From NCBI GenBank assembly GCA_030602785.1, contig JAUVZB010000009.1, positions 1 through 53,511 on the forward strand: 53,511 nucleotides of DNA. Direction: 5' to 3'. This DNA comes from Dehalococcoidia bacterium (GTDB lineage Bacteria > Chloroflexota > Dehalococcoidia > GIF9 > AB-539-J10). Both the position numbers and the translations under genes were made by a program. The notes under the pieces are model-generated. The model had not been told where the DNA came from. It saw nothing but the letters and a program-made list of their open reading frames with translations, and did not search any database. Numbering within the stretch: position 1 is the first letter of the stretch; the number at the start of each line of letters is the position of its first letter. Below are positions 1 through 53,511 of this stretch, one piece after another.

Positions 1-1
1 T

Positions 2-67
2 CACATCATCTTCGGAGTGCTCAAGAACGGAAGCCCATTCGACCCTGCCATAGCTATAGCAGCTTGA
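2..67 (+). CDS. C-terminal tail of a protein, possibly an IS110-type transposase (partial)
   Basis: The window opens inside a reading frame that encodes 21 residues (beginning HIIFGVLKNGSPFD) and ends at TGA 65-67. The pattern of a hydrophobic VLK segment followed by a G-S-P-F-D tail resembles the extreme C-terminus of IS110/IS116-type transposases. With only 21 residues this is a weak call, and any protein ending this way would fit. Neighbouring REP-like hairpins make a mobile-element remnant plausible but do not prove it. Confidence 0.3.
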   Translation, partial: HIIFGVLKNGSPFDPAIAIAA

Positions 68-112
68 CATGCAAGACGGTATCTACATTCGAAACCACCC
101 CACTCCTCACAC

Positions 113-143
113 CAACGGGCGGACACAGAGGTCCGCCCCTACA
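113..143 (-). repeat. REP-like hairpin, variant 1
   Basis: An imperfect palindrome with 8-bp arms GGGCGGAC/GTCCGCCC and a 6-nt loop, flanked on one side by CCCCTACA. Read on the minus strand it begins TGTAGGGG, so a GTAG tetranucleotide lies directly 5' of the hairpin, as in REP sequences recognised by RAYT transposases. The same element recurs at 366-395, 5064-5095, 5208-5236 and 53271-53303. Confidence 0.8.
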
Positions 144-189
144 ACGAATTCCGGCGAGTCGAGGGCGCACACTCGCGAGCAGTTCGACA

Positions 190-223
190 CAACAAAACGG
201 GCCACCGGGATTCCGGTGGCCCG
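190..223 (-). terminator. Rho-independent terminator, distal copy, downstream of the oxidoreductase operon
   Basis: On the minus strand an 11-bp stem (CGGGCCACCGG paired with CCGGTGGCCCG, 4-nt loop) is followed by TTTTGTTG. This is the classic form of an intrinsic terminator. It is a near-copy of the hairpin at 417-454 and lies about 270 nt beyond the porB stop. Confidence 0.6.
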
Positions 224-277
224 TCACTCATTCCTGGACACGGTGTTCGCACCAAGCTTGAGCGCCGTCTCGGCTAC

Positions 278-302
278 GGGAGGGGCATGCCCCTCCCCTA
301 CA
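278..302 (-). repeat. REP-like hairpin, variant 3
   Basis: A perfect 20-bp palindrome, GGGAGGGGCATGCCCCTCCC, followed by CTACA. The arms differ from variant 1, but the CCCCTACA tail (GTAG on the minus strand) is kept, so it is classed with the REP family. Confidence 0.7.
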
Positions 303-365
303 GATAGTTGGCTCGTGTGACAAGTAGCAGGCAGCTCGATAATCCGTGCGCGAACTAATCAAGTC

Positions 366-395
366 CAACGGGCGGACACAGAGGTCCGCCCCTAC
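366..395 (-). repeat. REP-like hairpin, variant 1
   Basis: Same sequence as the copy at 113-143 over the hairpin and its CAAC and CCCCTAC flanks. It is followed 33 nt later by a terminator hairpin, repeating the REP-terminator arrangement seen at 113-223. Confidence 0.8.
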
Positions 396-416
396 GCCGA
401 ACCACATTCCGCCAGC

Positions 417-454
417 CACACAACAGAACGGGCCGCCGGAATCCCGGCGGCCCG
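417..454 (-). terminator. Rho-independent terminator of the porGDAB operon
   Basis: On the minus strand an 11-bp GC stem (CGGGCCGCCGG paired with CCGGCGGCCCG, loop GATT) is followed by TTCTGTTGTGTG. It begins about 35 nt after the porB stop codon, the expected place for the operon's terminator. Confidence 0.7.
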
Positions 455-489
455 CGATTCATTCGCGAGACAGATCCGCTGGCGAACTC

Positions 490-1419
490 TTATGTCACCC
501 CCACAGCAACGCCGCATGCGACAAGCTGCCTGTAGCGCTCCCACTCTGCATCCAGCCAGCGCTCTATCTCGGCAAGCGCTTTCTCGTCGCGCTCCGGCTT
601 GAACAGGTGCGCGAAGCGACCCTGCAGCTTCAGGTACTCCTCGATGGGCTTGCGCTCATACTTCCCGTCCAGTATCTGCTTCGAGCGCAGGTTGAACGTC
701 ACCTTGCCGTCCACAGCCTCCAGCAGCGGCCATGCGCCGCACTCGACGGCCAGCCTGCCCATCTCAACCGTCTGTTCCATCGGGAAACGCCAGCCCGGCG
801 CGCAGGGGACATGGAACTCAAGGTACTTGGGACCCTTGATGCTTGCTGCTTTCTGCACCTTGCGGTACAGGTCCTCGATGTACGAGGGTGATGCGCTCGC
901 GATGTACGGCAGGCGGTGGGCCAGCACGATGCCGAGCATGTCCTTACGCTGCTCGCTCTTGCCCGTCCACGTGGTGGTCGTCCATGCGCCGAACGGCGTC
1001 GCGCCCGACCGCTGGATGCCCGTGTTGGAGTAAATCTCGTTGTTGTAGCAGATAAATATGAAGTTCGTGCCGCGCTCCATCGCTCCGGACATCGCCTGCA
1101 AGCCAATGTCGTACGTACCGCCATCGCCCGCCCAGACAACCACGTTCACACCGTCGTCGCCCAGCCTCTTCAATGCCGCTGCGACACCGGACGCGGCCGC
1201 GCCGGCGGCGGCGAACGCCATCGTCAGCACCGGCACCTGGAAAGGCGTTTGGGGATAGGAGCACTGGATGGACGCAGTGCAGGAGGCGGGAACCACAAGT
1301 ACCGTCTTCTCGCCGAGCGCCTTCAGCGTCATGCGCAGCGACAGCAGGTCAACACAGCCCGGGCACGAGCCCGCGCCGGGATGCATCAGCTCTTGTCTGG
1401 CCAGGTCCTTGATAGCCAT
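490..1419 (-). CDS. porB: 2-oxoacid:ferredoxin oxidoreductase, beta (TPP-binding) subunit
   Basis: Cytoplasmic subunit that binds thiamine diphosphate in oxidative decarboxylation of a 2-oxoacid to an acyl-CoA, with electrons passed to ferredoxin. The 309-residue product has the N-terminal cysteine pair of the family (C19-P-G-C22, plus C47 and C53, likely iron-sulfur ligands). It also has the TPP signature GDGG at 98-101 followed by the conserved YNNEIYSNTG segment. Length is typical. It is last in a compact gene order gamma-delta-alpha-beta, and its start abuts the alpha stop. The substrate (pyruvate, 2-oxoglutarate or a branched 2-oxoacid) cannot be decided from sequence alone. Confidence 0.93.
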   Translation of the reverse strand: MAIKDLARQELMHPGAGSCPGCVDLLSLRMTLKALGEKTVLVVPASCTASIQCSYPQTPFQVPVLTMAFAAAGAAASGVAAALKRLGDDGVNVVVWAGDGGTYDIGLQAMSGAMERGTNFIFICYNNEIYSNTGIQRSGATPFGAWTTTTWTGKSEQRKDMLGIVLAHRLPYIASASPSYIEDLYRKVQKAASIKGPKYLEFHVPCAPGWRFPMEQTVEMGRLAVECGAWPLLEAVDGKVTFNLRSKQILDGKYERKPIEEYLKLQGRFAHLFKPERDEKALAEIERWLDAEWERYRQLVACGVAVGVT

Positions 1420-2592
1420 CTACTTGCCTCCCGTGTCTTTGAGGTCCCACCACCCAACGACATCCCGGTCCGCCTCACCATTGATGACCTTCAACGCCAT
1501 ACCCTCGATGTCTTCAAACGTCACGTCGCGTCCGCCAATCCCGGTGAGGTATCCGTATACCTTGCAGCCTTCAACGCCCAGGACAGCCGACCGCGTCTCG
1601 TGGTACACGACGCCGCCGGAGCCGACCGAGATGTTCCGGTCCAGCGCGATAAGGGTGCGACCCTTTCCGATACGCCGCAGTTCCTCATCAGGGAACGGCC
1701 TTATGACACGCATGCGCCCAAGCCCGACCTTGTGGCCATTGTCGCGCAGGTTGTCCACAGCAACCTTCGCCTCGGAGCCGATGGCCGCCATAGCGAGGAT
1801 GACATGCTCGGCATCGTCCAGACGGTATTCCTCTATGAGGCCGCCGTGATAACGGCCAAATGTCTGTTCATACTCCCGCGCTATCTCGGGGATGAGTTGC
1901 TTCGCAGCCTCCATCCCGCGATACATGGTGTAGCGCTTCTCCATCGCGTATTCGTCCGATATCACGTTGCCAAACGTGACAGGGTTTCTCCAGTCAAGCC
2001 GCCAATACGCTTCAAACGCAGGCAGGAAGGCATCCACCTCTTCCTGCGACAGGATATCCGCCGGCATCATCGTGTGTGAGATGGTGAAGGCGCTATAGCT
2101 GATCATCACTGGCAGCTGCACGTCCTTGTGCTCCGCCAGCTTGAAGGCCTGAATGACCGTGTCGAAAATCTCCTGTGCCGTGGAGCAGTACATCTGTATC
2201 CAGCCCGTGTCACGCTGCGACATCGAATCGGTCTCATCAACCCAGATGCTCCAACCGGGGCCGAGCGCCCGGTTGACATTTATCATGACGATAGGCAAAC
2301 GGGACAAACTGGCCCAGTGCAGCATCTCGTGCATCAGAGCAAGCCCTTGCGACGAGGTTGCGGTGAACGTACGAACACCCATCGAAGCGGCCGCGCAGGT
2401 GGCCGCCATCACGCTGTGCTCACTCTCCACACAGAGGTACTCAGCAGACAGTTCACCTGCCTCCACCATCCTGGCCAGTTCCTCCACGATAACCGTCTGC
2501 GGGGTGATGGGGTAGGCCGCGATGACCTCGGGCCTGCAAAGCTGCACAGCCTTCGCCGCCACCTTGTTGCCGACGTCGAACATCGTCGTCAT
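1420..2592 (-). CDS. porA: 2-oxoacid:ferredoxin oxidoreductase, alpha subunit
   Basis: Alpha subunit (390 residues) of the ferredoxin-dependent 2-oxoacid oxidoreductase. It carries the family's pyrimidine-binding N-terminal domain (YPITPQT, then ESEHSVMAA and the ATSSQGLALM segment) and the C-terminal transketolase-like domain with VIRPFPDEEL. A longer frame exists upstream, but the start at 2592 (MTTMFDVGNK) begins just after the delta stop at 2595, matching the tight packing of this operon. It acts with the gamma, delta and beta subunits encoded on either side. Confidence 0.93.
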   Translation of the reverse strand: MTTMFDVGNKVAAKAVQLCRPEVIAAYPITPQTVIVEELARMVEAGELSAEYLCVESEHSVMAATCAAASMGVRTFTATSSQGLALMHEMLHWASLSRLPIVMINVNRALGPGWSIWVDETDSMSQRDTGWIQMYCSTAQEIFDTVIQAFKLAEHKDVQLPVMISYSAFTISHTMMPADILSQEEVDAFLPAFEAYWRLDWRNPVTFGNVISDEYAMEKRYTMYRGMEAAKQLIPEIAREYEQTFGRYHGGLIEEYRLDDAEHVILAMAAIGSEAKVAVDNLRDNGHKVGLGRMRVIRPFPDEELRRIGKGRTLIALDRNISVGSGGVVYHETRSAVLGVEGCKVYGYLTGIGGRDVTFEDIEGMALKVINGEADRDVVGWWDLKDTGGK

Positions 2593-2594
2593 CG

Positions 2595-2858
2595 CTAGTC
2601 CTCCCTCTCCATGGTAATGGCCTTCTTCGGGCACTCAAGGGCACAGATGCCGCAGCCCTTGCAGTAGTCATAGTCGATGCTGACTGAGTCGTCCTCGCCG
2701 CGGAGTACCGCACCTTCAGGGCAGTACGCCCAGCATCGCAGGCACTTGATGCAGTTCGATTGGTCGATGACCGGCTTGAAGTCACGCCATCCACCGGTTT
2801 TCCCCGCCGCACCGACACAGGGATACGAAATCGTCGTATCGGCTTCGTAGCGCTCCAT
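2595..2858 (-). CDS. porD: 2-oxoacid:ferredoxin oxidoreductase, delta subunit (2x[4Fe-4S] ferredoxin-like)
   Basis: Small electron-transfer subunit of 87 residues. Two cluster motifs are visible, CIKCLRCWAYCPE and CKGCGICALECPK, each with the CxxCxxCxxxCP spacing that holds a [4Fe-4S] cluster. The start codon overlaps the gamma-subunit stop by one base, indicating translational coupling. It relays electrons from the TPP centre to an external ferredoxin. Confidence 0.93.
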   Translation of the reverse strand: MERYEADTTISYPCVGAAGKTGGWRDFKPVIDQSNCIKCLRCWAYCPEGAVLRGEDDSVSIDYDYCKGCGICALECPKKAITMERED

Positions 2859-3418
2859 CAGCGGTTCACCTCCGTCTTCTCGTACGCCTCTTTTGCAGCT
2901 TCCGCGTTGCTCTCACCAATCCTTCCCTTCCACTGCCGTCTGATGACCTCCATGATAGATTCCAGGGAGACCTCCTCAGTCATCTTCGCGATAACGCCAA
3001 GCATGGGCGTGTTCAGGGCCGGGATGCCGCTCACCAGCAGCTTCCGGGAAATGGAGATGCCTGCAGCATCTACAACCGCCACCCTGAACCTGTCGGAGAA
3101 GTCGAAATCGGTCGGCTTCTTGCGACTGTTGATAAGGATGGTACCGCCTTCCTTCACACCCGCTGTCACATCGGTAGACTCGAGTGTCTGCCTGTCCATC
3201 ACCACAACTATGTCAGGATGATAGACGCGACTCCGAAGGCGTACCTCCTCGTCCGCGATGCGAACAAACGACGCCACGGGCGCGCCCCTGCGTTCTCCAC
3301 CAAAATGTGGAAAGGCCTGCACACCCTTCTTGCCATCGCGTAGTGCGGCAGCTGCCAGCAGATTCGCGGCCGTGACGGCACCCTGTCCCCCACGACCATG
3401 GAAACGAACTTCAAGCAT
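2858..3418 (-). CDS. porG: 2-oxoacid:ferredoxin oxidoreductase, gamma subunit
   Basis: Gamma subunit of 186 residues, with the diagnostic N-terminus HGRGGQGAVTAANLLA and the internal segment NTPMLGVIAK typical of the family, which contributes the CoA-binding side of the enzyme. A strong ribosome-binding site (AAGGAGGG) precedes the ATG at 3418. It is the first por gene and lies 97 nt downstream of the cupin gene on the same strand, so the whole 4850-490 block may be one transcript. Confidence 0.92.
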   Translation of the reverse strand: MLEVRFHGRGGQGAVTAANLLAAAALRDGKKGVQAFPHFGGERRGAPVASFVRIADEEVRLRSRVYHPDIVVVMDRQTLESTDVTAGVKEGGTILINSRKKPTDFDFSDRFRVAVVDAAGISISRKLLVSGIPALNTPMLGVIAKMTEEVSLESIMEVIRRQWKGRIGESNAEAAKEAYEKTEVNR

Positions 3419-3515
3419 GCCAGCTTTCCCTCCTTGCTGTCAGTCTCTCATCGCCGGCCGTCCGTGGACCTGCCACTCGACGCCTGTCCGGACATGCCGG
3501 CCTCCCCGCAGAAAG

Positions 3516-3902
3516 CTACGCTTTCGCCATGTCGAGGAGAATACCGAAGAAATAGCTCCCCTCGCGGTCAGCCTTCAGCGTCTTGAACCTGTGCTTCACG
3601 CCAGCCGGGACATAGACCGTCATCGGCGACTCCACCGTGTATATCTCGTCATCAAGCGTTATCTCGAAGACCATGTCGCCCCGATTGGGCGAGGGCGCCA
3701 TGTAGACCTCCGCGCAGTCGTGAGCGTGCGCATCGGTGATGTACCTGCCGACAAGCTTGCTGACGTCCACAGCTGCCACACCAAACTTCATGTCCGGCCC
3801 CATCTCCGGGGTCACCCAGAACGGCACCGGGACGAAGTGGCTCGGCAGACTGACGAGTCGCGGGACGTCGTTGAAGATGAGTCCCTTGTGCTTCTCTTCC
3901 AT
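3516..3902 (-). CDS. Cupin-domain protein
   Basis: A 128-residue single-cupin protein. The metal-site pattern is visible as HAHDCAEVYMAPS (two His and a Glu) and, about 45 residues later, the second motif VYVPAGVKHRFKTL. The start at 3902 is preceded by AGGAGAGAAGGAA. Small cupins of this sort can be isomerases, dioxygenases or simple ligand binders, and nothing here fixes the reaction. It sits between a 3-hydroxyacyl-CoA dehydrogenase and a 2-oxoacid oxidoreductase, so a role in the same catabolic route is an inference from position. A small GAAAGC/GCTTTC hairpin overlaps its stop codon. Confidence 0.75.
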   Translation of the reverse strand: MEEKHKGLIFNDVPRLVSLPSHFVPVPFWVTPEMGPDMKFGVAAVDVSKLVGRYITDAHAHDCAEVYMAPSPNRGDMVFEITLDDEIYTVESPMTVYVPAGVKHRFKTLKADREGSYFFGILLDMAKA

Positions 3903-3998
3903 TGCGTCTATTCCTTCTCTCCTGCGCGGCGACAGCAGTCGCAGCACTGAGACACGAGGCCGCGCCCGGCTCCGCACGCGTTGGACCCGCCGAGTGGA

Positions 3999-4850
3999 CT
4001 AGCTATAGTCGTAGAACCCCTTCCCGGCCTTGCGGCCAAGCTGTCCCGCGGTGACCATCTTCTCCAGAAGCACGGGCGCCGCAAACTTCGGGTCCTTGAA
4101 GGACGCGTACATGCCGTTGCCAATATTCAGCAGCACGTCCAGTCCAATGAGGTCCGCAAGCGTCAGCGGCCCCATCGGGTAGTTGAAAGAGAGAACACAG
4201 CACGTGTCGATGTCTTCCTTCGAGGCAAAGCCGCTCTCAAGCAGCCGCATAGCATCGAACAGGTAGGGAATAAGCAGACGAGTGCTCAGGAAGCCGGGGG
4301 CGTCTTTCGCCACCCAGGTCTGCTTGCCGAGCGAGACGGAGAACTGTCGGGCGGCCTCAAGCGTCTGGAACGACGTTACGATGGTGCACACCAGTTCAAC
4401 GCCCTTCATGAGCGGAACGGGGTTGAAGAAATGGATGCCCACGACGCTCTCGGGACGCTTCGTCGCCATCGCCAGGTCGAGAATGGAGAGCGAGGAGCTA
4501 TTGCTTCCGAGGACGACGTCCTCGCGGCAGTACATATCGAGCGCGGCAAAGACCTTCTTCTTGGCCTCGATATCCTCGTAGATAGCCTCAACTACGATAT
4601 CGGCCTGCGCCATATCCGCGAGGTCGTTGCTCTTGCGAACGCGTGACAGCAGTTCGTCGCGCTGACCGGCCTCCAGCTTGCCCTTCTCTACGAGGCGGCC
4701 AAGGTCCTTCGCCACACGGTCCAGCGACCGCTCCACAAGCTCAACGGTCGTGTCGTTGAGAATGACCTCATAGCCGGCAGCGGCTGAGACCTGGGCAATA
4801 CCACGCCCCATGGCGCCGGCGCCGACGATGCCAACAGCCCCCTGGTCCAT
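3999..4850 (-). CDS. 3-hydroxyacyl-CoA (3-hydroxybutyryl-CoA) dehydrogenase
   Basis: NAD-dependent oxidation of a 3-hydroxyacyl-CoA to the 3-oxoacyl-CoA in beta-oxidation or the reverse in butyrate-type pathways. The 283-residue protein begins with the dinucleotide fold GIVGAGAMGRGIAQ, contains the family signature HFFNPVPLMKGVELV, and ends with the C-terminal helical domain (GPLTLADLIGLDV, GRKAGKGFYDYS). The start at 4850 has AGGAGG six bases upstream. It leads a minus-strand block with the cupin and the ferredoxin oxidoreductase. No thiolase or enoyl-CoA hydratase lies next to it. Confidence 0.92.
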   Translation of the reverse strand: MDQGAVGIVGAGAMGRGIAQVSAAAGYEVILNDTTVELVERSLDRVAKDLGRLVEKGKLEAGQRDELLSRVRKSNDLADMAQADIVVEAIYEDIEAKKKVFAALDMYCREDVVLGSNSSSLSILDLAMATKRPESVVGIHFFNPVPLMKGVELVCTIVTSFQTLEAARQFSVSLGKQTWVAKDAPGFLSTRLLIPYLFDAMRLLESGFASKEDIDTCCVLSFNYPMGPLTLADLIGLDVLLNIGNGMYASFKDPKFAAPVLLEKMVTAGQLGRKAGKGFYDYS

Positions 4851-4925
4851 GTCGCCTCCTGTCAGCATTCCGGGAGAAGCGGTCTCCGCAGACCCGCGCC
4901 CGGGCTATCACGAATTCGTCGCTAG

Positions 4926-4954
4926 ATTTTACCACTCTGAAGGCCTGTTTGTAA
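4926..4954 (-). promoter_or_regulatory. Candidate sigma70-type promoter for the 3-hydroxyacyl-CoA dehydrogenase operon
   Basis: Minus-strand TTACAA, 17 bp, then TAAAAT, about 75 nt upstream of the start at 4850. The -10 box is good and the -35 box is weak. Confidence 0.35.
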
Positions 4955-5063
4955 CGCGGATTCACGCGGGGCCGCAGTGCCGCCTCGCGAACGGGCCAGT
5001 GGGGCAACCAAAGGTCAAGAGGAAGCCCATGGTTGCCCGTGGGGACATGGTGGTGGTTCGTGA

Positions 5064-5095
5064 TGTAGGGGCGGACCTCCGTGTCCGCCCGTCGG
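5064..5095 (+). repeat. REP-like hairpin, variant 1
   Basis: TGTAGGGGCGGAC, 6-nt loop, GTCCGCCCGTCGG. It is in the opposite orientation to the copies at 113 and 366. It is the first of a cluster of four REP or decayed REP elements on the left side of the RAYT gene. Confidence 0.75.
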
Positions 5096-5164
5096 TGGCA
5101 AGGTGGGGTGATCCACGATGCAGGGACATATTGCACGTGCGCGGCGGACGCGGCGCCGCCTGAA

Positions 5165-5190
5165 TGTAGGGGCCGCACACGACCACGGCC
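5165..5190 (+). repeat. Degenerate REP-like element
   Basis: Begins TGTAGGGGCCG and has short GGCCG/CGGCC arms with a longer loop, so it keeps the GTAG box but has a drifted stem. Confidence 0.4.
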
Positions 5191-5207
5191 ACCTGCACCA
5201 CCCACCC

Positions 5208-5236
5208 CAACGGGCGGACACAGAGGTTCCGCGCCG
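5208..5236 (-). repeat. Decayed REP-like hairpin, variant 1
   Basis: CAACGGGCGGACACAGAGG is intact, but the right arm has an insertion and substitution (TTCCGCGCC) and the CCCCTACA tail is gone. Confidence 0.55.
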
Positions 5237-5253
5237 CTCCGGCGCTCATATAC

Positions 5254-5281
5254 TGTAGGGGCGAGGCATGCCTCGCCCGCC
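5254..5281 (+). repeat. REP-like hairpin, variant 2, left inverted copy flanking the RAYT gene
   Basis: TGTA followed by the hairpin GGGGCGAGGC-ATGCCTCGCC and GCC, built on the perfect palindrome GGGCGAGGCATGCCTCGCCC. The full 28 bp is the exact reverse complement of 6021-6048 on the other side of the transposase gene. GTAG lies directly 5' of the stem. Confidence 0.85.
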
Positions 5282-5334
5282 CTCTCGCGCAAGACACTCC
5301 GTCGACGCCATTCTCACGGCCCCATGTCGGCCTG

Positions 5335-5340
5335 TACAAT
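5335..5340 (+). promoter_or_regulatory. Candidate -10 box (TACAAT) of the RAYT gene
   Basis: TACAAT lies 7 nt before the ATG at 5348 with no Shine-Dalgarno sequence between them. This would give a nearly leaderless message, like lysA further on. No convincing -35 box was seen. Confidence 0.3.
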
Positions 5341-5347
5341 CTCATAC

Positions 5348-5920
5348 ATGCAGGAACGCGGCGACTCTGCAGGCCGAGTCATGCCGGTGACTCGCCGGCT
5401 GGTACGCCTGCCGGACTACGACTATTCCCAGGACGGCGCCTACTTCGTGACCGTCCGGACTACACAGGGCCGCTGTGTCTTCGGAGAAGTGACTGACAAC
5501 ACGAGCCTGCTGAACCGCCTTGGCCTGCTCGTCTCACAGTGTTGGTCGGACATTCCTGCTCATTTCCAGCACGTCTCTCTCGACGAGTTCGTTGTCATGC
5601 CAAACCATCTCCATGGCATCGTGTTGCTCTCAACGGCAGACAACGATTGGAACGCCACCAATCGGGGAGGCCTGCCGGGAGGAAGTCGTCCGCGGCTTCG
5701 AATTCCAACACTCGCCGACATCGTCGGCGCATTCAAGTCAGCGGTAACCAGACGCCTCAATGAGCTGCGCGGCACGCCAGCTGCCCGGCTGTGGCAGCGT
5801 TCGTACTACGAGCACGTCATTCGCAATGAGACGGCGTTACAGGAGGTCAGGCGCTACATAGTCGAGAACCCAATCAAATGGCAACTCGACGATGACAATC
5901 CTAAGAGGCAGTACGGGTGA
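5348..5920 (+). CDS. REP-associated tyrosine transposase (RAYT, IS200/IS605-like Y1 transposase)
   Basis: A single-strand-specific HUH endonuclease family member of 190 residues. It opens with the RAYT pattern YDYSQDGAYFVTVRTTQGR, has the metal-binding histidine pair in VVMPNHLHGIVLL, and ends with WQRSYYEHVIRNE, where a Tyr of the YYEH segment is the expected nucleophile, then YIVENPIKW. In-frame starts exist at 5324 and further upstream. I chose 5348 because conserved sequence begins soon after it. The gene is framed by perfect inverted 28-bp REP hairpins carrying the GTAG box that RAYTs recognise. It appears intact. Confidence 0.9.
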   Translation: MQERGDSAGRVMPVTRRLVRLPDYDYSQDGAYFVTVRTTQGRCVFGEVTDNTSLLNRLGLLVSQCWSDIPAHFQHVSLDEFVVMPNHLHGIVLLSTADNDWNATNRGGLPGGSRPRLRIPTLADIVGAFKSAVTRRLNELRGTPAARLWQRSYYEHVIRNETALQEVRRYIVENPIKWQLDDDNPKRQYG

Positions 5921-6020
5921 TTCGGCGCAGCGAGCAGCGGTTTCTCGCGTTCCACCCCGCGATGGGGCAACCAGAGACCGCCAGCCAGTCCGGCAGTCCG
6001 CGCCTGAACCGATCAAGTCC

Positions 6021-6048
6021 GGCGGGCGAGGCATGCCTCGCCCCTACA
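6021..6048 (-). repeat. REP-like hairpin, variant 2, right inverted copy flanking the RAYT gene
   Basis: Exact reverse complement of 5254-5281 over 28 bp, ending CCCCTACA. The two copies bound a 795-bp unit holding only the transposase gene. Confidence 0.85.
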
Positions 6049-6116
6049 GGAGACACCGACACGCAAACCCGTGGACGGAGAGAATCACAAACCATCTACC
6101 GGCGCCTTCCACAACG

Positions 6117-6145
6117 TTGACGCGGAGACTGGCCGACGGTACCAT
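6117..6145 (+). promoter_or_regulatory. sigma70-type promoter of lysA
   Basis: TTGACG, 17 bp, TACCAT. The -10 box ends 7 nt before the lysA ATG at 6153, so transcription would start at or next to the first codon and the message would be leaderless. Confidence 0.5.
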
Positions 6146-6152
6146 CTACCCC

Positions 6153-7484
6153 ATGACAACAACCACCCGGCATGTACCCCGGCTGGCGCTTTTCCCCAGG
6201 GACGCGGGGATAAACTCGGCAGGCCACCTCACGATAGGTGGCTGCGATACGTACGACCTTGCCAAGGAGTATGGCACGCCCCTCTACGTGTTCGACGAAG
6301 CCATGCTCCGGCACCAGTGCCGCGAGTTCGTCAAGCGTTTTGGAGGCCGCTATCCTGACACGGTAGTCTGCTACGCCGCGAAAGCCTTCCTCACCAGGGC
6401 CATGGCGAAGCTGGTGATGGAAGAAGGGCTGGGCCTCGACGTGGTCTCCATCGGCGAGTTCGCGATAGCGCGCTCTGTCGACTTCCCTCCGGAGCGCGTC
6501 TATTTCCACGGGAACAACAAGGGTCCCGAGGAGCTTGCGCAGGCGCTGGACTGGGGCATCGGGCGCATCGTCGTGGACAGCATGCACGAGCTGAATCTGC
6601 TCAACGAACTCGCGAAAGAGAGGAATATCTCGCAGGACATACTCCTGCGGCTCACCCCCAATGTCGACCCGCACACGCACGAGTTCACGACCACCGGTGT
6701 GCTGGACAGCAAATTCGGCATACCCGTGAGCACAGGACAGGCCGAGGAGGCAGTCGTCCAGGCGATGCGGCTCGGCAGCGTCAACCTGCTCGGGCTGCAC
6801 TTCCACCTTGGCTCACCCATTCCGGAGACGGCTCCGTTCGAGGCGGCGCTCCGCGTCGTCCTCGAGTTCGCGCGTGAGATGAAGCGGTCATACGATTTCG
6901 ACATGGTGGAGCTGGGCGTCGGCGGGGGCTTTGCCGTCGCCTACACACTTGAGGACAACCCTCCACCCATTGCCGTGTACGCGGATGCCATCGTCAGCAC
7001 GATGTCCAACCTGCTCCTGGAGCAGAGCCAGCTGCCACCACGGCTCACCATCGAGCCGGGTCGCGCCATCGTTGCGCAGGCAGGAGTTGCTCTCTACACA
7101 GTGGGCGCCACCAAGGAGATACCGGGTGTCAGGAAGTTCGTCTGTGTGGACGGCGGCATGTCGGACAACATCCGGCCTCCTCTCTACGGCGCCAAGTACG
7201 AGGCGCTCGTCGCGAACAAGGCAGGAGAGCAGGACGTGCACACCATCACCATAGCCGGCAAGCTGTGCGAGTCCTCCGACATTATTGTGAAGGATATCCA
7301 GTTGGCGCGCATGGCCCCGGGCGATGTCATTGCAGTGCCGGTGTGCGGCGCCTATTGCGTACCGATGTCGAGCAACTACAACGCTATCCCTCGTCCGGCC
7401 ATCATCTTCGTGAACCGTGGCAACGCGCGTGTCGTGCGGCGACGCGAGACAAACGAAGACCTGTACGGACACGACGAACTGTAG
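6153..7484 (+). CDS. lysA: Diaminopimelate decarboxylase
   Basis: PLP enzyme for the last step of lysine synthesis, meso-diaminopimelate to lysine plus CO2. The 443-residue product has the fold-III PLP lysine in CYAAKAFLT, the HFHLGS motif, a glycine-rich phosphate loop (ELGVGGGFAVAY), EPGRAIVAQAG, and the CESSD segment that supplies the second active-site cysteine and acidic residue. The frame is open upstream, but the family begins near MTTTTRHVPRLALFP. No Shine-Dalgarno is visible before 6153, which fits the leaderless promoter at 6117-6145. holB starts 3 nt after its stop. Confidence 0.92.
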   Translation: MTTTTRHVPRLALFPRDAGINSAGHLTIGGCDTYDLAKEYGTPLYVFDEAMLRHQCREFVKRFGGRYPDTVVCYAAKAFLTRAMAKLVMEEGLGLDVVSIGEFAIARSVDFPPERVYFHGNNKGPEELAQALDWGIGRIVVDSMHELNLLNELAKERNISQDILLRLTPNVDPHTHEFTTTGVLDSKFGIPVSTGQAEEAVVQAMRLGSVNLLGLHFHLGSPIPETAPFEAALRVVLEFAREMKRSYDFDMVELGVGGGFAVAYTLEDNPPPIAVYADAIVSTMSNLLLEQSQLPPRLTIEPGRAIVAQAGVALYTVGATKEIPGVRKFVCVDGGMSDNIRPPLYGAKYEALVANKAGEQDVHTITIAGKLCESSDIIVKDIQLARMAPGDVIAVPVCGAYCVPMSSNYNAIPRPAIIFVNRGNARVVRRRETNEDLYGHDEL

Positions 7485-7486
7485 AC

Positions 7487-8581
7487 ATGTGGCACACAGT
7501 CGGGCAGGAGAGCAGCGTCGAACTGCTGTCTCGCAGCATCAGTCAAGGCAACGTGCACCACGCCTACCTGTTCGTGGGACCAGAACACGTAGGCAAGAGG
7601 ACGTTCGCTATCGACCTGGCCTGCGCCCTCAACTGTGAAGGCGAGCAGAGGCCGTGTGGGGAATGCCGCGCGTGCCGCCGTATCCTCGACGGCAAGCATG
7701 CCGACATCCACATAGAAACGCTCGAAGACCCGGCGGGAGCCGAAGACACCGACGCCGACGCTGAAGAGGGACGCCGGGGACGCACCATCCGTCTGCATCA
7801 GATACACCGGCTGCAGCACACGGCCAGCCTTCCGCCGTACGAGGGAAAGACGAAGGTTCTGCTCATCGAGAACGCCGATTCCATGACAGGCGAGGCTGCC
7901 AACTGCGTCCTCAAGACGCTGGAAGAGCCTCCTCCCAACATAGTCTGGATGCTGCTGGCGGAAAACGAGAACCGGCTACTCACGACCATCGTCTCTCGCT
8001 GCCAGCGCATAGACGTGCGGCCGATGCCTGCACCTCAGCTGGAGACCTACCTGGTGGAAACCAGGGGCGCGGACCCTGAACATGCAGCGCTCATAGCGCG
8101 TGTCTTGCAGGGCAGAACAGGGCTGGCGATATCTGCGTTGACGGACGAGTCCGTGCTCGCTGACCGCGCCGCCCGCATCGAGAGCATAATCCAGCTCATC
8201 TACATGGGCAGCTCTCCGAGGTTCGACTTCGCACGAGAGCTTGACGCACAGTACAAGAGAGACCCCAGGGGCGTTCTGGAGACGCTCGCTGTCTGGACCA
8301 CGTGGTGGCGTGACCTGCTCGTCGTGAAGAGCGGTTGCGCGGAGAGCGTGGTCGACGTAGACTATGTCAACGACCTGAACGAGCAGGCCGCGAGCCTGAG
8401 CCTGCACAAGATACGCGAATCCATCGGGAAGCTCAACGAGGCGAGGGAGAACCTCGACCTCAATGTCATATCCCGCCTCGTGTTTGACTCACTCGTCTAC
8501 ACGATACCGCGCATCGCGAAGGCAGCAGGCAGCGGCGGCGTGCCGTCAGGTGCTCTCCAGGACGAGAATGTGACTCCATGA
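7487..8581 (+). CDS. holB: DNA polymerase III delta' subunit
   Basis: Clamp-loader AAA+ subunit, 364 residues. It begins MWHTVGQESSVELLSRSI and has a P-loop variant GPEHVGKRT, the zinc-binding cysteines of the family (C-EGEQRPCGECRAC), the acidic box VLLIENADSM, and the sensor segment TTIVSRCQRI. It would work with tau/gamma and delta to load the beta clamp (dnaN is at 48170 in this window). The stop overlaps the next start by ATGA. holB next to a RicT/YaaT-like gene is an arrangement also known in Firmicutes. Confidence 0.88.
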   Translation: MWHTVGQESSVELLSRSISQGNVHHAYLFVGPEHVGKRTFAIDLACALNCEGEQRPCGECRACRRILDGKHADIHIETLEDPAGAEDTDADAEEGRRGRTIRLHQIHRLQHTASLPPYEGKTKVLLIENADSMTGEAANCVLKTLEEPPPNIVWMLLAENENRLLTTIVSRCQRIDVRPMPAPQLETYLVETRGADPEHAALIARVLQGRTGLAISALTDESVLADRAARIESIIQLIYMGSSPRFDFARELDAQYKRDPRGVLETLAVWTTWWRDLLVVKSGCAESVVDVDYVNDLNEQAASLSLHKIRESIGKLNEARENLDLNVISRLVFDSLVYTIPRIAKAAGSGGVPSGALQDENVTP

Positions 8582-9873
8582 ACCGGGATGACAGGATAGA
8601 CGAAGAACAGGAAGAGCAGCACGATGACGGGCTGGGACAGCCAACTGCCGAAGGCGCGAATCAGGGGCTAGAGGATTCGCCGGCGGCTACAGAGACAGCT
8701 GACGAACCAGACCCCGGGGACGCCTCGTCCGCGACGCAGGCAGAGAGCGGGGACACCGGCTCTGAAGGGCAGACCGGCTCCGTAGACCAGCAGCAAGAGG
8801 AAGCTCCGGCCGACGAACAGGCACTCGACTCCTCACGTGCGGCAGAGGTTGCGTCCGCGACAGACCACGAGCAGGATGAGACCGGCGGCCACGCCGACCC
8901 CGTAGACCAGCCGGAAGAGGAAGCTGCGGCCGACGAACAGGCACTTGACTCCTCGCATGCGGCAGATGTTGCGCCCGCCACGGAGCGCGAGCAGGATGAG
9001 ACCGGCGGCCACGCCGGCCCAGTAGACCACGTCGGAGGCGAAACACCACCGCACACGCAGTCAGCCGGCGAGCTACCGCCGGAGGAAACAGCGTACAGTC
9101 CTGAGTCCCAACCCCATGAGACCAGTGGACGGGAAATGACCATGGCGGACGCTGAGCTGCCCGGGACCCCACATGGAGGGGACGTTTCTTCCCGGACAGA
9201 GAGCGAGAATCAGGAACCATCGTTCAGAGACTTGCAGGCCGCACCCGGGGCACAGGAGGAGGAAGAGGCGCCACGGCCTCGCGTGGTCATCGCCGCAGGA
9301 ACGGACGAGCGGTCGCTCGAAGCTCTCAAGATCTGCCGCGAGAAGGCCAGACAGCTCCACGTCCGGATGCATCCGCTTGCCGCACGATACGACGATGAGA
9401 GGCACGTCACCATCTTCTTCCGGTCAGACGACAAGGTCGACTTCCGCAAGCTCGTCCGCGAGCTCAGCAGGGTGCTGCGCGCCCGCATCGAGATGCGACA
9501 GCTCGGCCCACGGGAGCAAGGCAAGCTCTGCGGACTCATAGGCAAATGCGGCTATCGGCTCTGCTGCCAGACCTTCCTGGGCCAGTTCACACAGTCCTCC
9601 ATCAAGATGGCCAAGACACAGGACCTCGCGTTGAACCCCTTGAAGATATCAGGCGTATGCGGCCGCCTGCTCTGCTGTCTGAACTACGAGCAGGCGATGT
9701 ACGCCGAAGTCAAGTCGCGCATGCCCAAGGTAAACAGGCAGGTTGATACCGAGTTCGGGCCTGGCAGGGTCTCCTCGCTCAACGTTCTGAAGGAAACCGT
9801 CACCGTGCAGTTTGAGACGATGACTAAAGAGCTACCCCTGGACGCGGTACAGCGTTCTGAAGCCCGGGGCTGA
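8578..9873 (+). CDS. RicT/YaaT-like PSP1 C-terminal-domain protein with repetitive acidic N-terminus
   Basis: Residues ~245-430 match the C-terminal two-thirds of the PSP1/RicT family: EALKICREKA, FRKLVRELSRVLRARIEMRQLG, and the cysteine motifs GKCGYRLCCQTF and GVCGRLLCCLNYE, which bind iron-sulfur clusters in RicT. RicT acts in a complex affecting RNase Y activity in Bacillus. The first ~230 residues are low-complexity and rich in Glu, Asp, Ser, Thr and Ala. They include two tandem 40-residue repeats (69-108, 109-148) and replace the N-terminal strand-rich part of the usual PSP1 domain (VVGVRF...GVEYGKV type), which is not visible. The start overlaps the holB stop. Its biochemical role here is not established. 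Confidence 0.8.
   Translation: MNRDDRIDEEQEEQHDDGLGQPTAEGANQGLEDSPAATETADEPDPGDASSATQAESGDTGSEGQTGSVDQQQEEAPADEQALDSSRAAEVASATDHEQDETGGHADPVDQPEEEAAADEQALDSSHAADVAPATEREQDETGGHAGPVDHVGGETPPHTQSAGELPPEETAYSPESQPHETSGREMTMADAELPGTPHGGDVSSRTESENQEPSFRDLQAAPGAQEEEEAPRPRVVIAAGTDERSLEALKICREKARQLHVRMHPLAARYDDERHVTIFFRSDDKVDFRKLVRELSRVLRARIEMRQLGPREQGKLCGLIGKCGYRLCCQTFLGQFTQSSIKMAKTQDLALNPLKISGVCGRLLCCLNYEQAMYAEVKSRMPKVNRQVDTEFGPGRVSSLNVLKETVTVQFETMTKELPLDAVQRSEARG
8782..9021 (+). repeat. Two 120-bp in-frame tandem repeats
   Basis: Copies 8782-8901 and 8902-9021 each begin GTAGACCA and contain GCCGACGAACAGGCACT and GAGCAGGATGAGACCGGCGG. A third partial start is at 9022. The unit is 40 codons, so copy number can change without a frameshift. 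Confidence 0.85.
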
Positions 9874-10384
9874 TGTCCTCCAAGTACGGCAGGTACTTCC
9901 TCCACTCGACGTGTGAACTGAAGTACTGGTGCGGCACATGATACCCGTAGCCACGCGGCGCCTTCGGCTCACTCAGCAGCTTCATGCCCGCCTGCTCTGG
10001 CGTCCTGCCGCCTTTTCGACGGTTGCATAGCCTGCACGCGCCCACAACGTTCTCCCAGGAATGACCGCCCCCCTGGCTGCGCGGGACCACGTGGTCAAGT
10101 GTGAGCTCACGCGTCTCGCGCCCGCAGTACTGGCAGGTGAAATTGTCGCGCGCGAAGACCTCCTGTCTCGTGAGACGGCGCTCAATGAAGGGGCGCCGCA
10201 CGCGCCGTGTCAGCCGGATGACGGATGGTATCGGGAAGGACGTGGAGACGGTGTGTATCTCGCCCCTGCTGTCCTCGATGAACTCTGCCTTGCCGCAGAA
10301 CATCAGCACGATGGCGCGGCGGGTGCGACACACATCATGGGGCTCATAGCCCTGATTGAGGACGAGAACTGGCCCGTCTATCAT
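9824..10384 (-). CDS. HNH endonuclease family protein
   Basis: A 186-residue protein whose C-terminal half carries the HNH fold: CQYCGRE, LTLDHVVPRSQGG (His-containing), WENVVGACRLCNRRKGGRT (Asn and the second Cys pair). The N-terminus MIDGPVLVLNQGYEPHDVCRTRRAI is typical of a widespread chromosomal HNH family of unknown role rather than of homing endonucleases. GGGAG lies 7 nt before the start at 10384. Its 3' end overlaps the convergent RicT-like gene by 50 bp. Confidence 0.85.
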   Translation of the reverse strand: MIDGPVLVLNQGYEPHDVCRTRRAIVLMFCGKAEFIEDSRGEIHTVSTSFPIPSVIRLTRRVRRPFIERRLTRQEVFARDNFTCQYCGRETRELTLDHVVPRSQGGGHSWENVVGACRLCNRRKGGRTPEQAGMKLLSEPKAPRGYGYHVPHQYFSSHVEWRKYLPYLEDISPGLQNAVPRPGVAL

Positions 10385-10402
10385 GCGCGAACTCCCGCGT
10401 AT

Positions 10403-10431
10403 TCTAGCAACCACTCACAGGACTGGCAACC
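10403..10431 (-). promoter_or_regulatory. sigma70-type promoter of the HNH gene
   Basis: Minus-strand TTGCCA, 17 bp, TAGAAT, with a TG one base before the -10 box. It is 18 nt from the start codon. Confidence 0.5.
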
Positions 10432-10464
10432 ATTTGCCGCACGTACGCGAAGCTCGCGCTGCCG

Positions 10465-11265
10465 TCAGACCACTTTCGTCATGAACTGGACCAATCCGCC
10501 ACTGGCAATCACGGTCTGCCCCGTGATGTAGCTCGATGCATCCGACGCAAGAAACACCGCCAGACGCCCGATCTCATCCGGTTCTCCCCACCGGCCAAGA
10601 GGGCTGAAGCGGTTCTGTGCGATGCGCACCTCATCACGGCCCTTGTACCTGGCCTCCACCAGGGGCGTCCGTACAGGCCCCGGCGCGATGCAATTCACGC
10701 GGATGTTGTCCTTGCCGTACTCGCTCGCAAGAGTCTGCGTAATGCTGACCACGCCGGCCTTGGCAGCACCGTATGCCACCGACGCCTCATAGGGAACCAT
10801 CGCGGCCAGAGACGCTATGTTGACCACGGAACCCTTGCGGCTGTTCTCCAGGAGGTAGCCTATGAACGCCTTGCTGCAGATGAACTGAGACGTGAGGTTG
10901 ACCTTGAGCAACATCTCCCAGAAATCGAGCCTCATGTTGACCAGAGTAGTCTTCTCTCCATCCGGTCCAAGGCTGCCCACATTATTGACAAGCACATCCA
11001 CACCACCGAACTCGGACATTGCCGCCGCCATCATCAGTCTCACGCTGTCCTCACTGGTCACGTCGGTTTCGACGACCAGCGCCTTTCTGCCCATCTCGCG
11101 GACACCTGCAGCCGTCTCCTCTGCGGCCTCCACCCTCAGCTCGGCAACGACGATATCGGCGCCGGCGTTCGCCATCTCAAGTGCTATTCCTCTCCCAATA
11201 CCTGAACCCGAACCTGTGACGATGGCCGTCCTGCCATCCAGACCGTACGCTGTGTCATCACGCAT
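10465..11265 (-). CDS. Short-chain dehydrogenase/reductase (SDR)
   Basis: A 266-residue classical SDR: cofactor loop VTGSGSGIGRGIA, NNVG motif, catalytic Ser in NIASLAAM, and the YGAAK pair (Tyr and Lys) with CIAPGPVRTP after it. The C-terminus SSYITGQTVIASGG is standard. The start at 11265 is preceded by AAGGAGGGG. The FabG-like length and motifs suggest an NAD(P)-dependent alcohol/ketone oxidoreductase. The substrate cannot be read from sequence, and no close operon partner is present. Confidence 0.9.
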   Translation of the reverse strand: MRDDTAYGLDGRTAIVTGSGSGIGRGIALEMANAGADIVVAELRVEAAEETAAGVREMGRKALVVETDVTSEDSVRLMMAAAMSEFGGVDVLVNNVGSLGPDGEKTTLVNMRLDFWEMLLKVNLTSQFICSKAFIGYLLENSRKGSVVNIASLAAMVPYEASVAYGAAKAGVVSITQTLASEYGKDNIRVNCIAPGPVRTPLVEARYKGRDEVRIAQNRFSPLGRWGEPDEIGRLAVFLASDASSYITGQTVIASGGLVQFMTKVV

Positions 11266-11492
11266 GGTGATTCCCCTCCTTGATTGCAGATACGCAACCG
11301 CCCCGGCCACATGCTGCCGCGTCCGGCGCGGGCATACAGTATGCCACGCCTCATGTGGAGTAGCAGGCGAGCCCGAGTATGCCCGGGTCCGTGTGAACGC
11401 CCATCGCCGGTGTGAGATCACTCACGTGAAGCTCTTCCCGTTTGAAGGCCGACAGGGTTGCGCCCCCCCCACTTAAGCTATCCCCCACACGA

Positions 11493-12182
11493 CTACCAGT
11501 CAGCTGCGGTGAGCCCCTGGTCGAAGAGCAGGCGCCGGAGCAGGACCACATCCATCCGGGCGCCCACGGACATGTCAACGCGCAACCCTGCGGTGAGCCG
11601 CCTGGCAGCGATGGCGCAGGGAATGAGCGCGAGACCCCACGTAAGGCCTTGAGGCTGGCCCGTCAGCCAGCAGACGAGAGGGGCAGCCACAAATCCGAGC
11701 AGCATACCCAGGGGCAGCGCTAGTGACAGCGGGTGCCCGGGGCTGCGACGCTCAGGACTGGATGACGACAGCGCCATCAATCTGAGGGCCGCACCTGCGA
11801 CAAAGAACCCCGCGCACAAGAGAGGAAGATACGCCTGATACAGAAGCAGGAGGGTGATGAGCGCACCCGCACCGGTGCTGTTGCCCTTCTCTCCATGGCC
11901 ACGCAGTGGCGGCCACATCTGCCCGACTACAGCGGCTACGCCTGAGAGGGCCACCACGATAATCGGCAGCGAGAACCCGAACCCAACGAGCACGGGAAAG
12001 ACACCCTTCGCGAAATCCACAACGACAGCTACAGCAGCCTGTAGCTTCCCAACCCTGTGCCACAAGGCGACATGGATGTCGCCGCCATCGGATGGGTCGA
12101 TTCCGTTCGCCACGGCAAGAGCCACCGCGAACGGCAGCGCTCCAAGGAGATACCCGCCAACTATCAGTGCGATAGCACCCAT
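11493..12182 (-). CDS. plsY: PlsY-like glycerol-3-phosphate acyltransferase (membrane protein)
   Basis: Integral membrane protein of 229 residues with several hydrophobic segments. It shows PlsY family landmarks: GYLLGALPFAVAL near the N-terminus, DFAKGVFPVLVG, and GQMWPPLRGHGEKGNSTGAG in place of the usual GH-(fk)GGKGVATA loop. PlsY acylates glycerol 3-phosphate from acyl-phosphate at the membrane. The glycine-rich loop is divergent (EKGNSTGAG), so a PlsY-like paralogue with altered activity is possible. The frame is open to 12296, but 12182 avoids overlap with the upstream gene and begins at the first membrane segment. Confidence 0.65.
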   Translation of the reverse strand: MGAIALIVGGYLLGALPFAVALAVANGIDPSDGGDIHVALWHRVGKLQAAVAVVVDFAKGVFPVLVGFGFSLPIIVVALSGVAAVVGQMWPPLRGHGEKGNSTGAGALITLLLLYQAYLPLLCAGFFVAGAALRLMALSSSSPERRSPGHPLSLALPLGMLLGFVAAPLVCWLTGQPQGLTWGLALIPCAIAARRLTAGLRVDMSVGARMDVVLLRRLLFDQGLTAADW

Positions 12183-12219
12183 TGCATTCGTGCCAGCCGG
12201 GAGCCAACCAGTGGACGTA

Positions 12220-13548
12220 CTACGCGCGTCCGTCCCCGCGCCGGCCGTACCCGTCAACATTATAGTGTGGCGCGAGCATGTTGAACACCGTGCCAAAGCG
12301 AGGGTCGGCGAAGCGCGAGCTGATGCGAGGCTCTATCTGGTCAAGTGACTGCTCGGTAGTCACGACCATTGGCAGCCGCGCGTTGTAGCGATAGTTGATG
12401 AGCTGGAACAGCTTTGACCTCGCCCACGGTGTGCTGGACTGCTCGCCGAAATCGTCCAGAATCAGCAGTGGACTCTGCTTCACCTCTTCAAAGAATTTGC
12501 TGTACGACACCTTGCTCTCAGGGCCGAATGCTGACCGCAGGAAATCCAGCAGGTCGGCCACAACCAGGAACAGCACAGGACTTTCTTCTGCCAGCCGGTG
12601 ATTGGCGATAGCAGCGGCCAGGTGTGTCTTTCCACATCCGTTCATTCCTGCGAAGACCAGCCATCCCTCAGGGTGGTGGGCAAATTCGACGGCCAGGTTG
12701 TAGGCCACCTCAAGATTCTCCTGCTCCTCCAGGGACAACTCGACACGCCTGTAGTCGAAGCTCTCGAACGTCTCCTGTCTGAGGCCTTCCGGCAAGGCCG
12801 GCACGTCAATGCCGTTGCCACGCGGCTCTCCCAGAGTAATGACGGCACAGAACTCGGTATCGAGGAACCGCTCGTTCAGCCGGGAATCAAGCTCATCAAC
12901 GGCCGTGTCGGTCGTAAGCACCGTCGGCAGCTTCATGTTGTAGCGGTGATTGAGTATCTGTTCCAGCTTCAACCGCGCCCACGGGGTCGCTCCCTCCGCC
13001 CGCACGTCGTCCAGAACAAGGAGAGCCGTGTTCTTCACACGCTCGGAAAGCTCGTCATAGCTCACTTCGCTGCTCGGGCTGAAAGCCCCGCGCAGATGGT
13101 CCAGCAGATCAGCCGCACCGACGTAGAACGCGGACTCTCCAATGGAAAGCCGTGAGTTGGCGATTGCACAGGCGATGTGTGTCTTTCCGCTTCCCACGGG
13201 CCCAACCAGGACAAGCCAGCCCTCCGGCCTGTCAGCGAAGCGCCGCGCGGCCTCGCACGCCCTCCGGTAGTGCTCCGACGCCCCCACGCGTCCCCCGGAA
13301 CGCAGCGTCTCGAAAGTATAGTGTGAGAGGTAGCCCAGGTTGCTGTACCGCTCCAGGAGCCCCTGCTTCTCCTTGAGCAACTCCACCGTCCGACAGCGGC
13401 AGGGAACAACCCTCGAGAAGTCAGGCGCGCCGGACGGCAGGACAGGATGCACGAAGCCGGCGCCCCGGCACACCGGGCATTGCCACTCATCGTCGCGCGG
13501 AGGACCAGCCTCCTGGTATCCGGGCTCAGCGTTTGACAAGGTGTCCAT
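12220..13548 (-). CDS. DnaC/DnaI-like helicase-loader protein with two tandem AAA+ ATPase modules
   Basis: A 442-residue protein. Residues 24-52 hold a cysteine cluster (CPVC ... PCRCR) like the zinc finger of DnaC-type loaders. Module 1 has Walker A GPVGSGKT (116-123) and Walker B LVLDD (177-181). Module 2 has GMNGCGKT (301-308) and LILDD (362-366). Both modules share the unusual tracts TPWAR(L/S)KL and (N/I)xRYN(M/A)(K/R)LP and similar sensor/arginine segments (RLNERFLD, RISSRFAD), so they look like an internal duplication. It follows dnaB and a DnaD-like gene, supporting a role in loading DnaB. The start at 13548 (AAAGG upstream) was preferred to 13608. Usual loaders have a single AAA+ module. 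Confidence 0.85.
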   Translation of the reverse strand: MDTLSNAEPGYQEAGPPRDDEWQCPVCRGAGFVHPVLPSGAPDFSRVVPCRCRTVELLKEKQGLLERYSNLGYLSHYTFETLRSGGRVGASEHYRRACEAARRFADRPEGWLVLVGPVGSGKTHIACAIANSRLSIGESAFYVGAADLLDHLRGAFSPSSEVSYDELSERVKNTALLVLDDVRAEGATPWARLKLEQILNHRYNMKLPTVLTTDTAVDELDSRLNERFLDTEFCAVITLGEPRGNGIDVPALPEGLRQETFESFDYRRVELSLEEQENLEVAYNLAVEFAHHPEGWLVFAGMNGCGKTHLAAAIANHRLAEESPVLFLVVADLLDFLRSAFGPESKVSYSKFFEEVKQSPLLILDDFGEQSSTPWARSKLFQLINYRYNARLPMVVTTEQSLDQIEPRISSRFADPRFGTVFNMLAPHYNVDGYGRRGDGRA

Positions 13549-14206
13549 ATCTGCCTTTGATGTACTTGTCCCGGTCAATCGGCCCAACACCTGGTCTATT
13601 CGCTCCACTGTCTTTGCCCTCTGTTGTCCAGCGCTCCAGTATGCGACAGATGTACTTCCAGTTCAGCTTACGCATGCGCACAGCTTCACGGAAGGCTTCC
13701 TCGATCCATGCGGCAGGATAGGTCCGCTGCGCATCCTTCAACTCCTCCGCAATCATCGGACTGACAATGCCGACATTCTGTTCATACAGCTCAAAGATAT
13801 TCTGCACCGGAACGGAGTCGACAGCAGTGCCTCCGGATGCCAATCGATCCTTGAGTTCCTCGATGGCCACGATGTCGGCCTCAATATTGGCGAAGTAGAC
13901 CTCCGTATCCTGTCCCTCCAGAGGGATGACGAGCCTCAGAATCACTCCCCTCTGCACTGCAGCATCCAGTCCTTGCGCACACGCCTCCCCGGCAATTCCG
14001 AGGATGGAGGCCGCTCTCAGTTCCAACTCCGCCCGGGTGGCATATGCCGGATACTCGCGTGCACGGCTCAAGAGGTAGAACGCGAGCAGGGTAACCTTCA
14101 ACTCAAGCGGGTCCTCGACCTGGCGCATGAGCTGGCTGACGTACGAACTTGGAACCAGGGTGAACCCACCCGGCTGCGCCGCTGAGTACGGAACCCGACC
14201 CGGCAT
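13526..14206 (-). CDS. DnaD-like replication initiation/primosome protein
   Basis: A 226-residue protein whose C-terminal part (about 150-210) matches the DnaD/DnaB_2 domain: NIFELYEQNVGIVSPMIAEEL, then AAWIEEAFREAVRMRKLNWKYICRILERW. In Firmicutes such proteins remodel DNA and recruit the helicase loader. The N-terminal ~120 residues could form the winged-helix part. It sits between dnaB (17 nt upstream) and the loader gene, whose start it overlaps by 23 bp. That order supports a primosome role. Confidence 0.8.
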   Translation of the reverse strand: MPGRVPYSAAQPGGFTLVPSSYVSQLMRQVEDPLELKVTLLAFYLLSRAREYPAYATRAELELRAASILGIAGEACAQGLDAAVQRGVILRLVIPLEGQDTEVYFANIEADIVAIEELKDRLASGGTAVDSVPVQNIFELYEQNVGIVSPMIAEELKDAQRTYPAAWIEEAFREAVRMRKLNWKYICRILERWTTEGKDSGANRPGVGPIDRDKYIKGRYGHLVKR

Positions 14207-14222
14207 ATTACTTGAATCCCAC

Positions 14223-15608
14223 CTAGATGAGCGGGGCGGCAGCCGTCCCCTGCTCCAGGCTGTCGAAGCGAACCGAACGGTCAACGAAACGAAGCTTGAT
14301 CTGCCCCAGCGGGCCGTTCCGGTGCTTGGCAATAATGATATCGGCGATGCCTTTCGGATATGGCTCGCCCATTATGTCATGTAGTCGGTTCCACTCCTCT
14401 TCCGTGACGTACTTGTCCTCCCGGTAGATGAACACGACTATGTCTGCGTCCTGCTCGATTGTACCCGATTCCCTCAGGTCTGCAAGCTGTGGCAGATGCG
14501 ACGTGCGCCACTCCACCGCCCTGCTGAGCTGTGATACGGCGATGACCGGCACATCAAGCTCGCGCGCAAGCAACTTCAGCGAACGCGTAATCTGGCTGAG
14601 TTCCTGCACGCGCGTTTCCTTCCTGCCCTCACCCTGGATGAGCTGGAGATAGTCGACTATGACCAGGTCCAGCTGTCGCTCAAAAGCCAGGCGCTTCGCC
14701 TTGCTCCTGATTGTCATCGTACCAGCCTGCGGAGTGTCGTCCACGAAGACCGCGGCCTCAGCCAGGCTTCCCGCAGCCTCCATCACTTTTCGTTCTTCCA
14801 CCTCGAAGAACTTGCCCAGCCGGATTTGCCAGAAATCGACGTCCGCCTGCGCGGCAAGCATCCGCTGCACGACAGACTCGGCAGACATCTCGAGGCTGAA
14901 CAGCGCAACACAGGCCTTCTGCTGCACAGCAGCGCGACGGGCGATATCGAGCGCGAGCGTTGTCTTACCAATGCTCGGCCTTGCCGCGAGTACAATCAGG
15001 TCAGATCGCTGCAGCCCTCCAAGCAGCCCGTCAAGGCCGGCGTAGCCGGTCCTGACGTGGGGGATACCACCGGCGCCCCCGTCATCCGTACGCCCCGCCT
15101 GGTCGAAGTACTTGCCAAGCACGTCCCGGATTGACACAAAGTCGCGGGAGTTCTCGCGCATCCGCACCTGGAACAGGGCATCCTCGGCCTGGCTGAGACT
15201 GACATCGATATCCGGCCCCGACTCGTAGCCAATCGCCGCAATCCGTGCGCCTGCCATGATGAGTTTGCGCATGACGGACATCCGTTCCACGATGTTGCCG
15301 TAGTATTCGGCGTGGAGCGAAGTAGGCACTGCGCCAATGAGATGGCTGAGATAGGCGGCCCCTCCCACGCGCTCCAGACAGTCCAGCCGCATAAGCTCGT
15401 GAGCAACGGTAATCTGGTTGATGGCTTCACTGCGCTGGTACAGCGCCAGGCACGCGTCGTAGATATCCGCGTGCATCCCGTCGAAGAAATCGACGCCCTT
15501 GAGGGTGCTAACGACCTTCAGGATGGCATCGGGGTCGATGAGCAGAGAGCCGAGAAGCGCCTCCTCAGCTTCGATGTCGTGTGGCAGGAGCTTCTCCTGA
15601 TCCACCAT
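14223..15608 (-). CDS. dnaB: Replicative DNA helicase
   Basis: Hexameric 5'-3' replicative helicase, 461 residues, full length. The N-terminal domain starts LLPHDIEAEEALLGSLLID. The RecA-like domain carries Walker A ARPSIGKTTLALD, Walker B LVIVDYLQLI, and the C-terminal SQLSRAVE...LRESGTIEQDADIV segment. It lies 9 nt after rplI, a common bacterial pairing, and leads into the DnaD-like and loader genes. Confidence 0.96.
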   Translation of the reverse strand: MVDQEKLLPHDIEAEEALLGSLLIDPDAILKVVSTLKGVDFFDGMHADIYDACLALYQRSEAINQITVAHELMRLDCLERVGGAAYLSHLIGAVPTSLHAEYYGNIVERMSVMRKLIMAGARIAAIGYESGPDIDVSLSQAEDALFQVRMRENSRDFVSIRDVLGKYFDQAGRTDDGGAGGIPHVRTGYAGLDGLLGGLQRSDLIVLAARPSIGKTTLALDIARRAAVQQKACVALFSLEMSAESVVQRMLAAQADVDFWQIRLGKFFEVEERKVMEAAGSLAEAAVFVDDTPQAGTMTIRSKAKRLAFERQLDLVIVDYLQLIQGEGRKETRVQELSQITRSLKLLARELDVPVIAVSQLSRAVEWRTSHLPQLADLRESGTIEQDADIVVFIYREDKYVTEEEWNRLHDIMGEPYPKGIADIIIAKHRNGPLGQIKLRFVDRSVRFDSLEQGTAAAPLI

Positions 15609-15617
15609 CCCTGTCGC

Positions 15618-16079
15618 CTACGACTCGTCATCCGTTTCCGGTTCGATGACGACCGTCACCATCGCCTCTGCTTTGCCGGAGAGCTTAATCTTGACGTCGT
15701 GACTGCCCGCCTCCCGCAGCGGGCGGTCCAGTGCAACGTGCTTCTTGTCTATAGGAGTATCGACAAGCTTGCTCAATTCCTCAGCAATATGCGCGCCTGT
15801 AATCGAGCCAAACAGCTTGTTCTCAGTTCCCACGCGCGCCTTGACGACAATCTGCTGTCCCTCAATACGTGCGGCGAGTATCTCGGCCTTGTGCGCCAGA
15901 TCCTGCTTGCGTTCCAGCTCCTGCCGGATACGAGACTCGGCCTGTTTCAGGGCATTCGGAGTGGCCTCAATCGCAAGCCCCCGGGGCATCAGGTAGTTCC
16001 TCGCGTAGCCGCGTGCAACCTCGCGGGTCTCACCGACCTCGCCGGAACCGAATACGTCCTTCAGAAAGATGACTTTCAT
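15618..16079 (-). CDS. rplI: 50S ribosomal protein bL9
   Basis: Large-subunit protein that extends from the L1 stalk base. The 153-residue sequence opens with [21 protein letters not shown] and the signature [13 protein letters not shown], then the long helix and the RNA-binding C-terminal domain ([21 protein letters not shown]). Its start overlaps the trxB stop by ATGA, and dnaB follows closely. Confidence 0.97.
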
Positions 16080-17008
16080 AGTGAGCTGATATACCTCCTT
16101 GCCGAAAGCGCGGCGGTCGCCCCGTCGCCCGCGGCGGTTATGACCTGTCGCGCCGAATTGTGGCGCACGTCTCCCGCGGCGAACACGCCCGCGATGTCTG
16201 TCTCCATCTGTTCATTGATGATGATGCACCCGCCTTCGTCGAGGGCAATCACCCCGTTCAGGAAGCCGGTCGACGGCACAGAACCCACCGCCACAAACAC
16301 ACCGTCCACCGGGAACTCAGAGATTCTACCACTCTTTGTGTCCTTCAGACGCACGGAACTGACCCCGGGCTGCCCGAGCACCTCTTCGACAACCGCGTTC
16401 CACAGGAAAGCAACTTTCGGGTTATCCCCGGCTTTCTCCTGCAGAGCTCTGCTCGCACGCAATTCATCCCTGCGGTGAATCACGGTCACCTGGCTGGCAA
16501 ACGTCGTCAACTCGAGCGCGTCGGTAATCGCAGTGTCACCACCACCAATCACAGCAACCTTCTTCTCACGGTAGAAGGGACCGTCGCAGGTGGCACAGTA
16601 AGAGACCCCCCTGCCGGTCAGTTCTGCCTCTCCGGGAACCCCCAACATGCGGTAGCGAGCGCCGGTAGCCACAATCACGGCCTCGGCGATGACGTCTTCC
16701 TCCGAGGTCCTCACCACATGATGCCCTCCACTGCCCTGCGTAGCCGGCACGAGCGAGGAGACCTCGGCCGTCAGCGTCTCGGCGCCCGCTTGCTCCGCCT
16801 GGCTGTGCATGTACTGCCCGAGTTCGATTCCGGAGATACCTTCGACGAAACCGGGGTAGTTGTCCACACGTGGAGCATTGGCAATCTGCCCGCCGGGAAA
16901 TGCCATCTCAATGATGATGGTGCTCAAACCCGAGCGAGCAGCGTAGAGCCCCGCAGCCAGACCGGCCGGACCTGCTCCGATGACGGCGACCTGGCAAGTC
17001 TTGCTCAT
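16076..17008 (-). CDS. trxB: Thioredoxin reductase (NADPH)
   Basis: FAD flavoenzyme of 310 residues that reduces thioredoxin. FAD site [17 protein letters not shown], redox-active disulfide CATC in [18 protein letters not shown] site [15 protein letters not shown], and the C-terminal FAD motif GVFAAGDVR are all present. An in-frame TTG lies three codons upstream, but the ATG at 17008 is preferred. It heads the minus-strand replication operon. Confidence 0.93.
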
Positions 17009-17016
17009 GTCCGCCA

Positions 17017-17045
17017 ATTTTAGCAGATTGCCCTCTGCTTTTCAT
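17017..17045 (-). promoter_or_regulatory. Promoter of the trxB-rplI-dnaB operon
   Basis: Minus-strand ATGAAA, 17 bp, TAAAAT, with TG one base before the -10 box (extended -10). It lies just upstream of the trxB start and would give a very short leader. Confidence 0.45.
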
Positions 17046-17122
17046 TTGGCCGCAGCACGTACGGGACAGAGTCATCACGTTTGCCTGCACCGCTGTGCTT
17101 GTTGTACATTTTCAGCAGAACA

Positions 17123-17590
17123 ATGCTGACGCCCGACTCCCTCGCCGGAAACCCCATACAGGCTCTCTTCAACGTGAGCGCCTTGTTCCAGCAGCCCGTT
17201 GGCAGCAGCGTTACGTGCCGCATCGACAGTCTCCTTCCCGAAGACCAATCATCCCTCGTGACTGGAAGCGTGAACCTCACTCACACGGGCCGCGGTATCG
17301 CATTGACCGGCGAAGGCGAGGCGAACGTCGTCATGGAATGCACCCGTTGTCTCCGCCAGTTCGACGCCCGGGTGCACTTCAAGATTGAAGAGCAGGTTCA
17401 TCCCGACCCGCGCTACGCCCACCGCAGGGGTGCCGAGGGCTTCGAGGAAGACGGCGAAGTGCGAATAGGTCCCGACAACTCGCTTGACTTAGGAGAGATT
17501 ATCCGCCAACATATCGTGTTGCACTTGCCCATGAGACCATTGTGCCGGGCCGATTGTCCAGGCATACGGGAGATAGATTTAGATGGCTGA
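17123..17590 (+). CDS. yceD: YceD family protein (DUF177)
   Basis: A 155-residue protein with the family's cysteine motifs, CTRCLRQFDARV in the middle and LPMRPLCRADCPGI near the C-terminus, and an acidic segment between them. YceD is almost always encoded directly before rpmF, as here, and is linked to 23S rRNA/large-subunit accumulation. Its 3' end overlaps rpmF by 8 bp. A possible promoter, TTGCCT at 17081 and TGTACA/TACATT at 17103-17110, lies just upstream and diverges from trxB. Confidence 0.88.
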   Translation: MLTPDSLAGNPIQALFNVSALFQQPVGSSVTCRIDSLLPEDQSSLVTGSVNLTHTGRGIALTGEGEANVVMECTRCLRQFDARVHFKIEEQVHPDPRYAHRRGAEGFEEDGEVRIGPDNSLDLGEIIRQHIVLHLPMRPLCRADCPGIREIDLDG

Positions 17591-17777
17591 GCCGAAGAAG
17601 AAAACATCCCAGTCAAGGAAAGGAATGCGCAGGAGTCATCATGCGCTCTCCACCCCATCGCTGGATGTGTGCCCCAACTGCAAGAGCCCCAAGCTGTCCC
17701 ACCGCGTCTGCCCCACGTGCGGCATGTACCGCGGCCGGCAAGTCATTGTGGTGACCTCGACAACCAAGAAAAAGTAG
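17583..17777 (+). CDS. rpmF: 50S ribosomal protein bL32
   Basis: A 64-residue ribosomal protein with the standard start MAEPKKKTSQSRKGMRRSHH and a zinc-ribbon set of four cysteines, CPNC ... CPTC. It is therefore the zinc-binding (C+) form. fabD starts 3 nt after its stop. Confidence 0.96.
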   Translation: MAEPKKKTSQSRKGMRRSHHALSTPSLDVCPNCKSPKLSHRVCPTCGMYRGRQVIVVTSTTKKK

Positions 17778-17779
17778 CG

Positions 17780-18721
17780 ATGTCCGTGTGGGCCGCATAC
17801 GTTTTCCCGGGTCAGGCGTCCCAGAAGGTCGGGATGGGCCTGAGCGTGTACGAGGCGTACTCATCAGCTCGCGCTGTCTTTGACGAAGCTGACGCAACAC
17901 TCGGCTTCCCCATCTCGACACTCTGCTTCGAGGGCCCCTCCGAGGAACTCACCAGGACCATCAACGTGCAACCAGCCCTTGTCGCCACAAGCATGGCCTG
18001 CTTGAAGGCAGCGCAGCAGGCTCTGGGAAGCAAGTTTCCCACACCTGCGTTTCTCGCCGGTCACAGCCTGGGTGAATACACCGCGCTCGTGGCGGCGGAC
18101 TCTCTCAGCCTTGCTGATACCCTGAGACTTGTGCGGGAGCGCGGTCGCCTCATGTACGAGGCCGGACTGAAGAGCCCCGGGAGCATGATGGCGGTGATTG
18201 CCTTCGACCGCACGCCGCTTCAGGAGGTGTGTGCCGCGGCAGGAGTGGAGATATCCAACGTCAATGCACCGGGGCAGCTTGTGATAAGCGGCGCCGTCGA
18301 CAAGCTTGAGATAGCGGCCGAACTGGCGAAAGAGCGAGGCGCCCGACGGGTCATCCCTCTCAACGTCAGCGGCGCATTCCACTCGACGTTGATGGACCCG
18401 GTTCTGGACGAGTTCAACCGATTCCTGGAGTCCTTCGAGTTCCGCGCTCCGAAAACACCCATAGTCTCCAACGTAACGGCTCAGCCCCTTACCGAGGGGG
18501 GCGCGATGCGCGGGGAACTCCTTGCTCAGCTCAGACACTGCATCCAGTGGCAGCCATCTGTTGAGTACATGACCCTCAATGGTGTGACGACGTACTACGA
18601 GATTGGGCCGGGCACGGTCCTGAGCGGCCTTGTCAGGCGAACAAGTCCCGAGACACAGACGATAAACATCTCCGGAGTCGAGGACATCGCCGCGATCGAA
18701 AATCCAGCGCCGTCCGCATAA
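17780..18721 (+). CDS. fabD: Malonyl-CoA:ACP transacylase
   Basis: Transfers the malonyl group from CoA to acyl carrier protein in fatty-acid synthesis. The 313-residue protein has FPGQASQKVGMG at the N-terminus, the nucleophile motif GHSLGEYTA, the later VSGAFHSTLM (catalytic His), and IGPGTVLSGL at the end. The start at 17780 follows the rpmF stop closely. yceD-rpmF followed by fatty-acid genes is a widespread bacterial order. Confidence 0.95.
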   Translation: MSVWAAYVFPGQASQKVGMGLSVYEAYSSARAVFDEADATLGFPISTLCFEGPSEELTRTINVQPALVATSMACLKAAQQALGSKFPTPAFLAGHSLGEYTALVAADSLSLADTLRLVRERGRLMYEAGLKSPGSMMAVIAFDRTPLQEVCAAAGVEISNVNAPGQLVISGAVDKLEIAAELAKERGARRVIPLNVSGAFHSTLMDPVLDEFNRFLESFEFRAPKTPIVSNVTAQPLTEGGAMRGELLAQLRHCIQWQPSVEYMTLNGVTTYYEIGPGTVLSGLVRRTSPETQTINISGVEDIAAIENPAPSA

Positions 18722-18723
18722 GC

Positions 18724-19146
18724 ATGGCCTCACGTCGCAAAGCGCGCAGCATCGCCCTTCAGGTCCTCTACGAAGTCGACACCACGACGCACAGGGCAGA
18801 GGAAGTCCTTGCCCGCCACATGTACGACGACTCGATTACAGAGGATGCCTACGACTTCATCTGCGCAATGGTCCAGGGAGTCCTCGAACACCACCACCAG
18901 CTGGACATAGTCATAGCACGTCACGCGCCGGCCTTCCCGGTGCAGCAGATGGCGGCAATAGACCGCAACATACTGCGCATGGCGCTGTTTGAGATGAAGT
19001 ACTCCGCCGACACGCCACTCAAGGTGAGCATCAACGAGGCAGTTGAACTTGCCAAGAGCTTCGGCAGCGACGCGTCGCCACGGCTGATAAATGGCGTGCT
19101 GGGTTCAGTCGCAGGCGACGAAACAGGGCGAGACACGGGTTCCTAG
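18724..19146 (+). CDS. nusB: Transcription antitermination factor NusB
   Basis: RNA-binding helical protein of 140 residues that acts with NusE in rRNA antitermination. Family segments RRKARSIALQVLYEVD and AAIDRNILRMALFEM...PLKVSINEAVELAKSFGSDASPRLINGVLG are clear. It starts 2 nt after the fabD stop. hypA begins 37 nt later, so the hydrogenase-maturation genes may share this transcript. Confidence 0.95.
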   Translation: MASRRKARSIALQVLYEVDTTTHRAEEVLARHMYDDSITEDAYDFICAMVQGVLEHHHQLDIVIARHAPAFPVQQMAAIDRNILRMALFEMKYSADTPLKVSINEAVELAKSFGSDASPRLINGVLGSVAGDETGRDTGS

Positions 19147-19183
19147 TCCCGGTCTCCCCACAGCAACCAGCAGGCAGGACATC

Positions 19184-19525
19184 ATGCACGAATATGGGAT
19201 AACCGAGAGCTTGCTCAGTATCGTCGAGCAGAAGGCCGGTGAGGCCGGGGTAGAGAAGGTTGAGACGATACGAATAGTCATTGGAGTCCTGACAGGCTTC
19301 GCGCCGGAGAGTATTCAGTTCTACTTCGAGCCCATGAGCCAGAACACCGTAGCTGAGGGCGCGAAGCTCGAGTTCGAGGAGTTGCCCGTGCGGCTCCGCT
19401 GCAGGGCCTGCGGAACTGTGTTCGAGCCGGAGAGCCGAACGTGGGCCTGCCCCGACTGCAACTCGTCGGAGGTGGACATCTCGGGAGGCCGTGAACTATA
19501 CATCAAGGAGATGGAGGTATCGTGA
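19184..19525 (+). CDS. hypA: [NiFe]-hydrogenase maturation nickel chaperone HypA
   Basis: A 113-residue nickel-binding protein. The N-terminal Met-His-Glu that binds nickel is present, as are the two CxxC pairs of the zinc domain (CRAC, CPDC). HypA delivers nickel to the hydrogenase large subunit with HypB. AGGCAGGA precedes the start. The stop overlaps the hypB start by 4 bp. Confidence 0.95.
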   Translation: MHEYGITESLLSIVEQKAGEAGVEKVETIRIVIGVLTGFAPESIQFYFEPMSQNTVAEGAKLEFEELPVRLRCRACGTVFEPESRTWACPDCNSSEVDISGGRELYIKEMEVS

Positions 19526-20184
19526 AGAAGATTGAACTCATCCAGAACATACTGGAGGCGAACAGCGCGACGGCCGAAAGCAACAGAGCAACTCTCGACC
19601 GGAACGGCTGCGCCGCCATCAATGTTATGTCGGCTCCCGGCGCGGGGAAGACCTCAGTCATCCTGCGCACACTCGATCTTCTGCGCCCCGCCATGCGCGT
19701 CGCAGTTGTTGAAGGCGACGTATCCTCCACCGTCGACGCCGAGATGGTACGGGGCGCGTCAGACGCCGTCGTCCAGATCAACACGAGGAGCATGCCCGAG
19801 ACCTGCGCACTCATCGCGGACATGGTGGATGCAGCTCTGAAAAAGCTCCCGCTGTCCGAGATTGACCTGGTCATCATCGAGAACGTGGGCAATCTGATAT
19901 GCCCGTCCGAGTTCGACCTTGGCGAGCGCCTGAAGGTCGTCATTTCGAGCGCGCCTGAGGGTGACGACAAACCACTCAAGTACCCCCTGATATTCGCCGA
20001 CGCCGATGCGGTCATCATCAACAAGTCAGACCTCTTTCCATACGTTGACTTCGACGTTGAGAAGTTCAAGCGCTCGGTCCGCGACCTCAATGCCAGTGCG
20101 CCATTCTTCGAGCTGTCATGCAAGACCGGAGCGGGAGTGGCGGAGTGGGTGGACTGGCTTCGCAGCCAGCTCCACGGGAAGTGA
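19522..20184 (+). CDS. hypB: Hydrogenase/urease accessory GTPase HypB
   Basis: GTPase of 220 residues that drives nickel insertion. P-loop SAPGAGKTS (37-45), EGDVSS (64-69), NKSD and the dimerisation segment ENVGNLICPSEFDLGE (C127) are intact. It lacks the N-terminal CxxCGC site and a His-rich stretch, as many HypB do. Unusually, the G-domain metal motif (normally NTGKGCHLD) reads NTRSMPETCALI: the cysteine (C95) is kept after a three-residue insertion, but the adjacent His is Ala96. Metal handling may therefore differ. Confidence 0.94.
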   Translation: MKKIELIQNILEANSATAESNRATLDRNGCAAINVMSAPGAGKTSVILRTLDLLRPAMRVAVVEGDVSSTVDAEMVRGASDAVVQINTRSMPETCALIADMVDAALKKLPLSEIDLVIIENVGNLICPSEFDLGERLKVVISSAPEGDDKPLKYPLIFADADAVIINKSDLFPYVDFDVEKFKRSVRDLNASAPFFELSCKTGAGVAEWVDWLRSQLHGK

Positions 20185-20225
20185 CAGAGTCCCGGGCCAC
20201 GCCCGGGTCTCCGCAGTGAGCTGAT

Positions 20226-22526
20226 ATGAGTCCTGATTCCGACACAACGTGTCTCGGTGTCCGCGTCCGGGGAATAGTCCAGGGTGTCGGCTTCCGTCCA
20301 TTCGTGTACCGCCTTGCGGCCGATACCGGACTCTCCGGCTGGGTGAGGAATACGTCGGATGGTGTGCAGATCGAGGTCGAGGGCCCACGGCGGTCAACCG
20401 GACTGTTCCTCCGCAAGCTGAGAGAGGCCGCCCCCCCTCTGTCTCACATCGACGAGGTCACAACGGAGGAATGTCCACCACGGGGATTCGCGCGGTTCGA
20501 GATACGAGAAAGCCTGTTCGAAGAGGGAAAGAGCCAGCTCGTCTCACCTGACATCGCCACATGTCCGGCCTGCCTGGAGGAGTTGCTCGATGCCACCGAC
20601 AGGCGTCACCAATACCCCTTCACCAACTGCACCAACTGCGGCCCCCGGTTCACGATTATCACGGACATGCCATACGACCGCTCCAAGACGACCATGAGGT
20701 CGTTCGCGATGTGCCCGGAATGCCAGGCCGAGTACGACGACCCTCTCGACAGGCGCTTCCACGCACAGCCAAATGCCTGCCCCGTATGCGGCCCGAGCCT
20801 CAGCCTGCTCGACGCACACGGTGCGACAGTAGAGTGCGCCGACCCGCTGGCACAGACATCCACGCTCCTCAAGAAGGGCGCCATCGTAGCCATCAAAGGG
20901 CTCGGCGGTTTCCTCCTCGCGTGCGATGCAACGTCGCCGCAGGCGGTGCGTCTCCTGCGCGAGCGCAAGCAGAGACCCGCTAAGCCGTTCGCAATAATGG
21001 TGCCGGACCTCGAGGTTGCGGCGCAGCACTGCGACGTCTCGGAGCAGGAGTCCTCGCTGCTCGCGTCGCCGGCCGCTCCGATCGTCCTTGCGAGATGGAA
21101 GGACAGCTCGTCCATATGCCATGAGGTTGCCCCCAGCCTGTTGTACCTCGGGCTCATGCTGCCATATACGCCGCTTCATCACGTTCTGCTTCGGCACTGC
21201 GAAATGCCTCTCGTCATGACCAGCGGGAACCTCAGTGAGGAGCCGATTGCGGCAGGCAATGAGGAGGCCCTGAGACGCCTCGCAGACATCGCGGACTACT
21301 TCCTCATGCACAACCGACCCATCCACTCCAGGTATGACGACAGCGTGGCCATGGTCGTCGATGGAACGGTCCAGATGCTGCGCAGGGCACGCGGCTACGC
21401 CCCCAATCCCGTCGCACTCCCGTTCGAGGCGCCCCGGATACTGGCGACCGGGGCCCAGACGAAGAACACGTTCTGCCTCACGAGAGGACATCACGCGTTC
21501 GTCTCCCAACACATCGGCGACCTGGACAGCGTCGAGACGCTGGACCATTTCGAGGCAACAATACTACTCTACACAAAGCTCTTCCGCGCCGAGCCGGAAC
21601 TCGTGGCACATGACCTGCACCCGGATTACCTGTCGACGCGATACGCGCAGGACATGTCTCAACGCGGACTCAGGACCTGTGCAGTGCAGCACCACCATGC
21701 GCACATCGCCGCTTGCATGGTCGAGAACGGAGTGACGGAGCCCGTCATCGGGGTCGCTTTCGACGGCGCAGGCCTCGGAGCGGATGGGCACATCTGGGGA
21801 GGCGAGTTCCTGGTCTGCGACTTCGCGGCCTTCCGCAGAGTCGGCCGCATCGAGTACCTTCCGCTCGCCGGTGGCGATGCGGCCACACTGCGGCCGTACC
21901 GCACAGCAGTTGGCTACATCATGACCCTGTTCGGCAACGGTGGGTTGGACCGTAGCCCCTTTCTCCTCGGCCAGCTAGCGGAGGGCGAGGGCGATATCAT
22001 CGCGAGACAGGTAGGAAGCGGGCTTAACGCGCCGCTCTGCTCGAGCATGGGGCGGCTTTTTGACGCTGTGGCAGCCATTGCGGGGCTCCGACACCGGATT
22101 GCCTACGAGGGCCAGGCGGCGGTTGAACTCGAGATGGCCGCCCATCGGCATGGCGGACCAGCCCCGACAGGCCGCTACGCGTTTCAGGTGGACAAGACCG
22201 ACGGCACGTATGTCCTGGGAGTTGCGCCACTGCTATCCGCCGTGTTGGATGATATTCACGCCGGGCAGCCGGCGAGCCTGGTGGCGGCGGCATTTCACGA
22301 GGCAGTTGCGCAGATGACCGCCGACATGTGCAGTCGCATCGCAGCCGACAGCGGCATCCGGACAGTCGCGTTAAGCGGGGGCATCTTCCAGAACAGGCTG
22401 CTGCTACACAGGGTGAGGGCGCTCCTGGGCGAAGCGGGCCTCAACGTGTTGCTGCACACCACACTGCCGTCCAACGACGGTTGTGTCTCCCTGGGGCAAG
22501 CGGTTGTCGCGGCGCACGCCACGTAG
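20226..22526 (+). CDS. hypF: Carbamoyltransferase HypF
   Basis: A 766-residue enzyme that makes the thiocarbamate precursor of the cyanide ligands on HypE. Domains in order: acylphosphatase (GVRVRGIVQGVGFRPFVYR), two paired zinc fingers (CPAC...CTNC and CPEC...CPVC), YrdC-like (LLKKGAIVAIKGLGGF), and the Kae1-like carbamoyltransferase (QHHHAHIAACM, AFDGAGLGADGHIWGGEF, SGGIFQNRLL). Length is normal. It starts 41 nt after hypB. Confidence 0.96.
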   Translation: MSPDSDTTCLGVRVRGIVQGVGFRPFVYRLAADTGLSGWVRNTSDGVQIEVEGPRRSTGLFLRKLREAAPPLSHIDEVTTEECPPRGFARFEIRESLFEEGKSQLVSPDIATCPACLEELLDATDRRHQYPFTNCTNCGPRFTIITDMPYDRSKTTMRSFAMCPECQAEYDDPLDRRFHAQPNACPVCGPSLSLLDAHGATVECADPLAQTSTLLKKGAIVAIKGLGGFLLACDATSPQAVRLLRERKQRPAKPFAIMVPDLEVAAQHCDVSEQESSLLASPAAPIVLARWKDSSSICHEVAPSLLYLGLMLPYTPLHHVLLRHCEMPLVMTSGNLSEEPIAAGNEEALRRLADIADYFLMHNRPIHSRYDDSVAMVVDGTVQMLRRARGYAPNPVALPFEAPRILATGAQTKNTFCLTRGHHAFVSQHIGDLDSVETLDHFEATILLYTKLFRAEPELVAHDLHPDYLSTRYAQDMSQRGLRTCAVQHHHAHIAACMVENGVTEPVIGVAFDGAGLGADGHIWGGEFLVCDFAAFRRVGRIEYLPLAGGDAATLRPYRTAVGYIMTLFGNGGLDRSPFLLGQLAEGEGDIIARQVGSGLNAPLCSSMGRLFDAVAAIAGLRHRIAYEGQAAVELEMAAHRHGGPAPTGRYAFQVDKTDGTYVLGVAPLLSAVLDDIHAGQPASLVAAAFHEAVAQMTADMCSRIAADSGIRTVALSGGIFQNRLLLHRVRALLGEAGLNVLLHTTLPSNDGCVSLGQAVVAAHAT

Positions 22527-22557
22527 TCATTCACAGTCACTGATTCTCGTCTCGCGT

Positions 22558-22587
22558 TTGTACTCGCGGTCCCTCGCGGGCTACAAT
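22558..22587 (+). promoter_or_regulatory. Candidate internal promoter before hypC
   Basis: TTGTAC, 18 bp, TACAAT, ending 10 nt before the hypC start. It lies in a 71-bp gap between hypF and hypC and could drive hypCD, the unknown gene and hypE separately. Confidence 0.45.
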
Positions 22588-22597
22588 GACCTCCGTT

Positions 22598-22825
22598 ATG
22601 TGTCTGGCTATACCTGCGCTCATCACATCCATAGACGGCAATGACGCCGAGGCAGACATCGAAGGCGTCAAGAGAAAGATAGGCATCATGCTCACGCCGC
22701 AGGTGAAGGTAGGCGACTACGTTCTCTTGCACACGGGGTTCTCAATAGGAATCGTGAACGCGACAGAGGCAGAAGAGACGCTCGCGTTGTTCAGGGAACT
22801 GGCAGAAGTCAGTGAGATTCGTTGA
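22598..22825 (+). CDS. hypC: Hydrogenase maturation chaperone HypC
   Basis: A 75-residue chaperone that carries the Fe(CN)2CO group with HypD. The start at 22598 gives MCLAIPALI, placing the essential Cys at position 2. An upstream in-frame start would bury this Cys and was rejected. The VGDYVLLHTGFSIGIV segment with its conserved His is present. The 3' end overlaps hypD by 14 bp. Confidence 0.95.
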   Translation: MCLAIPALITSIDGNDAEADIEGVKRKIGIMLTPQVKVGDYVLLHTGFSIGIVNATEAEETLALFRELAEVSEIR

Positions 22826-23900
22826 CGAGTTCCACGACCCCGCGCTTGCAGGGAAGCTCGCCCGGCGCATCGCGGAAGTCTCCACAAGACCCGTCCAATT
22901 CATGGAGTTCTGCGGCGGGCACACCCACGCCATCCTCCGACACGGCATTCGCGACCTCCTTCCGTCGACCGTGGTCATGCGGTCGGGCCCCGGCTGTCCG
23001 GTCTGTGTGACCTCAATGCGTGACATCGACAGGGCCATAGCTGTGGCCCGGACACCGGGCACAATTGTAGCCACCTATGGAGACCTCGTGAGGGTGCCCG
23101 GAAGCCAGACCACGCTGGAACGGGCGAGAGCTACGGGAGCGGACGTGAGAGTAGTCTACTCCGCCAGTGACGCGCTCCAGGTTGCCGAGCAGAACCCCGA
23201 CAGGCAGGTTGTCCTCCTCGGCATAGGATTCGAGACGACCGCCCCAACCGTCGCCGCATCAGTCGTCGAGGCTGACCAGAAGAAACTCGCCAACTACCGG
23301 ATCCTGTCGCTGCTCAAGCTCACGCCTCCGGTGATGCGCGCTCTGCTCGACAGTGGAGAAACCAGCATCGACGGCATCGTCTGCCCCGGTCATGTAAGCG
23401 TCGTCATAGGCACACACCCATACGATTTCATCCCGCCGCGCTACCACGTGGGCTGCGTCGTGTCGGGATTCGAGCCGCTTGACATACTACGCAGCATCCA
23501 GCTACTCGTAGAGCAGGCGGAACGGGGCACGCCATCCGTCGTGAACGCCTACCCTCGCGTCGTTCACGCCGACGGCAACCCGGTGGCGCTCGAGATGATG
23601 GCCAGGGTATTCGAACCATGCGACGCCGAGTGGCGCGGTATCGGCACAGTCCCGGCCAGCGGCCTGGCCCTGCAGCCCGAGTTCCAGTGCTTCGACGCCA
23701 ACGCAGCCTTCGACATCCGGGTGGAGACATCCCCGGAGCCACCCGGCTGCCGCTGCGGCGACATACTGCGGGGAGCGGCGGAGCCGGCGGACTGCCCTCT
23801 GTTCGCACGAAGCTGCACCCCTGAGCACCCGGTCGGGCCCTGCATGGTCTCCAACGAAGGGGCCTGCGCTGCACACTATCGATATTCCCTCGGTGCATGA
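22812..23900 (+). CDS. hypD: Hydrogenase maturation protein HypD
   Basis: A [4Fe-4S] scaffold protein of 362 residues on which the Fe(CN)2CO unit is built. EFCGGHTHAI, GPGCPVC, and the cysteine-rich C-terminus (CRCGD...CPLFARSC...GPCMVSNEGACAAHY) are all visible. The start is GTG at 22812 inside the end of hypC, and no ATG alternative exists nearby. Confidence 0.96.
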   Translation: MRFVDEFHDPALAGKLARRIAEVSTRPVQFMEFCGGHTHAILRHGIRDLLPSTVVMRSGPGCPVCVTSMRDIDRAIAVARTPGTIVATYGDLVRVPGSQTTLERARATGADVRVVYSASDALQVAEQNPDRQVVLLGIGFETTAPTVAASVVEADQKKLANYRILSLLKLTPPVMRALLDSGETSIDGIVCPGHVSVVIGTHPYDFIPPRYHVGCVVSGFEPLDILRSIQLLVEQAERGTPSVVNAYPRVVHADGNPVALEMMARVFEPCDAEWRGIGTVPASGLALQPEFQCFDANAAFDIRVETSPEPPGCRCGDILRGAAEPADCPLFARSCTPEHPVGPCMVSNEGACAAHYRYSLGA

Positions 23901-23948
23901 CATACTGGGAAGAGTCCAGTCCATTTACGAAGGAGGACGCGCTGCCAG

Positions 23949-24500
23949 ATGAGTGAGATGAACGACTACAGCGGTGAGTTCAAGTCAGACCTGGAGTTCA
24001 AGGATTTCTCTCCCGAGTTTCTCGGCAAACTGCTTGAGCTCTACGGGAAGCTCTATATCGCCATCGACGCATTCTGGTACCTCGGAGTCAAGGAGCACAT
24101 CAACAATGAGACTGCGTTGAAGGTCGACCTGTGGGCCTGGGACAAGGCCACGCGATATGAACTGAAGAGGTTGACTGCCCTGGCGGGCATACAGGGCGAC
24201 GGCATCGACTCCGTGCTCAAGCTGCTCCAGATAGTCCCCTGGATGCAGGTCACTAAGTACAAGACAGAAATGGAGTCGCCAAAGAGAGGTCTGCTCACCG
24301 TCACCCGCTGCTCAATTCTTGAGGCACTTGAACACGAAGGCCAGGGCCGCGAGAAGGACATCTGCAGCACGGTCGACGCCGCGGTCCTCCGAAAGTACGC
24401 GGAGTTCTTCAACCCGAACATCAAGGTTGAACCTGTGTTCGTCCCTCCCCGGGCGGACAGGGAAGGCATCTGCTGCAAGTGGGAGTTCACCCTGAGTTGA
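23949..24500 (+). CDS. Conserved hypothetical protein (DUF6125-like) inside the hyp operon
   Basis: A 183-residue, probably soluble protein with no signal peptide or membrane segment. Its layout (helix with YIAIDAFWYLGVKEHINNETAL, then VDLWAWDKATRYELKRL, and a C-terminal half with C121, C139 and C175-C176-KWEF) resembles the DUF6125 / thiazoline-carboxylate-hydrolase-like group, by my recognition only. A strong AAGGAGGAC precedes the start. It lies between hypD and hypE, and its stop overlaps the region where hypE begins, so it is co-translated with hydrogenase maturation genes. The cysteines could bind a metal or cluster, but no function is assigned. Confidence 0.75.
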   Translation: MSEMNDYSGEFKSDLEFKDFSPEFLGKLLELYGKLYIAIDAFWYLGVKEHINNETALKVDLWAWDKATRYELKRLTALAGIQGDGIDSVLKLLQIVPWMQVTKYKTEMESPKRGLLTVTRCSILEALEHEGQGREKDICSTVDAAVLRKYAEFFNPNIKVEPVFVPPRADREGICCKWEFTLS

Positions 24501-24508
24501 GCGATAGA

Positions 24509-25519
24509 GTGCAAGACGACGTAGTGCTGCTCGCCCACGGCAGCGGAGGCACGATGAGTCGCGACCTCGTCGAGAAGCGACTACTCCCCACTCTCGCCAA
24601 CCCCATCCTGTCGCGTCTTGACGACTCCGCCGTTATCGAAGCCCCGGGGCGACTCGCCTTCACAACCGACAGCTACGTCGTGGACCCGCTGTTCTTCCCG
24701 GGTGGCGACATCGGACGGCTGGCAGTCTATGGCACCATCAATGACCTCGCCATGGTCGGGGCGACGCCGCTCTATCTCAGCCTCGCACTCATCATTGAGG
24801 AGGGTTTGCCATTCGGCATCCTAGACCGCGTCATGCGCTCCGTGCAGGACGCGTGCGCGGAGGCACACGTGAATGTCATCACCGGCGACACGAAGGTAGT
24901 GAACCGGGGAAAAGCGGACAAGCTGTTCATCAACACATCCGGCCTGGGCATCATTGCCGAGGGCCTGGACATCTCGGGAAGCCGCGCGCGCCCCGGAGAC
25001 AGAATCCTGATCAGCGGGGTAATCGCAGAGCACGGCGTCGCAATCATGAGCTCACGAGAAGGGCTCTCGTTCTCCTCCGAGATACGTAGCGACTGTGCTC
25101 CTCTCAACGGGATGGTCAATGCCATCCTGGAAGCAGCGAGCGAGTCCATTCATTCCCTCCGGGACCCCACGCGCGGTGGATTGGCAACGACGCTTAACGA
25201 ACTGGCCAATCAGTCCGGCACAAGCTTCCTTATCGAGGAAGCCTCGATACCGCTGAGCGACGATGTGCGAGGCGCCTGTGAAATGCTCGGACTCGACCCC
25301 CTCTACGTTGCCAACGAGGGCAAGCTCGTTGCTGTCGTCAGCCCCGAGGGCGCGGAGAGAGTATTGAACACACTCCGGGGGCATCCCCTCGGCCTGCACG
25401 CCGCAGTCATCGGCGAGGTCGTCGAGGGCAAACCGGGCCGGGTGACGATGCGCACGCGCATCGGTCCAACCAGGCTCGTAGGAATGCTCGCCGGCGAACT
25501 GCTGCCCCGCATCTGCTGA
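24509..25519 (+). CDS. hypE: Hydrogenase maturation protein HypE
   Basis: ATP-dependent dehydratase of 336 residues that turns the C-terminal S-carboxamide into thiocyanate, the donor of the CN ligands. VVLLAHGSGGTMS, the PurM-like core (DDSAV, GDTKVV, RDPTRGGLA) and the essential C-terminal tail PRIC are present. No ATG start exists. GTG 24509 and TTG 24497 (overlapping the upstream stop as TTGA) are both possible, and I chose GTG on N-terminal alignment. It is the last hyp gene here. Confidence 0.94.
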   Translation: MQDDVVLLAHGSGGTMSRDLVEKRLLPTLANPILSRLDDSAVIEAPGRLAFTTDSYVVDPLFFPGGDIGRLAVYGTINDLAMVGATPLYLSLALIIEEGLPFGILDRVMRSVQDACAEAHVNVITGDTKVVNRGKADKLFINTSGLGIIAEGLDISGSRARPGDRILISGVIAEHGVAIMSSREGLSFSSEIRSDCAPLNGMVNAILEAASESIHSLRDPTRGGLATTLNELANQSGTSFLIEEASIPLSDDVRGACEMLGLDPLYVANEGKLVAVVSPEGAERVLNTLRGHPLGLHAAVIGEVVEGKPGRVTMRTRIGPTRLVGMLAGELLPRIC

Positions 25520-25568
25520 CCCTGCCTCTCTGCTGCCCGGGGTGCAACCCCTGTCCGTCATAGACCTA

Positions 25569-25597
25569 TTGTCACAGCAATTCTGGTGTGCAAGAAT
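25569..25597 (+). promoter_or_regulatory. Candidate promoter of the acyl-CoA ligase gene
   Basis: TTGTCA, 17 bp, AAGAAT, with TG one base before the -10 box. It is 35 nt upstream of the start at 25632, leaving room for the strong AAAGGAGG. Confidence 0.4.
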
Positions 25598-25631
25598 CTG
25601 GCACGGTATTCCATGCAAAGGAGGCAGAGTC

Positions 25632-27140
25632 ATGTTGACGATTCGAGACGTCCTTGTGATGGCCGCGCAACAGTATCCGGAGCGGATGGCGCTCGTCCTG
25701 GACCACCAGAGACTGAGCTATCGTGAGCTCGACGAGCTCTCAAACAGGGTCGCACACGTGCTGCTTGACTCCGGCCTGAAGAAGGGAGACCACGTCGCGC
25801 TGCTGATGTCGTACTGCCCGGAGTGGCTGGTCAACTACTTCGGCATCGTGAAGGCGGGAGGCAAGACAGTCATCCTCAACTCGATGCTCAAGCCTCACGA
25901 CTACGACACGCTGCTGCGGGACTCGGACTCATCGGTGCTACTCACCGAGCGCAGCTTCGCCAGGGCCCTCGAGGAGATCATCCCTACGATGGGAGGACTC
26001 CGCCGTGTGTATGAAAGGGACACTGCGCTATTCGAGCAACTCCTGCGTGATGCACCCGCGACGCTGCCCGATATGGAGGTCGACGCGGGGGACGAGACCG
26101 CAATCATCTACACGTCCGGCGTGCTCGGGAAGCAGAAGGGCGTTGTCCACACACACAGTTCACTCATGGAAGCCGCCACGATAATCGCGCCGGGCCTGGA
26201 GCAGACTGCCGATGACATCACAGTGGGCATGATCCCGTTCTTCTACCTGTTGGGCCTCGCGGTTGTCGCACTCATCTCAGTACTCAAAGGGTCCACGATG
26301 GTGCTCATGCCGCGCTTCACACCATACAAGCTGCTCGACGTTGTGCAGCAAGAGAAAGCCACAATACTTGTGGGTGTGCCTGCGATGTTCAACGCCCTCG
26401 CCATGGTCGACGAGGCGACGCTGCAGGACTGCGATTTGACAAGCCTCAGGGTGGCATTCACCGCCGGAGCGAAGGCCTCTAAAGACCTGATGGCGGAGCT
26501 TGAGCGCAAGTACGGGTTGACGTTGTGTGAGGTGTACGGCACGACCGAGGCAGTCGCCAGTGTCTTCGGCGACATCCACAATCGCAAGCTCGGCACAGCC
26601 GGCAAGGCGATTCAAGAGTTCCGGCTCCTCGACGACGACGGGACCGAGGTTCCCGTCGGTGAGGTTGGCGAGTTCGTGTGCAGCAGCCCACAGATGATGA
26701 AAGGCTACTACAATGCCCCCGAGCTAACTGCGCGGGTATTGCATGACGGCTGGTTTCGCTCAGGCGACCTTTTCCGCATGGACGACGAAGGATACATGGA
26801 ATACATCGAGAAGAAGTCCTTCATCATCGTCACCTCAGCCGGCACGAAAATACCTCCGACAGAGGTGGAGAATGTGCTGCTCACGCACCCTGCTGTTGCG
26901 GAGGTGGCGTTAGTAGGAATCAAGGACGGACGGGGCAATCAGATTCCGACCCTTTTCGTAGTACCCCGCGAGAACACACGCACTACGCCGGTTGATATCC
27001 GTCGCTTCTGTAGTGAGAACCTTGCCGGCTACAAGATGCCACAAGACATACGCTTCCTGGAGAGCCTGCCCAAGACAGGGTCGGGCAAGATGGACAGGAG
27101 GGGTCTGATGGACATGTACGGCGTGCGCGTCCGGCAGTAG
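25632..27140 (+). CDS. AMP-forming acyl-CoA ligase (ANL superfamily)
   Basis: A 502-residue adenylating enzyme expected to convert a carboxylic acid, ATP and CoA to an acyl-CoA. The phosphate loop is YTSGVLGKQKGV, followed by YGTTE and GWFRSGDLFRMDDEGYM, and the C-terminal KTGSGKMDRR supplies the adenylation lysine. The hinge region reads EKKSFIIVTSAGTKIPPTEVE, so the usual Gly-Arg of the GRxKD motif is replaced. AAAGGAGG precedes the start. Its end is 3 nt from the convergent livF end. A link to uptake of a branched or aromatic acid by the neighbouring Liv transporter is an inference from position. Confidence 0.88.
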   Translation: MLTIRDVLVMAAQQYPERMALVLDHQRLSYRELDELSNRVAHVLLDSGLKKGDHVALLMSYCPEWLVNYFGIVKAGGKTVILNSMLKPHDYDTLLRDSDSSVLLTERSFARALEEIIPTMGGLRRVYERDTALFEQLLRDAPATLPDMEVDAGDETAIIYTSGVLGKQKGVVHTHSSLMEAATIIAPGLEQTADDITVGMIPFFYLLGLAVVALISVLKGSTMVLMPRFTPYKLLDVVQQEKATILVGVPAMFNALAMVDEATLQDCDLTSLRVAFTAGAKASKDLMAELERKYGLTLCEVYGTTEAVASVFGDIHNRKLGTAGKAIQEFRLLDDDGTEVPVGEVGEFVCSSPQMMKGYYNAPELTARVLHDGWFRSGDLFRMDDEGYMEYIEKKSFIIVTSAGTKIPPTEVENVLLTHPAVAEVALVGIKDGRGNQIPTLFVVPRENTRTTPVDIRRFCSENLAGYKMPQDIRFLESLPKTGSGKMDRRGLMDMYGVRVRQ

Positions 27141-27143
27141 CGC

Positions 27144-27866
27144 TCAGGAGACCAGGCGACTGCCATTCGAGTTCGACAACAGCTCCTGCGGGCTGCCGCT
27201 TAAGATGACCTGCCCTTTCTCAAGGAAGTAGCCGCGGTCGGCGATGTGGCTTACGGCCTTGACGTTCTGCTCCACGAGGAGCGTCGTGATGCCGTGGTCG
27301 CGCAACTCGGATATCGCACCCATCACCTTCTTGACCAGTATGGGGGCAAGACGGAGCGATGGACAGTCCAGTAGCAGGAGTTTCGGACCCGCCATGAACG
27401 CGCGCCCTATTGCCAGCATCTGCTTCTCGCCGCCTGAGAGCGTGCCTGCCGTCTGCTTGAGACGCTCTTCAAGAATGGGGAAGAGTTGGAAGACTGTTGA
27501 CATATCGGTTGACAGGCCGTTCGTACCACGCAGGTGCCGACGATAGGCGCCAAGGACAAGGTTATCTGAGACGCTCATCGACGGGAATATGAGCCGCTTT
27601 TCGTCGACATACGAGATTCCAAGCTCCACGAGTCGCTCCATGGGAATGCCGTTGACGACCTTGCCCTCGAAGCGAATCTCGCCACTCACCACAGGAAGGA
27701 GGCCGCATATGGCCTTCAGCGCGGCGCTCTTACCTGCACCGTGCGGGCCGATGAGTGCGGCAATCTCACCGTGGCCGACTGAGAAGGATATCCCCGCCAG
27801 CGCGGTGACGAGACCATACTTGGCCTTCACGTCAATCAGTTCCAGAATCGTATCGTCAGAGCCCAT
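27144..27866 (-). CDS. livF: Branched-chain amino-acid-type ABC transporter ATPase LivF, with altered Walker B
   Basis: ABC ATPase of 240 residues. Walker A is GPHGAGKS (40-47) and the signature LSGGEKQM (143-150). The LivF-specific Q-loop region reads GISYVDEKRLIFPSMSV. Walker B reads LLLLDCPSLRLAP: the catalytic glutamate of the usual LLLLDEPSLGLAP is Cys168 (codon TGT on the minus strand), and the D-loop-side Gly is Arg. This would leave one degenerate ATP site, with LivG supplying the other. It is the last gene of the liv operon. Confidence 0.88.
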   Translation of the reverse strand: MGSDDTILELIDVKAKYGLVTALAGISFSVGHGEIAALIGPHGAGKSAALKAICGLLPVVSGEIRFEGKVVNGIPMERLVELGISYVDEKRLIFPSMSVSDNLVLGAYRRHLRGTNGLSTDMSTVFQLFPILEERLKQTAGTLSGGEKQMLAIGRAFMAGPKLLLLDCPSLRLAPILVKKVMGAISELRDHGITTLLVEQNVKAVSHIADRGYFLEKGQVILSGSPQELLSNSNGSRLVS

Positions 27867-27883
27867 AGTTCACCATTGACTTG

Positions 27884-28714
27884 CTAATCGCCGAGGTAGG
27901 TCGCGATTACGCGCTCATCCCCTCGTATGGTATCAGGGGTTCCTTCAGCAAGTTTCTCACCGTAGTGCAGCACAATGACCCGGTCTGCAACGTCCATGAC
28001 CACGTCCATCAGATGCTCGACCATAAGAATCGTCATCCCCCCGGACACCAGGGCCGCAAGTATCTTGGTCAAGCGGTCTATCTCCTCGGTATCCAGGCCC
28101 CCATACGGCTCGTCGAGCAACAGCAATGTCGGTCTGCAAAGCAGCGCCCGCGCGAGCCCCACGAGCTTCCGTTCTCCCCAGGACAGCGCCTCAGGCCGTT
28201 CGTGCAGCACGCCGGCAAGACCCAGCAGCGAGAGCTGCTGGACTGCTGCGTGGCGAACACGGTGCTCTTCATCCACGGCTGTTGCCAGACGCAAGCTTGT
28301 GTCGATAAGGCCAGCGTCGGTCCACACGTGAGCGCCCGTCATGACGTTGTCCAGTACAGTCATATTGTCGAAGAGCTGAATATCTTGGAATAGTTGCGTC
28401 ACACCCAGCGCGGCGATCCGGTGCGCGGGCATCCTGTCTACTCTGAGTCCATCGAACCAGATTTCGCCGCCCGTAGGCCGCAGAAGTCCACTCGTCATTC
28501 GAAGCAGCGTCGTCTTTCCGGCACCGTTCGGCCCGATGATGCACAGTATCTCGCCACGCTCCACGGAGAAGCTCACGTCGTTCACGGCCAGAAGCTCTCC
28601 ATACGAGACGGAGACACCACGGTATTCGACAAGGGTCCCACGTCCACCCCGCGAGACGGCAATCATCGAGCGCATTTCCTCTCGTCCACTCACAGACGTC
28701 GCCCCCTTCGCCAT
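27884..28714 (-). CDS. livG: Branched-chain amino-acid-type ABC transporter ATPase LivG
   Basis: ABC ATPase of 276 residues with Walker A GPNGAGKTT, signature LSWGERKLVGLARALL, and intact Walker B LLLLDEPYGGLD plus the switch His in VEHLMDVVMD. The first ~25 residues are outside the usual family start. ATGs at 28675 and 28666 are alternatives, since 28714 overlaps livM by 25 bp. It pairs with LivF, and its intact Walker B contrasts with LivF's. Confidence 0.9.
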   Translation of the reverse strand: MAKGATSVSGREEMRSMIAVSRGGRGTLVEYRGVSVSYGELLAVNDVSFSVERGEILCIIGPNGAGKTTLLRMTSGLLRPTGGEIWFDGLRVDRMPAHRIAALGVTQLFQDIQLFDNMTVLDNVMTGAHVWTDAGLIDTSLRLATAVDEEHRVRHAAVQQLSLLGLAGVLHERPEALSWGERKLVGLARALLCRPTLLLLDEPYGGLDTEEIDRLTKILAALVSGGMTILMVEHLMDVVMDVADRVIVLHYGEKLAEGTPDTIRGDERVIATYLGD

Positions 28715-29718
28715 TCATCCAGACGAGCTGGGAGCGAACACAGTCCCGATGGCAAGAACAGCAGGATAACCACGAGTATGACGCCGTAAGCTACCAGTTC
28801 GTACGCGCCGGTTGGTCCTCCAAGCACTATGGGCGCCACTTCACGCAGGAACTCGGTCACGCCTACGATAAGTGCCGAACCTACAATCGCTCCCCAGGGA
28901 TTTGTCACACCGCCGAGGATGACCATGATAGCTACAAGAACCGACGTCTGGACGTTGAACGTGTGCGGCTCAATCACACTTGTATAGTGAGCATACACGC
29001 TGCCTGCAACGCCGGCGAACACGGCCGCAACCACATATGCAACGACCTTGAAGTGCATGACGTCGACGCCCAACACCTGGGCGGTATCCTCACTCCCACC
29101 ACTAAGCAGGTTGACCGACTTGAGCGCTCGTCCGACTCGCGAAGCCGCGATATTGACGGTGAGGATAAGGCAGAGGACCACGAGCAGCCACACCGCGTAG
29201 AACACAAATGCCGTGTACGGCATGACTTTGGGGTAAGGCAGGCGCGGAATCTGCACGAGCCCGGTCGCACCACCGGTCAGGTCAGAGACACTGACCACAA
29301 GATAGAAGAAGATGAGGTTGACCGTGAGTGTGACGCCCGCGACTATTATGCCCTTGAGCCTGAAGATGGCACGGCCAATCGGCGCCGCGAGCAGTCCGCT
29401 TGCCGCCGCAGCGAGCGGCATCGCCAGCCACGGTGAGATGCCCAGCCTCAGACAGAGTAGCGCGGACACATAGGCCCCCGTGCCGTAGAAGACTCCCTGC
29501 CCGAGACATACCTGGCCTGCCAGTCCCGTCAGCAGTATGAGCCCCATGGCAATAACGGCGTGCAATCCCACCTTGATGAGTACACTCATCAAATAGGCAC
29601 TACCAAGGAGCGGCAGCACTGCCACGACGGCCAACAGTACCAGCGCCAGCCGCGGCACACGCGGCATGGGCACCAGGCGGGATGCACGCGCCCTTGCTCT
29701 ATCGACAATCGGGTTCAA
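28690..29718 (-). CDS. livM: Branched-chain amino-acid-type ABC permease LivM
   Basis: Membrane permease of 342 residues with many hydrophobic segments. The family segment GLAGQVCLGQGVFYGTGAYVSALL and the cytoplasmic coupling stretch (RVGRALKSVNLLSGGSEDTAQVLGVD) are visible. The usual EDE-AA-GIN loop is degraded to VNLLSGGSEDTAQVLG. The start overlaps the livH stop by ATGA. It forms the translocation pore with LivH. Confidence 0.92.
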   Translation of the reverse strand: MNPIVDRARARASRLVPMPRVPRLALVLLAVVAVLPLLGSAYLMSVLIKVGLHAVIAMGLILLTGLAGQVCLGQGVFYGTGAYVSALLCLRLGISPWLAMPLAAAASGLLAAPIGRAIFRLKGIIVAGVTLTVNLIFFYLVVSVSDLTGGATGLVQIPRLPYPKVMPYTAFVFYAVWLLVVLCLILTVNIAASRVGRALKSVNLLSGGSEDTAQVLGVDVMHFKVVAYVVAAVFAGVAGSVYAHYTSVIEPHTFNVQTSVLVAIMVILGGVTNPWGAIVGSALIVGVTEFLREVAPIVLGGPTGAYELVAYGVILVVILLFLPSGLCSLPARLDEWRRGRRL

Positions 29719-30590
29719 CCCGTTCCACCTCGAGACGGCAACAGGCCCTGTGGGCGGGCAAGGAACACCGCGAGCAACAGGCCCAGCGCAATAGCGTCGT
29801 GATACCCCGTGGGCATCAGCCCTGCAGAGAGCGCTTCAGCGAATCCGACCAGAAGGCCACCCAGAATGACGCCTTCAACGCGGTGCAGGCCCCCCAGGAG
29901 CGCTGCCAGCAAGCCCTTGATGGTCAGAGGGAAGCCGACGTTGTAGGCGGTCATGGTGAGAGGGGTGATGGTGGCGCCAGCGACAGCTCCAAGCCCTGCC
30001 GCCAGGACGAAAGAGAGCAGGGCCATCTTCTCGGTGCTTATGCCGACGGAGCGTGCGCCCAGTGGCTCATCTGCGCACGCCCGCAGCGCCTTGCCGACCA
30101 TGGTGCGGCCAAAGAAGAAGTAGAGGCCAACCACCATGAGCACGGTCATGCCTACAACCCATGGGGCCTGCCCGAATATCGTCGCGCCCCACAGGTGGAT
30201 ACTCGAGCTGCCAAGGAAGTTTGTCAGCGAGCGGTACTCCCAGCCCCATGCAAGTAGCGTGATGCCCTCAATGGCGTAGGCGAAGCCGACGGTCAAGAAC
30301 GCCAGCGTCGAGCCCGAGGCATTCCTCGCGGGCCGGATAACGAGCAGATACAGGGCGGCGCCACTGATAATGGTAGCGACTACCGCCAGGACTATGGCGC
30401 CCGCTAGAGGAACACCCATGGCGCAGAAGCTGACAGTGAGCATACCGCCGAGCATCACGAACTCGCCCTGCGCGAGATTGAGCACGCGGGTCACGCCGTA
30501 GACAACAAACAGGCCCAGCCCGAGTGCAGCGTAGATGCACCCGAGCGTGAGCCCGCTTATCAACGATTGGAGAACAGTCGCAGTGTCCAC
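29715..30590 (-). CDS. livH: Branched-chain amino-acid-type ABC permease LivH
   Basis: Membrane permease of 291 residues. It has the N-terminal SGLTLGCIYAALGLGLFVVYGVTRVLNLAQGEFVMLGG hallmark (split across the first two membrane helices) and the coupling loop GKALRACADEPLGARSVGI. It lies 17 nt downstream of the binding-protein gene and overlaps livM. Confidence 0.94.
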   Translation of the reverse strand: MDTATVLQSLISGLTLGCIYAALGLGLFVVYGVTRVLNLAQGEFVMLGGMLTVSFCAMGVPLAGAIVLAVVATIISGAALYLLVIRPARNASGSTLAFLTVGFAYAIEGITLLAWGWEYRSLTNFLGSSSIHLWGATIFGQAPWVVGMTVLMVVGLYFFFGRTMVGKALRACADEPLGARSVGISTEKMALLSFVLAAGLGAVAGATITPLTMTAYNVGFPLTIKGLLAALLGGLHRVEGVILGGLLVGFAEALSAGLMPTGYHDAIALGLLLAVFLARPQGLLPSRGGTG

Positions 30591-30607
30591 TCGGAGGTTC
30601 CGTTCAG

Positions 30608-31804
30608 CTAGTCGTAGTGCGTTCTGATGAGGACTTTCTGACCATCGCTGAAACTGACAAGTACCTCCTTGGGGACGACCCTGCCGTAGTGATCGTCGGG
30701 TGACATCGTGTATGTCCCGATAAGCACGCTGAGGTTCTCTGTCTGTTCGTAGGCGTCCCTCAGTTGGCTTCGAGCCTTCGCCAGATCGCTGAGATCAGGG
30801 TCGGCGCGCTCCAATCCATCAGCTATGAACCACATGAACGAGGCCCCGATTGCTTCATATATCCCGGGAATGCGGCCATGCTCGGCAGAGAACGCCGCCT
30901 CAAAGTCGCGGCACATCGCTTTGTCCGGGTCACTGTCAGACAACTGCTGCCAGACCGAAGGCTTGTTGTCGAGACACCCGGGTGAAGGCTCCATCTCGTA
31001 GAAGTCGGCAAACGCTTCATAGTACCTGAGCGAGGACTGTGCAGGCGTGGTCGCTATCGGAATCATGATGTCCATCTCGCGCGCCTGCTTGATGGCCAAC
31101 GCGCCGGCAGGTCCACTGCCCCAGATGAACATGGATTCGGCGCCGGACGACCTGATATTGGCCAACTGCGGAGTCATGTCAGTCGCCGCGGGGTCGTAGT
31201 ACTGAGTCTCGACAATCTCCATACCCATATCAGGCGCAACAATCTTCAGATAGTGCTCCCCACCCTCGCCGTAGCCGCTGTTCTCAATCATGGCGGCAAT
31301 CGTCGTAGCGCCCATGTCGTCCCTCAAGTACCTGAGCGGCAGCGGAATATAGTCCGCCTCGCTCGCCGATGGCTTGAACGTCCAGGCACCCAGCTTGTCG
31401 TTCACAAGTCCCGTCCCCGATATGATGAGACCCGGTGTCTCGTTGTCGTTCAGTACCGGTATGACGGAGTGAGACAGCGCTGTGGCCGTCGCGGAGGCCA
31501 GGGTGAGCACTCCCTCGACCTCGATGAGCTTCTGCGCCCCGAGCGCGCTATCCGTTGATGTTCCCTTGTCGTCAACCAGTACCAACTCAATCTGTTTCCC
31601 GTTGATGCCGCCTGCCTCGTTTATCTGCTTTACTACCAGTTGCGCCCCTGCAGTCGAGTCCAGACCAAGAGCTGTGTACGGTCCGGTCTGGGACGCGAGA
31701 TATCCCACCTTGTACGTATCCGTACTACCACCTGCGCAGCCGGCAGCGCCAACCACCAGCAGTACGGCACAACAGAGTACCAGTCCTATTCTTCGCATCA
31801 TCAT
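30608..31804 (-). CDS. ABC transporter substrate-binding lipoprotein (LivJ/K-like)
   Basis: Periplasmic-type binding protein of the Leu/Ile/Val family, anchored as a lipoprotein. The signal sequence MMMRRIGLVLCCAVLLVVGA ends in a lipobox AAGC, followed by a Gly/Ser linker and the first lobe (KVGYLASQTGPYTALGLDSTAGAQL). GGGGAG lies just upstream of three consecutive ATGs (31804, 31801, 31798), and any could be used. Length (about 398) fits. Ligand unknown: this family also binds aromatic and aliphatic acids, amides and urea. It is transcribed with livHMGF. Confidence 0.9.
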   Translation of the reverse strand: MMMRRIGLVLCCAVLLVVGAAGCAGGSTDTYKVGYLASQTGPYTALGLDSTAGAQLVVKQINEAGGINGKQIELVLVDDKGTSTDSALGAQKLIEVEGVLTLASATATALSHSVIPVLNDNETPGLIISGTGLVNDKLGAWTFKPSASEADYIPLPLRYLRDDMGATTIAAMIENSGYGEGGEHYLKIVAPDMGMEIVETQYYDPAATDMTPQLANIRSSGAESMFIWGSGPAGALAIKQAREMDIMIPIATTPAQSSLRYYEAFADFYEMEPSPGCLDNKPSVWQQLSDSDPDKAMCRDFEAAFSAEHGRIPGIYEAIGASFMWFIADGLERADPDLSDLAKARSQLRDAYEQTENLSVLIGTYTMSPDDHYGRVVPKEVLVSFSDGQKVLIRTHYD

Positions 31805-31928
31805 TCTCCCCTTCATTCTTTTCCTTGTCAGTCGGTCCCGTCCGATGCAAACATGCTGCCACCCACCAACACCTCTGACACCACACCCGGACGCACCACT
31901 CGTGGACACGACAGGAACACACTCCAAC

Positions 31929-32804
31929 TTAGAGACTGTGGAAGCCGAAGGTCACGAAGCCCGTGCCATTCTGTATGGCAGTGACAGCGCGACCGTGAGA
32001 AATCACCAGGCTCTCCACGTCGACCTTCTCCTCGAGAAGGCGCTTGAGATACTCGGCGTCCTCTTCAGCCCTGATGTGAACGATTGCCCCCGCAAGCTTC
32101 CCGGTTCCTACCCTGTCGGCCGCAATAGCGGCCATCTTCTTGAAGAGTTGCTTCTTGATGTGTGCCCGCGCCACGAGCTGAACCGTGCCGTCGGTCGAGT
32201 GGTCAACCTCAATCATAGCCTTGAAGCCAGTAGCACTCTGCTCCTCCGCCTCGGCCCACGGCTTCGCCTTGAATACCCTGCCCCCTTTGTCGCGATAGAA
32301 CAGCGTTTCGAAGCAGTAGAGAGAGCACATCGCGTCGCGCACCTCGTACGTCCTTCTCACCACTTCGTCAAAGTCGACCCCATCCATAGCGAGTCTCGCC
32401 GCCTCCAGCGCAATCGGTATTTCCCCTGCCTCAACAGTCTGCGTATCCACGGTCTCGATTCGCATGCCCGGGTATTTCTCCAATGACATCTTGCGGGCTT
32501 CCACAGCGCACTCGTAGGTCTTGGTGAACTTGGATGTCATATGCAGCGAGACAACGGAGTCGGCACGCTCCGCAGCCCGGTCATAAGCCAGCAGGAACTC
32601 GCCGATGGAAGTTGCTGACGTAGTCGGCACGTCGCCCTTCTGTTCAAGTCTATGGAGCAGCCAGTCCATGTCCACCTCTGTCTCAGGATAGTCCTTGCCG
32701 TCAATGATTGCGTGCAGGGGGACGATGCCAATGTCGTACTTGTCGACGAGTTCCTGAGGCACAGCTGCTGGGGCATCGACTATGACGGCCACCGGTCTCT
32801 TCAT
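31929..32804 (-). CDS. DegV family fatty-acid-binding protein
   Basis: A 291-residue protein of the DegV (EDD) fold that binds a fatty acid in Gram-positive-type FakB systems, presenting it to a FakA kinase. Family markers are VAVIVDAPAAVPQEL, IVPLHAIIDGKDY, TTSATSIGEFL (ligand-binding Thr/Ser), and VDTQTVEAGEIPIALEAARL. A good AGGGAG ribosome-binding site precedes the start. It is upstream of the liv genes on the same strand with a 124-nt gap, so co-transcription is possible. No FakA-like kinase is in the window. Confidence 0.9.
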   Translation of the reverse strand: MKRPVAVIVDAPAAVPQELVDKYDIGIVPLHAIIDGKDYPETEVDMDWLLHRLEQKGDVPTTSATSIGEFLLAYDRAAERADSVVSLHMTSKFTKTYECAVEARKMSLEKYPGMRIETVDTQTVEAGEIPIALEAARLAMDGVDFDEVVRRTYEVRDAMCSLYCFETLFYRDKGGRVFKAKPWAEAEEQSATGFKAMIEVDHSTDGTVQLVARAHIKKQLFKKMAAIAADRVGTGKLAGAIVHIRAEEDAEYLKRLLEEKVDVESLVISHGRAVTAIQNGTGFVTFGFHSL

Positions 32805-32839
32805 TGTTCAGGCTCCCTTCAGCGCAGCGGGCCAGAGGC

Positions 32840-32868
32840 ATAATACCTCGGTTCGCGATATATCACAA
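32840..32868 (-). promoter_or_regulatory. Promoter of the DegV-liv region
   Basis: Minus-strand TTGTGA, 17 bp, TATTAT, 36 nt upstream of the DegV start. Confidence 0.5.
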
Positions 32869-32906
32869 TGCGCGTATAGTCGCTGACCCGTCATCTTTTG
32901 TCAAGT

Positions 32907-32951
32907 TTCTGAAGGGTGGTTGTTTCTGAAGGGTGGTTCTGAAGGGTGGTT
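32907..32951 (+). repeat. Triplicate 15-bp direct repeat
   Basis: Three copies of TTCTGAAGGGTGGTT at 32907-32921, 32924-32938 and 32937-32951, the last two overlapping by two bases. They lie in the 255-bp gap between the divergent DegV and lipoprotein genes. Confidence 0.8.
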
Positions 32952-33017
32952 GCCAGGTGGTCTGCGGTTCTGTCACCCTTCGGGCAGCCTGCCGGCCCGG
33001 CTTCGCGAGCGACATGC

Positions 33018-33023
33018 TACAAT
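33018..33023 (+). promoter_or_regulatory. Candidate extended -10 box of the lipoprotein gene
   Basis: TGCTACAAT 36 nt upstream of the ATG at 33060, with no clear -35 box. Confidence 0.3.
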
Positions 33024-33059
33024 GCCTCTCCCGCGCAACGCAGAACAGGAGTACGGTAG

Positions 33060-33881
33060 ATGAACTGGTTCCTCGCACACATGTGCCTGCTCTCGCTGAC
33101 AACCCTCATCGGAACAATGCCGCTGTTGGGATGTGACGGCGAGGTCAGCTTCACAACTGCCTCACTGAGCGAGGCAACGATGGCTACAGGCATCGACAGC
33201 GAAAGCAAGCCTGTCAGCGCAACCAACGTATTCGAGGCCAATACGCCTGAGATCTTCTGTTCCGTGAAGCTTCCCAACGCACCTTCGGACACCGAAGTCC
33301 TCTCGGAATGGGTATACATCAAAGGCGAACTCGAAGATGTGACCGACCACGTGATCGATTCGTTTCCCGTCGTCACCGACGGCACACGATACATCGAGTT
33401 CTCAATGACCCGCCCCGATAATGGGTGGCCCACCGGCGAATACGAGATGGTCCTCTATGTCGACGGCAAAGAGAAAGTCACGCTTCCGTTCACGGTCGGC
33501 GAGACATCCGATTCGTCCGCCACGACAGCCCCTTCCGCATCTCTCACCGGAGCCACCATGACGCTGGGCGTCGACAGCCAGTCCAGACCTTTGAATCCGA
33601 CTACGACGTTCTCAGTCGACACGCTCGAGATATTCTGCTCGGTACTGCTTAGCGATGCACCTGAGGGCACGAGCATTCTCTCTGAATGGTACTACGTGAG
33701 CGGCGAGCTTGAGGACGTCACAAACCTGCTGATTGATTCTGTCCCCCTGGCGGCCGATAGCACTCAGTACGTGCAGTTCTCGCTGACTATCCCGGACAAC
33801 GGATGGCCGGCGGGCGAGTACAAACTGGTTCTCTACCTCGACGGCGCAGAGGAGGTGTCCGTCCCCTTCACGGTCGAGTAG
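33060..33881 (+). CDS. Secreted lipoprotein with two tandem homologous domains (unknown function)
   Basis: A 273-residue protein. The N-terminal hydrophobic stretch ends in PLLGC, a lipobox, so it is probably a membrane-anchored extracellular lipoprotein. The rest is two copies of a ~110-residue domain (about 30-150 and 160-273). They share EIFCSV.LP.AP..T..LSEW.Y..GELEDVT..(V/L)IDS, then PDNGWP(T/A)GEY..VLY(V/L)DG and PFTV. The repeats look like beta-sandwich modules. One Cys per module is conserved in EIFCSV. No known family is recognised. It stands alone between divergent neighbours. Confidence 0.8.
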   Translation: MNWFLAHMCLLSLTTLIGTMPLLGCDGEVSFTTASLSEATMATGIDSESKPVSATNVFEANTPEIFCSVKLPNAPSDTEVLSEWVYIKGELEDVTDHVIDSFPVVTDGTRYIEFSMTRPDNGWPTGEYEMVLYVDGKEKVTLPFTVGETSDSSATTAPSASLTGATMTLGVDSQSRPLNPTTTFSVDTLEIFCSVLLSDAPEGTSILSEWYYVSGELEDVTNLLIDSVPLAADSTQYVQFSLTIPDNGWPAGEYKLVLYLDGAEEVSVPFTVE

Positions 33882-34198
33882 TAGGCAGGCATTCAGAAAG
33901 AGAGAGCAGTTGAACTGTTCCCGCTCTTCCATACTCCGGACTCCATTCCAGCGATGCCGGGCCAGCCTCAGAGGCTTCCCACGAAGCGTTCAGCGACTAC
34001 GTTGCATTGCACCGGCGCTGTGTCACACGGCATAATGGCCGTTCCCGAGGGGGTGTGCAGGCGGAAGCCATGCAGCGAGTACGACATGCGTATCGAGCGC
34101 AGGCACTATTCAGCCGACTCTCGCTTCAGCACCGTACTGCCCATCATCCACGCGGAGTACCACTCCACTGAGTCACAGTACACAGGGACTTCGCCGTT
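33882..34198. other. Intergenic region without a convincing gene
   Basis: 317 bp between the lipoprotein and the glycerate-kinase-like gene. A weak inverted repeat (GAGCAGTTGAAC...GTTCCCGCTC) near 33904-33930 may terminate the lipoprotein transcript. No ribosome-binding site supports the short open frame here. Confidence 0.4.
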
Positions 34199-35656
34199 AT
34201 GAGAATCAAGAACGCCCCTGACCTCGCATCGCACGGCAACACGGCCGGCAGAACGGCCCTGCTGGCGATACTCGAGGCAGGCCTCCAGTCTGCCGACCCA
34301 TACTGGAGCACAAGACTACTCGTACGCCTGGAGAACGGCAGGCTGGTGGTAGGTGGCAGCCAGTTCGAACCCGATGGAATAACCCGGCCGGGTGAAGATA
34401 CGTATGACCTGTCCGAACTCGGAAACATCTTCGTGTTCGGGGCAGGGAAAGGCATGCAGAGAGTCGCCAAAGCTATCGAGGACGTGCTGGGCGACAGACT
34501 CACCGGTGGGCACGTAATCGACAAGAAAGGGCATCCAATCATTCTCAAGAGGATCGGTGTCACCCTGGGAGGCCACCCGGTGCCGGAGGAGGATTGCGTC
34601 CGAGGGTGCGAGCGAATTCTCGAGATGACCCGCGGGCTCACGGCGAACGATCTCGTCTTCACCTGCGTTGGCAACGGTGTCTCTTCCACGCTCACCATGC
34701 CCGTGCCCTGTGTGACACTTGAAGACGTGAAGAACACCACGCACATCATGCAGATTGAGAAGGGAGCCCCCACAGAGGACCTCAACCCCGTGAGAAACCA
34801 TCTGGACATGATGAAAGGCGGAAGGATATCGCGGCGCATTCAGCCGGCAAGGGCGATTCACATCATCTCTATTGATCCGGGCAGCTACCACGAGTTGATG
34901 CACGAGAATTTCTGGCTGCACACACTCCCGGACTGCACGACATACCAGCAAGCCATCGATAATCTCAAGGAGTGGGGGGCATGGGACGAGGTGCCCGCAA
35001 GCGTACGCGAGTTCCTCTCCAGGGCCGACCCCGCGTACGACTCGGTCAAGGCGGACGAGTTCGAACGGATGCGTTTCCGCGTGTTTGGCGTGATGCCGGG
35101 TCCACGGCAGACCGCCAAACTGCCTGCAGCAATGAAGAAGGCGGAGGAACTCGGATTCAAGTCCTGTCTACTCGCGGAGGAGGTGCGAGCCGTCGAAGCG
35201 AGCCAGGCCGGCTTCTACCTGGCAGAGATATCGCGAACCATCGAACTGAGGGGGCAGCCGTTCGAACCACCGTGCGCGCTCTTCACAAGCGGTGAGCTTG
35301 TGGTAACCGTGGGCAAGTCAGCAGGTATCGGCGGCAGAAACCAGGAATTCTCCGTGGCCGCTGCCACCCGGATTGCCGGCAGCCCTGGCATCGTCATGGC
35401 TTCAGTCGACACCGACGGGACGGACGGCCCCGGCGCGCAGTTCACCACCGGCATGGAGGAGATGCCCTGCCTTGCAGGAGGCATCGTGGACGGTCTCACT
35501 CTGCAGGAGGCAGCCGGGGCAGGAGTAGACCTCCAGGCAGCACTCAAGACACACGACACTGGCACGGCACTGTGGAAGCTCAACAGCGGGATAGTCGCCG
35601 AGCCGAATATCAGTCTGAACGATCTCACCGTATCGCTCATTCTGCGACGTCGCTAA
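34199..35656 (+). CDS. Glycerate 2-kinase-like protein (MOFRL/GckA family)
   Basis: A 485-residue member of the type-II glycerate kinase family, which makes 2-phosphoglycerate. The N-terminal DUF4147-type domain has VFGAGKGMQRVAKAIED, and the C-terminal MOFRL domain has GGRNQEFSVAAA and ASVDTDGTDGPGAQ. The usual glycine/serine-rich S-G-G-(G)-S-S-L loop of the first domain reads CVGNGVSSTLTMP here, so the substrate or activity may differ. It is followed 26 nt later by an enolase-like gene, which would suit a 2-phosphoglycerate route. Confidence 0.82.
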   Translation: MRIKNAPDLASHGNTAGRTALLAILEAGLQSADPYWSTRLLVRLENGRLVVGGSQFEPDGITRPGEDTYDLSELGNIFVFGAGKGMQRVAKAIEDVLGDRLTGGHVIDKKGHPIILKRIGVTLGGHPVPEEDCVRGCERILEMTRGLTANDLVFTCVGNGVSSTLTMPVPCVTLEDVKNTTHIMQIEKGAPTEDLNPVRNHLDMMKGGRISRRIQPARAIHIISIDPGSYHELMHENFWLHTLPDCTTYQQAIDNLKEWGAWDEVPASVREFLSRADPAYDSVKADEFERMRFRVFGVMPGPRQTAKLPAAMKKAEELGFKSCLLAEEVRAVEASQAGFYLAEISRTIELRGQPFEPPCALFTSGELVVTVGKSAGIGGRNQEFSVAAATRIAGSPGIVMASVDTDGTDGPGAQFTTGMEEMPCLAGGIVDGLTLQEAAGAGVDLQAALKTHDTGTALWKLNSGIVAEPNISLNDLTVSLILRRR

Positions 35657-35682
35657 CCAGCAAGGAGAAGAGAGGCTCACCG

Positions 35683-36957
35683 ATGCACGACGGTTCCATA
35701 ATCAAGTCAGTCACTGCACTGCAGTCCTGGAGCTGGAGAGGGCACCCGGCAATCGAGGCACGAGTCACGACCCGAAATGGCGCTCTTGGCGTCGCCCAGG
35801 TGCAGGCAGGAACGTCCGTGGGGCAGTACGAGGTGCACTTCATCCATGACGGCGGCCCCAGATGGGGCGGCTACGGGGTGCAGAAGGCCGTCGGCATCGT
35901 CAAGGACACCATCGCTCCGGCCCTCGTCGGGATGGACACGACGCGGCAACGCGAAGTGGACTTCCGAATGATTGAGATGGACGGCACGCCGAACAAGTCG
36001 AAGCTGGGCGGAAACACCATCGCCGCCGTCTCGGCGGCGGTTCTCAAGGCAGCGGCGGCCAGCCTGGGATTGCCCCTCTATCGCCATATCGGAGGCGACG
36101 ATGCGTGTCTCATGCCGACTCCGGGAGTGCTGGCCGTGCTTGGACCGAAGCGGTACGGAGGAGGCGAAAGGGGGGGCGAGAAGCCAACCTATTCCTTCTA
36201 CTGCCACGGATACCCGACGTTCTTCGACGCCTCTCACGCCTGCTGGCAGGTCCGGAAGGCATTCCGGGAGGTCATGCTCGAGAAGAAGGGGCTCAGCACA
36301 TTCAGAATCGACCGCCTCTTCATCGACCAGGAGGGCGTCTTCGAGCACGATCGCGAGATATGGGCGCTCATGAAGGAAGCCATCGGGCGCTCCGGCAATG
36401 AGGGCAGGATAGGCATACAGGTGGATATCGCCGCCGCTTGCTACTACGACAAGGAAACGCGACTGTACAAGGGTCTCTACTCGCGCGAGGACAAGACCCG
36501 TGACGACATGATTGCGTTGTACCGCGACATGGTCAAGGAGTACCCATTCGTGATTCTCGAGGACCCGCTTGACGAGGACGACTACGAGGGCCACGCGATT
36601 CTGACACGGGAACTCGGCGTCCAGATAGTGGGCGACGACCTCTTCACCACCAGTCCAGCGAGACTTCAACGCGGCATCGACATCGGTGCGGCCAACTGCG
36701 TCCTCCTCAAAGTCAACCAGGTAGGCAGCATCACCGAGGCCTTCGACATGGTCGACCTTGCCTACCGGAACGGATATGCCGTCATGCCCTGCAGCAGCAG
36801 GGGTGAGGGAGCCGATATTGCCGACTATGCGGTTGGCCTGGGCACAGGCCACATGAGGGAGGGCGGACTGGACGAGGCCACGACTCGCCTCCTGGAGATT
36901 GAGGAGGAGTTGGGAAGCCAGGCAAGGTTCCTCGGCAGAAAGGGCTTCAAGCCGTAG
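35683..36957 (+). CDS. Enolase-family paralogue with altered active site
   Basis: A 424-residue protein that aligns with classical enolase along its length: VQAGTSVGQYE (for PSGASTGxxE), MDGTPNKSKLGGN, LEDPLDEDD, VGDDLFTTSP, KVNQVGSITEA, and RLLEIEEELG at the end. The metal ligands D248, E293 and D318 and the general-base K343 are kept. The catalytic-loop histidine of VSHRSGE is replaced (PCSSRGEG, Ser371 at the His position), the NGGxHA loop is missing, and the late substrate lysine appears as Arg392. It is therefore unlikely to be the housekeeping enolase. AAGGAG precedes the start at 35683. Confidence 0.82.
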   Translation: MHDGSIIKSVTALQSWSWRGHPAIEARVTTRNGALGVAQVQAGTSVGQYEVHFIHDGGPRWGGYGVQKAVGIVKDTIAPALVGMDTTRQREVDFRMIEMDGTPNKSKLGGNTIAAVSAAVLKAAAASLGLPLYRHIGGDDACLMPTPGVLAVLGPKRYGGGERGGEKPTYSFYCHGYPTFFDASHACWQVRKAFREVMLEKKGLSTFRIDRLFIDQEGVFEHDREIWALMKEAIGRSGNEGRIGIQVDIAAACYYDKETRLYKGLYSREDKTRDDMIALYRDMVKEYPFVILEDPLDEDDYEGHAILTRELGVQIVGDDLFTTSPARLQRGIDIGAANCVLLKVNQVGSITEAFDMVDLAYRNGYAVMPCSSRGEGADIADYAVGLGTGHMREGGLDEATTRLLEIEEELGSQARFLGRKGFKP

Positions 36958-37013
36958 CAGCCGCGGGGAGAACTGACGGCTACATCGCCGGAGTGACAGC
37001 CTCGGGACACACC

Positions 37014-37103
37014 ATGACAATCCTCCAGGAAGTGACGGTTGTTGCCGTCTCTGGCCTTGTGCTCCTGCCACTCGCGGCGTGGTCATTCGGCAAGCAGGAG
37101 TAG
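37014..37103 (+). CDS. Possible 29-residue single-membrane-span peptide
   Basis: MTILQEVTVVAVSGLVLLPL followed by AAWSFGKQE and TAG at 37101-37103. The middle is one hydrophobic span. A GTG at 36993 could extend it by seven codons. There is no clear ribosome-binding site, so this is tentative. It lies in the 285-bp gap between the enolase-like and flavoprotein genes, which otherwise shows nothing. Confidence 0.2.
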   Translation: MTILQEVTVVAVSGLVLLPLAAWSFGKQE

Positions 37104-37242
37104 GGCGACTCTCTTTCATACAGCCACGGCCGACTACGCCTTTGCCTGGAGCGGAGCCAGCCCAGGTACACACTTGCTGCTCCAGGCGAGGTAGGATTCC
37201 CTGGCAGGCAGCAACTCCGGAATGCAGTGCAGGGGGGCCGAA

Positions 37243-38697
37243 ATGCGTTCACCGAACCCGGAGACCAAGACAACAACAGAGCCGGAAGACCACGTGGAGC
37301 ACTGGGATGAGGTCGCAGATGTTGTCGTGGTCGGCAGCGGGTTCGCCGGCCTTACGGCGGCGATAGAGGCACACAATGCCGGTGCCTCAGTAATCATCCT
37401 CGAAAAGATGAAGGCTCCCGGAGGAAACTCAATCATCAGTGATGGCTGCATTGCTGCGGCGGCTACTCCGATGCAGCAGAAGGCTGGAATCAAAGACTCA
37501 GCCGAGCTCATGTATTCCGACATGCTCAAGGCAGGTCTGGGGCTCAACCATCCCGACCTGGTCCGTGAAGTCGTGGCAAGGTCATACGAAGCCCTGCAGT
37601 GGTCGATAGACTACCTTGGCGTGGAGTATCTGGACAGGGTGGACCAGTTTGGCGGCCATACTGTGCCTCGCTGTCTCACCGCACTCAATGTGTCCGGTGC
37701 AACAATCATCAGACAGCAGATATCCAAACTGCGAGAGCTTGGAATAGAGGTCCGGCTGCAGATGTGTCTCAAGACCTTCGTCAGGAATGCTGACGGCCGG
37801 GTGTGTGGAGTGGTTGTGCGTGAGGGGTATGACCACGAGGATTCATCCGGAGGCACGGACAGATACATCAAGGCCACGAAGGCGGTTGTCCTGGCCACAG
37901 GCGGTTTCGGAAGCGACATAGCCTTCAGGATGGCCCAGGACCCTCGCCTGACTGAGAAGATAGACAGCACGAACAAGCCATTCGCTACTGCAGAGGCCAT
38001 GGTGGAAGCCCTCAAGATCGAGGCCAACCCCGTTCACCTCTCGCACATACAGCTTGGCCCATGGGCCTGTCCTGACGAAAGAGGCTATGGCGTGGGACCA
38101 ATCTTCTCGGAGTACATCGTGTTTCTCTATGGCATAGTCGTGGACGCAGTCAACGCCAGGCGAATCGCCAACGAACTGGCAGATAGGAAGACCCTGTCCG
38201 ACGCCATCCTCAATACCGGCCAGCCGTGCATCGCTCTCGCCGACAGCAAAGCGGTTGAGCAATCCGGCTGGAGCATTGACTCGTGTCTCAAGAAAGGCGT
38301 AGTGAAGCAGTTCAATCAGCTGGATGAACTTGCCTCATTCTATGGACTACCCCCGGCAGCGCTTGAGGCTACCGTCGAACAACACAACACCTGTGTCGAA
38401 GGGAAACTCGACCGGGACTTCGGCAGGCCCATTCCACCTGATGCATCTCCAATGACACATCCCCCGTTCTTCGGGATGCGTTTGTGGCCGAAGGTTCACC
38501 ACACAATGGGCGGAGTTCAAATCAATGTCAGGGCACAGGTAATCAACCTCGAGGGACATCCCATCAGAGGGTTGTATGCAGCGGGAGAAGTGACGGGGGG
38601 AGTTCATGGCGCCTGCCGTCTCGGCAGCTGCGCAATCACGGACTGTCTCGTGTTCGGCCGCATTGCCGGGCGCAACGCCGCCGCCGAAAGGCCATGA
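37243..38697 (+). CDS. FAD-binding fumarate reductase/3-ketosteroid dehydrogenase-type flavoprotein
   Basis: A 484-residue soluble flavoprotein. The FAD Rossmann motif VVVVGSGFAGLTAAIEA starts near residue 27, with the family's EKMKAPGGNSIISDGCIA. The C-terminal half has KVHHTMGGVQIN and GLYAAGEVTGGVHGACRLGS, which include the substrate-binding His and Arg of fumarate/urocanate-reductase-like enzymes. No haem-binding CxxCH or membrane segment is present. GGGGGG lies just before 37243. It probably reduces or dehydrogenates a C=C bond next to a carboxylate, but the substrate is unknown. Confidence 0.85.
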   Translation: MRSPNPETKTTTEPEDHVEHWDEVADVVVVGSGFAGLTAAIEAHNAGASVIILEKMKAPGGNSIISDGCIAAAATPMQQKAGIKDSAELMYSDMLKAGLGLNHPDLVREVVARSYEALQWSIDYLGVEYLDRVDQFGGHTVPRCLTALNVSGATIIRQQISKLRELGIEVRLQMCLKTFVRNADGRVCGVVVREGYDHEDSSGGTDRYIKATKAVVLATGGFGSDIAFRMAQDPRLTEKIDSTNKPFATAEAMVEALKIEANPVHLSHIQLGPWACPDERGYGVGPIFSEYIVFLYGIVVDAVNARRIANELADRKTLSDAILNTGQPCIALADSKAVEQSGWSIDSCLKKGVVKQFNQLDELASFYGLPPAALEATVEQHNTCVEGKLDRDFGRPIPPDASPMTHPPFFGMRLWPKVHHTMGGVQINVRAQVINLEGHPIRGLYAAGEVTGGVHGACRLGSCAITDCLVFGRIAGRNAAAERP

Positions 38698-38751
38698 CGC
38701 CGAGGCTATCGCCGCCGCGGCTTCTCCGCACTCAGACCAGGATGGCCAACT

Positions 38752-38997
38752 TCAAACCCGAAGCACAATCTGCTGCGGGTCTGCTTTCTCCACCAGCAGG
38801 TTGATGCCATCCACCCTGATCTCACTCTGCTCTCTGGGAAAGAACAGATTCCAGGCAAACCCCCGATAGAAGAACTCCCACTTTTTCTGCACGATAGAAT
38901 ATATCTTATCCGACGGCATGCCGGCGTAGATGATGTGGTCTTTGCCCGTCCCCAGGTGATAGCTGTCGCCCACTGATAAGACAACCGTACTGTTCAT
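38752..38997 (-). CDS. Small hypothetical protein (81 aa)
   Basis: An 81-residue protein, rich in beta-prone segments (STVVLSVGDSYHLGTGKDHI, AWNLFFPREQSEIRVDGINL), without signal peptide or membrane span. A very strong AGGAGGAG ribosome-binding site sits right before the ATG at 38997, which supports a real gene. No family is recognised. It runs opposite to the flavoprotein gene and is 286 bp from the next plus-strand gene. Confidence 0.6.
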   Translation of the reverse strand: MNSTVVLSVGDSYHLGTGKDHIIYAGMPSDKIYSIVQKKWEFFYRGFAWNLFFPREQSEIRVDGINLLVEKADPQQIVLRV

Positions 38998-39283
38998 GTT
39001 CTCCTCCTGTTCCTGTGGGCACCTGCCCGTCGACCATCCAGTCTACGCGTCCGCAATTCTCCTCGCTACAGGAGGGAACCACGGGAGTCTCCGAATGCCC
39101 CGTCGGTAATCAGGCCGGGATGCATCTGGACCACTGCACGAACACCTGCATGTCTAACCTCCCGTATGCGAGATTGGACTTCAGGCCAGAAGCTATTGCC
39201 GACAGTGGCAAGCGTTGATTCGTGCACAGGCATGCTACGCTTTCGACAGCGGTGGAGTCTTTCTACCCTGCTGGAGGTTAGCT

Positions 39284-40081
39284 ATGAGCCAGTCTACTGT
39301 CAAACCATCGGTGCACAAAGTCGGCTTCATAACGCCGCCCGGCTGGTTCGACATATCGCCAACCGAGTTCCTGCGTATCGCCCCGAAGAACACAATCGTG
39401 ATGCAGACAGTCATGCGACCCCACACATTCGGCTACAGTGTGGACGAGTTTCTTGCTGCAGAACCTGAGTTGACTGCATGCGCGAATTCCCTGTCGGCAG
39501 CCGGAGCGGATGTCATGGCACAGTTCGGGTACCCCTTCTCGTTCGTACATGGATGGGACGGCGCCCAGCAAGTACAGCAGCGAATCCAGAGCAGCTCCGC
39601 CACACCCTTCGTGATGATGGGGGTGGAAGTGGTGCATGCGCTCAGACACCTCGGGTGCCGCTCGATAGCGGTCGCCACCACGTACTACTCCGCAAAGATG
39701 GCGAATCTGCTCACCGCATACCTGGCAGAGGCGGGGCAGAACATTGCGCTCGCTGAGAACTGGGAATCACTGGGTATGGCAACAGGTACAGACTCGGATG
39801 TATTTGTCGGAGAGGACGAATTGGACCCTATGGATTGGCAGACTCCAGTACACGCAGTTGAGAAAGCGGTCAGGGCTGTCTCACAGAACGCTCCTGATGC
39901 AGACTGCATTCTGGTTACCGGCGGGGGCATGAGGTTGCTGCATATCGCTGAAAGACTGGAGAAGGAAGTAGAGAGACCCATTGTTGCAGGAGATTTGGCC
40001 CTGTACTGGGGATTCCTTCGACGTCTGGGCATTAAGGAAGGCGTCAGAGGACAAGGGAAGTTGCTGGCTACTCTAGTCTAG
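39284..40081 (+). CDS. Asp/Glu-racemase-fold protein (maleate isomerase/arylmalonate decarboxylase-like) lacking both catalytic Cys
   Basis: A 265-residue protein beginning with VGFITPPGW, resembling the maleate cis-trans isomerase/arylmalonate decarboxylase branch of the Asp/Glu racemase superfamily. GVEVVHALRHLGCRSIAVATTYYS and DADCILVTGGGMRLLHIAERLEKEVERPIV are typical blocks. In that family, each half contributes a catalytic Cys. Here the first (normally in a CTSGS-type turn) reads FGYPFS and the second (SCTxxR-type) reads VTGGGMR. Both cysteines are absent; C208 is four residues too early. GGAGG precedes the start. Different chemistry or a binding role is likely. Confidence 0.78.
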   Translation: MSQSTVKPSVHKVGFITPPGWFDISPTEFLRIAPKNTIVMQTVMRPHTFGYSVDEFLAAEPELTACANSLSAAGADVMAQFGYPFSFVHGWDGAQQVQQRIQSSSATPFVMMGVEVVHALRHLGCRSIAVATTYYSAKMANLLTAYLAEAGQNIALAENWESLGMATGTDSDVFVGEDELDPMDWQTPVHAVEKAVRAVSQNAPDADCILVTGGGMRLLHIAERLEKEVERPIVAGDLALYWGFLRRLGIKEGVRGQGKLLATLV

Positions 40082-40117
40082 TTGACTCTCCCGAAATCCC
40101 TGAATTCTGTTTCTCAT

Positions 40118-40711
40118 TCACAATAGAGAAGCCAACCTTCTCCCGAGGGCTTCTGCCTGCTCAAGGACTTGCGGATATTCCCTTACTTTTCCCTTATGAA
40201 AAATGCCAAGCACCGGCAATTCGTCGACGACCTCATAACCTAGAGCTTCAACAGAACGGCGCATGGTCTCCAGCGTCAAGTCCATCCCCCCCTCTGCACG
40301 AGTAGCTTGCTCACCGACAACAGCGATTATCGCTTTTCGACCCTGGCCTGCCAAATGGCTGGACCACTGTCCTGGACGTTCATCACTGAAGTGGTAGAAA
40401 GAGTACAGACGGTCTATGAATGATTTCGTGAGAGCGGTCACATTGTAGCTATATATGGGTGATATCAATATCATTCCGCCGGCTTCCCGGATCTTCGGAT
40501 ATATGAGCTGCATTCCATCTTGAAGTCCTGTGCATTCTTTATCCTTGCGACATCGCTCACAAGCAATACACGGTTGGAACTGATACTCTCGCAGCTGAAT
40601 CTCCTCGGTGGCAACGCCCTCATCACTTGCTCCCTTGAGCAACCGCTGCAGCAATATGTCCGAGTTGCCACCCTTGCGGGGGCTACCCCCTATACCCAGT
40701 ATCTTCTTCAT
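40118..40711 (-). CDS. NADPH-dependent FMN reductase/flavodoxin-fold iron-sulfur-type protein
   Basis: A 197-residue flavodoxin-like oxidoreductase: FMN phosphate loop GGSPRKGGNSDILL, cysteine pair CIACERCRKDKECTG typical of iron-sulfur flavoprotein-type NAD(P)H:FMN reductases, and SPIYSYNVTALTKSFIDRLYSF contacting FMN. The start at 40711 has AGGA upstream. Proteins of this kind pass electrons to quinones, nitro compounds or ferric iron, and the partner here is unknown. Confidence 0.88.
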   Translation of the reverse strand: MKKILGIGGSPRKGGNSDILLQRLLKGASDEGVATEEIQLREYQFQPCIACERCRKDKECTGLQDGMQLIYPKIREAGGMILISPIYSYNVTALTKSFIDRLYSFYHFSDERPGQWSSHLAGQGRKAIIAVVGEQATRAEGGMDLTLETMRRSVEALGYEVVDELPVLGIFHKGKVREYPQVLEQAEALGRRLASLL

Positions 40712-40747
40712 CGTTGTCCTCGCTTCCATGGCATATCGTAAGACAAA

Positions 40748-40784
40748 GCCCCCAAGCCTTTCAATTCACTTTCAGACTGGGGGC
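40748..40784 (-). other. Inverted repeat GCCCCC/GGGGGC
   Basis: Arms at 40748-40753 and 40779-40784 in the short gap upstream of the FMN reductase gene. A second small hairpin (GCAGAT/ATCTGC, 40783-40800) abuts it. They could be a regulatory or attenuator structure, but this is speculative. Confidence 0.3.
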
Positions 40785-40852
40785 AGATTGTCTCATCTGC
40801 AGAAACCGACGGTCAATCCCCGTTCGGCAGGGCTCTCAAGGACTTTGAACAG

Positions 40853-40882
40853 CAACACCTCGATATTGCTATCGAGGTGTTG
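40853..40882 (-). terminator. Strong hairpin, probable terminator of the MDR reductase gene
   Basis: A perfect 13-bp stem (CAACACCTCGATA paired with TATCGAGGTGTTG) with a 4-nt loop, 16 nt past the stop codon at 40898. The following bases on the minus strand (CTGTTC) are only mildly T-rich. Confidence 0.5.
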
Positions 40883-40897
40883 TTAGAACCAAAGAAG

Positions 40898-41884
40898 CTA
40901 TTTCAATGTGGAGCAGGTACTACCCTGCAAGGTTATGACTACATTCCCTGTTTTCTGTCCTGTTTCGACATACCTGCAAGCCTCGACAATCTCTTCCAGT
41001 GGGTAGCATCTGTCAATTACGCCTTTGAACTTGCCTGCCTCCATAAGGTCCCTGAACAGAACAACATTTTCATCGCAGTGCTTAGGGTTGGGAAACATGA
41101 CTTTCTTGTTGCCGATTATCGGAGTAATGAGCGCCAGGATTGGATTTTGAGCCATATAGCCCAACTCGGATGAAATATAGATGCCACCCGGCTTCAATAA
41201 TGGTTTGCATCGACCAAATGAACTCTTGCCCACTGTGTCAAGAACTGCATCGTACATCTGGTCGCCTCTTGTAAAGTCCTCTTTTGTATAGTCAAGGACT
41301 CTATCGGCTCCCAGCGATTTCACTAATGCCACATTCTTGGTATTGCAGACTGCAGTAACATCTGCACCAAGATACTTTACGAGCTGTACCGCAGCTGAAC
41401 CTATCCCTCCGGAAGCTCCATTGATAAGGACTTTCTGCCCGCTCTGAATATTCGCATTCCTGATGAAGCTAAGAGCATAGTGCGCACCTTCAGTGCTGGG
41501 AGCGGCCTCCTCATAGGTCATATTTGCCGGTATTGTTGTCAGCGAACCCTCTTCGGGCATGGTCATGTATTCCGCATGAGCACAGAAATCGTCACCGCTA
41601 TACCCAAACACCTTGTCGCCAACCTTGATAGACGTTACATCTTTGCCGACTGCTTCAATCTCCCCGGCAAACTCAGTCCCTAGTATCGTCTTCTTTGGTC
41701 TTATGAGACCAGTGACAAACCGTGCGAAGAACGGTTGAGCCTTTCGAGTTGCGCAGTCCGTTCGATTGACTGTTGTCGCATGAACTCTTACCAGTACTTC
41801 ATTGTCCCTGGGAGCAGGCTTGTCTACCTCTTTGAGCTGAAGAACATCCGGAGGCCCGTATCTTGTGCATACAACCGCTTTCAT
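40898..41884 (-). CDS. Medium-chain dehydrogenase/reductase (quinone-oxidoreductase-like, NAD(P)-dependent)
   Basis: A 328-residue MDR protein starting MKAVVCTRYGPPDVLQLKEV. TTVNRTD, ILGTEFAGEIEAVGKDV and the nucleotide fold VLINGASGGIGSAAVQLVKYLGADVTAVC are clear. The structural and catalytic zinc cysteines of alcohol dehydrogenases are missing, pointing to the quinone-reductase/enoyl-reductase side of the family. GAGGTG precedes the start at 41884. A palindrome sits directly upstream. The segment from about 40 to 42 kb looks less GC-rich by eye than most of the window. Confidence 0.85.
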   Translation of the reverse strand: MKAVVCTRYGPPDVLQLKEVDKPAPRDNEVLVRVHATTVNRTDCATRKAQPFFARFVTGLIRPKKTILGTEFAGEIEAVGKDVTSIKVGDKVFGYSGDDFCAHAEYMTMPEEGSLTTIPANMTYEEAAPSTEGAHYALSFIRNANIQSGQKVLINGASGGIGSAAVQLVKYLGADVTAVCNTKNVALVKSLGADRVLDYTKEDFTRGDQMYDAVLDTVGKSSFGRCKPLLKPGGIYISSELGYMAQNPILALITPIIGNKKVMFPNPKHCDENVVLFRDLMEAGKFKGVIDRCYPLEEIVEACRYVETGQKTGNVVITLQGSTCSTLK

Positions 41885-41897
41885 AACTTCACCTCGC

Positions 41898-41920
41898 ATA
41901 CTCCATATGCGGAGTGTATA
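41898..41920. promoter_or_regulatory. Candidate operator palindrome upstream of the MDR reductase
   Basis: ATACTCC, six bases, GGAGTGTAT: an inverted repeat with 7-bp arms (one base inserted in one arm), only 13 nt upstream of the start codon. Its position suits a repressor site overlapping the promoter, and no regulator gene is adjacent. Confidence 0.35.
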
Positions 41921-42224
41921 CGTTACGCCAATAAGGAGCCGCCTCTGTATGCACTACGATCAGGCGGGGCATTCGCGACTATGCACACCCCCCCCCTCAT
42001 AGTTGGTGAGGATGACCTCGAAGGCTTGTTACCGAGACGGTTGATAGCGGCAACAGGGAGCACGAGACTGGTTTCGGCGTGTGGACACCTCTCTACCAGC
42101 GCCACAAAAAGAGCGACAATCTCGCAGGCCTGCAATTTCAATCATGCAAGTGAGTGAAACTCTGTATCATCAAGTAAGATGCACAGCATTTTCCGGCTGG
42201 CCACAAAGCAAGGGAGGAGCGAAA

Positions 42225-42620
42225 ATGGAAAAGACCTATCTGCAGCCCAACAATGTTCCCAAACCGGCGGGGGATTATTCCCAGGGGTTAACGGTCAAAG
42301 GGGGAACTCTGGTGATGATCTCCGGGCAGGTGCCCTGGGATGCCGAGGGGAAGCTGGTGGGGAAAGACGACCTCCAGGCGCAGACCCGGCAGGTGTTCGA
42401 AAACCTGAAGAACATGCTGGCCGCCGCCGGGGCGACGTTCAGTGACGCGGTCAAGCTGGGCATTTTCTTGAAGAACCGGGAGGATTTTCCCGTCGTTCGG
42501 GACATCCGGGCTCAGTATCTCACCCCTCCATTCCCCCCCACCACCCTCCTGGTGGTAAAGGATTTGGCCCGGGAAGAATGGCTGCTGGAGATTGAAGTCA
42601 TGGCGGTGGTGGAGCCCTAG
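42225..42620 (+). CDS. RidA (YjgF/YER057c/UK114) family protein
   Basis: A 131-residue trimer-forming RidA-family protein with KPAGDYSQGLTVKGG, ISGQVPWDAEG and the C-terminal PPTTLLVVKDLAREEWLLEIEVMAV. True RidA hydrolyses reactive 2-aminoacrylate-type imines using an Arg in the PxR motif before the last strand. Here that position reads PPTT, so the Arg is missing, and this may be one of the Rid subfamilies without imine deaminase activity. GGAGGAG precedes the start. It is transcribed away from the MDR gene; 340 bp separate them. Confidence 0.85.
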   Translation: MEKTYLQPNNVPKPAGDYSQGLTVKGGTLVMISGQVPWDAEGKLVGKDDLQAQTRQVFENLKNMLAAAGATFSDAVKLGIFLKNREDFPVVRDIRAQYLTPPFPPTTLLVVKDLAREEWLLEIEVMAVVEP

Positions 42621-42626
42621 GGACAG

Positions 42627-42641
42627 CCCGCGCTTCGCGGG
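42627..42641 (+). terminator. Short hairpin after the RidA-like gene
   Basis: CCCGCG, CTT, CGCGGG directly after the stop codon. There is no T-run, so it may only stabilise the 3' end. Confidence 0.3.
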
Positions 42642-43691
42642 ACGTCGTGCCCCTGCAACCTGTGCCGCGTACGAGAGAGACATCACGGAAACGACCCGCA
42701 GTCCTGGAAGACCGCGAGTCGGACAGTCCTGGCGCCTCTGTCGGTCGCGAGATTGCACTTGTCGTTGCCTGGTGTCCGCGATTTCGCACGCAACGCACCG
42801 CTCACTTTCACGGGCAAGGTCTTGTCACCGGTCTCACAGAAACTGACCCAGTGCCCGCAGGTGGACTGGTTCGCCTCTACGGAGTACGTCCGGCAAGCTA
42901 TCGCGACCTCACCAGGGTTCTGTCCTGGAGAGTCGCGCGATCCGTGCATCACGGTCCTGCACCTGAGCTCACGGCACGGATTGTTGGGGAAGGCAGAAGG
43001 GCTCGCCAGAGGTAGCGCCACTTCGCCGAGACAACGGTCTGAAGGACTACCTCCCCGTTTGTCGCTGCCCCCGGGCACACCACCAACGTCACTCATTCAG
43101 CCTGACCGATGTGCGGCCGCTCACCACCGAACGAACATCGCGATGCTTGCCCTTTCACGCGTACGTTGTCATGCCATGGCATGAGTTCCAGACCAGCGAT
43201 GCGAATCCAGTACCCCCGCGAAGCAAGCAGTTTCCATAACAATGGACTCCCCATCAGAGAGCTTCACGAATCACTTCTCGAACCGGAAGAGAGGCGACGG
43301 ATGAGTCCGCCGGCAGAAACGCAACGACGACCCATGCCGGGCGCAATGCTATTTTCATCCAGCGTCTGAAGCAACAATACGCGTAACTACAGCTAAAGGA
43401 GCGGTGTCGCACTTGGGGGTAGGTGAGAGCAGATCGGGCAACTGAATTGACAAAGTAGCCGCAGCGCTGTAGTTTGGAACAGTTGACGGTCAAGTATTGC
43501 CCGCCGACGATGAAGTGACATCATCACTCTGAGTGCAGTGTCGTCTGCATGGAGTTCCGGGGGGGCTTCGAGGCAGCTTGCCGGACCGGTGCTGCTCGCT
43601 TGAGATTACCGCTCAATTGCCAGTATGCCGGTTCGCATTCCCCGACAGCTTCATCAAACCGGGAGTGTGCCGGATCTTGGGGGAGAGGTTT
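42642..43691. other. Gene-poor region of about 1 kb
   Basis: No open frame here combines a ribosome-binding site with a recognisable family. Several 60-145-codon frames exist on both strands, as expected of GC-rich non-coding DNA. The region holds one copy of a 36-bp dispersed repeat (43135-43170). It may be decayed coding sequence marking the left edge of the headgroup-synthesis segment. Confidence 0.5.
43135..43170 (+). repeat. 36-bp dispersed direct repeat, left copy
   Basis: Shares 30 of 36 bases with 47562-47597, including TGCCCTTTCA and GCGTACGTTG. It contains the palindrome CATCGCGATG. The two copies lie on either side of the 43.7-47.3 kb gene group in the same orientation. Confidence 0.6.
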
Positions 43692-45575
43692 ATGCCAGGA
43701 CAGAGCAAAACCATTCTTGAAATGCTACCGTGCCGGGAGCCAGGCTCCCCGGTGCGAAAAGCCATCATCCTTGCCGCCGGCACCGGCAGCCGCCTGGGGC
43801 CATTCACGGAACACAGCCCCAAATGCCTCGCACCCATCAATGGTGTGCCTATCCTCATCAACATGCTTACTCACCTATCTGACGTCGGTGTGGAAGAAAC
43901 CGTTATCGTTGTCGGGTACCTCAAGGAAAAGATCCATGACAAGGTTGGAAACTCATTCAACGGGATGAGGATTTCCTACATCGAGTCCGACCGCTACGCA
44001 ACGACTAACAACATCTACTCACTCTGGCTTGCCCGAGAGCATTTGAACGAGGACATCGTGCTGCTGGAATCGGACATATTCTTCGAGCGGTCGCTGCTGG
44101 ACCACCTGTTTGCGAATGACAATAGAAATGTAGCGGCTGTCGCCCGGCATCAATCCTGGATGTGTGGAACGGTAGTCAGCATTGATAAAGAGGGCAACAT
44201 ACAGGCACTGCTGGAAACACGATACCAGGGCCCCCAATTTGACTACTCCAGGGTGTTCAAGACAATCAACGTCTACCTGTTTCGCCGTGATTTCCTGCGC
44301 GCTCAGTTTGTGCCTCGACTGGAGACCTTGATTAACGCCGGTGACGTCAACCAGTACTACGAAGTCATCCTCCATGCGACGGCCTACAATCAGCGGCACA
44401 GCATGATGGCACTGTTGTGTGATGACATCAAATGGTTTGAGATTGATTATGAGAATGACCGGCTAAGCGCCGAATACCTGTTCGCATCGCCGGATGAGCG
44501 CTATGATGTTGTCACCCGCGAACACGGGAGCTACTGGCAATACGACTTCACCGACCATACTTACCTCTATAACCTCTACTTCCCCCCGGAGGCAGCCTTT
44601 TCTCATATGCGGAATCACGTCTATGACCTGATAGAGAACTATCCGGCAGGACAGGGCGCCCTTGCCAGTCTGGTTGGCCAGGTAATCAATCAACCGGCAC
44701 AACGGATCGTGGTGGGTAATGGTGCTGCCGAACTCATCAAGATTATCTCGCGATACGTGTGTAGCAGGTTGATTATCCCGGAACCATCTTTCAATGAGTA
44801 CGCCAACGCCGCGCCCGAAGGGAAGGTCACCGGCTTTGCCCTCAAACCGCCTTTGTTCGAGTTGGACGTGGATGAGTTTGCCGCCGAGGCCCTCCGGTGC
44901 CAGGCCGATGTGGCAGTGGTAGTCTCGCCCAACAACCCGACATCCCTGCTGGTTCCGAAGACCGACCTTCTGCGTCTCGCGGGCCAGCTGGCTGGCCAGA
45001 ACTGTCTCCTCATCGTTGATGAATCCTTCATTGACTTTGCTGAAGACAGGGACCAGTCGACTCTGGAGCAGGAGGTTGCTGACCACAAGAACCTGGCGAT
45101 CATCAAGAGCATGAGCAAGGCTTATGGTATCTGCGGGTTGCGGCTTGGCTATCTGCTCACGGCCAACCAGGAGTTAGCCACCGCGGTGCGGAACGAAGTG
45201 CCCATATGGAACATCAACGGCTTTGCCGAGGCCTTTCTGCGCCTCCTCCCACGCTATAGTCGCGATTTCGTTGACAGCTGCCAGAAGGCGAAAATCGACC
45301 GGGATGACCTGTACCGAAGGCTGGCTTCAATACCAGGGATGACAGCTTACAAACCGCAGGCCAATTTCGTCTTCTGCCGTCTCCCTGATGAGTCGATGTC
45401 CGGCCCCGAACTAACCCGCCAGTTGTTCACCGAACACAACATCTATGTCAAGCATTGCGCCGGGAAGCCGTTGCCGGAGCCTGACCGGTATCTTCGTATC
45501 GCCAGCCGTACCAAGCCCGAGAATCGCACACTCGTCGAGGCTCTGAGGAGTCTGGTTGTGAGGAAACGGTCATAG
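43692..45575 (+). CDS. Bifunctional nucleotidyltransferase (LicC/PntC-like) - PLP aminotransferase/decarboxylase fusion
   Basis: A 627-residue fusion. Residues 20-260 are a sugar-nucleotidyltransferase-type domain (ILAAGTGSRLGPFTEHSPKC, then LLESDIFF with the metal-binding Asp). This type activates phosphocholine or aminoethylphosphonate with CTP. Residues ~300-627 are a fold-I PLP enzyme near HisC/CobD, with VSPNNPTS (411-418), IVDESFIDF (D443) and PLP lysine K476 in KSMSKAYGICGLRLGY. Such fusions are known in phosphonate tailoring (PntC with aminoethylphosphonate transaminase). No PEP mutase or phosphonopyruvate decarboxylase is in the window, so a phosphoserine/phosphothreonine-derived aminoalcohol is an equal possibility. 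GGGGAGAGG precedes the start. The phosphatidyltransferase follows after one base. Confidence 0.85.
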   Translation: MPGQSKTILEMLPCREPGSPVRKAIILAAGTGSRLGPFTEHSPKCLAPINGVPILINMLTHLSDVGVEETVIVVGYLKEKIHDKVGNSFNGMRISYIESDRYATTNNIYSLWLAREHLNEDIVLLESDIFFERSLLDHLFANDNRNVAAVARHQSWMCGTVVSIDKEGNIQALLETRYQGPQFDYSRVFKTINVYLFRRDFLRAQFVPRLETLINAGDVNQYYEVILHATAYNQRHSMMALLCDDIKWFEIDYENDRLSAEYLFASPDERYDVVTREHGSYWQYDFTDHTYLYNLYFPPEAAFSHMRNHVYDLIENYPAGQGALASLVGQVINQPAQRIVVGNGAAELIKIISRYVCSRLIIPEPSFNEYANAAPEGKVTGFALKPPLFELDVDEFAAEALRCQADVAVVVSPNNPTSLLVPKTDLLRLAGQLAGQNCLLIVDESFIDFAEDRDQSTLEQEVADHKNLAIIKSMSKAYGICGLRLGYLLTANQELATAVRNEVPIWNINGFAEAFLRLLPRYSRDFVDSCQKAKIDRDDLYRRLASIPGMTAYKPQANFVFCRLPDESMSGPELTRQLFTEHNIYVKHCAGKPLPEPDRYLRIASRTKPENRTLVEALRSLVVRKRS

Positions 45576-45576
45576 G

Positions 45577-46269
45577 ATGAGCACGTCCGAGCTGCCGCTG
45601 GAGCCGAATCCTGGCAGGCCCGGGGCGATTCGCCCTTCCATCGCCGAGACGAACGGGAGACCCGTCATCCTGTCTTTCATGAAGGACATCCCCAACATCA
45701 TGACCCTGATGGGGCTGAGCAGTGGGGTTCTTGGAATCTACTTTGCCCTCGTGGGGAACTTCCCGGCGGCAATAGTCGCCATGCTCTGGGCTGTTCTATT
45801 CGATTGGTACGACGGTACCGTCGCCCGCCGGATACCGGGGAGAAGCAATACTCTCAGATCATTCGGCGCCAAGATGGATTCTCTGGCGGACATGGTCAGC
45901 CTGGCGGTCTGTCCGGCTATTATCCTGCTGAGCTATGGGGATTTCAGCCCGTGGTTCTTCCCGGGGGCTCTGGCTATCGTAATGGCCGGCGTCGTCCGGC
46001 TGGCCTACTTCGACACCTTCGGCGTTGATAAGGACGGTACCATCGCCGGACTATCACTGGATATCACCCCTCTCTCCCTGGCTCTGGTGTTCTTGCTGCA
46101 CAGCGTCCTGAACCCTGCTGCCTTTGTAGTTCTCCTCTACAGCATGATAGTAGCTCTGTCATTGTTGCACGTCGCACCCTTCCGGATGCACAAGATGGGC
46201 GGACGTTGGTATTACGTCATCACCGCCTACGTCCTGGCTATGACGGTCGTGTACGCCCTGATCCTGTAG
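45577..46269 (+). CDS. CDP-alcohol phosphatidyltransferase family membrane protein
   Basis: A 230-residue membrane enzyme with about six hydrophobic segments after a 35-residue hydrophilic N-terminus. The family motif is D76-WYD79-G80-TVA83-R84 ... G97-AKM-D101-SLA-D105, with all metal-binding Asp residues present. Between AR and G there are 12 residues (RIPGRSNTLRSF) instead of the usual 8-9. It would join a CMP-activated group to an alcohol (or the reverse) at the membrane. Being encoded 1 base after the nucleotidyltransferase-aminotransferase fusion, it probably uses that enzyme's CDP product. This is an inference from context. Confidence 0.88.
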   Translation: MSTSELPLEPNPGRPGAIRPSIAETNGRPVILSFMKDIPNIMTLMGLSSGVLGIYFALVGNFPAAIVAMLWAVLFDWYDGTVARRIPGRSNTLRSFGAKMDSLADMVSLAVCPAIILLSYGDFSPWFFPGALAIVMAGVVRLAYFDTFGVDKDGTIAGLSLDITPLSLALVFLLHSVLNPAAFVVLLYSMIVALSLLHVAPFRMHKMGGRWYYVITAYVLAMTVVYALIL

Positions 46270-46376
46270 GCCAACCAACCCGGATTCTTCTCTACAGGCG
46301 TGCCCTGAGCAAATGATTCTGTAGCCTGGCACAGGGTATGCTGAGCAGGGAGAGCTATCAATGTAGGACCCGGAGG

Positions 46377-47279
46377 CTAGTTCAGTTGGCCAGCAAGGAT
46401 CAGGTGCTCCGTTCCAAGCTGATATACATAGTTAGCGCGCGGTTCAAGTTGCTCCATGTAGAGTATTCGACTGCCATTGCCAAGGCCAATCCTCAACGCA
46501 AACAAGTCCGACTTGGACAGAAGGACCCTGAATGCACCCCTTCTGCCAGTAACATATGTTCCCAGCCCTGGTATGAAGACGTCCACGCCGCTTAGCGGTT
46601 CTCCCTTTTCGTCAATAACATTTACCTTCGTGCATAGCCACCAGGCAAGGCGTTCAATGAGACGACTGGATCTCCTTGACCGGCCGGACTGGCAGCCATT
46701 GGCTATTATGTCGATAACGTCTTCTTCATACTCACCCGTCCCTTTTGGTATCCGCCAGTCATCCCCATACTTGGCACGCAGATATTCTTCAGGCGGGTTT
46801 GGCACCAGGTACTTGTGCCCCATGTATATCACTTCTTTCAAGTCAACAAAGAAACGTAACGGAATAGGGATTGCCGGGTACATGACGATTGCGTCATCAA
46901 TGACCCGGTAGCAACCCCACTCGATCCTCATCGAATCCTTGATGAAGGTAACGCAGGCGTAGTAGTCGTTACGAGTTATCCGTATGAGAAAACCGCTTTC
47001 CCTTAGTTTCGGTATGGTGGATGTAATAGTCTCCTCAGAAAAACCGTGAAATCCGTATATTGAGCCTATGTCTATGTCATCATCCCAGGAAATGAGCTTT
47101 CCATCCCGTACTATGCCAAGGCATGTTCCCTGGCGGAGAAAGAAGACTACGCCATTCTCACTCATCACCTGTTTGACTTCCACCAATAGCCTGTTGGCAG
47201 TAGCTGCATCAACAGGCTGGTCCATTAGACCCAGGACTCTATCGATTTCTGCTTCTTCTTGCTTTGTTTGTCCGAACAT
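46377..47279 (-). CDS. LicD family phosphotransferase with C-terminal carboxypeptidase-regulatory-like domain
   Basis: A 300-residue protein. Residues 30-190 match LicD/fukutin-type nucleotidyl-phosphotransferases: FFLRQGTCLGIVRDGKLISW followed by DDDIDIG (metal-binding acidic triad), and late in the domain EEYLRAKYGDDWRIP. LicD moves phosphocholine from CDP-choline to glycans. After about residue 210, VNVIDEKGEPLSGVDVFIPG and VTGRRGAFRVLL look like a carboxypeptidase-regulatory-type beta-sandwich, an unusual addition. The start at 47279 has AGGAGAGG; a GTG one codon earlier is possible. It is convergent with the phosphatidyltransferase and would use the same kind of CDP-activated group. Confidence 0.85.
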   Translation of the reverse strand: MFGQTKQEEAEIDRVLGLMDQPVDAATANRLLVEVKQVMSENGVVFFLRQGTCLGIVRDGKLISWDDDIDIGSIYGFHGFSEETITSTIPKLRESGFLIRITRNDYYACVTFIKDSMRIEWGCYRVIDDAIVMYPAIPIPLRFFVDLKEVIYMGHKYLVPNPPEEYLRAKYGDDWRIPKGTGEYEEDVIDIIANGCQSGRSRRSSRLIERLAWWLCTKVNVIDEKGEPLSGVDVFIPGLGTYVTGRRGAFRVLLSKSDLFALRIGLGNGSRILYMEQLEPRANYVYQLGTEHLILAGQLN

Positions 47280-47789
47280 CACCTCTCCTCGTTACGAAAA
47301 GTTATCTGCAAAGAACCGGGGTTGCCACTGCATGGCGCCGACGTTCCTGCTACTGAGTGCATTAGGGCTGGGATTCCCTGTCAGTTACGCCAGCGTTTCT
47401 TGATAGTGTTGAATACCGCGACAAGCAGGCTCCCCCAACTGTATCAGGGACAGTTAGCCTCCCCCCCGTCTTCCCGTTCACCCAACGTGAGAGCTAGCTT
47501 GAAGGTTCCACGTATCGTACGGTAACGCCCACTCTGCGGAACTCGAATTGGGTACTGGCAGACATCGGCATGTCTGCCCTTTCATGCGTACGTTGCCGCA
47601 TAGCCGAAGCTTGACCACAAGCTCGAACTGGCCGGACTCGGAAAGATGCGATACCTGTGGCTTGGGCTGGATGTGCCCCTACCCCGTAGTTGACATGGGT
47701 GCTGGCCATAGTCCGCCGCGTCGTCGGTCTACCGGGGCCCCCAACTCACAACCAGTACAGGCCTTGAAGGTAGGGACACCTCACATCCA
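47280..47789. other. Intergenic region without a convincing gene
   Basis: About 510 bp between LicD and the tautomerase. It contains the right copy of the 36-bp dispersed repeat and a C-rich run near 47460. Short frames here lack ribosome-binding sites and family resemblance. Confidence 0.45.
47562..47597 (+). repeat. 36-bp dispersed direct repeat, right copy
   Basis: Counterpart of 43135-43170 (30 of 36 identical). Its left part forms the hairpin CAGACAT-CGGC-ATGTCTG (47559-47576). Confidence 0.6.
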
Positions 47790-47975
47790 CTACCAATCGA
47801 TCTTCAGTTTGCCAGCCTTGGCCAGGTTCTCTTCGCTGAACTCATGGATAATGATTGTCACCGCGTCAGGGCCAACATTGAAGTTCTTCGTCACCGCTGC
47901 AGTTATGTCTTCTGCCAGCCCTTTCTTCTGCTCAGTGGTCCTTCCCGCGAGTGCTTCCACAATTATTAACGGCAT
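47790..47975 (-). CDS. 4-oxalocrotonate tautomerase family protein
   Basis: A 61-residue tautomerase subunit. After Met removal the catalytic N-terminal Pro is exposed (PLIIVEALAGRTTEQKKGL) and Arg11 is present. Arg39 of classical 4-oxalocrotonate tautomerase is Thr. The tail NLAKAGKLKIDW is common in uncharacterised family members. A strong GGAGGTGAG precedes the start. The physiological substrate is unknown. Confidence 0.9.
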   Translation of the reverse strand: MPLIIVEALAGRTTEQKKGLAEDITAAVTKNFNVGPDAVTIIIHEFSEENLAKAGKLKIDW

Positions 47976-48169
47976 TTGTTCTCACCTCCAGCAGCATTGA
48001 GTATCACAAGAGAGGCCCCATAGGATAGTAGCAAGTTTGAGAGGGTAGAGACGACTTCATCGGCATGACTGCCGGGCCACGAGTATGTGCACTCAGCCAT
48101 GCCGTCAGCGAACCTTGGCTCGGCGTTCGAGGGCCTCTCACAGGTGGGACGGCAAATACAGCGCTGCGC

Positions 48170-49303
48170 CTACCACTGCACGAACATCGGCATGATGACA
48201 TGCACGTAGTTGTCCACGCCGATAGGCCGCACTACGCCCGGGCTGGAGGGGGTTGTCACTTCCAGCGCGACCTGTGACTGCCGGATGACGCCGAGCACGT
48301 CCAGGAGGTACTTGACGTTGAACGCTATCTTGGCCTCATTGCCATCTACCAGCGCGTCGATATCGCCGGTGTTCCCGCCGATTTCCTCCGCCTGCGCCGA
48401 GATAGCAATCTTGCCCGGATTGAGTTCAGCTCCGGGCGCCACACTCAGACGAACGATGTTGCTCGCATCGCGGGCAAACACGGCGCACATGCGGGCAACA
48501 CGAGTCAACTCGCCCACATCCGCAACAGCCCTGGTCGTATAGCTCGTCGGAATCACCTGAGAGTAGTTCGGGAAGGTTCCCTGAAGGAGCTGAGAGACGA
48601 TCTCTGCGTTGTTCAGACGAAACAGAGCCTGGCTCTTCTGCTCATTGATGGTGATGACGACAGGCTCCTGTTGCTCGCCCAGCAGTCGATGCACCTCATT
48701 GAGCGTGCGGGCGGGGATGATGACAGTCGTCTTGCCCTCAACGGTCTTCGCCAGGGGCATGCGGTACACTGCGAGTCTGAAGCCATCGGCGGCGGCCAGC
48801 GTGAGCTGTTCGCCCTCGAACTCGGTGTTGATGCCCGTGAGCACGGGCCTGGACTCATCCGTCGCAGCCGCCATCGCCACACGAGAGATGCCGTCCCGCA
48901 ACCCCTCGGCCTCCACCTCCGCGCTGATTCCGTCCGCCACTTCGGGAATAGGGGGAAAGTCCTCAGCGTCGATGCCGTTCACGTGCGCCTGGAACCGGCC
49001 ACACGTAAGCTGCACCGTCCGGCCACCCGCGGGCATCTCTATCGCCACAAGCTCATTGGGGAGCGAGTTGACGAACTCCGTGACCAGCCGCGCGGGAACA
49101 GTGATACTGCCCTCTTCTTCGACATTGGCCCCCACCCAGCAGGTGGTAGCCATCTCAAGGTTCGTCGCCACGAGCTTCAGGCGCGACTCCTCAGCGACGA
49201 TGAGGATGTTCTGCGCGACCGGCAGAGTGGACCTCACGGCCACCGCTCTTCCAACTGTGCCTAACCCGCGGCTCAGGTTCTCCTGCAGACACGACACCTT
49301 CAT
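48170..49303 (-). CDS. dnaN: DNA polymerase III beta subunit (sliding clamp)
   Basis: Ring-shaped processivity clamp, 377 residues, three similar domains. MKVSCLQENLSRGLGTVGRAV at the N-terminus, LPVAQNILIVAEESRLKLVATNLE, and the C-terminal VDNYVHVIMPMFVQW (the MPM(R/F) tail of clamps) are diagnostic. GAGGAGG lies before the start. dnaA is not adjacent, so this is not the usual origin-linked dnaA-dnaN pair. Confidence 0.96.
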   Translation of the reverse strand: MKVSCLQENLSRGLGTVGRAVAVRSTLPVAQNILIVAEESRLKLVATNLEMATTCWVGANVEEEGSITVPARLVTEFVNSLPNELVAIEMPAGGRTVQLTCGRFQAHVNGIDAEDFPPIPEVADGISAEVEAEGLRDGISRVAMAAATDESRPVLTGINTEFEGEQLTLAAADGFRLAVYRMPLAKTVEGKTTVIIPARTLNEVHRLLGEQQEPVVITINEQKSQALFRLNNAEIVSQLLQGTFPNYSQVIPTSYTTRAVADVGELTRVARMCAVFARDASNIVRLSVAPGAELNPGKIAISAQAEEIGGNTGDIDALVDGNEAKIAFNVKYLLDVLGVIRQSQVALEVTTPSSPGVVRPIGVDNYVHVIMPMFVQW

Positions 49304-49333
49304 TCGCCTACCTCCTCGTGCACAACGTGGCTT

Positions 49334-49362
49334 ATCATACTATCGGCACCTACCCTCGTCAA
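49334..49362 (-). promoter_or_regulatory. sigma70-type promoter of dnaN
   Basis: Minus-strand TTGACG, 17 bp, TATGAT, 30 nt upstream of the dnaN start and overlapping the last codons of rdgB. It would allow dnaN expression independent of the upstream genes. Confidence 0.55.
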
Positions 49363-49960
49363 TGAAGCCACGAAGCAGCTTGCGCGCTTCCACGGCAGCC
49401 CTTCCACGATGGCTGACCCGGTTCTTCACGTCCGCCGGCAGCTCCGCCATCGTGCAATCCAACTCAGGGAGGAAGAACGCAGGGTCGTAGCCGAACCCCT
49501 TCTCTCCCCGCGGCTTCTGCACTATCAACCCGGCGCACTCGCCGCGACAGAAAGTGACATCACCGTCAGGCGTCGCGATGGCGATAACACACACGAAACG
49601 GGCGGTCCGGCGGGCCAGGGGCACTCCTTCCAGCTTGTGCAGAAGATAGGCGACCCGCTCGGCATCGGTGGCATCCTCGCCGGCGTAGCGCGCAGAGTAG
49701 ATGCCGGGTTCTCCCTCGAGGGCGTCCACCTCAAGCCCCGAGTCGTCTGCGAGCGTCACCAGCCCGCTGCCGACAGCGCACGTGGAGGCCTTGATGCGCG
49801 CGTTCTCCTCGTAGGTGCTGCCAGACTCCTCGATGTCGCCCGAGATGCCTGCGTCCGCCAGTGAGAGCAGTACGCAGTCAAGACCTTCAAGAAGGGCGCC
49901 GTATTCGGCGACCTTGCCCCGGTTCGCGCTCGCAACCAGCAGCCGCGGTCTAGTCGTCAT
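49340..49960 (-). CDS. rdgB: XTP/dITP (non-canonical purine NTP) pyrophosphatase
   Basis: House-cleaning nucleotidase of 206 residues with the HAM1/RdgB signature: LLVASANRGKVAEY (substrate-binding SxNxxK), LADDSGLEVDALEGEPGIYSARYAG, and GEKGFGYDPAFFLPE. SHRGRAAVEA closes the family pattern. The frame is open eight codons upstream, but MTTRPRLLVAS at 49960 is the natural start. It overlaps the end of the aldolase/phosphatase gene by 11 bp. Confidence 0.95.
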   Translation of the reverse strand: MTTRPRLLVASANRGKVAEYGALLEGLDCVLLSLADAGISGDIEESGSTYEENARIKASTCAVGSGLVTLADDSGLEVDALEGEPGIYSARYAGEDATDAERVAYLLHKLEGVPLARRTARFVCVIAIATPDGDVTFCRGECAGLIVQKPRGEKGFGYDPAFFLPELDCTMAELPADVKNRVSHRGRAAVEARKLLRGFIDEGRCR

Positions 49961-51053
49961 GAATCGGCTCGAACCGTGACGCAAGCCTGTCGCTCACCTC
50001 AGGCATGGTCGTATACTCCATGGCATCAAGCGGCAGGCGATGCGGCTCGAAGGGCCCCATGGTTCGAAGCATGTCCGCAGCCTGCAGCGCCTTCTGCCTT
50101 GCAGGGTCGAAGGCGATGTCGCCCAACAGGTCGCGTGGACCCACAAGCATCCCATCCGCAAGCTGGAAGCCGGCGGCGATGACACGAGGTGGACCGTCAA
50201 AGCGCGTGCACATGGCCATGTCAAACCCCACAGGCATCAGAGGTCCGTGGTGAGACCCTCGCATCCAACCCTCGACAAGGTTGACCTGCGCAAAAGGCTC
50301 CAGCACCTCTCCCACTGCGGGGAACGTTCCCTGGCATCTCACGATACACACCGGGTCGTCCTTACCCACATAGCGTCCGGCCATGAGGCTGAGCCTCTGA
50401 GTCGAGGCGGACGCAGCAATCAGCCCTGTGTCCCGGTGCCACACGTTCTTGACTGCGAAGTGACCCGGCGAACCGAGGTACACGAGCATGTCGTATATCT
50501 CTTCCGGGGTGTTGAAGACTATCCTCTTGCCATCGAGAACATCGTGCACCTCAAAGCTGAAGCCGCAATGCAGATTGGGTGCGATGACGAGGCCAGGAGT
50601 GTTGAACGGGTCCGCGAACATGCGGTAGAGAGGAAGATTCCAGGCTCCCGACGCGCATTTGTCCGCCATGAAGACAATGACTGTCTCGGCCTGTCTCTCC
50701 TCGATAGCCATCTCGGCCAGACCGGGGCCCATCCCTTTTACATTCCCCGAGAACGCGTCAGCCAGAAGGTCCTGCCCCGCACCGTGTAGTCGCAGGCGCT
50801 TCGCCACCTCGGTGCACTGAATGAATGTATCCCAGGCAAGACGGTGAATCTCTTCACTGTCCTCGCCATGATGGTGAGTCATGATAAGCTGCAGGTCATC
50901 ACCGCAGTGAAGCACGCGGTAGTCAACCACCGTGCCTTTCTTCTTGGCGTCTGCCAGGAGCTCATCCGCCCTGGCCAGGGTATCCGGATGTGTCGTGGAG
51001 TGGCCAACCCAGCCACCAATGTCCGCCTTAATCGCGCTCAGAGTTATCTCCAC
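49950..51053 (-). CDS. fbp: Fructose-1,6-bisphosphate aldolase/phosphatase (archaeal-type, class V FBPase)
   Basis: A 367-residue bifunctional gluconeogenic enzyme that condenses triose phosphates and dephosphorylates the product. VEITLSAIKADIGGWVGHST with HP, HCGDDLQLIMTHHHG (metal site), MADKCASGAWNLPLYRMFADP, AGRYVGKDDPVCIVRCQG, and MRGSHHGPLMPV match the family. The start is GTG at 51053, five bases after AAAGGAGG. The longer open frame upstream is not conserved. This enzyme is found in archaea and deep-branching or anaerobic bacteria and fits an autotrophic or acetyl-CoA-based carbon economy. Confidence 0.93.
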   Translation of the reverse strand: MEITLSAIKADIGGWVGHSTTHPDTLARADELLADAKKKGTVVDYRVLHCGDDLQLIMTHHHGEDSEEIHRLAWDTFIQCTEVAKRLRLHGAGQDLLADAFSGNVKGMGPGLAEMAIEERQAETVIVFMADKCASGAWNLPLYRMFADPFNTPGLVIAPNLHCGFSFEVHDVLDGKRIVFNTPEEIYDMLVYLGSPGHFAVKNVWHRDTGLIAASASTQRLSLMAGRYVGKDDPVCIVRCQGTFPAVGEVLEPFAQVNLVEGWMRGSHHGPLMPVGFDMAMCTRFDGPPRVIAAGFQLADGMLVGPRDLLGDIAFDPARQKALQAADMLRTMGPFEPHRLPLDAMEYTTMPEVSDRLASRFEPIHDD

Positions 51054-51412
51054 AAGCACCTCCTTTCCCGGCGTGCCACAGAGTTGGACAAGGTTGAACA
51101 GATAGCTGTGGCACTGCGGGGGGCGTACGGGAGCACCCCCCTCAAGTGTAGCAGCGGCCCACAGGGGAAGCAAGAATTCCAGGCACCGTGTTCCAGGCAC
51201 CGTCGAACGCCCGCGCGCCCGCGTGCCCCAGCAGTGCAAGACGGTGCACCGGGCACGGTCGGACCATCGACAGTCTATGCCGGCGCAGTCCCGGACAGCG
51301 AATCCGGATGGACCTCATAACCCTGCTGCCAACCACCTGCCGCCCTGACTGCCCCACAGGCCGATACCCCTGTTGCAGAACGTGCTAGCATGAGGTCCGG
51401 CGGAGCAGGACT
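51054..51412. other. Divergent intergenic region with a short tandem repeat
   Basis: 359 bp between fbp and ksgA. It holds TTCCAGGCACCGT twice with 14-bp spacing (51177-51203), a related GACGGTGCACCGGGCACGGTCG further on, and an extended -10-like TGCTAGCAT at 51384-51391 ahead of ksgA. No gene is supported here. Confidence 0.5.
51177..51203 (+). repeat. Tandem 13-bp repeat TTCCAGGCACCGT
   Basis: Two exact copies at 51177-51189 and 51191-51203, one turn-and-a-third apart, between divergent genes. Confidence 0.7.
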
Positions 51413-52291
51413 ATGACCGGCAGCACAACCCTTTCGCAACTCAGGGAGCTACTACGCCAGCACCAGATACGGGCGACCAAGCGCCTCGGGCAGCATTTCC
51501 TCATTGACTACAACATGCTCGTGGCCGTAGCAGCCGCTGCCGACCTCGGAGAGGAAGACACAGTCGTGGAGGTAGGCGCGGGCACCGGTCTCCTGACTGC
51601 GATCCTCGCACGACAGGTGGCCGAGGTCATCGCTGTTGAGATTGACCCCAGAATGGTGGAATTGCTGCAGGAGACACTGCACTCAACGCACAACGTCACC
51701 GTGGTCCAGTCCGACATCCTCCAGGTGACCCCGGAACAGCTCCTTTCCAGCCCGGGCCGTCAGAGCGACCGCCAGAGCTACAAGGTTGTGGCAAACCTCC
51801 CGTACTACATCACCTCTCCAGTTCTGCGGCATTTCATTACAGCCAGGCTGAAGCCCGACCTCATGGTCGTCATGGTGCAGGAAGAGGTCGGCCGCGCAAT
51901 CACGGCGGAGCCGGGAGATATGAGCCTTCTCAGCGTTGCGGTGCAGCTGTTCGCGCACCCATCCAAAGTCAGGCGCGTACCCGCACGTTGCTTCTACCCC
52001 CCACCCAAGGTCGACTCGCTCGTGGTCAGACTCGACACGTTCAGTTCCCCTCTTGTCGAACCCGGAAGAGCGGCCGAATTCCTGCACTTCGTCGCAGCCG
52101 GATTTCACTCCCCGCGCAAGCAGCTACGGAACTCGTTCTGCCACGGACTCGACGCCACACGGGAGTATGTGAATGGCCTTCTCTCGCAGGTCGGCATCGA
52201 CGCCACAAGAAGGCCCGAGACACTAACGGTGGAGGAATGGGTGCACCTCTGGGAAGCCAATCTCCGCACGAAGGAGTCAGGGGCGTGCTGA
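51413..52291 (+). CDS. ksgA: 16S rRNA dimethyladenosine transferase
   Basis: Dimethylates two adjacent adenines near the 3' end of 16S rRNA during 30S assembly. The 292-residue product shows KRLGQHFLIDYNML, SAM-binding VVEVGAGTGLLTAIL, VIAVEIDPRMV, catalytic NLPYYITSPV, and the C-terminal VRLDTF/SPRKQLRNSF segments. Its end overlaps the ispE start. ksgA-ispE is a common bacterial pairing. Confidence 0.95.
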   Translation: MTGSTTLSQLRELLRQHQIRATKRLGQHFLIDYNMLVAVAAAADLGEEDTVVEVGAGTGLLTAILARQVAEVIAVEIDPRMVELLQETLHSTHNVTVVQSDILQVTPEQLLSSPGRQSDRQSYKVVANLPYYITSPVLRHFITARLKPDLMVVMVQEEVGRAITAEPGDMSLLSVAVQLFAHPSKVRRVPARCFYPPPKVDSLVVRLDTFSSPLVEPGRAAEFLHFVAAGFHSPRKQLRNSFCHGLDATREYVNGLLSQVGIDATRRPETLTVEEWVHLWEANLRTKESGAC

Positions 52292-53160
52292 CTGCCCGTG
52301 CGCCGGCCAAGCTCAATCTCATTCTGGAGGTCCTCGGCCGCCGGGCGGACGGGTACCACAACGTATGCGGCATCGCACAGACCATCGACGTCTACGACAC
52401 TCTTCGCTTCGAGCCATCCGACAGGCTGCAGTTCACGTGCAGCGAGCCGACGCTGGAGAAAGACAACCTGGTCGAACGCGCGGCCGTGCTTCTCAGGGAA
52501 CGCGCAGGGACAACGCGTGGTGCTCACATCCACCTGCAGAAACACATCCCCTGGGGCACAGGCTTGGGAGGCGGGAGCAGTGACGCAGCTACGACGCTGC
52601 GCACCCTCAACGACCTATGGGAGCTTGGCCTCAACGACCGCGAACTTGCGGGGCTGGCGAGCGAACTCGGCTCGGACGTGTCACTTTTCCTGCACGGCGG
52701 TACGGTCCTCATCGAGGGAAGAGGAGACATCTCCTTGCCTGTCTCTCCACTGCCAGGCACCCATCTGGTCCTGCTCATACCGCCGGGGACACAGATTGAG
52801 GCCAAGACCGCGACGCTCTATCGACGTCTGAGGACCGTTCACTTCACGAAGGGACAGTTCGTGCGCGCCGCACTCTTCTCACTCAGGGCGGGAAAGCGCA
52901 TTCCTGAGGACCTCATGTTCAACGTCTTCGAGAAGGTAGCATTCGACTTCTTTCCCGGCCTGCTGGAAGTCAAGTCGGTCTTTGAGGAAGCGGCGGGAGA
53001 GAGGGTGCACCTGACGGGGTCAGGCCCATGCCTCTTCGCGCAATTCGGAGGAGTTGAGGGGGCACACGAGACTGCCTCGGGGCTTCGGGCTCGTGGGTAT
53101 GACGTACGCGTGGCCTGCACAGCTTGTGGGTCCGACAGCGCCAGTGGCGGTCAAGCCTAG
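52285..53160 (+). CDS. ispE: 4-diphosphocytidyl-2-C-methyl-D-erythritol kinase
   Basis: GHMP kinase of the MEP isoprenoid pathway, 291 residues. ARAPAKLNLILEVLGRRADG at the N-terminus, ATP loop PWGTGLGGGSSDAATTLR, and the C-terminal LTGSGPCLFAQF are clear. The start is GTG at 52285, with AAGGAG upstream, inside the last codons of ksgA; no ATG is near the conserved N-terminus. It shows that the organism makes isoprenoids by the MEP route. Confidence 0.94.
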   Translation: MLTARAPAKLNLILEVLGRRADGYHNVCGIAQTIDVYDTLRFEPSDRLQFTCSEPTLEKDNLVERAAVLLRERAGTTRGAHIHLQKHIPWGTGLGGGSSDAATTLRTLNDLWELGLNDRELAGLASELGSDVSLFLHGGTVLIEGRGDISLPVSPLPGTHLVLLIPPGTQIEAKTATLYRRLRTVHFTKGQFVRAALFSLRAGKRIPEDLMFNVFEKVAFDFFPGLLEVKSVFEEAAGERVHLTGSGPCLFAQFGGVEGAHETASGLRARGYDVRVACTACGSDSASGGQA

Positions 53161-53270
53161 GAGTCTGTCGGAGAAACAGCCCCTGCGGCATTGGTACGAA
53201 GGGAGCAGCCTGGCCGTGTCGCGCTGTTGACACGCCACTCATTATCACCATTCACGGTCGAGTCCTCTAA

Positions 53271-53303
53271 TGTAGGGGCGGACCTCCGTGTCCGCCCGCC
53301 ACG
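53271..53303 (+). repeat. REP-like hairpin, variant 1
   Basis: TGTAGGGGCGGAC, loop, GTCCGCCCGCC. It is the same element as at 5064-5095, in the 351-bp region after ispE that holds no gene. Confidence 0.75.
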
Positions 53304-53368
53304 GGTTTGTGCACCGTCGACGGTTGGTTGTGCCAACACCTCCACCTGCATCCATCTCCCCCCACCAC

Positions 53369-53396
53369 GGGCAGGCGCAGAGGCCTGCCCCTTGTA
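53369..53396 (-). repeat. REP-like hairpin, variant 4
   Basis: Arms GGGCAGGC/GCCTGCCC around GCAGAG, followed by CCTTGTA in place of CCCTACA. A diverged family member 66 nt beyond the previous one. Confidence 0.6.
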
Positions 53397-53426
53397 TCTT
53401 GATGTACAGTGTCCCAGCGATGTCGC

Positions 53427-53494
53427 GGGAGAGGGGAATCAGACGTGCCCCTTAGGCGTAAGAGCCTGTCGCGTAGATTACGATCCCCTCTCCC
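53427..53494. repeat. Long-loop inverted repeat
   Basis: GGGAGAGGGG (53427-53436) and CCCCTCTCCC (53485-53494) are exact reverse complements, 48 nt apart, at the very end of the window. It may be part of another repeat element cut by the window edge. Confidence 0.45.
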
Positions 53495-53511
53495 CGGCGC
53501 CAGTCCCAAGG

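Follow-up and report, generated by a model that had tools for sequence, protein, structure and literature searches.

We uncovered a gene module in a Dehalococcoidia bacterium that, on balance, we believe converts phosphoserine to CDP-ethanolamine and then attaches phosphoethanolamine to a hydroxyl acceptor. In the window, by which we mean the whole 53,511-nucleotide stretch of DNA analyzed, it features a LicC/PntC-like cytidylyltransferase and a CobD/SMUL_1544-like PLP enzyme joined in one polypeptide, followed after a single base by the gene for a CDP-alcohol phosphotransferase, with a LicD-like gene in convergent orientation (Table 1). An earlier sequence-only reading had recognized these elements, and all are borne out by Pfam matches, that to LicD covering only about 32 residues of the model. 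In the proposed pathway, the PLP half would decarboxylate O-phospho-L-serine, a common metabolite, to phosphoethanolamine; the N-terminal half would then combine this with CTP to give CDP-ethanolamine; and the membrane CDP-alcohol phosphotransferase would move phosphoethanolamine from CDP-ethanolamine to the acceptor. Within this scheme we lean toward a membrane lipid as the acceptor (diacylglycerol or archaeol, yielding a PE-type lipid), with a small soluble molecule as the main alternative. Some loci also encode a methyltransferase or an ATP-grasp ligase next to the operon, and this enzyme could go on to alter the amine.

Table 1. Features of the locus, with positions in the window
Feature	Position	Strand	Assignment or basis
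NT-PLP fusion ORF	43692-45575	+	627 aa; Pfam NTP_transf_3 51.6 bits and Aminotran_1_2 117.5 bits
Cytidylyltransferase half of fusion, residues ~18-269	43692-44498	+	predicted CTP:phosphoethanolamine cytidylyltransferase; PDB sequence matches, residue conservation
PLP half of fusion, residues ~270-627	44499-45575	+	predicted O-phospho-L-serine decarboxylase; PLP lysine K476
CDP-alcohol phosphotransferase	45577-46269	+	Pfam PF01066 (CDP-OH_P_transf) 49.8 bits, cut-off 22
LicD-like protein, extra C-terminal domain	46377-47279/47282	-	Pfam LicD 46 bits
Left copy of 34-nt flanking direct repeat	43135-43168	+	repeat comparison
Right copy of 34-nt flanking direct repeat	47562-47595	+	repeat comparison

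The mechanically called fusion ORF opens at a GTG at 43533; since the ATG at 43692 is preceded by GGGGGAGAGG and homology starts at residues 17-21, we place the start at this ATG. A search with the 21-nt core of the flanking direct repeat, allowing up to two mismatches, recovered just the two tabulated copies in the genome.

Conservation of the operon across bacteria and archaea

Our neighborhood survey indicates that the fusion is a minor form of a three-gene operon of bacteria and archaea, which the earlier reading had missed. The nucleotidyltransferase, PLP enzyme and phosphotransferase genes form this operon in Bacteroidota, Desulfobacterota, Methanosarcinales, Chloroflexota and other lineages, the first two being mostly separate and fused in nine loci. 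In 75 of 83 neighborhoods from many phyla, the PLP gene has a member of the phosphotransferase family at most one gene away, an adjacency far beyond chance. The departures comprise a different gene order (once, in L008), an unrelated CDP-alcohol phosphotransferase placed upstream instead (once, in L025) and a class-III aminotransferase occupying the phosphotransferase position (L007, L029 and L078), the last of these counting against our scheme. The persistence of the operon across phyla, whether fused or split, and also in the L008 and L025 variants, argues for the proposed scheme. A SAM methyltransferase adjoins the operon in 17 loci and an ATP-grasp protein in six, which we likewise count in its favor; beyond the operon and the methyltransferase, no other cluster of neighbors was seen in more than six loci of the survey. 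At one locus (L075), serA and serC lie immediately upstream on the same strand, with serC scoring over its curated cut-off. This favors a phosphoserine route, a point weakened by its coming from a single locus with a 322-bp gap.

The PLP half as a predicted phosphoserine decarboxylase

The best PDB sequence match of the PLP half is SMUL_1544 (6oux, 123 bits), with which it has the WNIN and RIA.RT..EN motifs in common, followed by CobD (103 bits). Its fold is that of class I/II PLP enzymes, arranged as in CobD and SMUL_1544, and the PLP lysine, K476, is present in 36/36 sequences. The structural model gives Z-scores of 37.4 to 6oux (26% identity) and 37.6 to CobD (1lc8), values that are equal within error, so that the fold cannot separate phosphoserine from phosphothreonine. 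The best NCBIfam model is that of CobD (TIGR01140), which both this half (185.6 bits) and the split PLP homologue of L075 (176.9 bits) match below the cut-off of 290.55. The reaction itself has a precedent in Cj1436, described as a phosphoserine decarboxylase (PMC11800397), which supports our prediction that the PLP half is most likely an O-phospho-L-serine decarboxylase.

The cytidylyltransferase half and the nature of the headgroup

The best PDB sequence matches of the cytidylyltransferase half are LicC (1jyk) and PntC-AEPT (6pd1), and K44, E126, D128, E224, E250 and D252 are invariant across its 35 homologues. The amine is contacted by Glu104 and Glu196 in PntC, as against D105 and D192 in the choline-specific LicC (PMC6697681). 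K44 and E126 were aligned directly with PntC, and E224 via LicC D192, to which Glu196 is said to correspond; the PntC-like signature (equivalents of the catalytic Lys25, Glu104 and Glu196) is present in 35/35, with Glu at both amine-contacting positions (E126 and E224). A LicC-type phosphocholine cytidylyltransferase, with Asp at both sites, was rejected, as was choline as the headgroup, given the same replacements and a genome in which no choline kinase was found. These substrate-site residues back the CDP-ethanolamine assignment and favor phosphoethanolamine, a small primary aminoethyl phosphate, so that the headgroup would be ordinary ethanolamine; the suggestion in the earlier reading that it may be new is not supported. 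Counting against this assignment, aminoethylphosphonate would fit the same site.

The sequence-only reading had seen no PEP mutase or choline kinase nearby, and the genome-wide search agreed. The sole PEP mutase homologue in the bacterium's own genome (PF13714; G000:C130, L001) is without the EDKxxxxxNS motif and reaches 96.1 bits against the TIGR02320 cut-off of 319.55, on which grounds a phosphonate pathway was rejected; no choline/ethanolamine kinase (PF01633) was found in that genome. The rarity of PEP mutase (over the cut-off in 2/51 carriers) and the absence of the kinase count for the ethanolamine route. Thus, the general scheme of the earlier reading, in which a CDP-activated amino-phosphate arises independently of either enzyme and passes to a CDP-alcohol phosphotransferase, is retained, phosphoserine decarboxylation being its most likely predicted source.

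The phosphotransferase and its acceptor

The phosphotransferase bears the family signature DxxDGxxAR...GxxxDxxxD (D76..DG..AR..G..D101..D105), with the motif Asp and Gly residues present in 68/68 members, and the family-specific Y144 and D162. Its fold is nearest to the CDP-diacylglycerol-using MjPSS (7b1k, Z 22.0) and not to the choline/ethanolamine phosphotransferases (Z 8.9), which counts against a CDP-ethanolamine donor. Nevertheless, a PssA function was rejected, as it scores 79.1 bits against a PssA cut-off of 107 and its site residues are swapped. When the 68 family sequences are compared with MjPSS and 30 PssA-type sequences from carrier genomes, position 162 is Asp in 68/68 versus P or T in PssA, with GLPxPA becoming GLxLDNN with an invariant Asp, and position 144, the equivalent of MjPSS R104, is Tyr in 65/68 versus R or K. 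These differences, including D162 and Y144, argue for the CDP-ethanolamine scheme. The MjPSS serine-site residues D62, S63, D66, R101 and F105 (PMC8633023) are retained. Psd is encoded by 41/51 carriers and PssA passes its curated cut-off in 28/51; PE from the operon would be redundant wherever Psd is present, which counts against a PE product, and the operon may either provide a second way of making PE or yield a soluble phosphodiester.

The LicD-like gene is only sporadically associated with the module: of about 80 loci, 2 have a homologue nearby (the one in the window and L007), and another homologue is encoded elsewhere in G007. Searches of G017, the genome bearing L002 and four other carriers found none. 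As only one other neighborhood (L007) has a homologue, we rejected LicD as a core partner of the operon. The earlier claims that it is a regular partner, and that the headgroup goes to both lipid and glycan, are not supported, and a local glycan phosphotransferase is a possible role for it.

Alternative interpretations

The same CDP-ethanolamine might be directed to a small water-soluble acceptor, such as serine, to yield a soluble phosphodiester, much as IPCT/DIPPS makes di-myo-inositol phosphate; we regard this reading as possible but less likely. It would accommodate the prevalence of Psd and PssA, the retained serine site, the invariant D162 where PssA has P or T, accessory genes of small-molecule type, the distribution of the operon across bacteria and archaea, whose lipids differ, and the placement of many carriers in marine taxa. 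However, several of the retained residues are common across the CDP-alcohol family, a PSS-like fold normally handles lipid, no such product is known from carrier organisms, and the fungal PSS Arg that matches R104, here replaced by Tyr (65/68), affects the Km for serine (PMC8727905). More speculatively still, an ethanolamine phosphodiester of this kind (e.g., serine-phosphoethanolamine, or a derivative of it carrying methyl or amide groups) could be a stress solute of marine bacteria and archaea, made by a PSS-like enzyme switched from a CDP-diacylglycerol to a CDP-ethanolamine donor.

Other readings alter the headgroup or its destination. It is improbable that the PLP half acts on phosphothreonine, decarboxylating it to aminopropanol phosphate (for CDP-1-amino-2-propanol): CobD is its best NCBIfam model and CobD structures fit it as well as SMUL_1544, but the score is far under the cut-off, SMUL_1544 is the best sequence match with common motifs, and L075 is adjoined by serA-serC and not a threonine kinase; phosphothreonine is also not known as a general metabolite. 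We likewise think it unlikely that Dehalococcoidia use the CDP-linked product chiefly as a substrate of the LicD-like enzyme, for surface glycan decoration. LicD and the fusion do co-occur in 2 of 198 genomes of the class against 0.1 expected (3 with the fusion and 7 with LicD), aided by the adjacency in the window and L007 and the further copy in G007; yet none was found in the other carriers tested, and in the window it is convergent, the phosphotransferase being the gene directly downstream of the fusion. Finally, PntC-AEPT is the top Foldseek match of the fusion and resembles it in how the domain types are ordered and in the Glu pair, raising a phosphonate pathway with the PLP half as a phosphonoacetaldehyde transaminase and 2-aminoethylphosphonate as the compound that the nucleotidyltransferase activates; given the near-absence of PEP mutase, and a CobD-like class I/II PLP half where AEPT is class V, we consider this very improbable.

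Relationship to known systems and implications

The predicted CDP-ethanolamine module shares features with several known systems. PntC-AEPT of Treponema denticola (6pd1/6pd2) similarly fuses an N-terminal cytidylyltransferase to a PLP enzyme making its amino substrate; unlike it, the module here shows no PEP mutase pathway and in most cases has its genes unfused, in an operon that includes one for a CDP-alcohol phosphotransferase. The PLP half is closest in sequence, and among the closest in fold, to SMUL_1544, and its proposed reaction is that reported for Cj1436, but these act in norcobamide and capsule biosynthesis, with no known tie to a cytidylyltransferase and a CDP-alcohol phosphotransferase. 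With CobD, the threonine-phosphate decarboxylase, it shares the fold and PLP lysine but lies outside a cobalamin operon. The Kennedy pathways (CDP-choline/CDP-ethanolamine, including LicCA routes) also couple a CDP-activated aminoalcohol to a CDP-alcohol phosphotransferase; here, the amino-phosphate would come from phosphoserine with no kinase, and the transferase is PSS-like, PssA/MjPSS being closest in fold and motif. IPCT/DIPPS follows the same nucleotidyltransferase and CDP-alcohol phosphotransferase logic for CDP-inositol, with no PLP enzyme and no amine.

We found no description of the operon, or of a phosphoserine decarboxylase/CDP-ethanolamine pathway, in the open-licence literature, and we know of no phosphoserine-to-CDP-ethanolamine route in bacteria and archaea. 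If our proposal is correct, many bacteria, both anaerobic and marine, together with some methanogenic archaea would make CDP-ethanolamine straight from phosphoserine and need neither ethanolamine kinase nor phosphatidylserine decarboxylase for it, by an ethanolamine phosphodiester route that would have been masked by generic annotation as histidinol-phosphate aminotransferase, NTP transferase and CDP-alcohol phosphatidyltransferase.

Operon conservation and genomic context

Our analysis recovered, in agreement with the sequence-only reading, a fused nucleotidyltransferase–PLP enzyme, a CDP-alcohol phosphotransferase and a convergent LicD-like gene in this 2.57 Mb genome (141 contigs). The first three activities form a conserved operon, as directly observed from gene presence and order: a scan using one genome per species returned 79 loci from Bacteroidota, Desulfobacterota, Methanosarcinales, Ignavibacteriota, Spirochaetota, Actinomycetota, Alphaproteobacteria and others. 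In most of these, separate adjoining genes code for the nucleotidyltransferase (~270 aa) and the PLP enzyme (~370 aa), followed by the phosphotransferase; nine loci, counting the window, display the fused form. The phosphotransferase family occurs in 75 of 83 neighborhoods, immediately 3′ of the PLP gene in 73. Where it is missing, the neighborhood stops at a contig edge (L045, L060, L061), is a distant homologue (L089), has a class-III aminotransferase in its place after the PLP gene (L007, L029, L078), or features a different, upstream CDP-alcohol phosphotransferase (L025). The genome bearing L025 has PEP mutase, and this arrangement is possibly a phosphonate version of the module. In L008 every part is kept in altered order, and one Methanosarcina genome carries the whole operon in tandem duplicate, the PLP copies being identical in the tree.

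In the PLP-domain tree the split forms constitute one well-supported group separate from all fused forms, consistent with a single fusion or fission event followed by inter-phylum transfer. The nearest relatives of the fusion are from Dehalococcoidia and one Bipolaricaulota MAG. The fusion was surveyed in 198 genomes, comprising the window's own (G000) and its relatives, and only G000, G007 and G017 have it; the other six genomes of the window's genus lack it. A 34-nt direct repeat (copies 85% identical) brackets the three genes, with a small hairpin (GGCAGACAT/ATGTCTGCC) ahead of the right copy. Allowing up to 2 mismatches, the genome has no further copies of the repeat's 21-nt core. Since the same-genus genome G004 carries other genes and two repeat near-copies beside the DNA polymerase beta-subunit gene, the module appears to occupy a cassette-style variable spot, which is consistent with acquisition by transfer. 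The LicD-like protein is the sole LicD of G000, G007 and the genome of L007, lying beside the fusion in two of these; a search of six further carriers for LicD gave no hit, and in the 198 genomes LicD is present in seven, two of them with the fusion. The LicD connection is a weak local association.

Features of the module and its homologous loci
Feature	Location	Remarks
Nucleotidyltransferase–PLP fusion	window 43692-45575	+
CDP-alcohol phosphotransferase	window 45577-46269	+
LicD-like gene	window 46377-47279	-, convergent
Flanking direct repeat	window 43135-43168 and 47562-47595	core TGCCCTTTCANGCGTACGT
Arylmalonate decarboxylase/Asp-Glu racemase-like protein	window 39215-40081	close to module
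Repeat near-copies, same-genus genome	L154 2066-2101 and 3158-3194	different gene content beside same DNA polymerase beta gene
Class-III aminotransferase	L007 4243-5577; L029 11994-13352; L078 after 6126	replaces phosphotransferase
Unrelated CDP-alcohol phosphotransferase	L025 1597-2394 (genome G218)	PIP/DIPP-synthase-like; 33 bp upstream of divergent fusion
Tandem operon duplicate	L030 9986-16308	Methanosarcina
SAM methyltransferase	L006 12565-13521; L055 12602-13444; L041 12439-13305	examples
ATP-grasp ligase-like protein	L038 12754-14025; L019 13176-14294; L040 4456-5739	immediately 3′ of operon

Predicted origin and activation of the headgroup

The closest relatives of the nucleotidyltransferase are LicC and PntC. 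The contacts of PntC with the primary amine of aminoethylphosphonate are made by Glu104 and Glu196, whose equivalents in the choline-specific LicC are Asp105 and Asp192 (PMC6697681). Unlike LicC, the window's family resembles PntC in having Glu at both positions (E126 and E224; 35/35 sequences), E126 aligning with PntC Glu104 and E224 with LicC D192. This points to a small primary amino-phosphate, rather than phosphocholine, as the predicted substrate.

The PLP half scores below the CobD cut-off and has its best sequence match in SMUL_1544 (123 bits versus 103 for CobD), a phosphoserine decarboxylase like Cj1436. By fold, SMUL_1544 and CobD are tied, and the PLP half may instead act on phosphothreonine. 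The reaction described for Cj1436 is the decarboxylation of L-serine phosphate, which yields ethanolamine phosphate (PMC11800397). In a Spirochaetes MAG (L075), serA and serC (the latter above its curated cut-off) lie closely upstream of the operon on the same strand, though the 322-bp gap makes this neighborhood merely suggestive of a phosphoserine link. Of the 51 carrier genomes, two have a PEP mutase scoring above the cut-off; a genome-wide search of the window's own bore out the reported local absence, detecting neither PEP mutase (by motif and score) nor choline kinase. The sequence-only interpretation is supported in part: a CDP-activated amino-phosphate made independently of these enzymes fits the evidence, with phosphoserine-derived phosphoethanolamine as the likeliest product.

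Proposed transfer step and acceptor

The predicted phosphotransferase fold (pLDDT 92.5) matches phosphatidylserine synthase (Z 22.0, 2.0 Å across 177 residues), with lower Z to DIPP synthase (11.9) and choline phosphotransferase (8.9). In MjPSS, D62, S63, D66 and F105 surround serine and R101 is needed (PMC8633023); the Arg equivalent to R104 influences serine affinity in Candida Cho1 (PMC8727905). Compared with 30 PssA-type sequences of carrier genomes (27 above the PssA cut-off) and MjPSS, the phosphotransferase retains the shared catalytic motif and R101/F105, whereas the R104 position is Tyr in 65/68 and the GLPxPA stretch is GLxLDNN (Asp in 68/68). These observed substitutions set it apart as a distinct family, not PssA; the fixed Asp could bind the ammonium of CDP-ethanolamine.

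Psd is present in 41/51 carriers and PssA above its curated cut-off in 28/51, so most carriers are already equipped to make PE. Neither Psd nor PssA above cut-off was found in the window's genome or the other Chloroflexota carriers. The other CDP-alcohol enzymes of the window's genome are PgsA-, PIP synthase- and archaetidylinositol-phosphate-synthase-like, all below cut-off. Adjoining the operon are an uncharacterised SAM methyltransferase family (17 loci, several phyla), fitting no specific NCBIfam model, and, in six loci from unrelated organisms, an ATP-grasp protein weakly matching amino-acid ligases; both are plausible amine modifiers. We therefore retain both a lipid and a soluble acceptor model, the former being favored. 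The module, whose substrates, products and acceptor we infer, is a variant among the known CDP-alcohol pathways.
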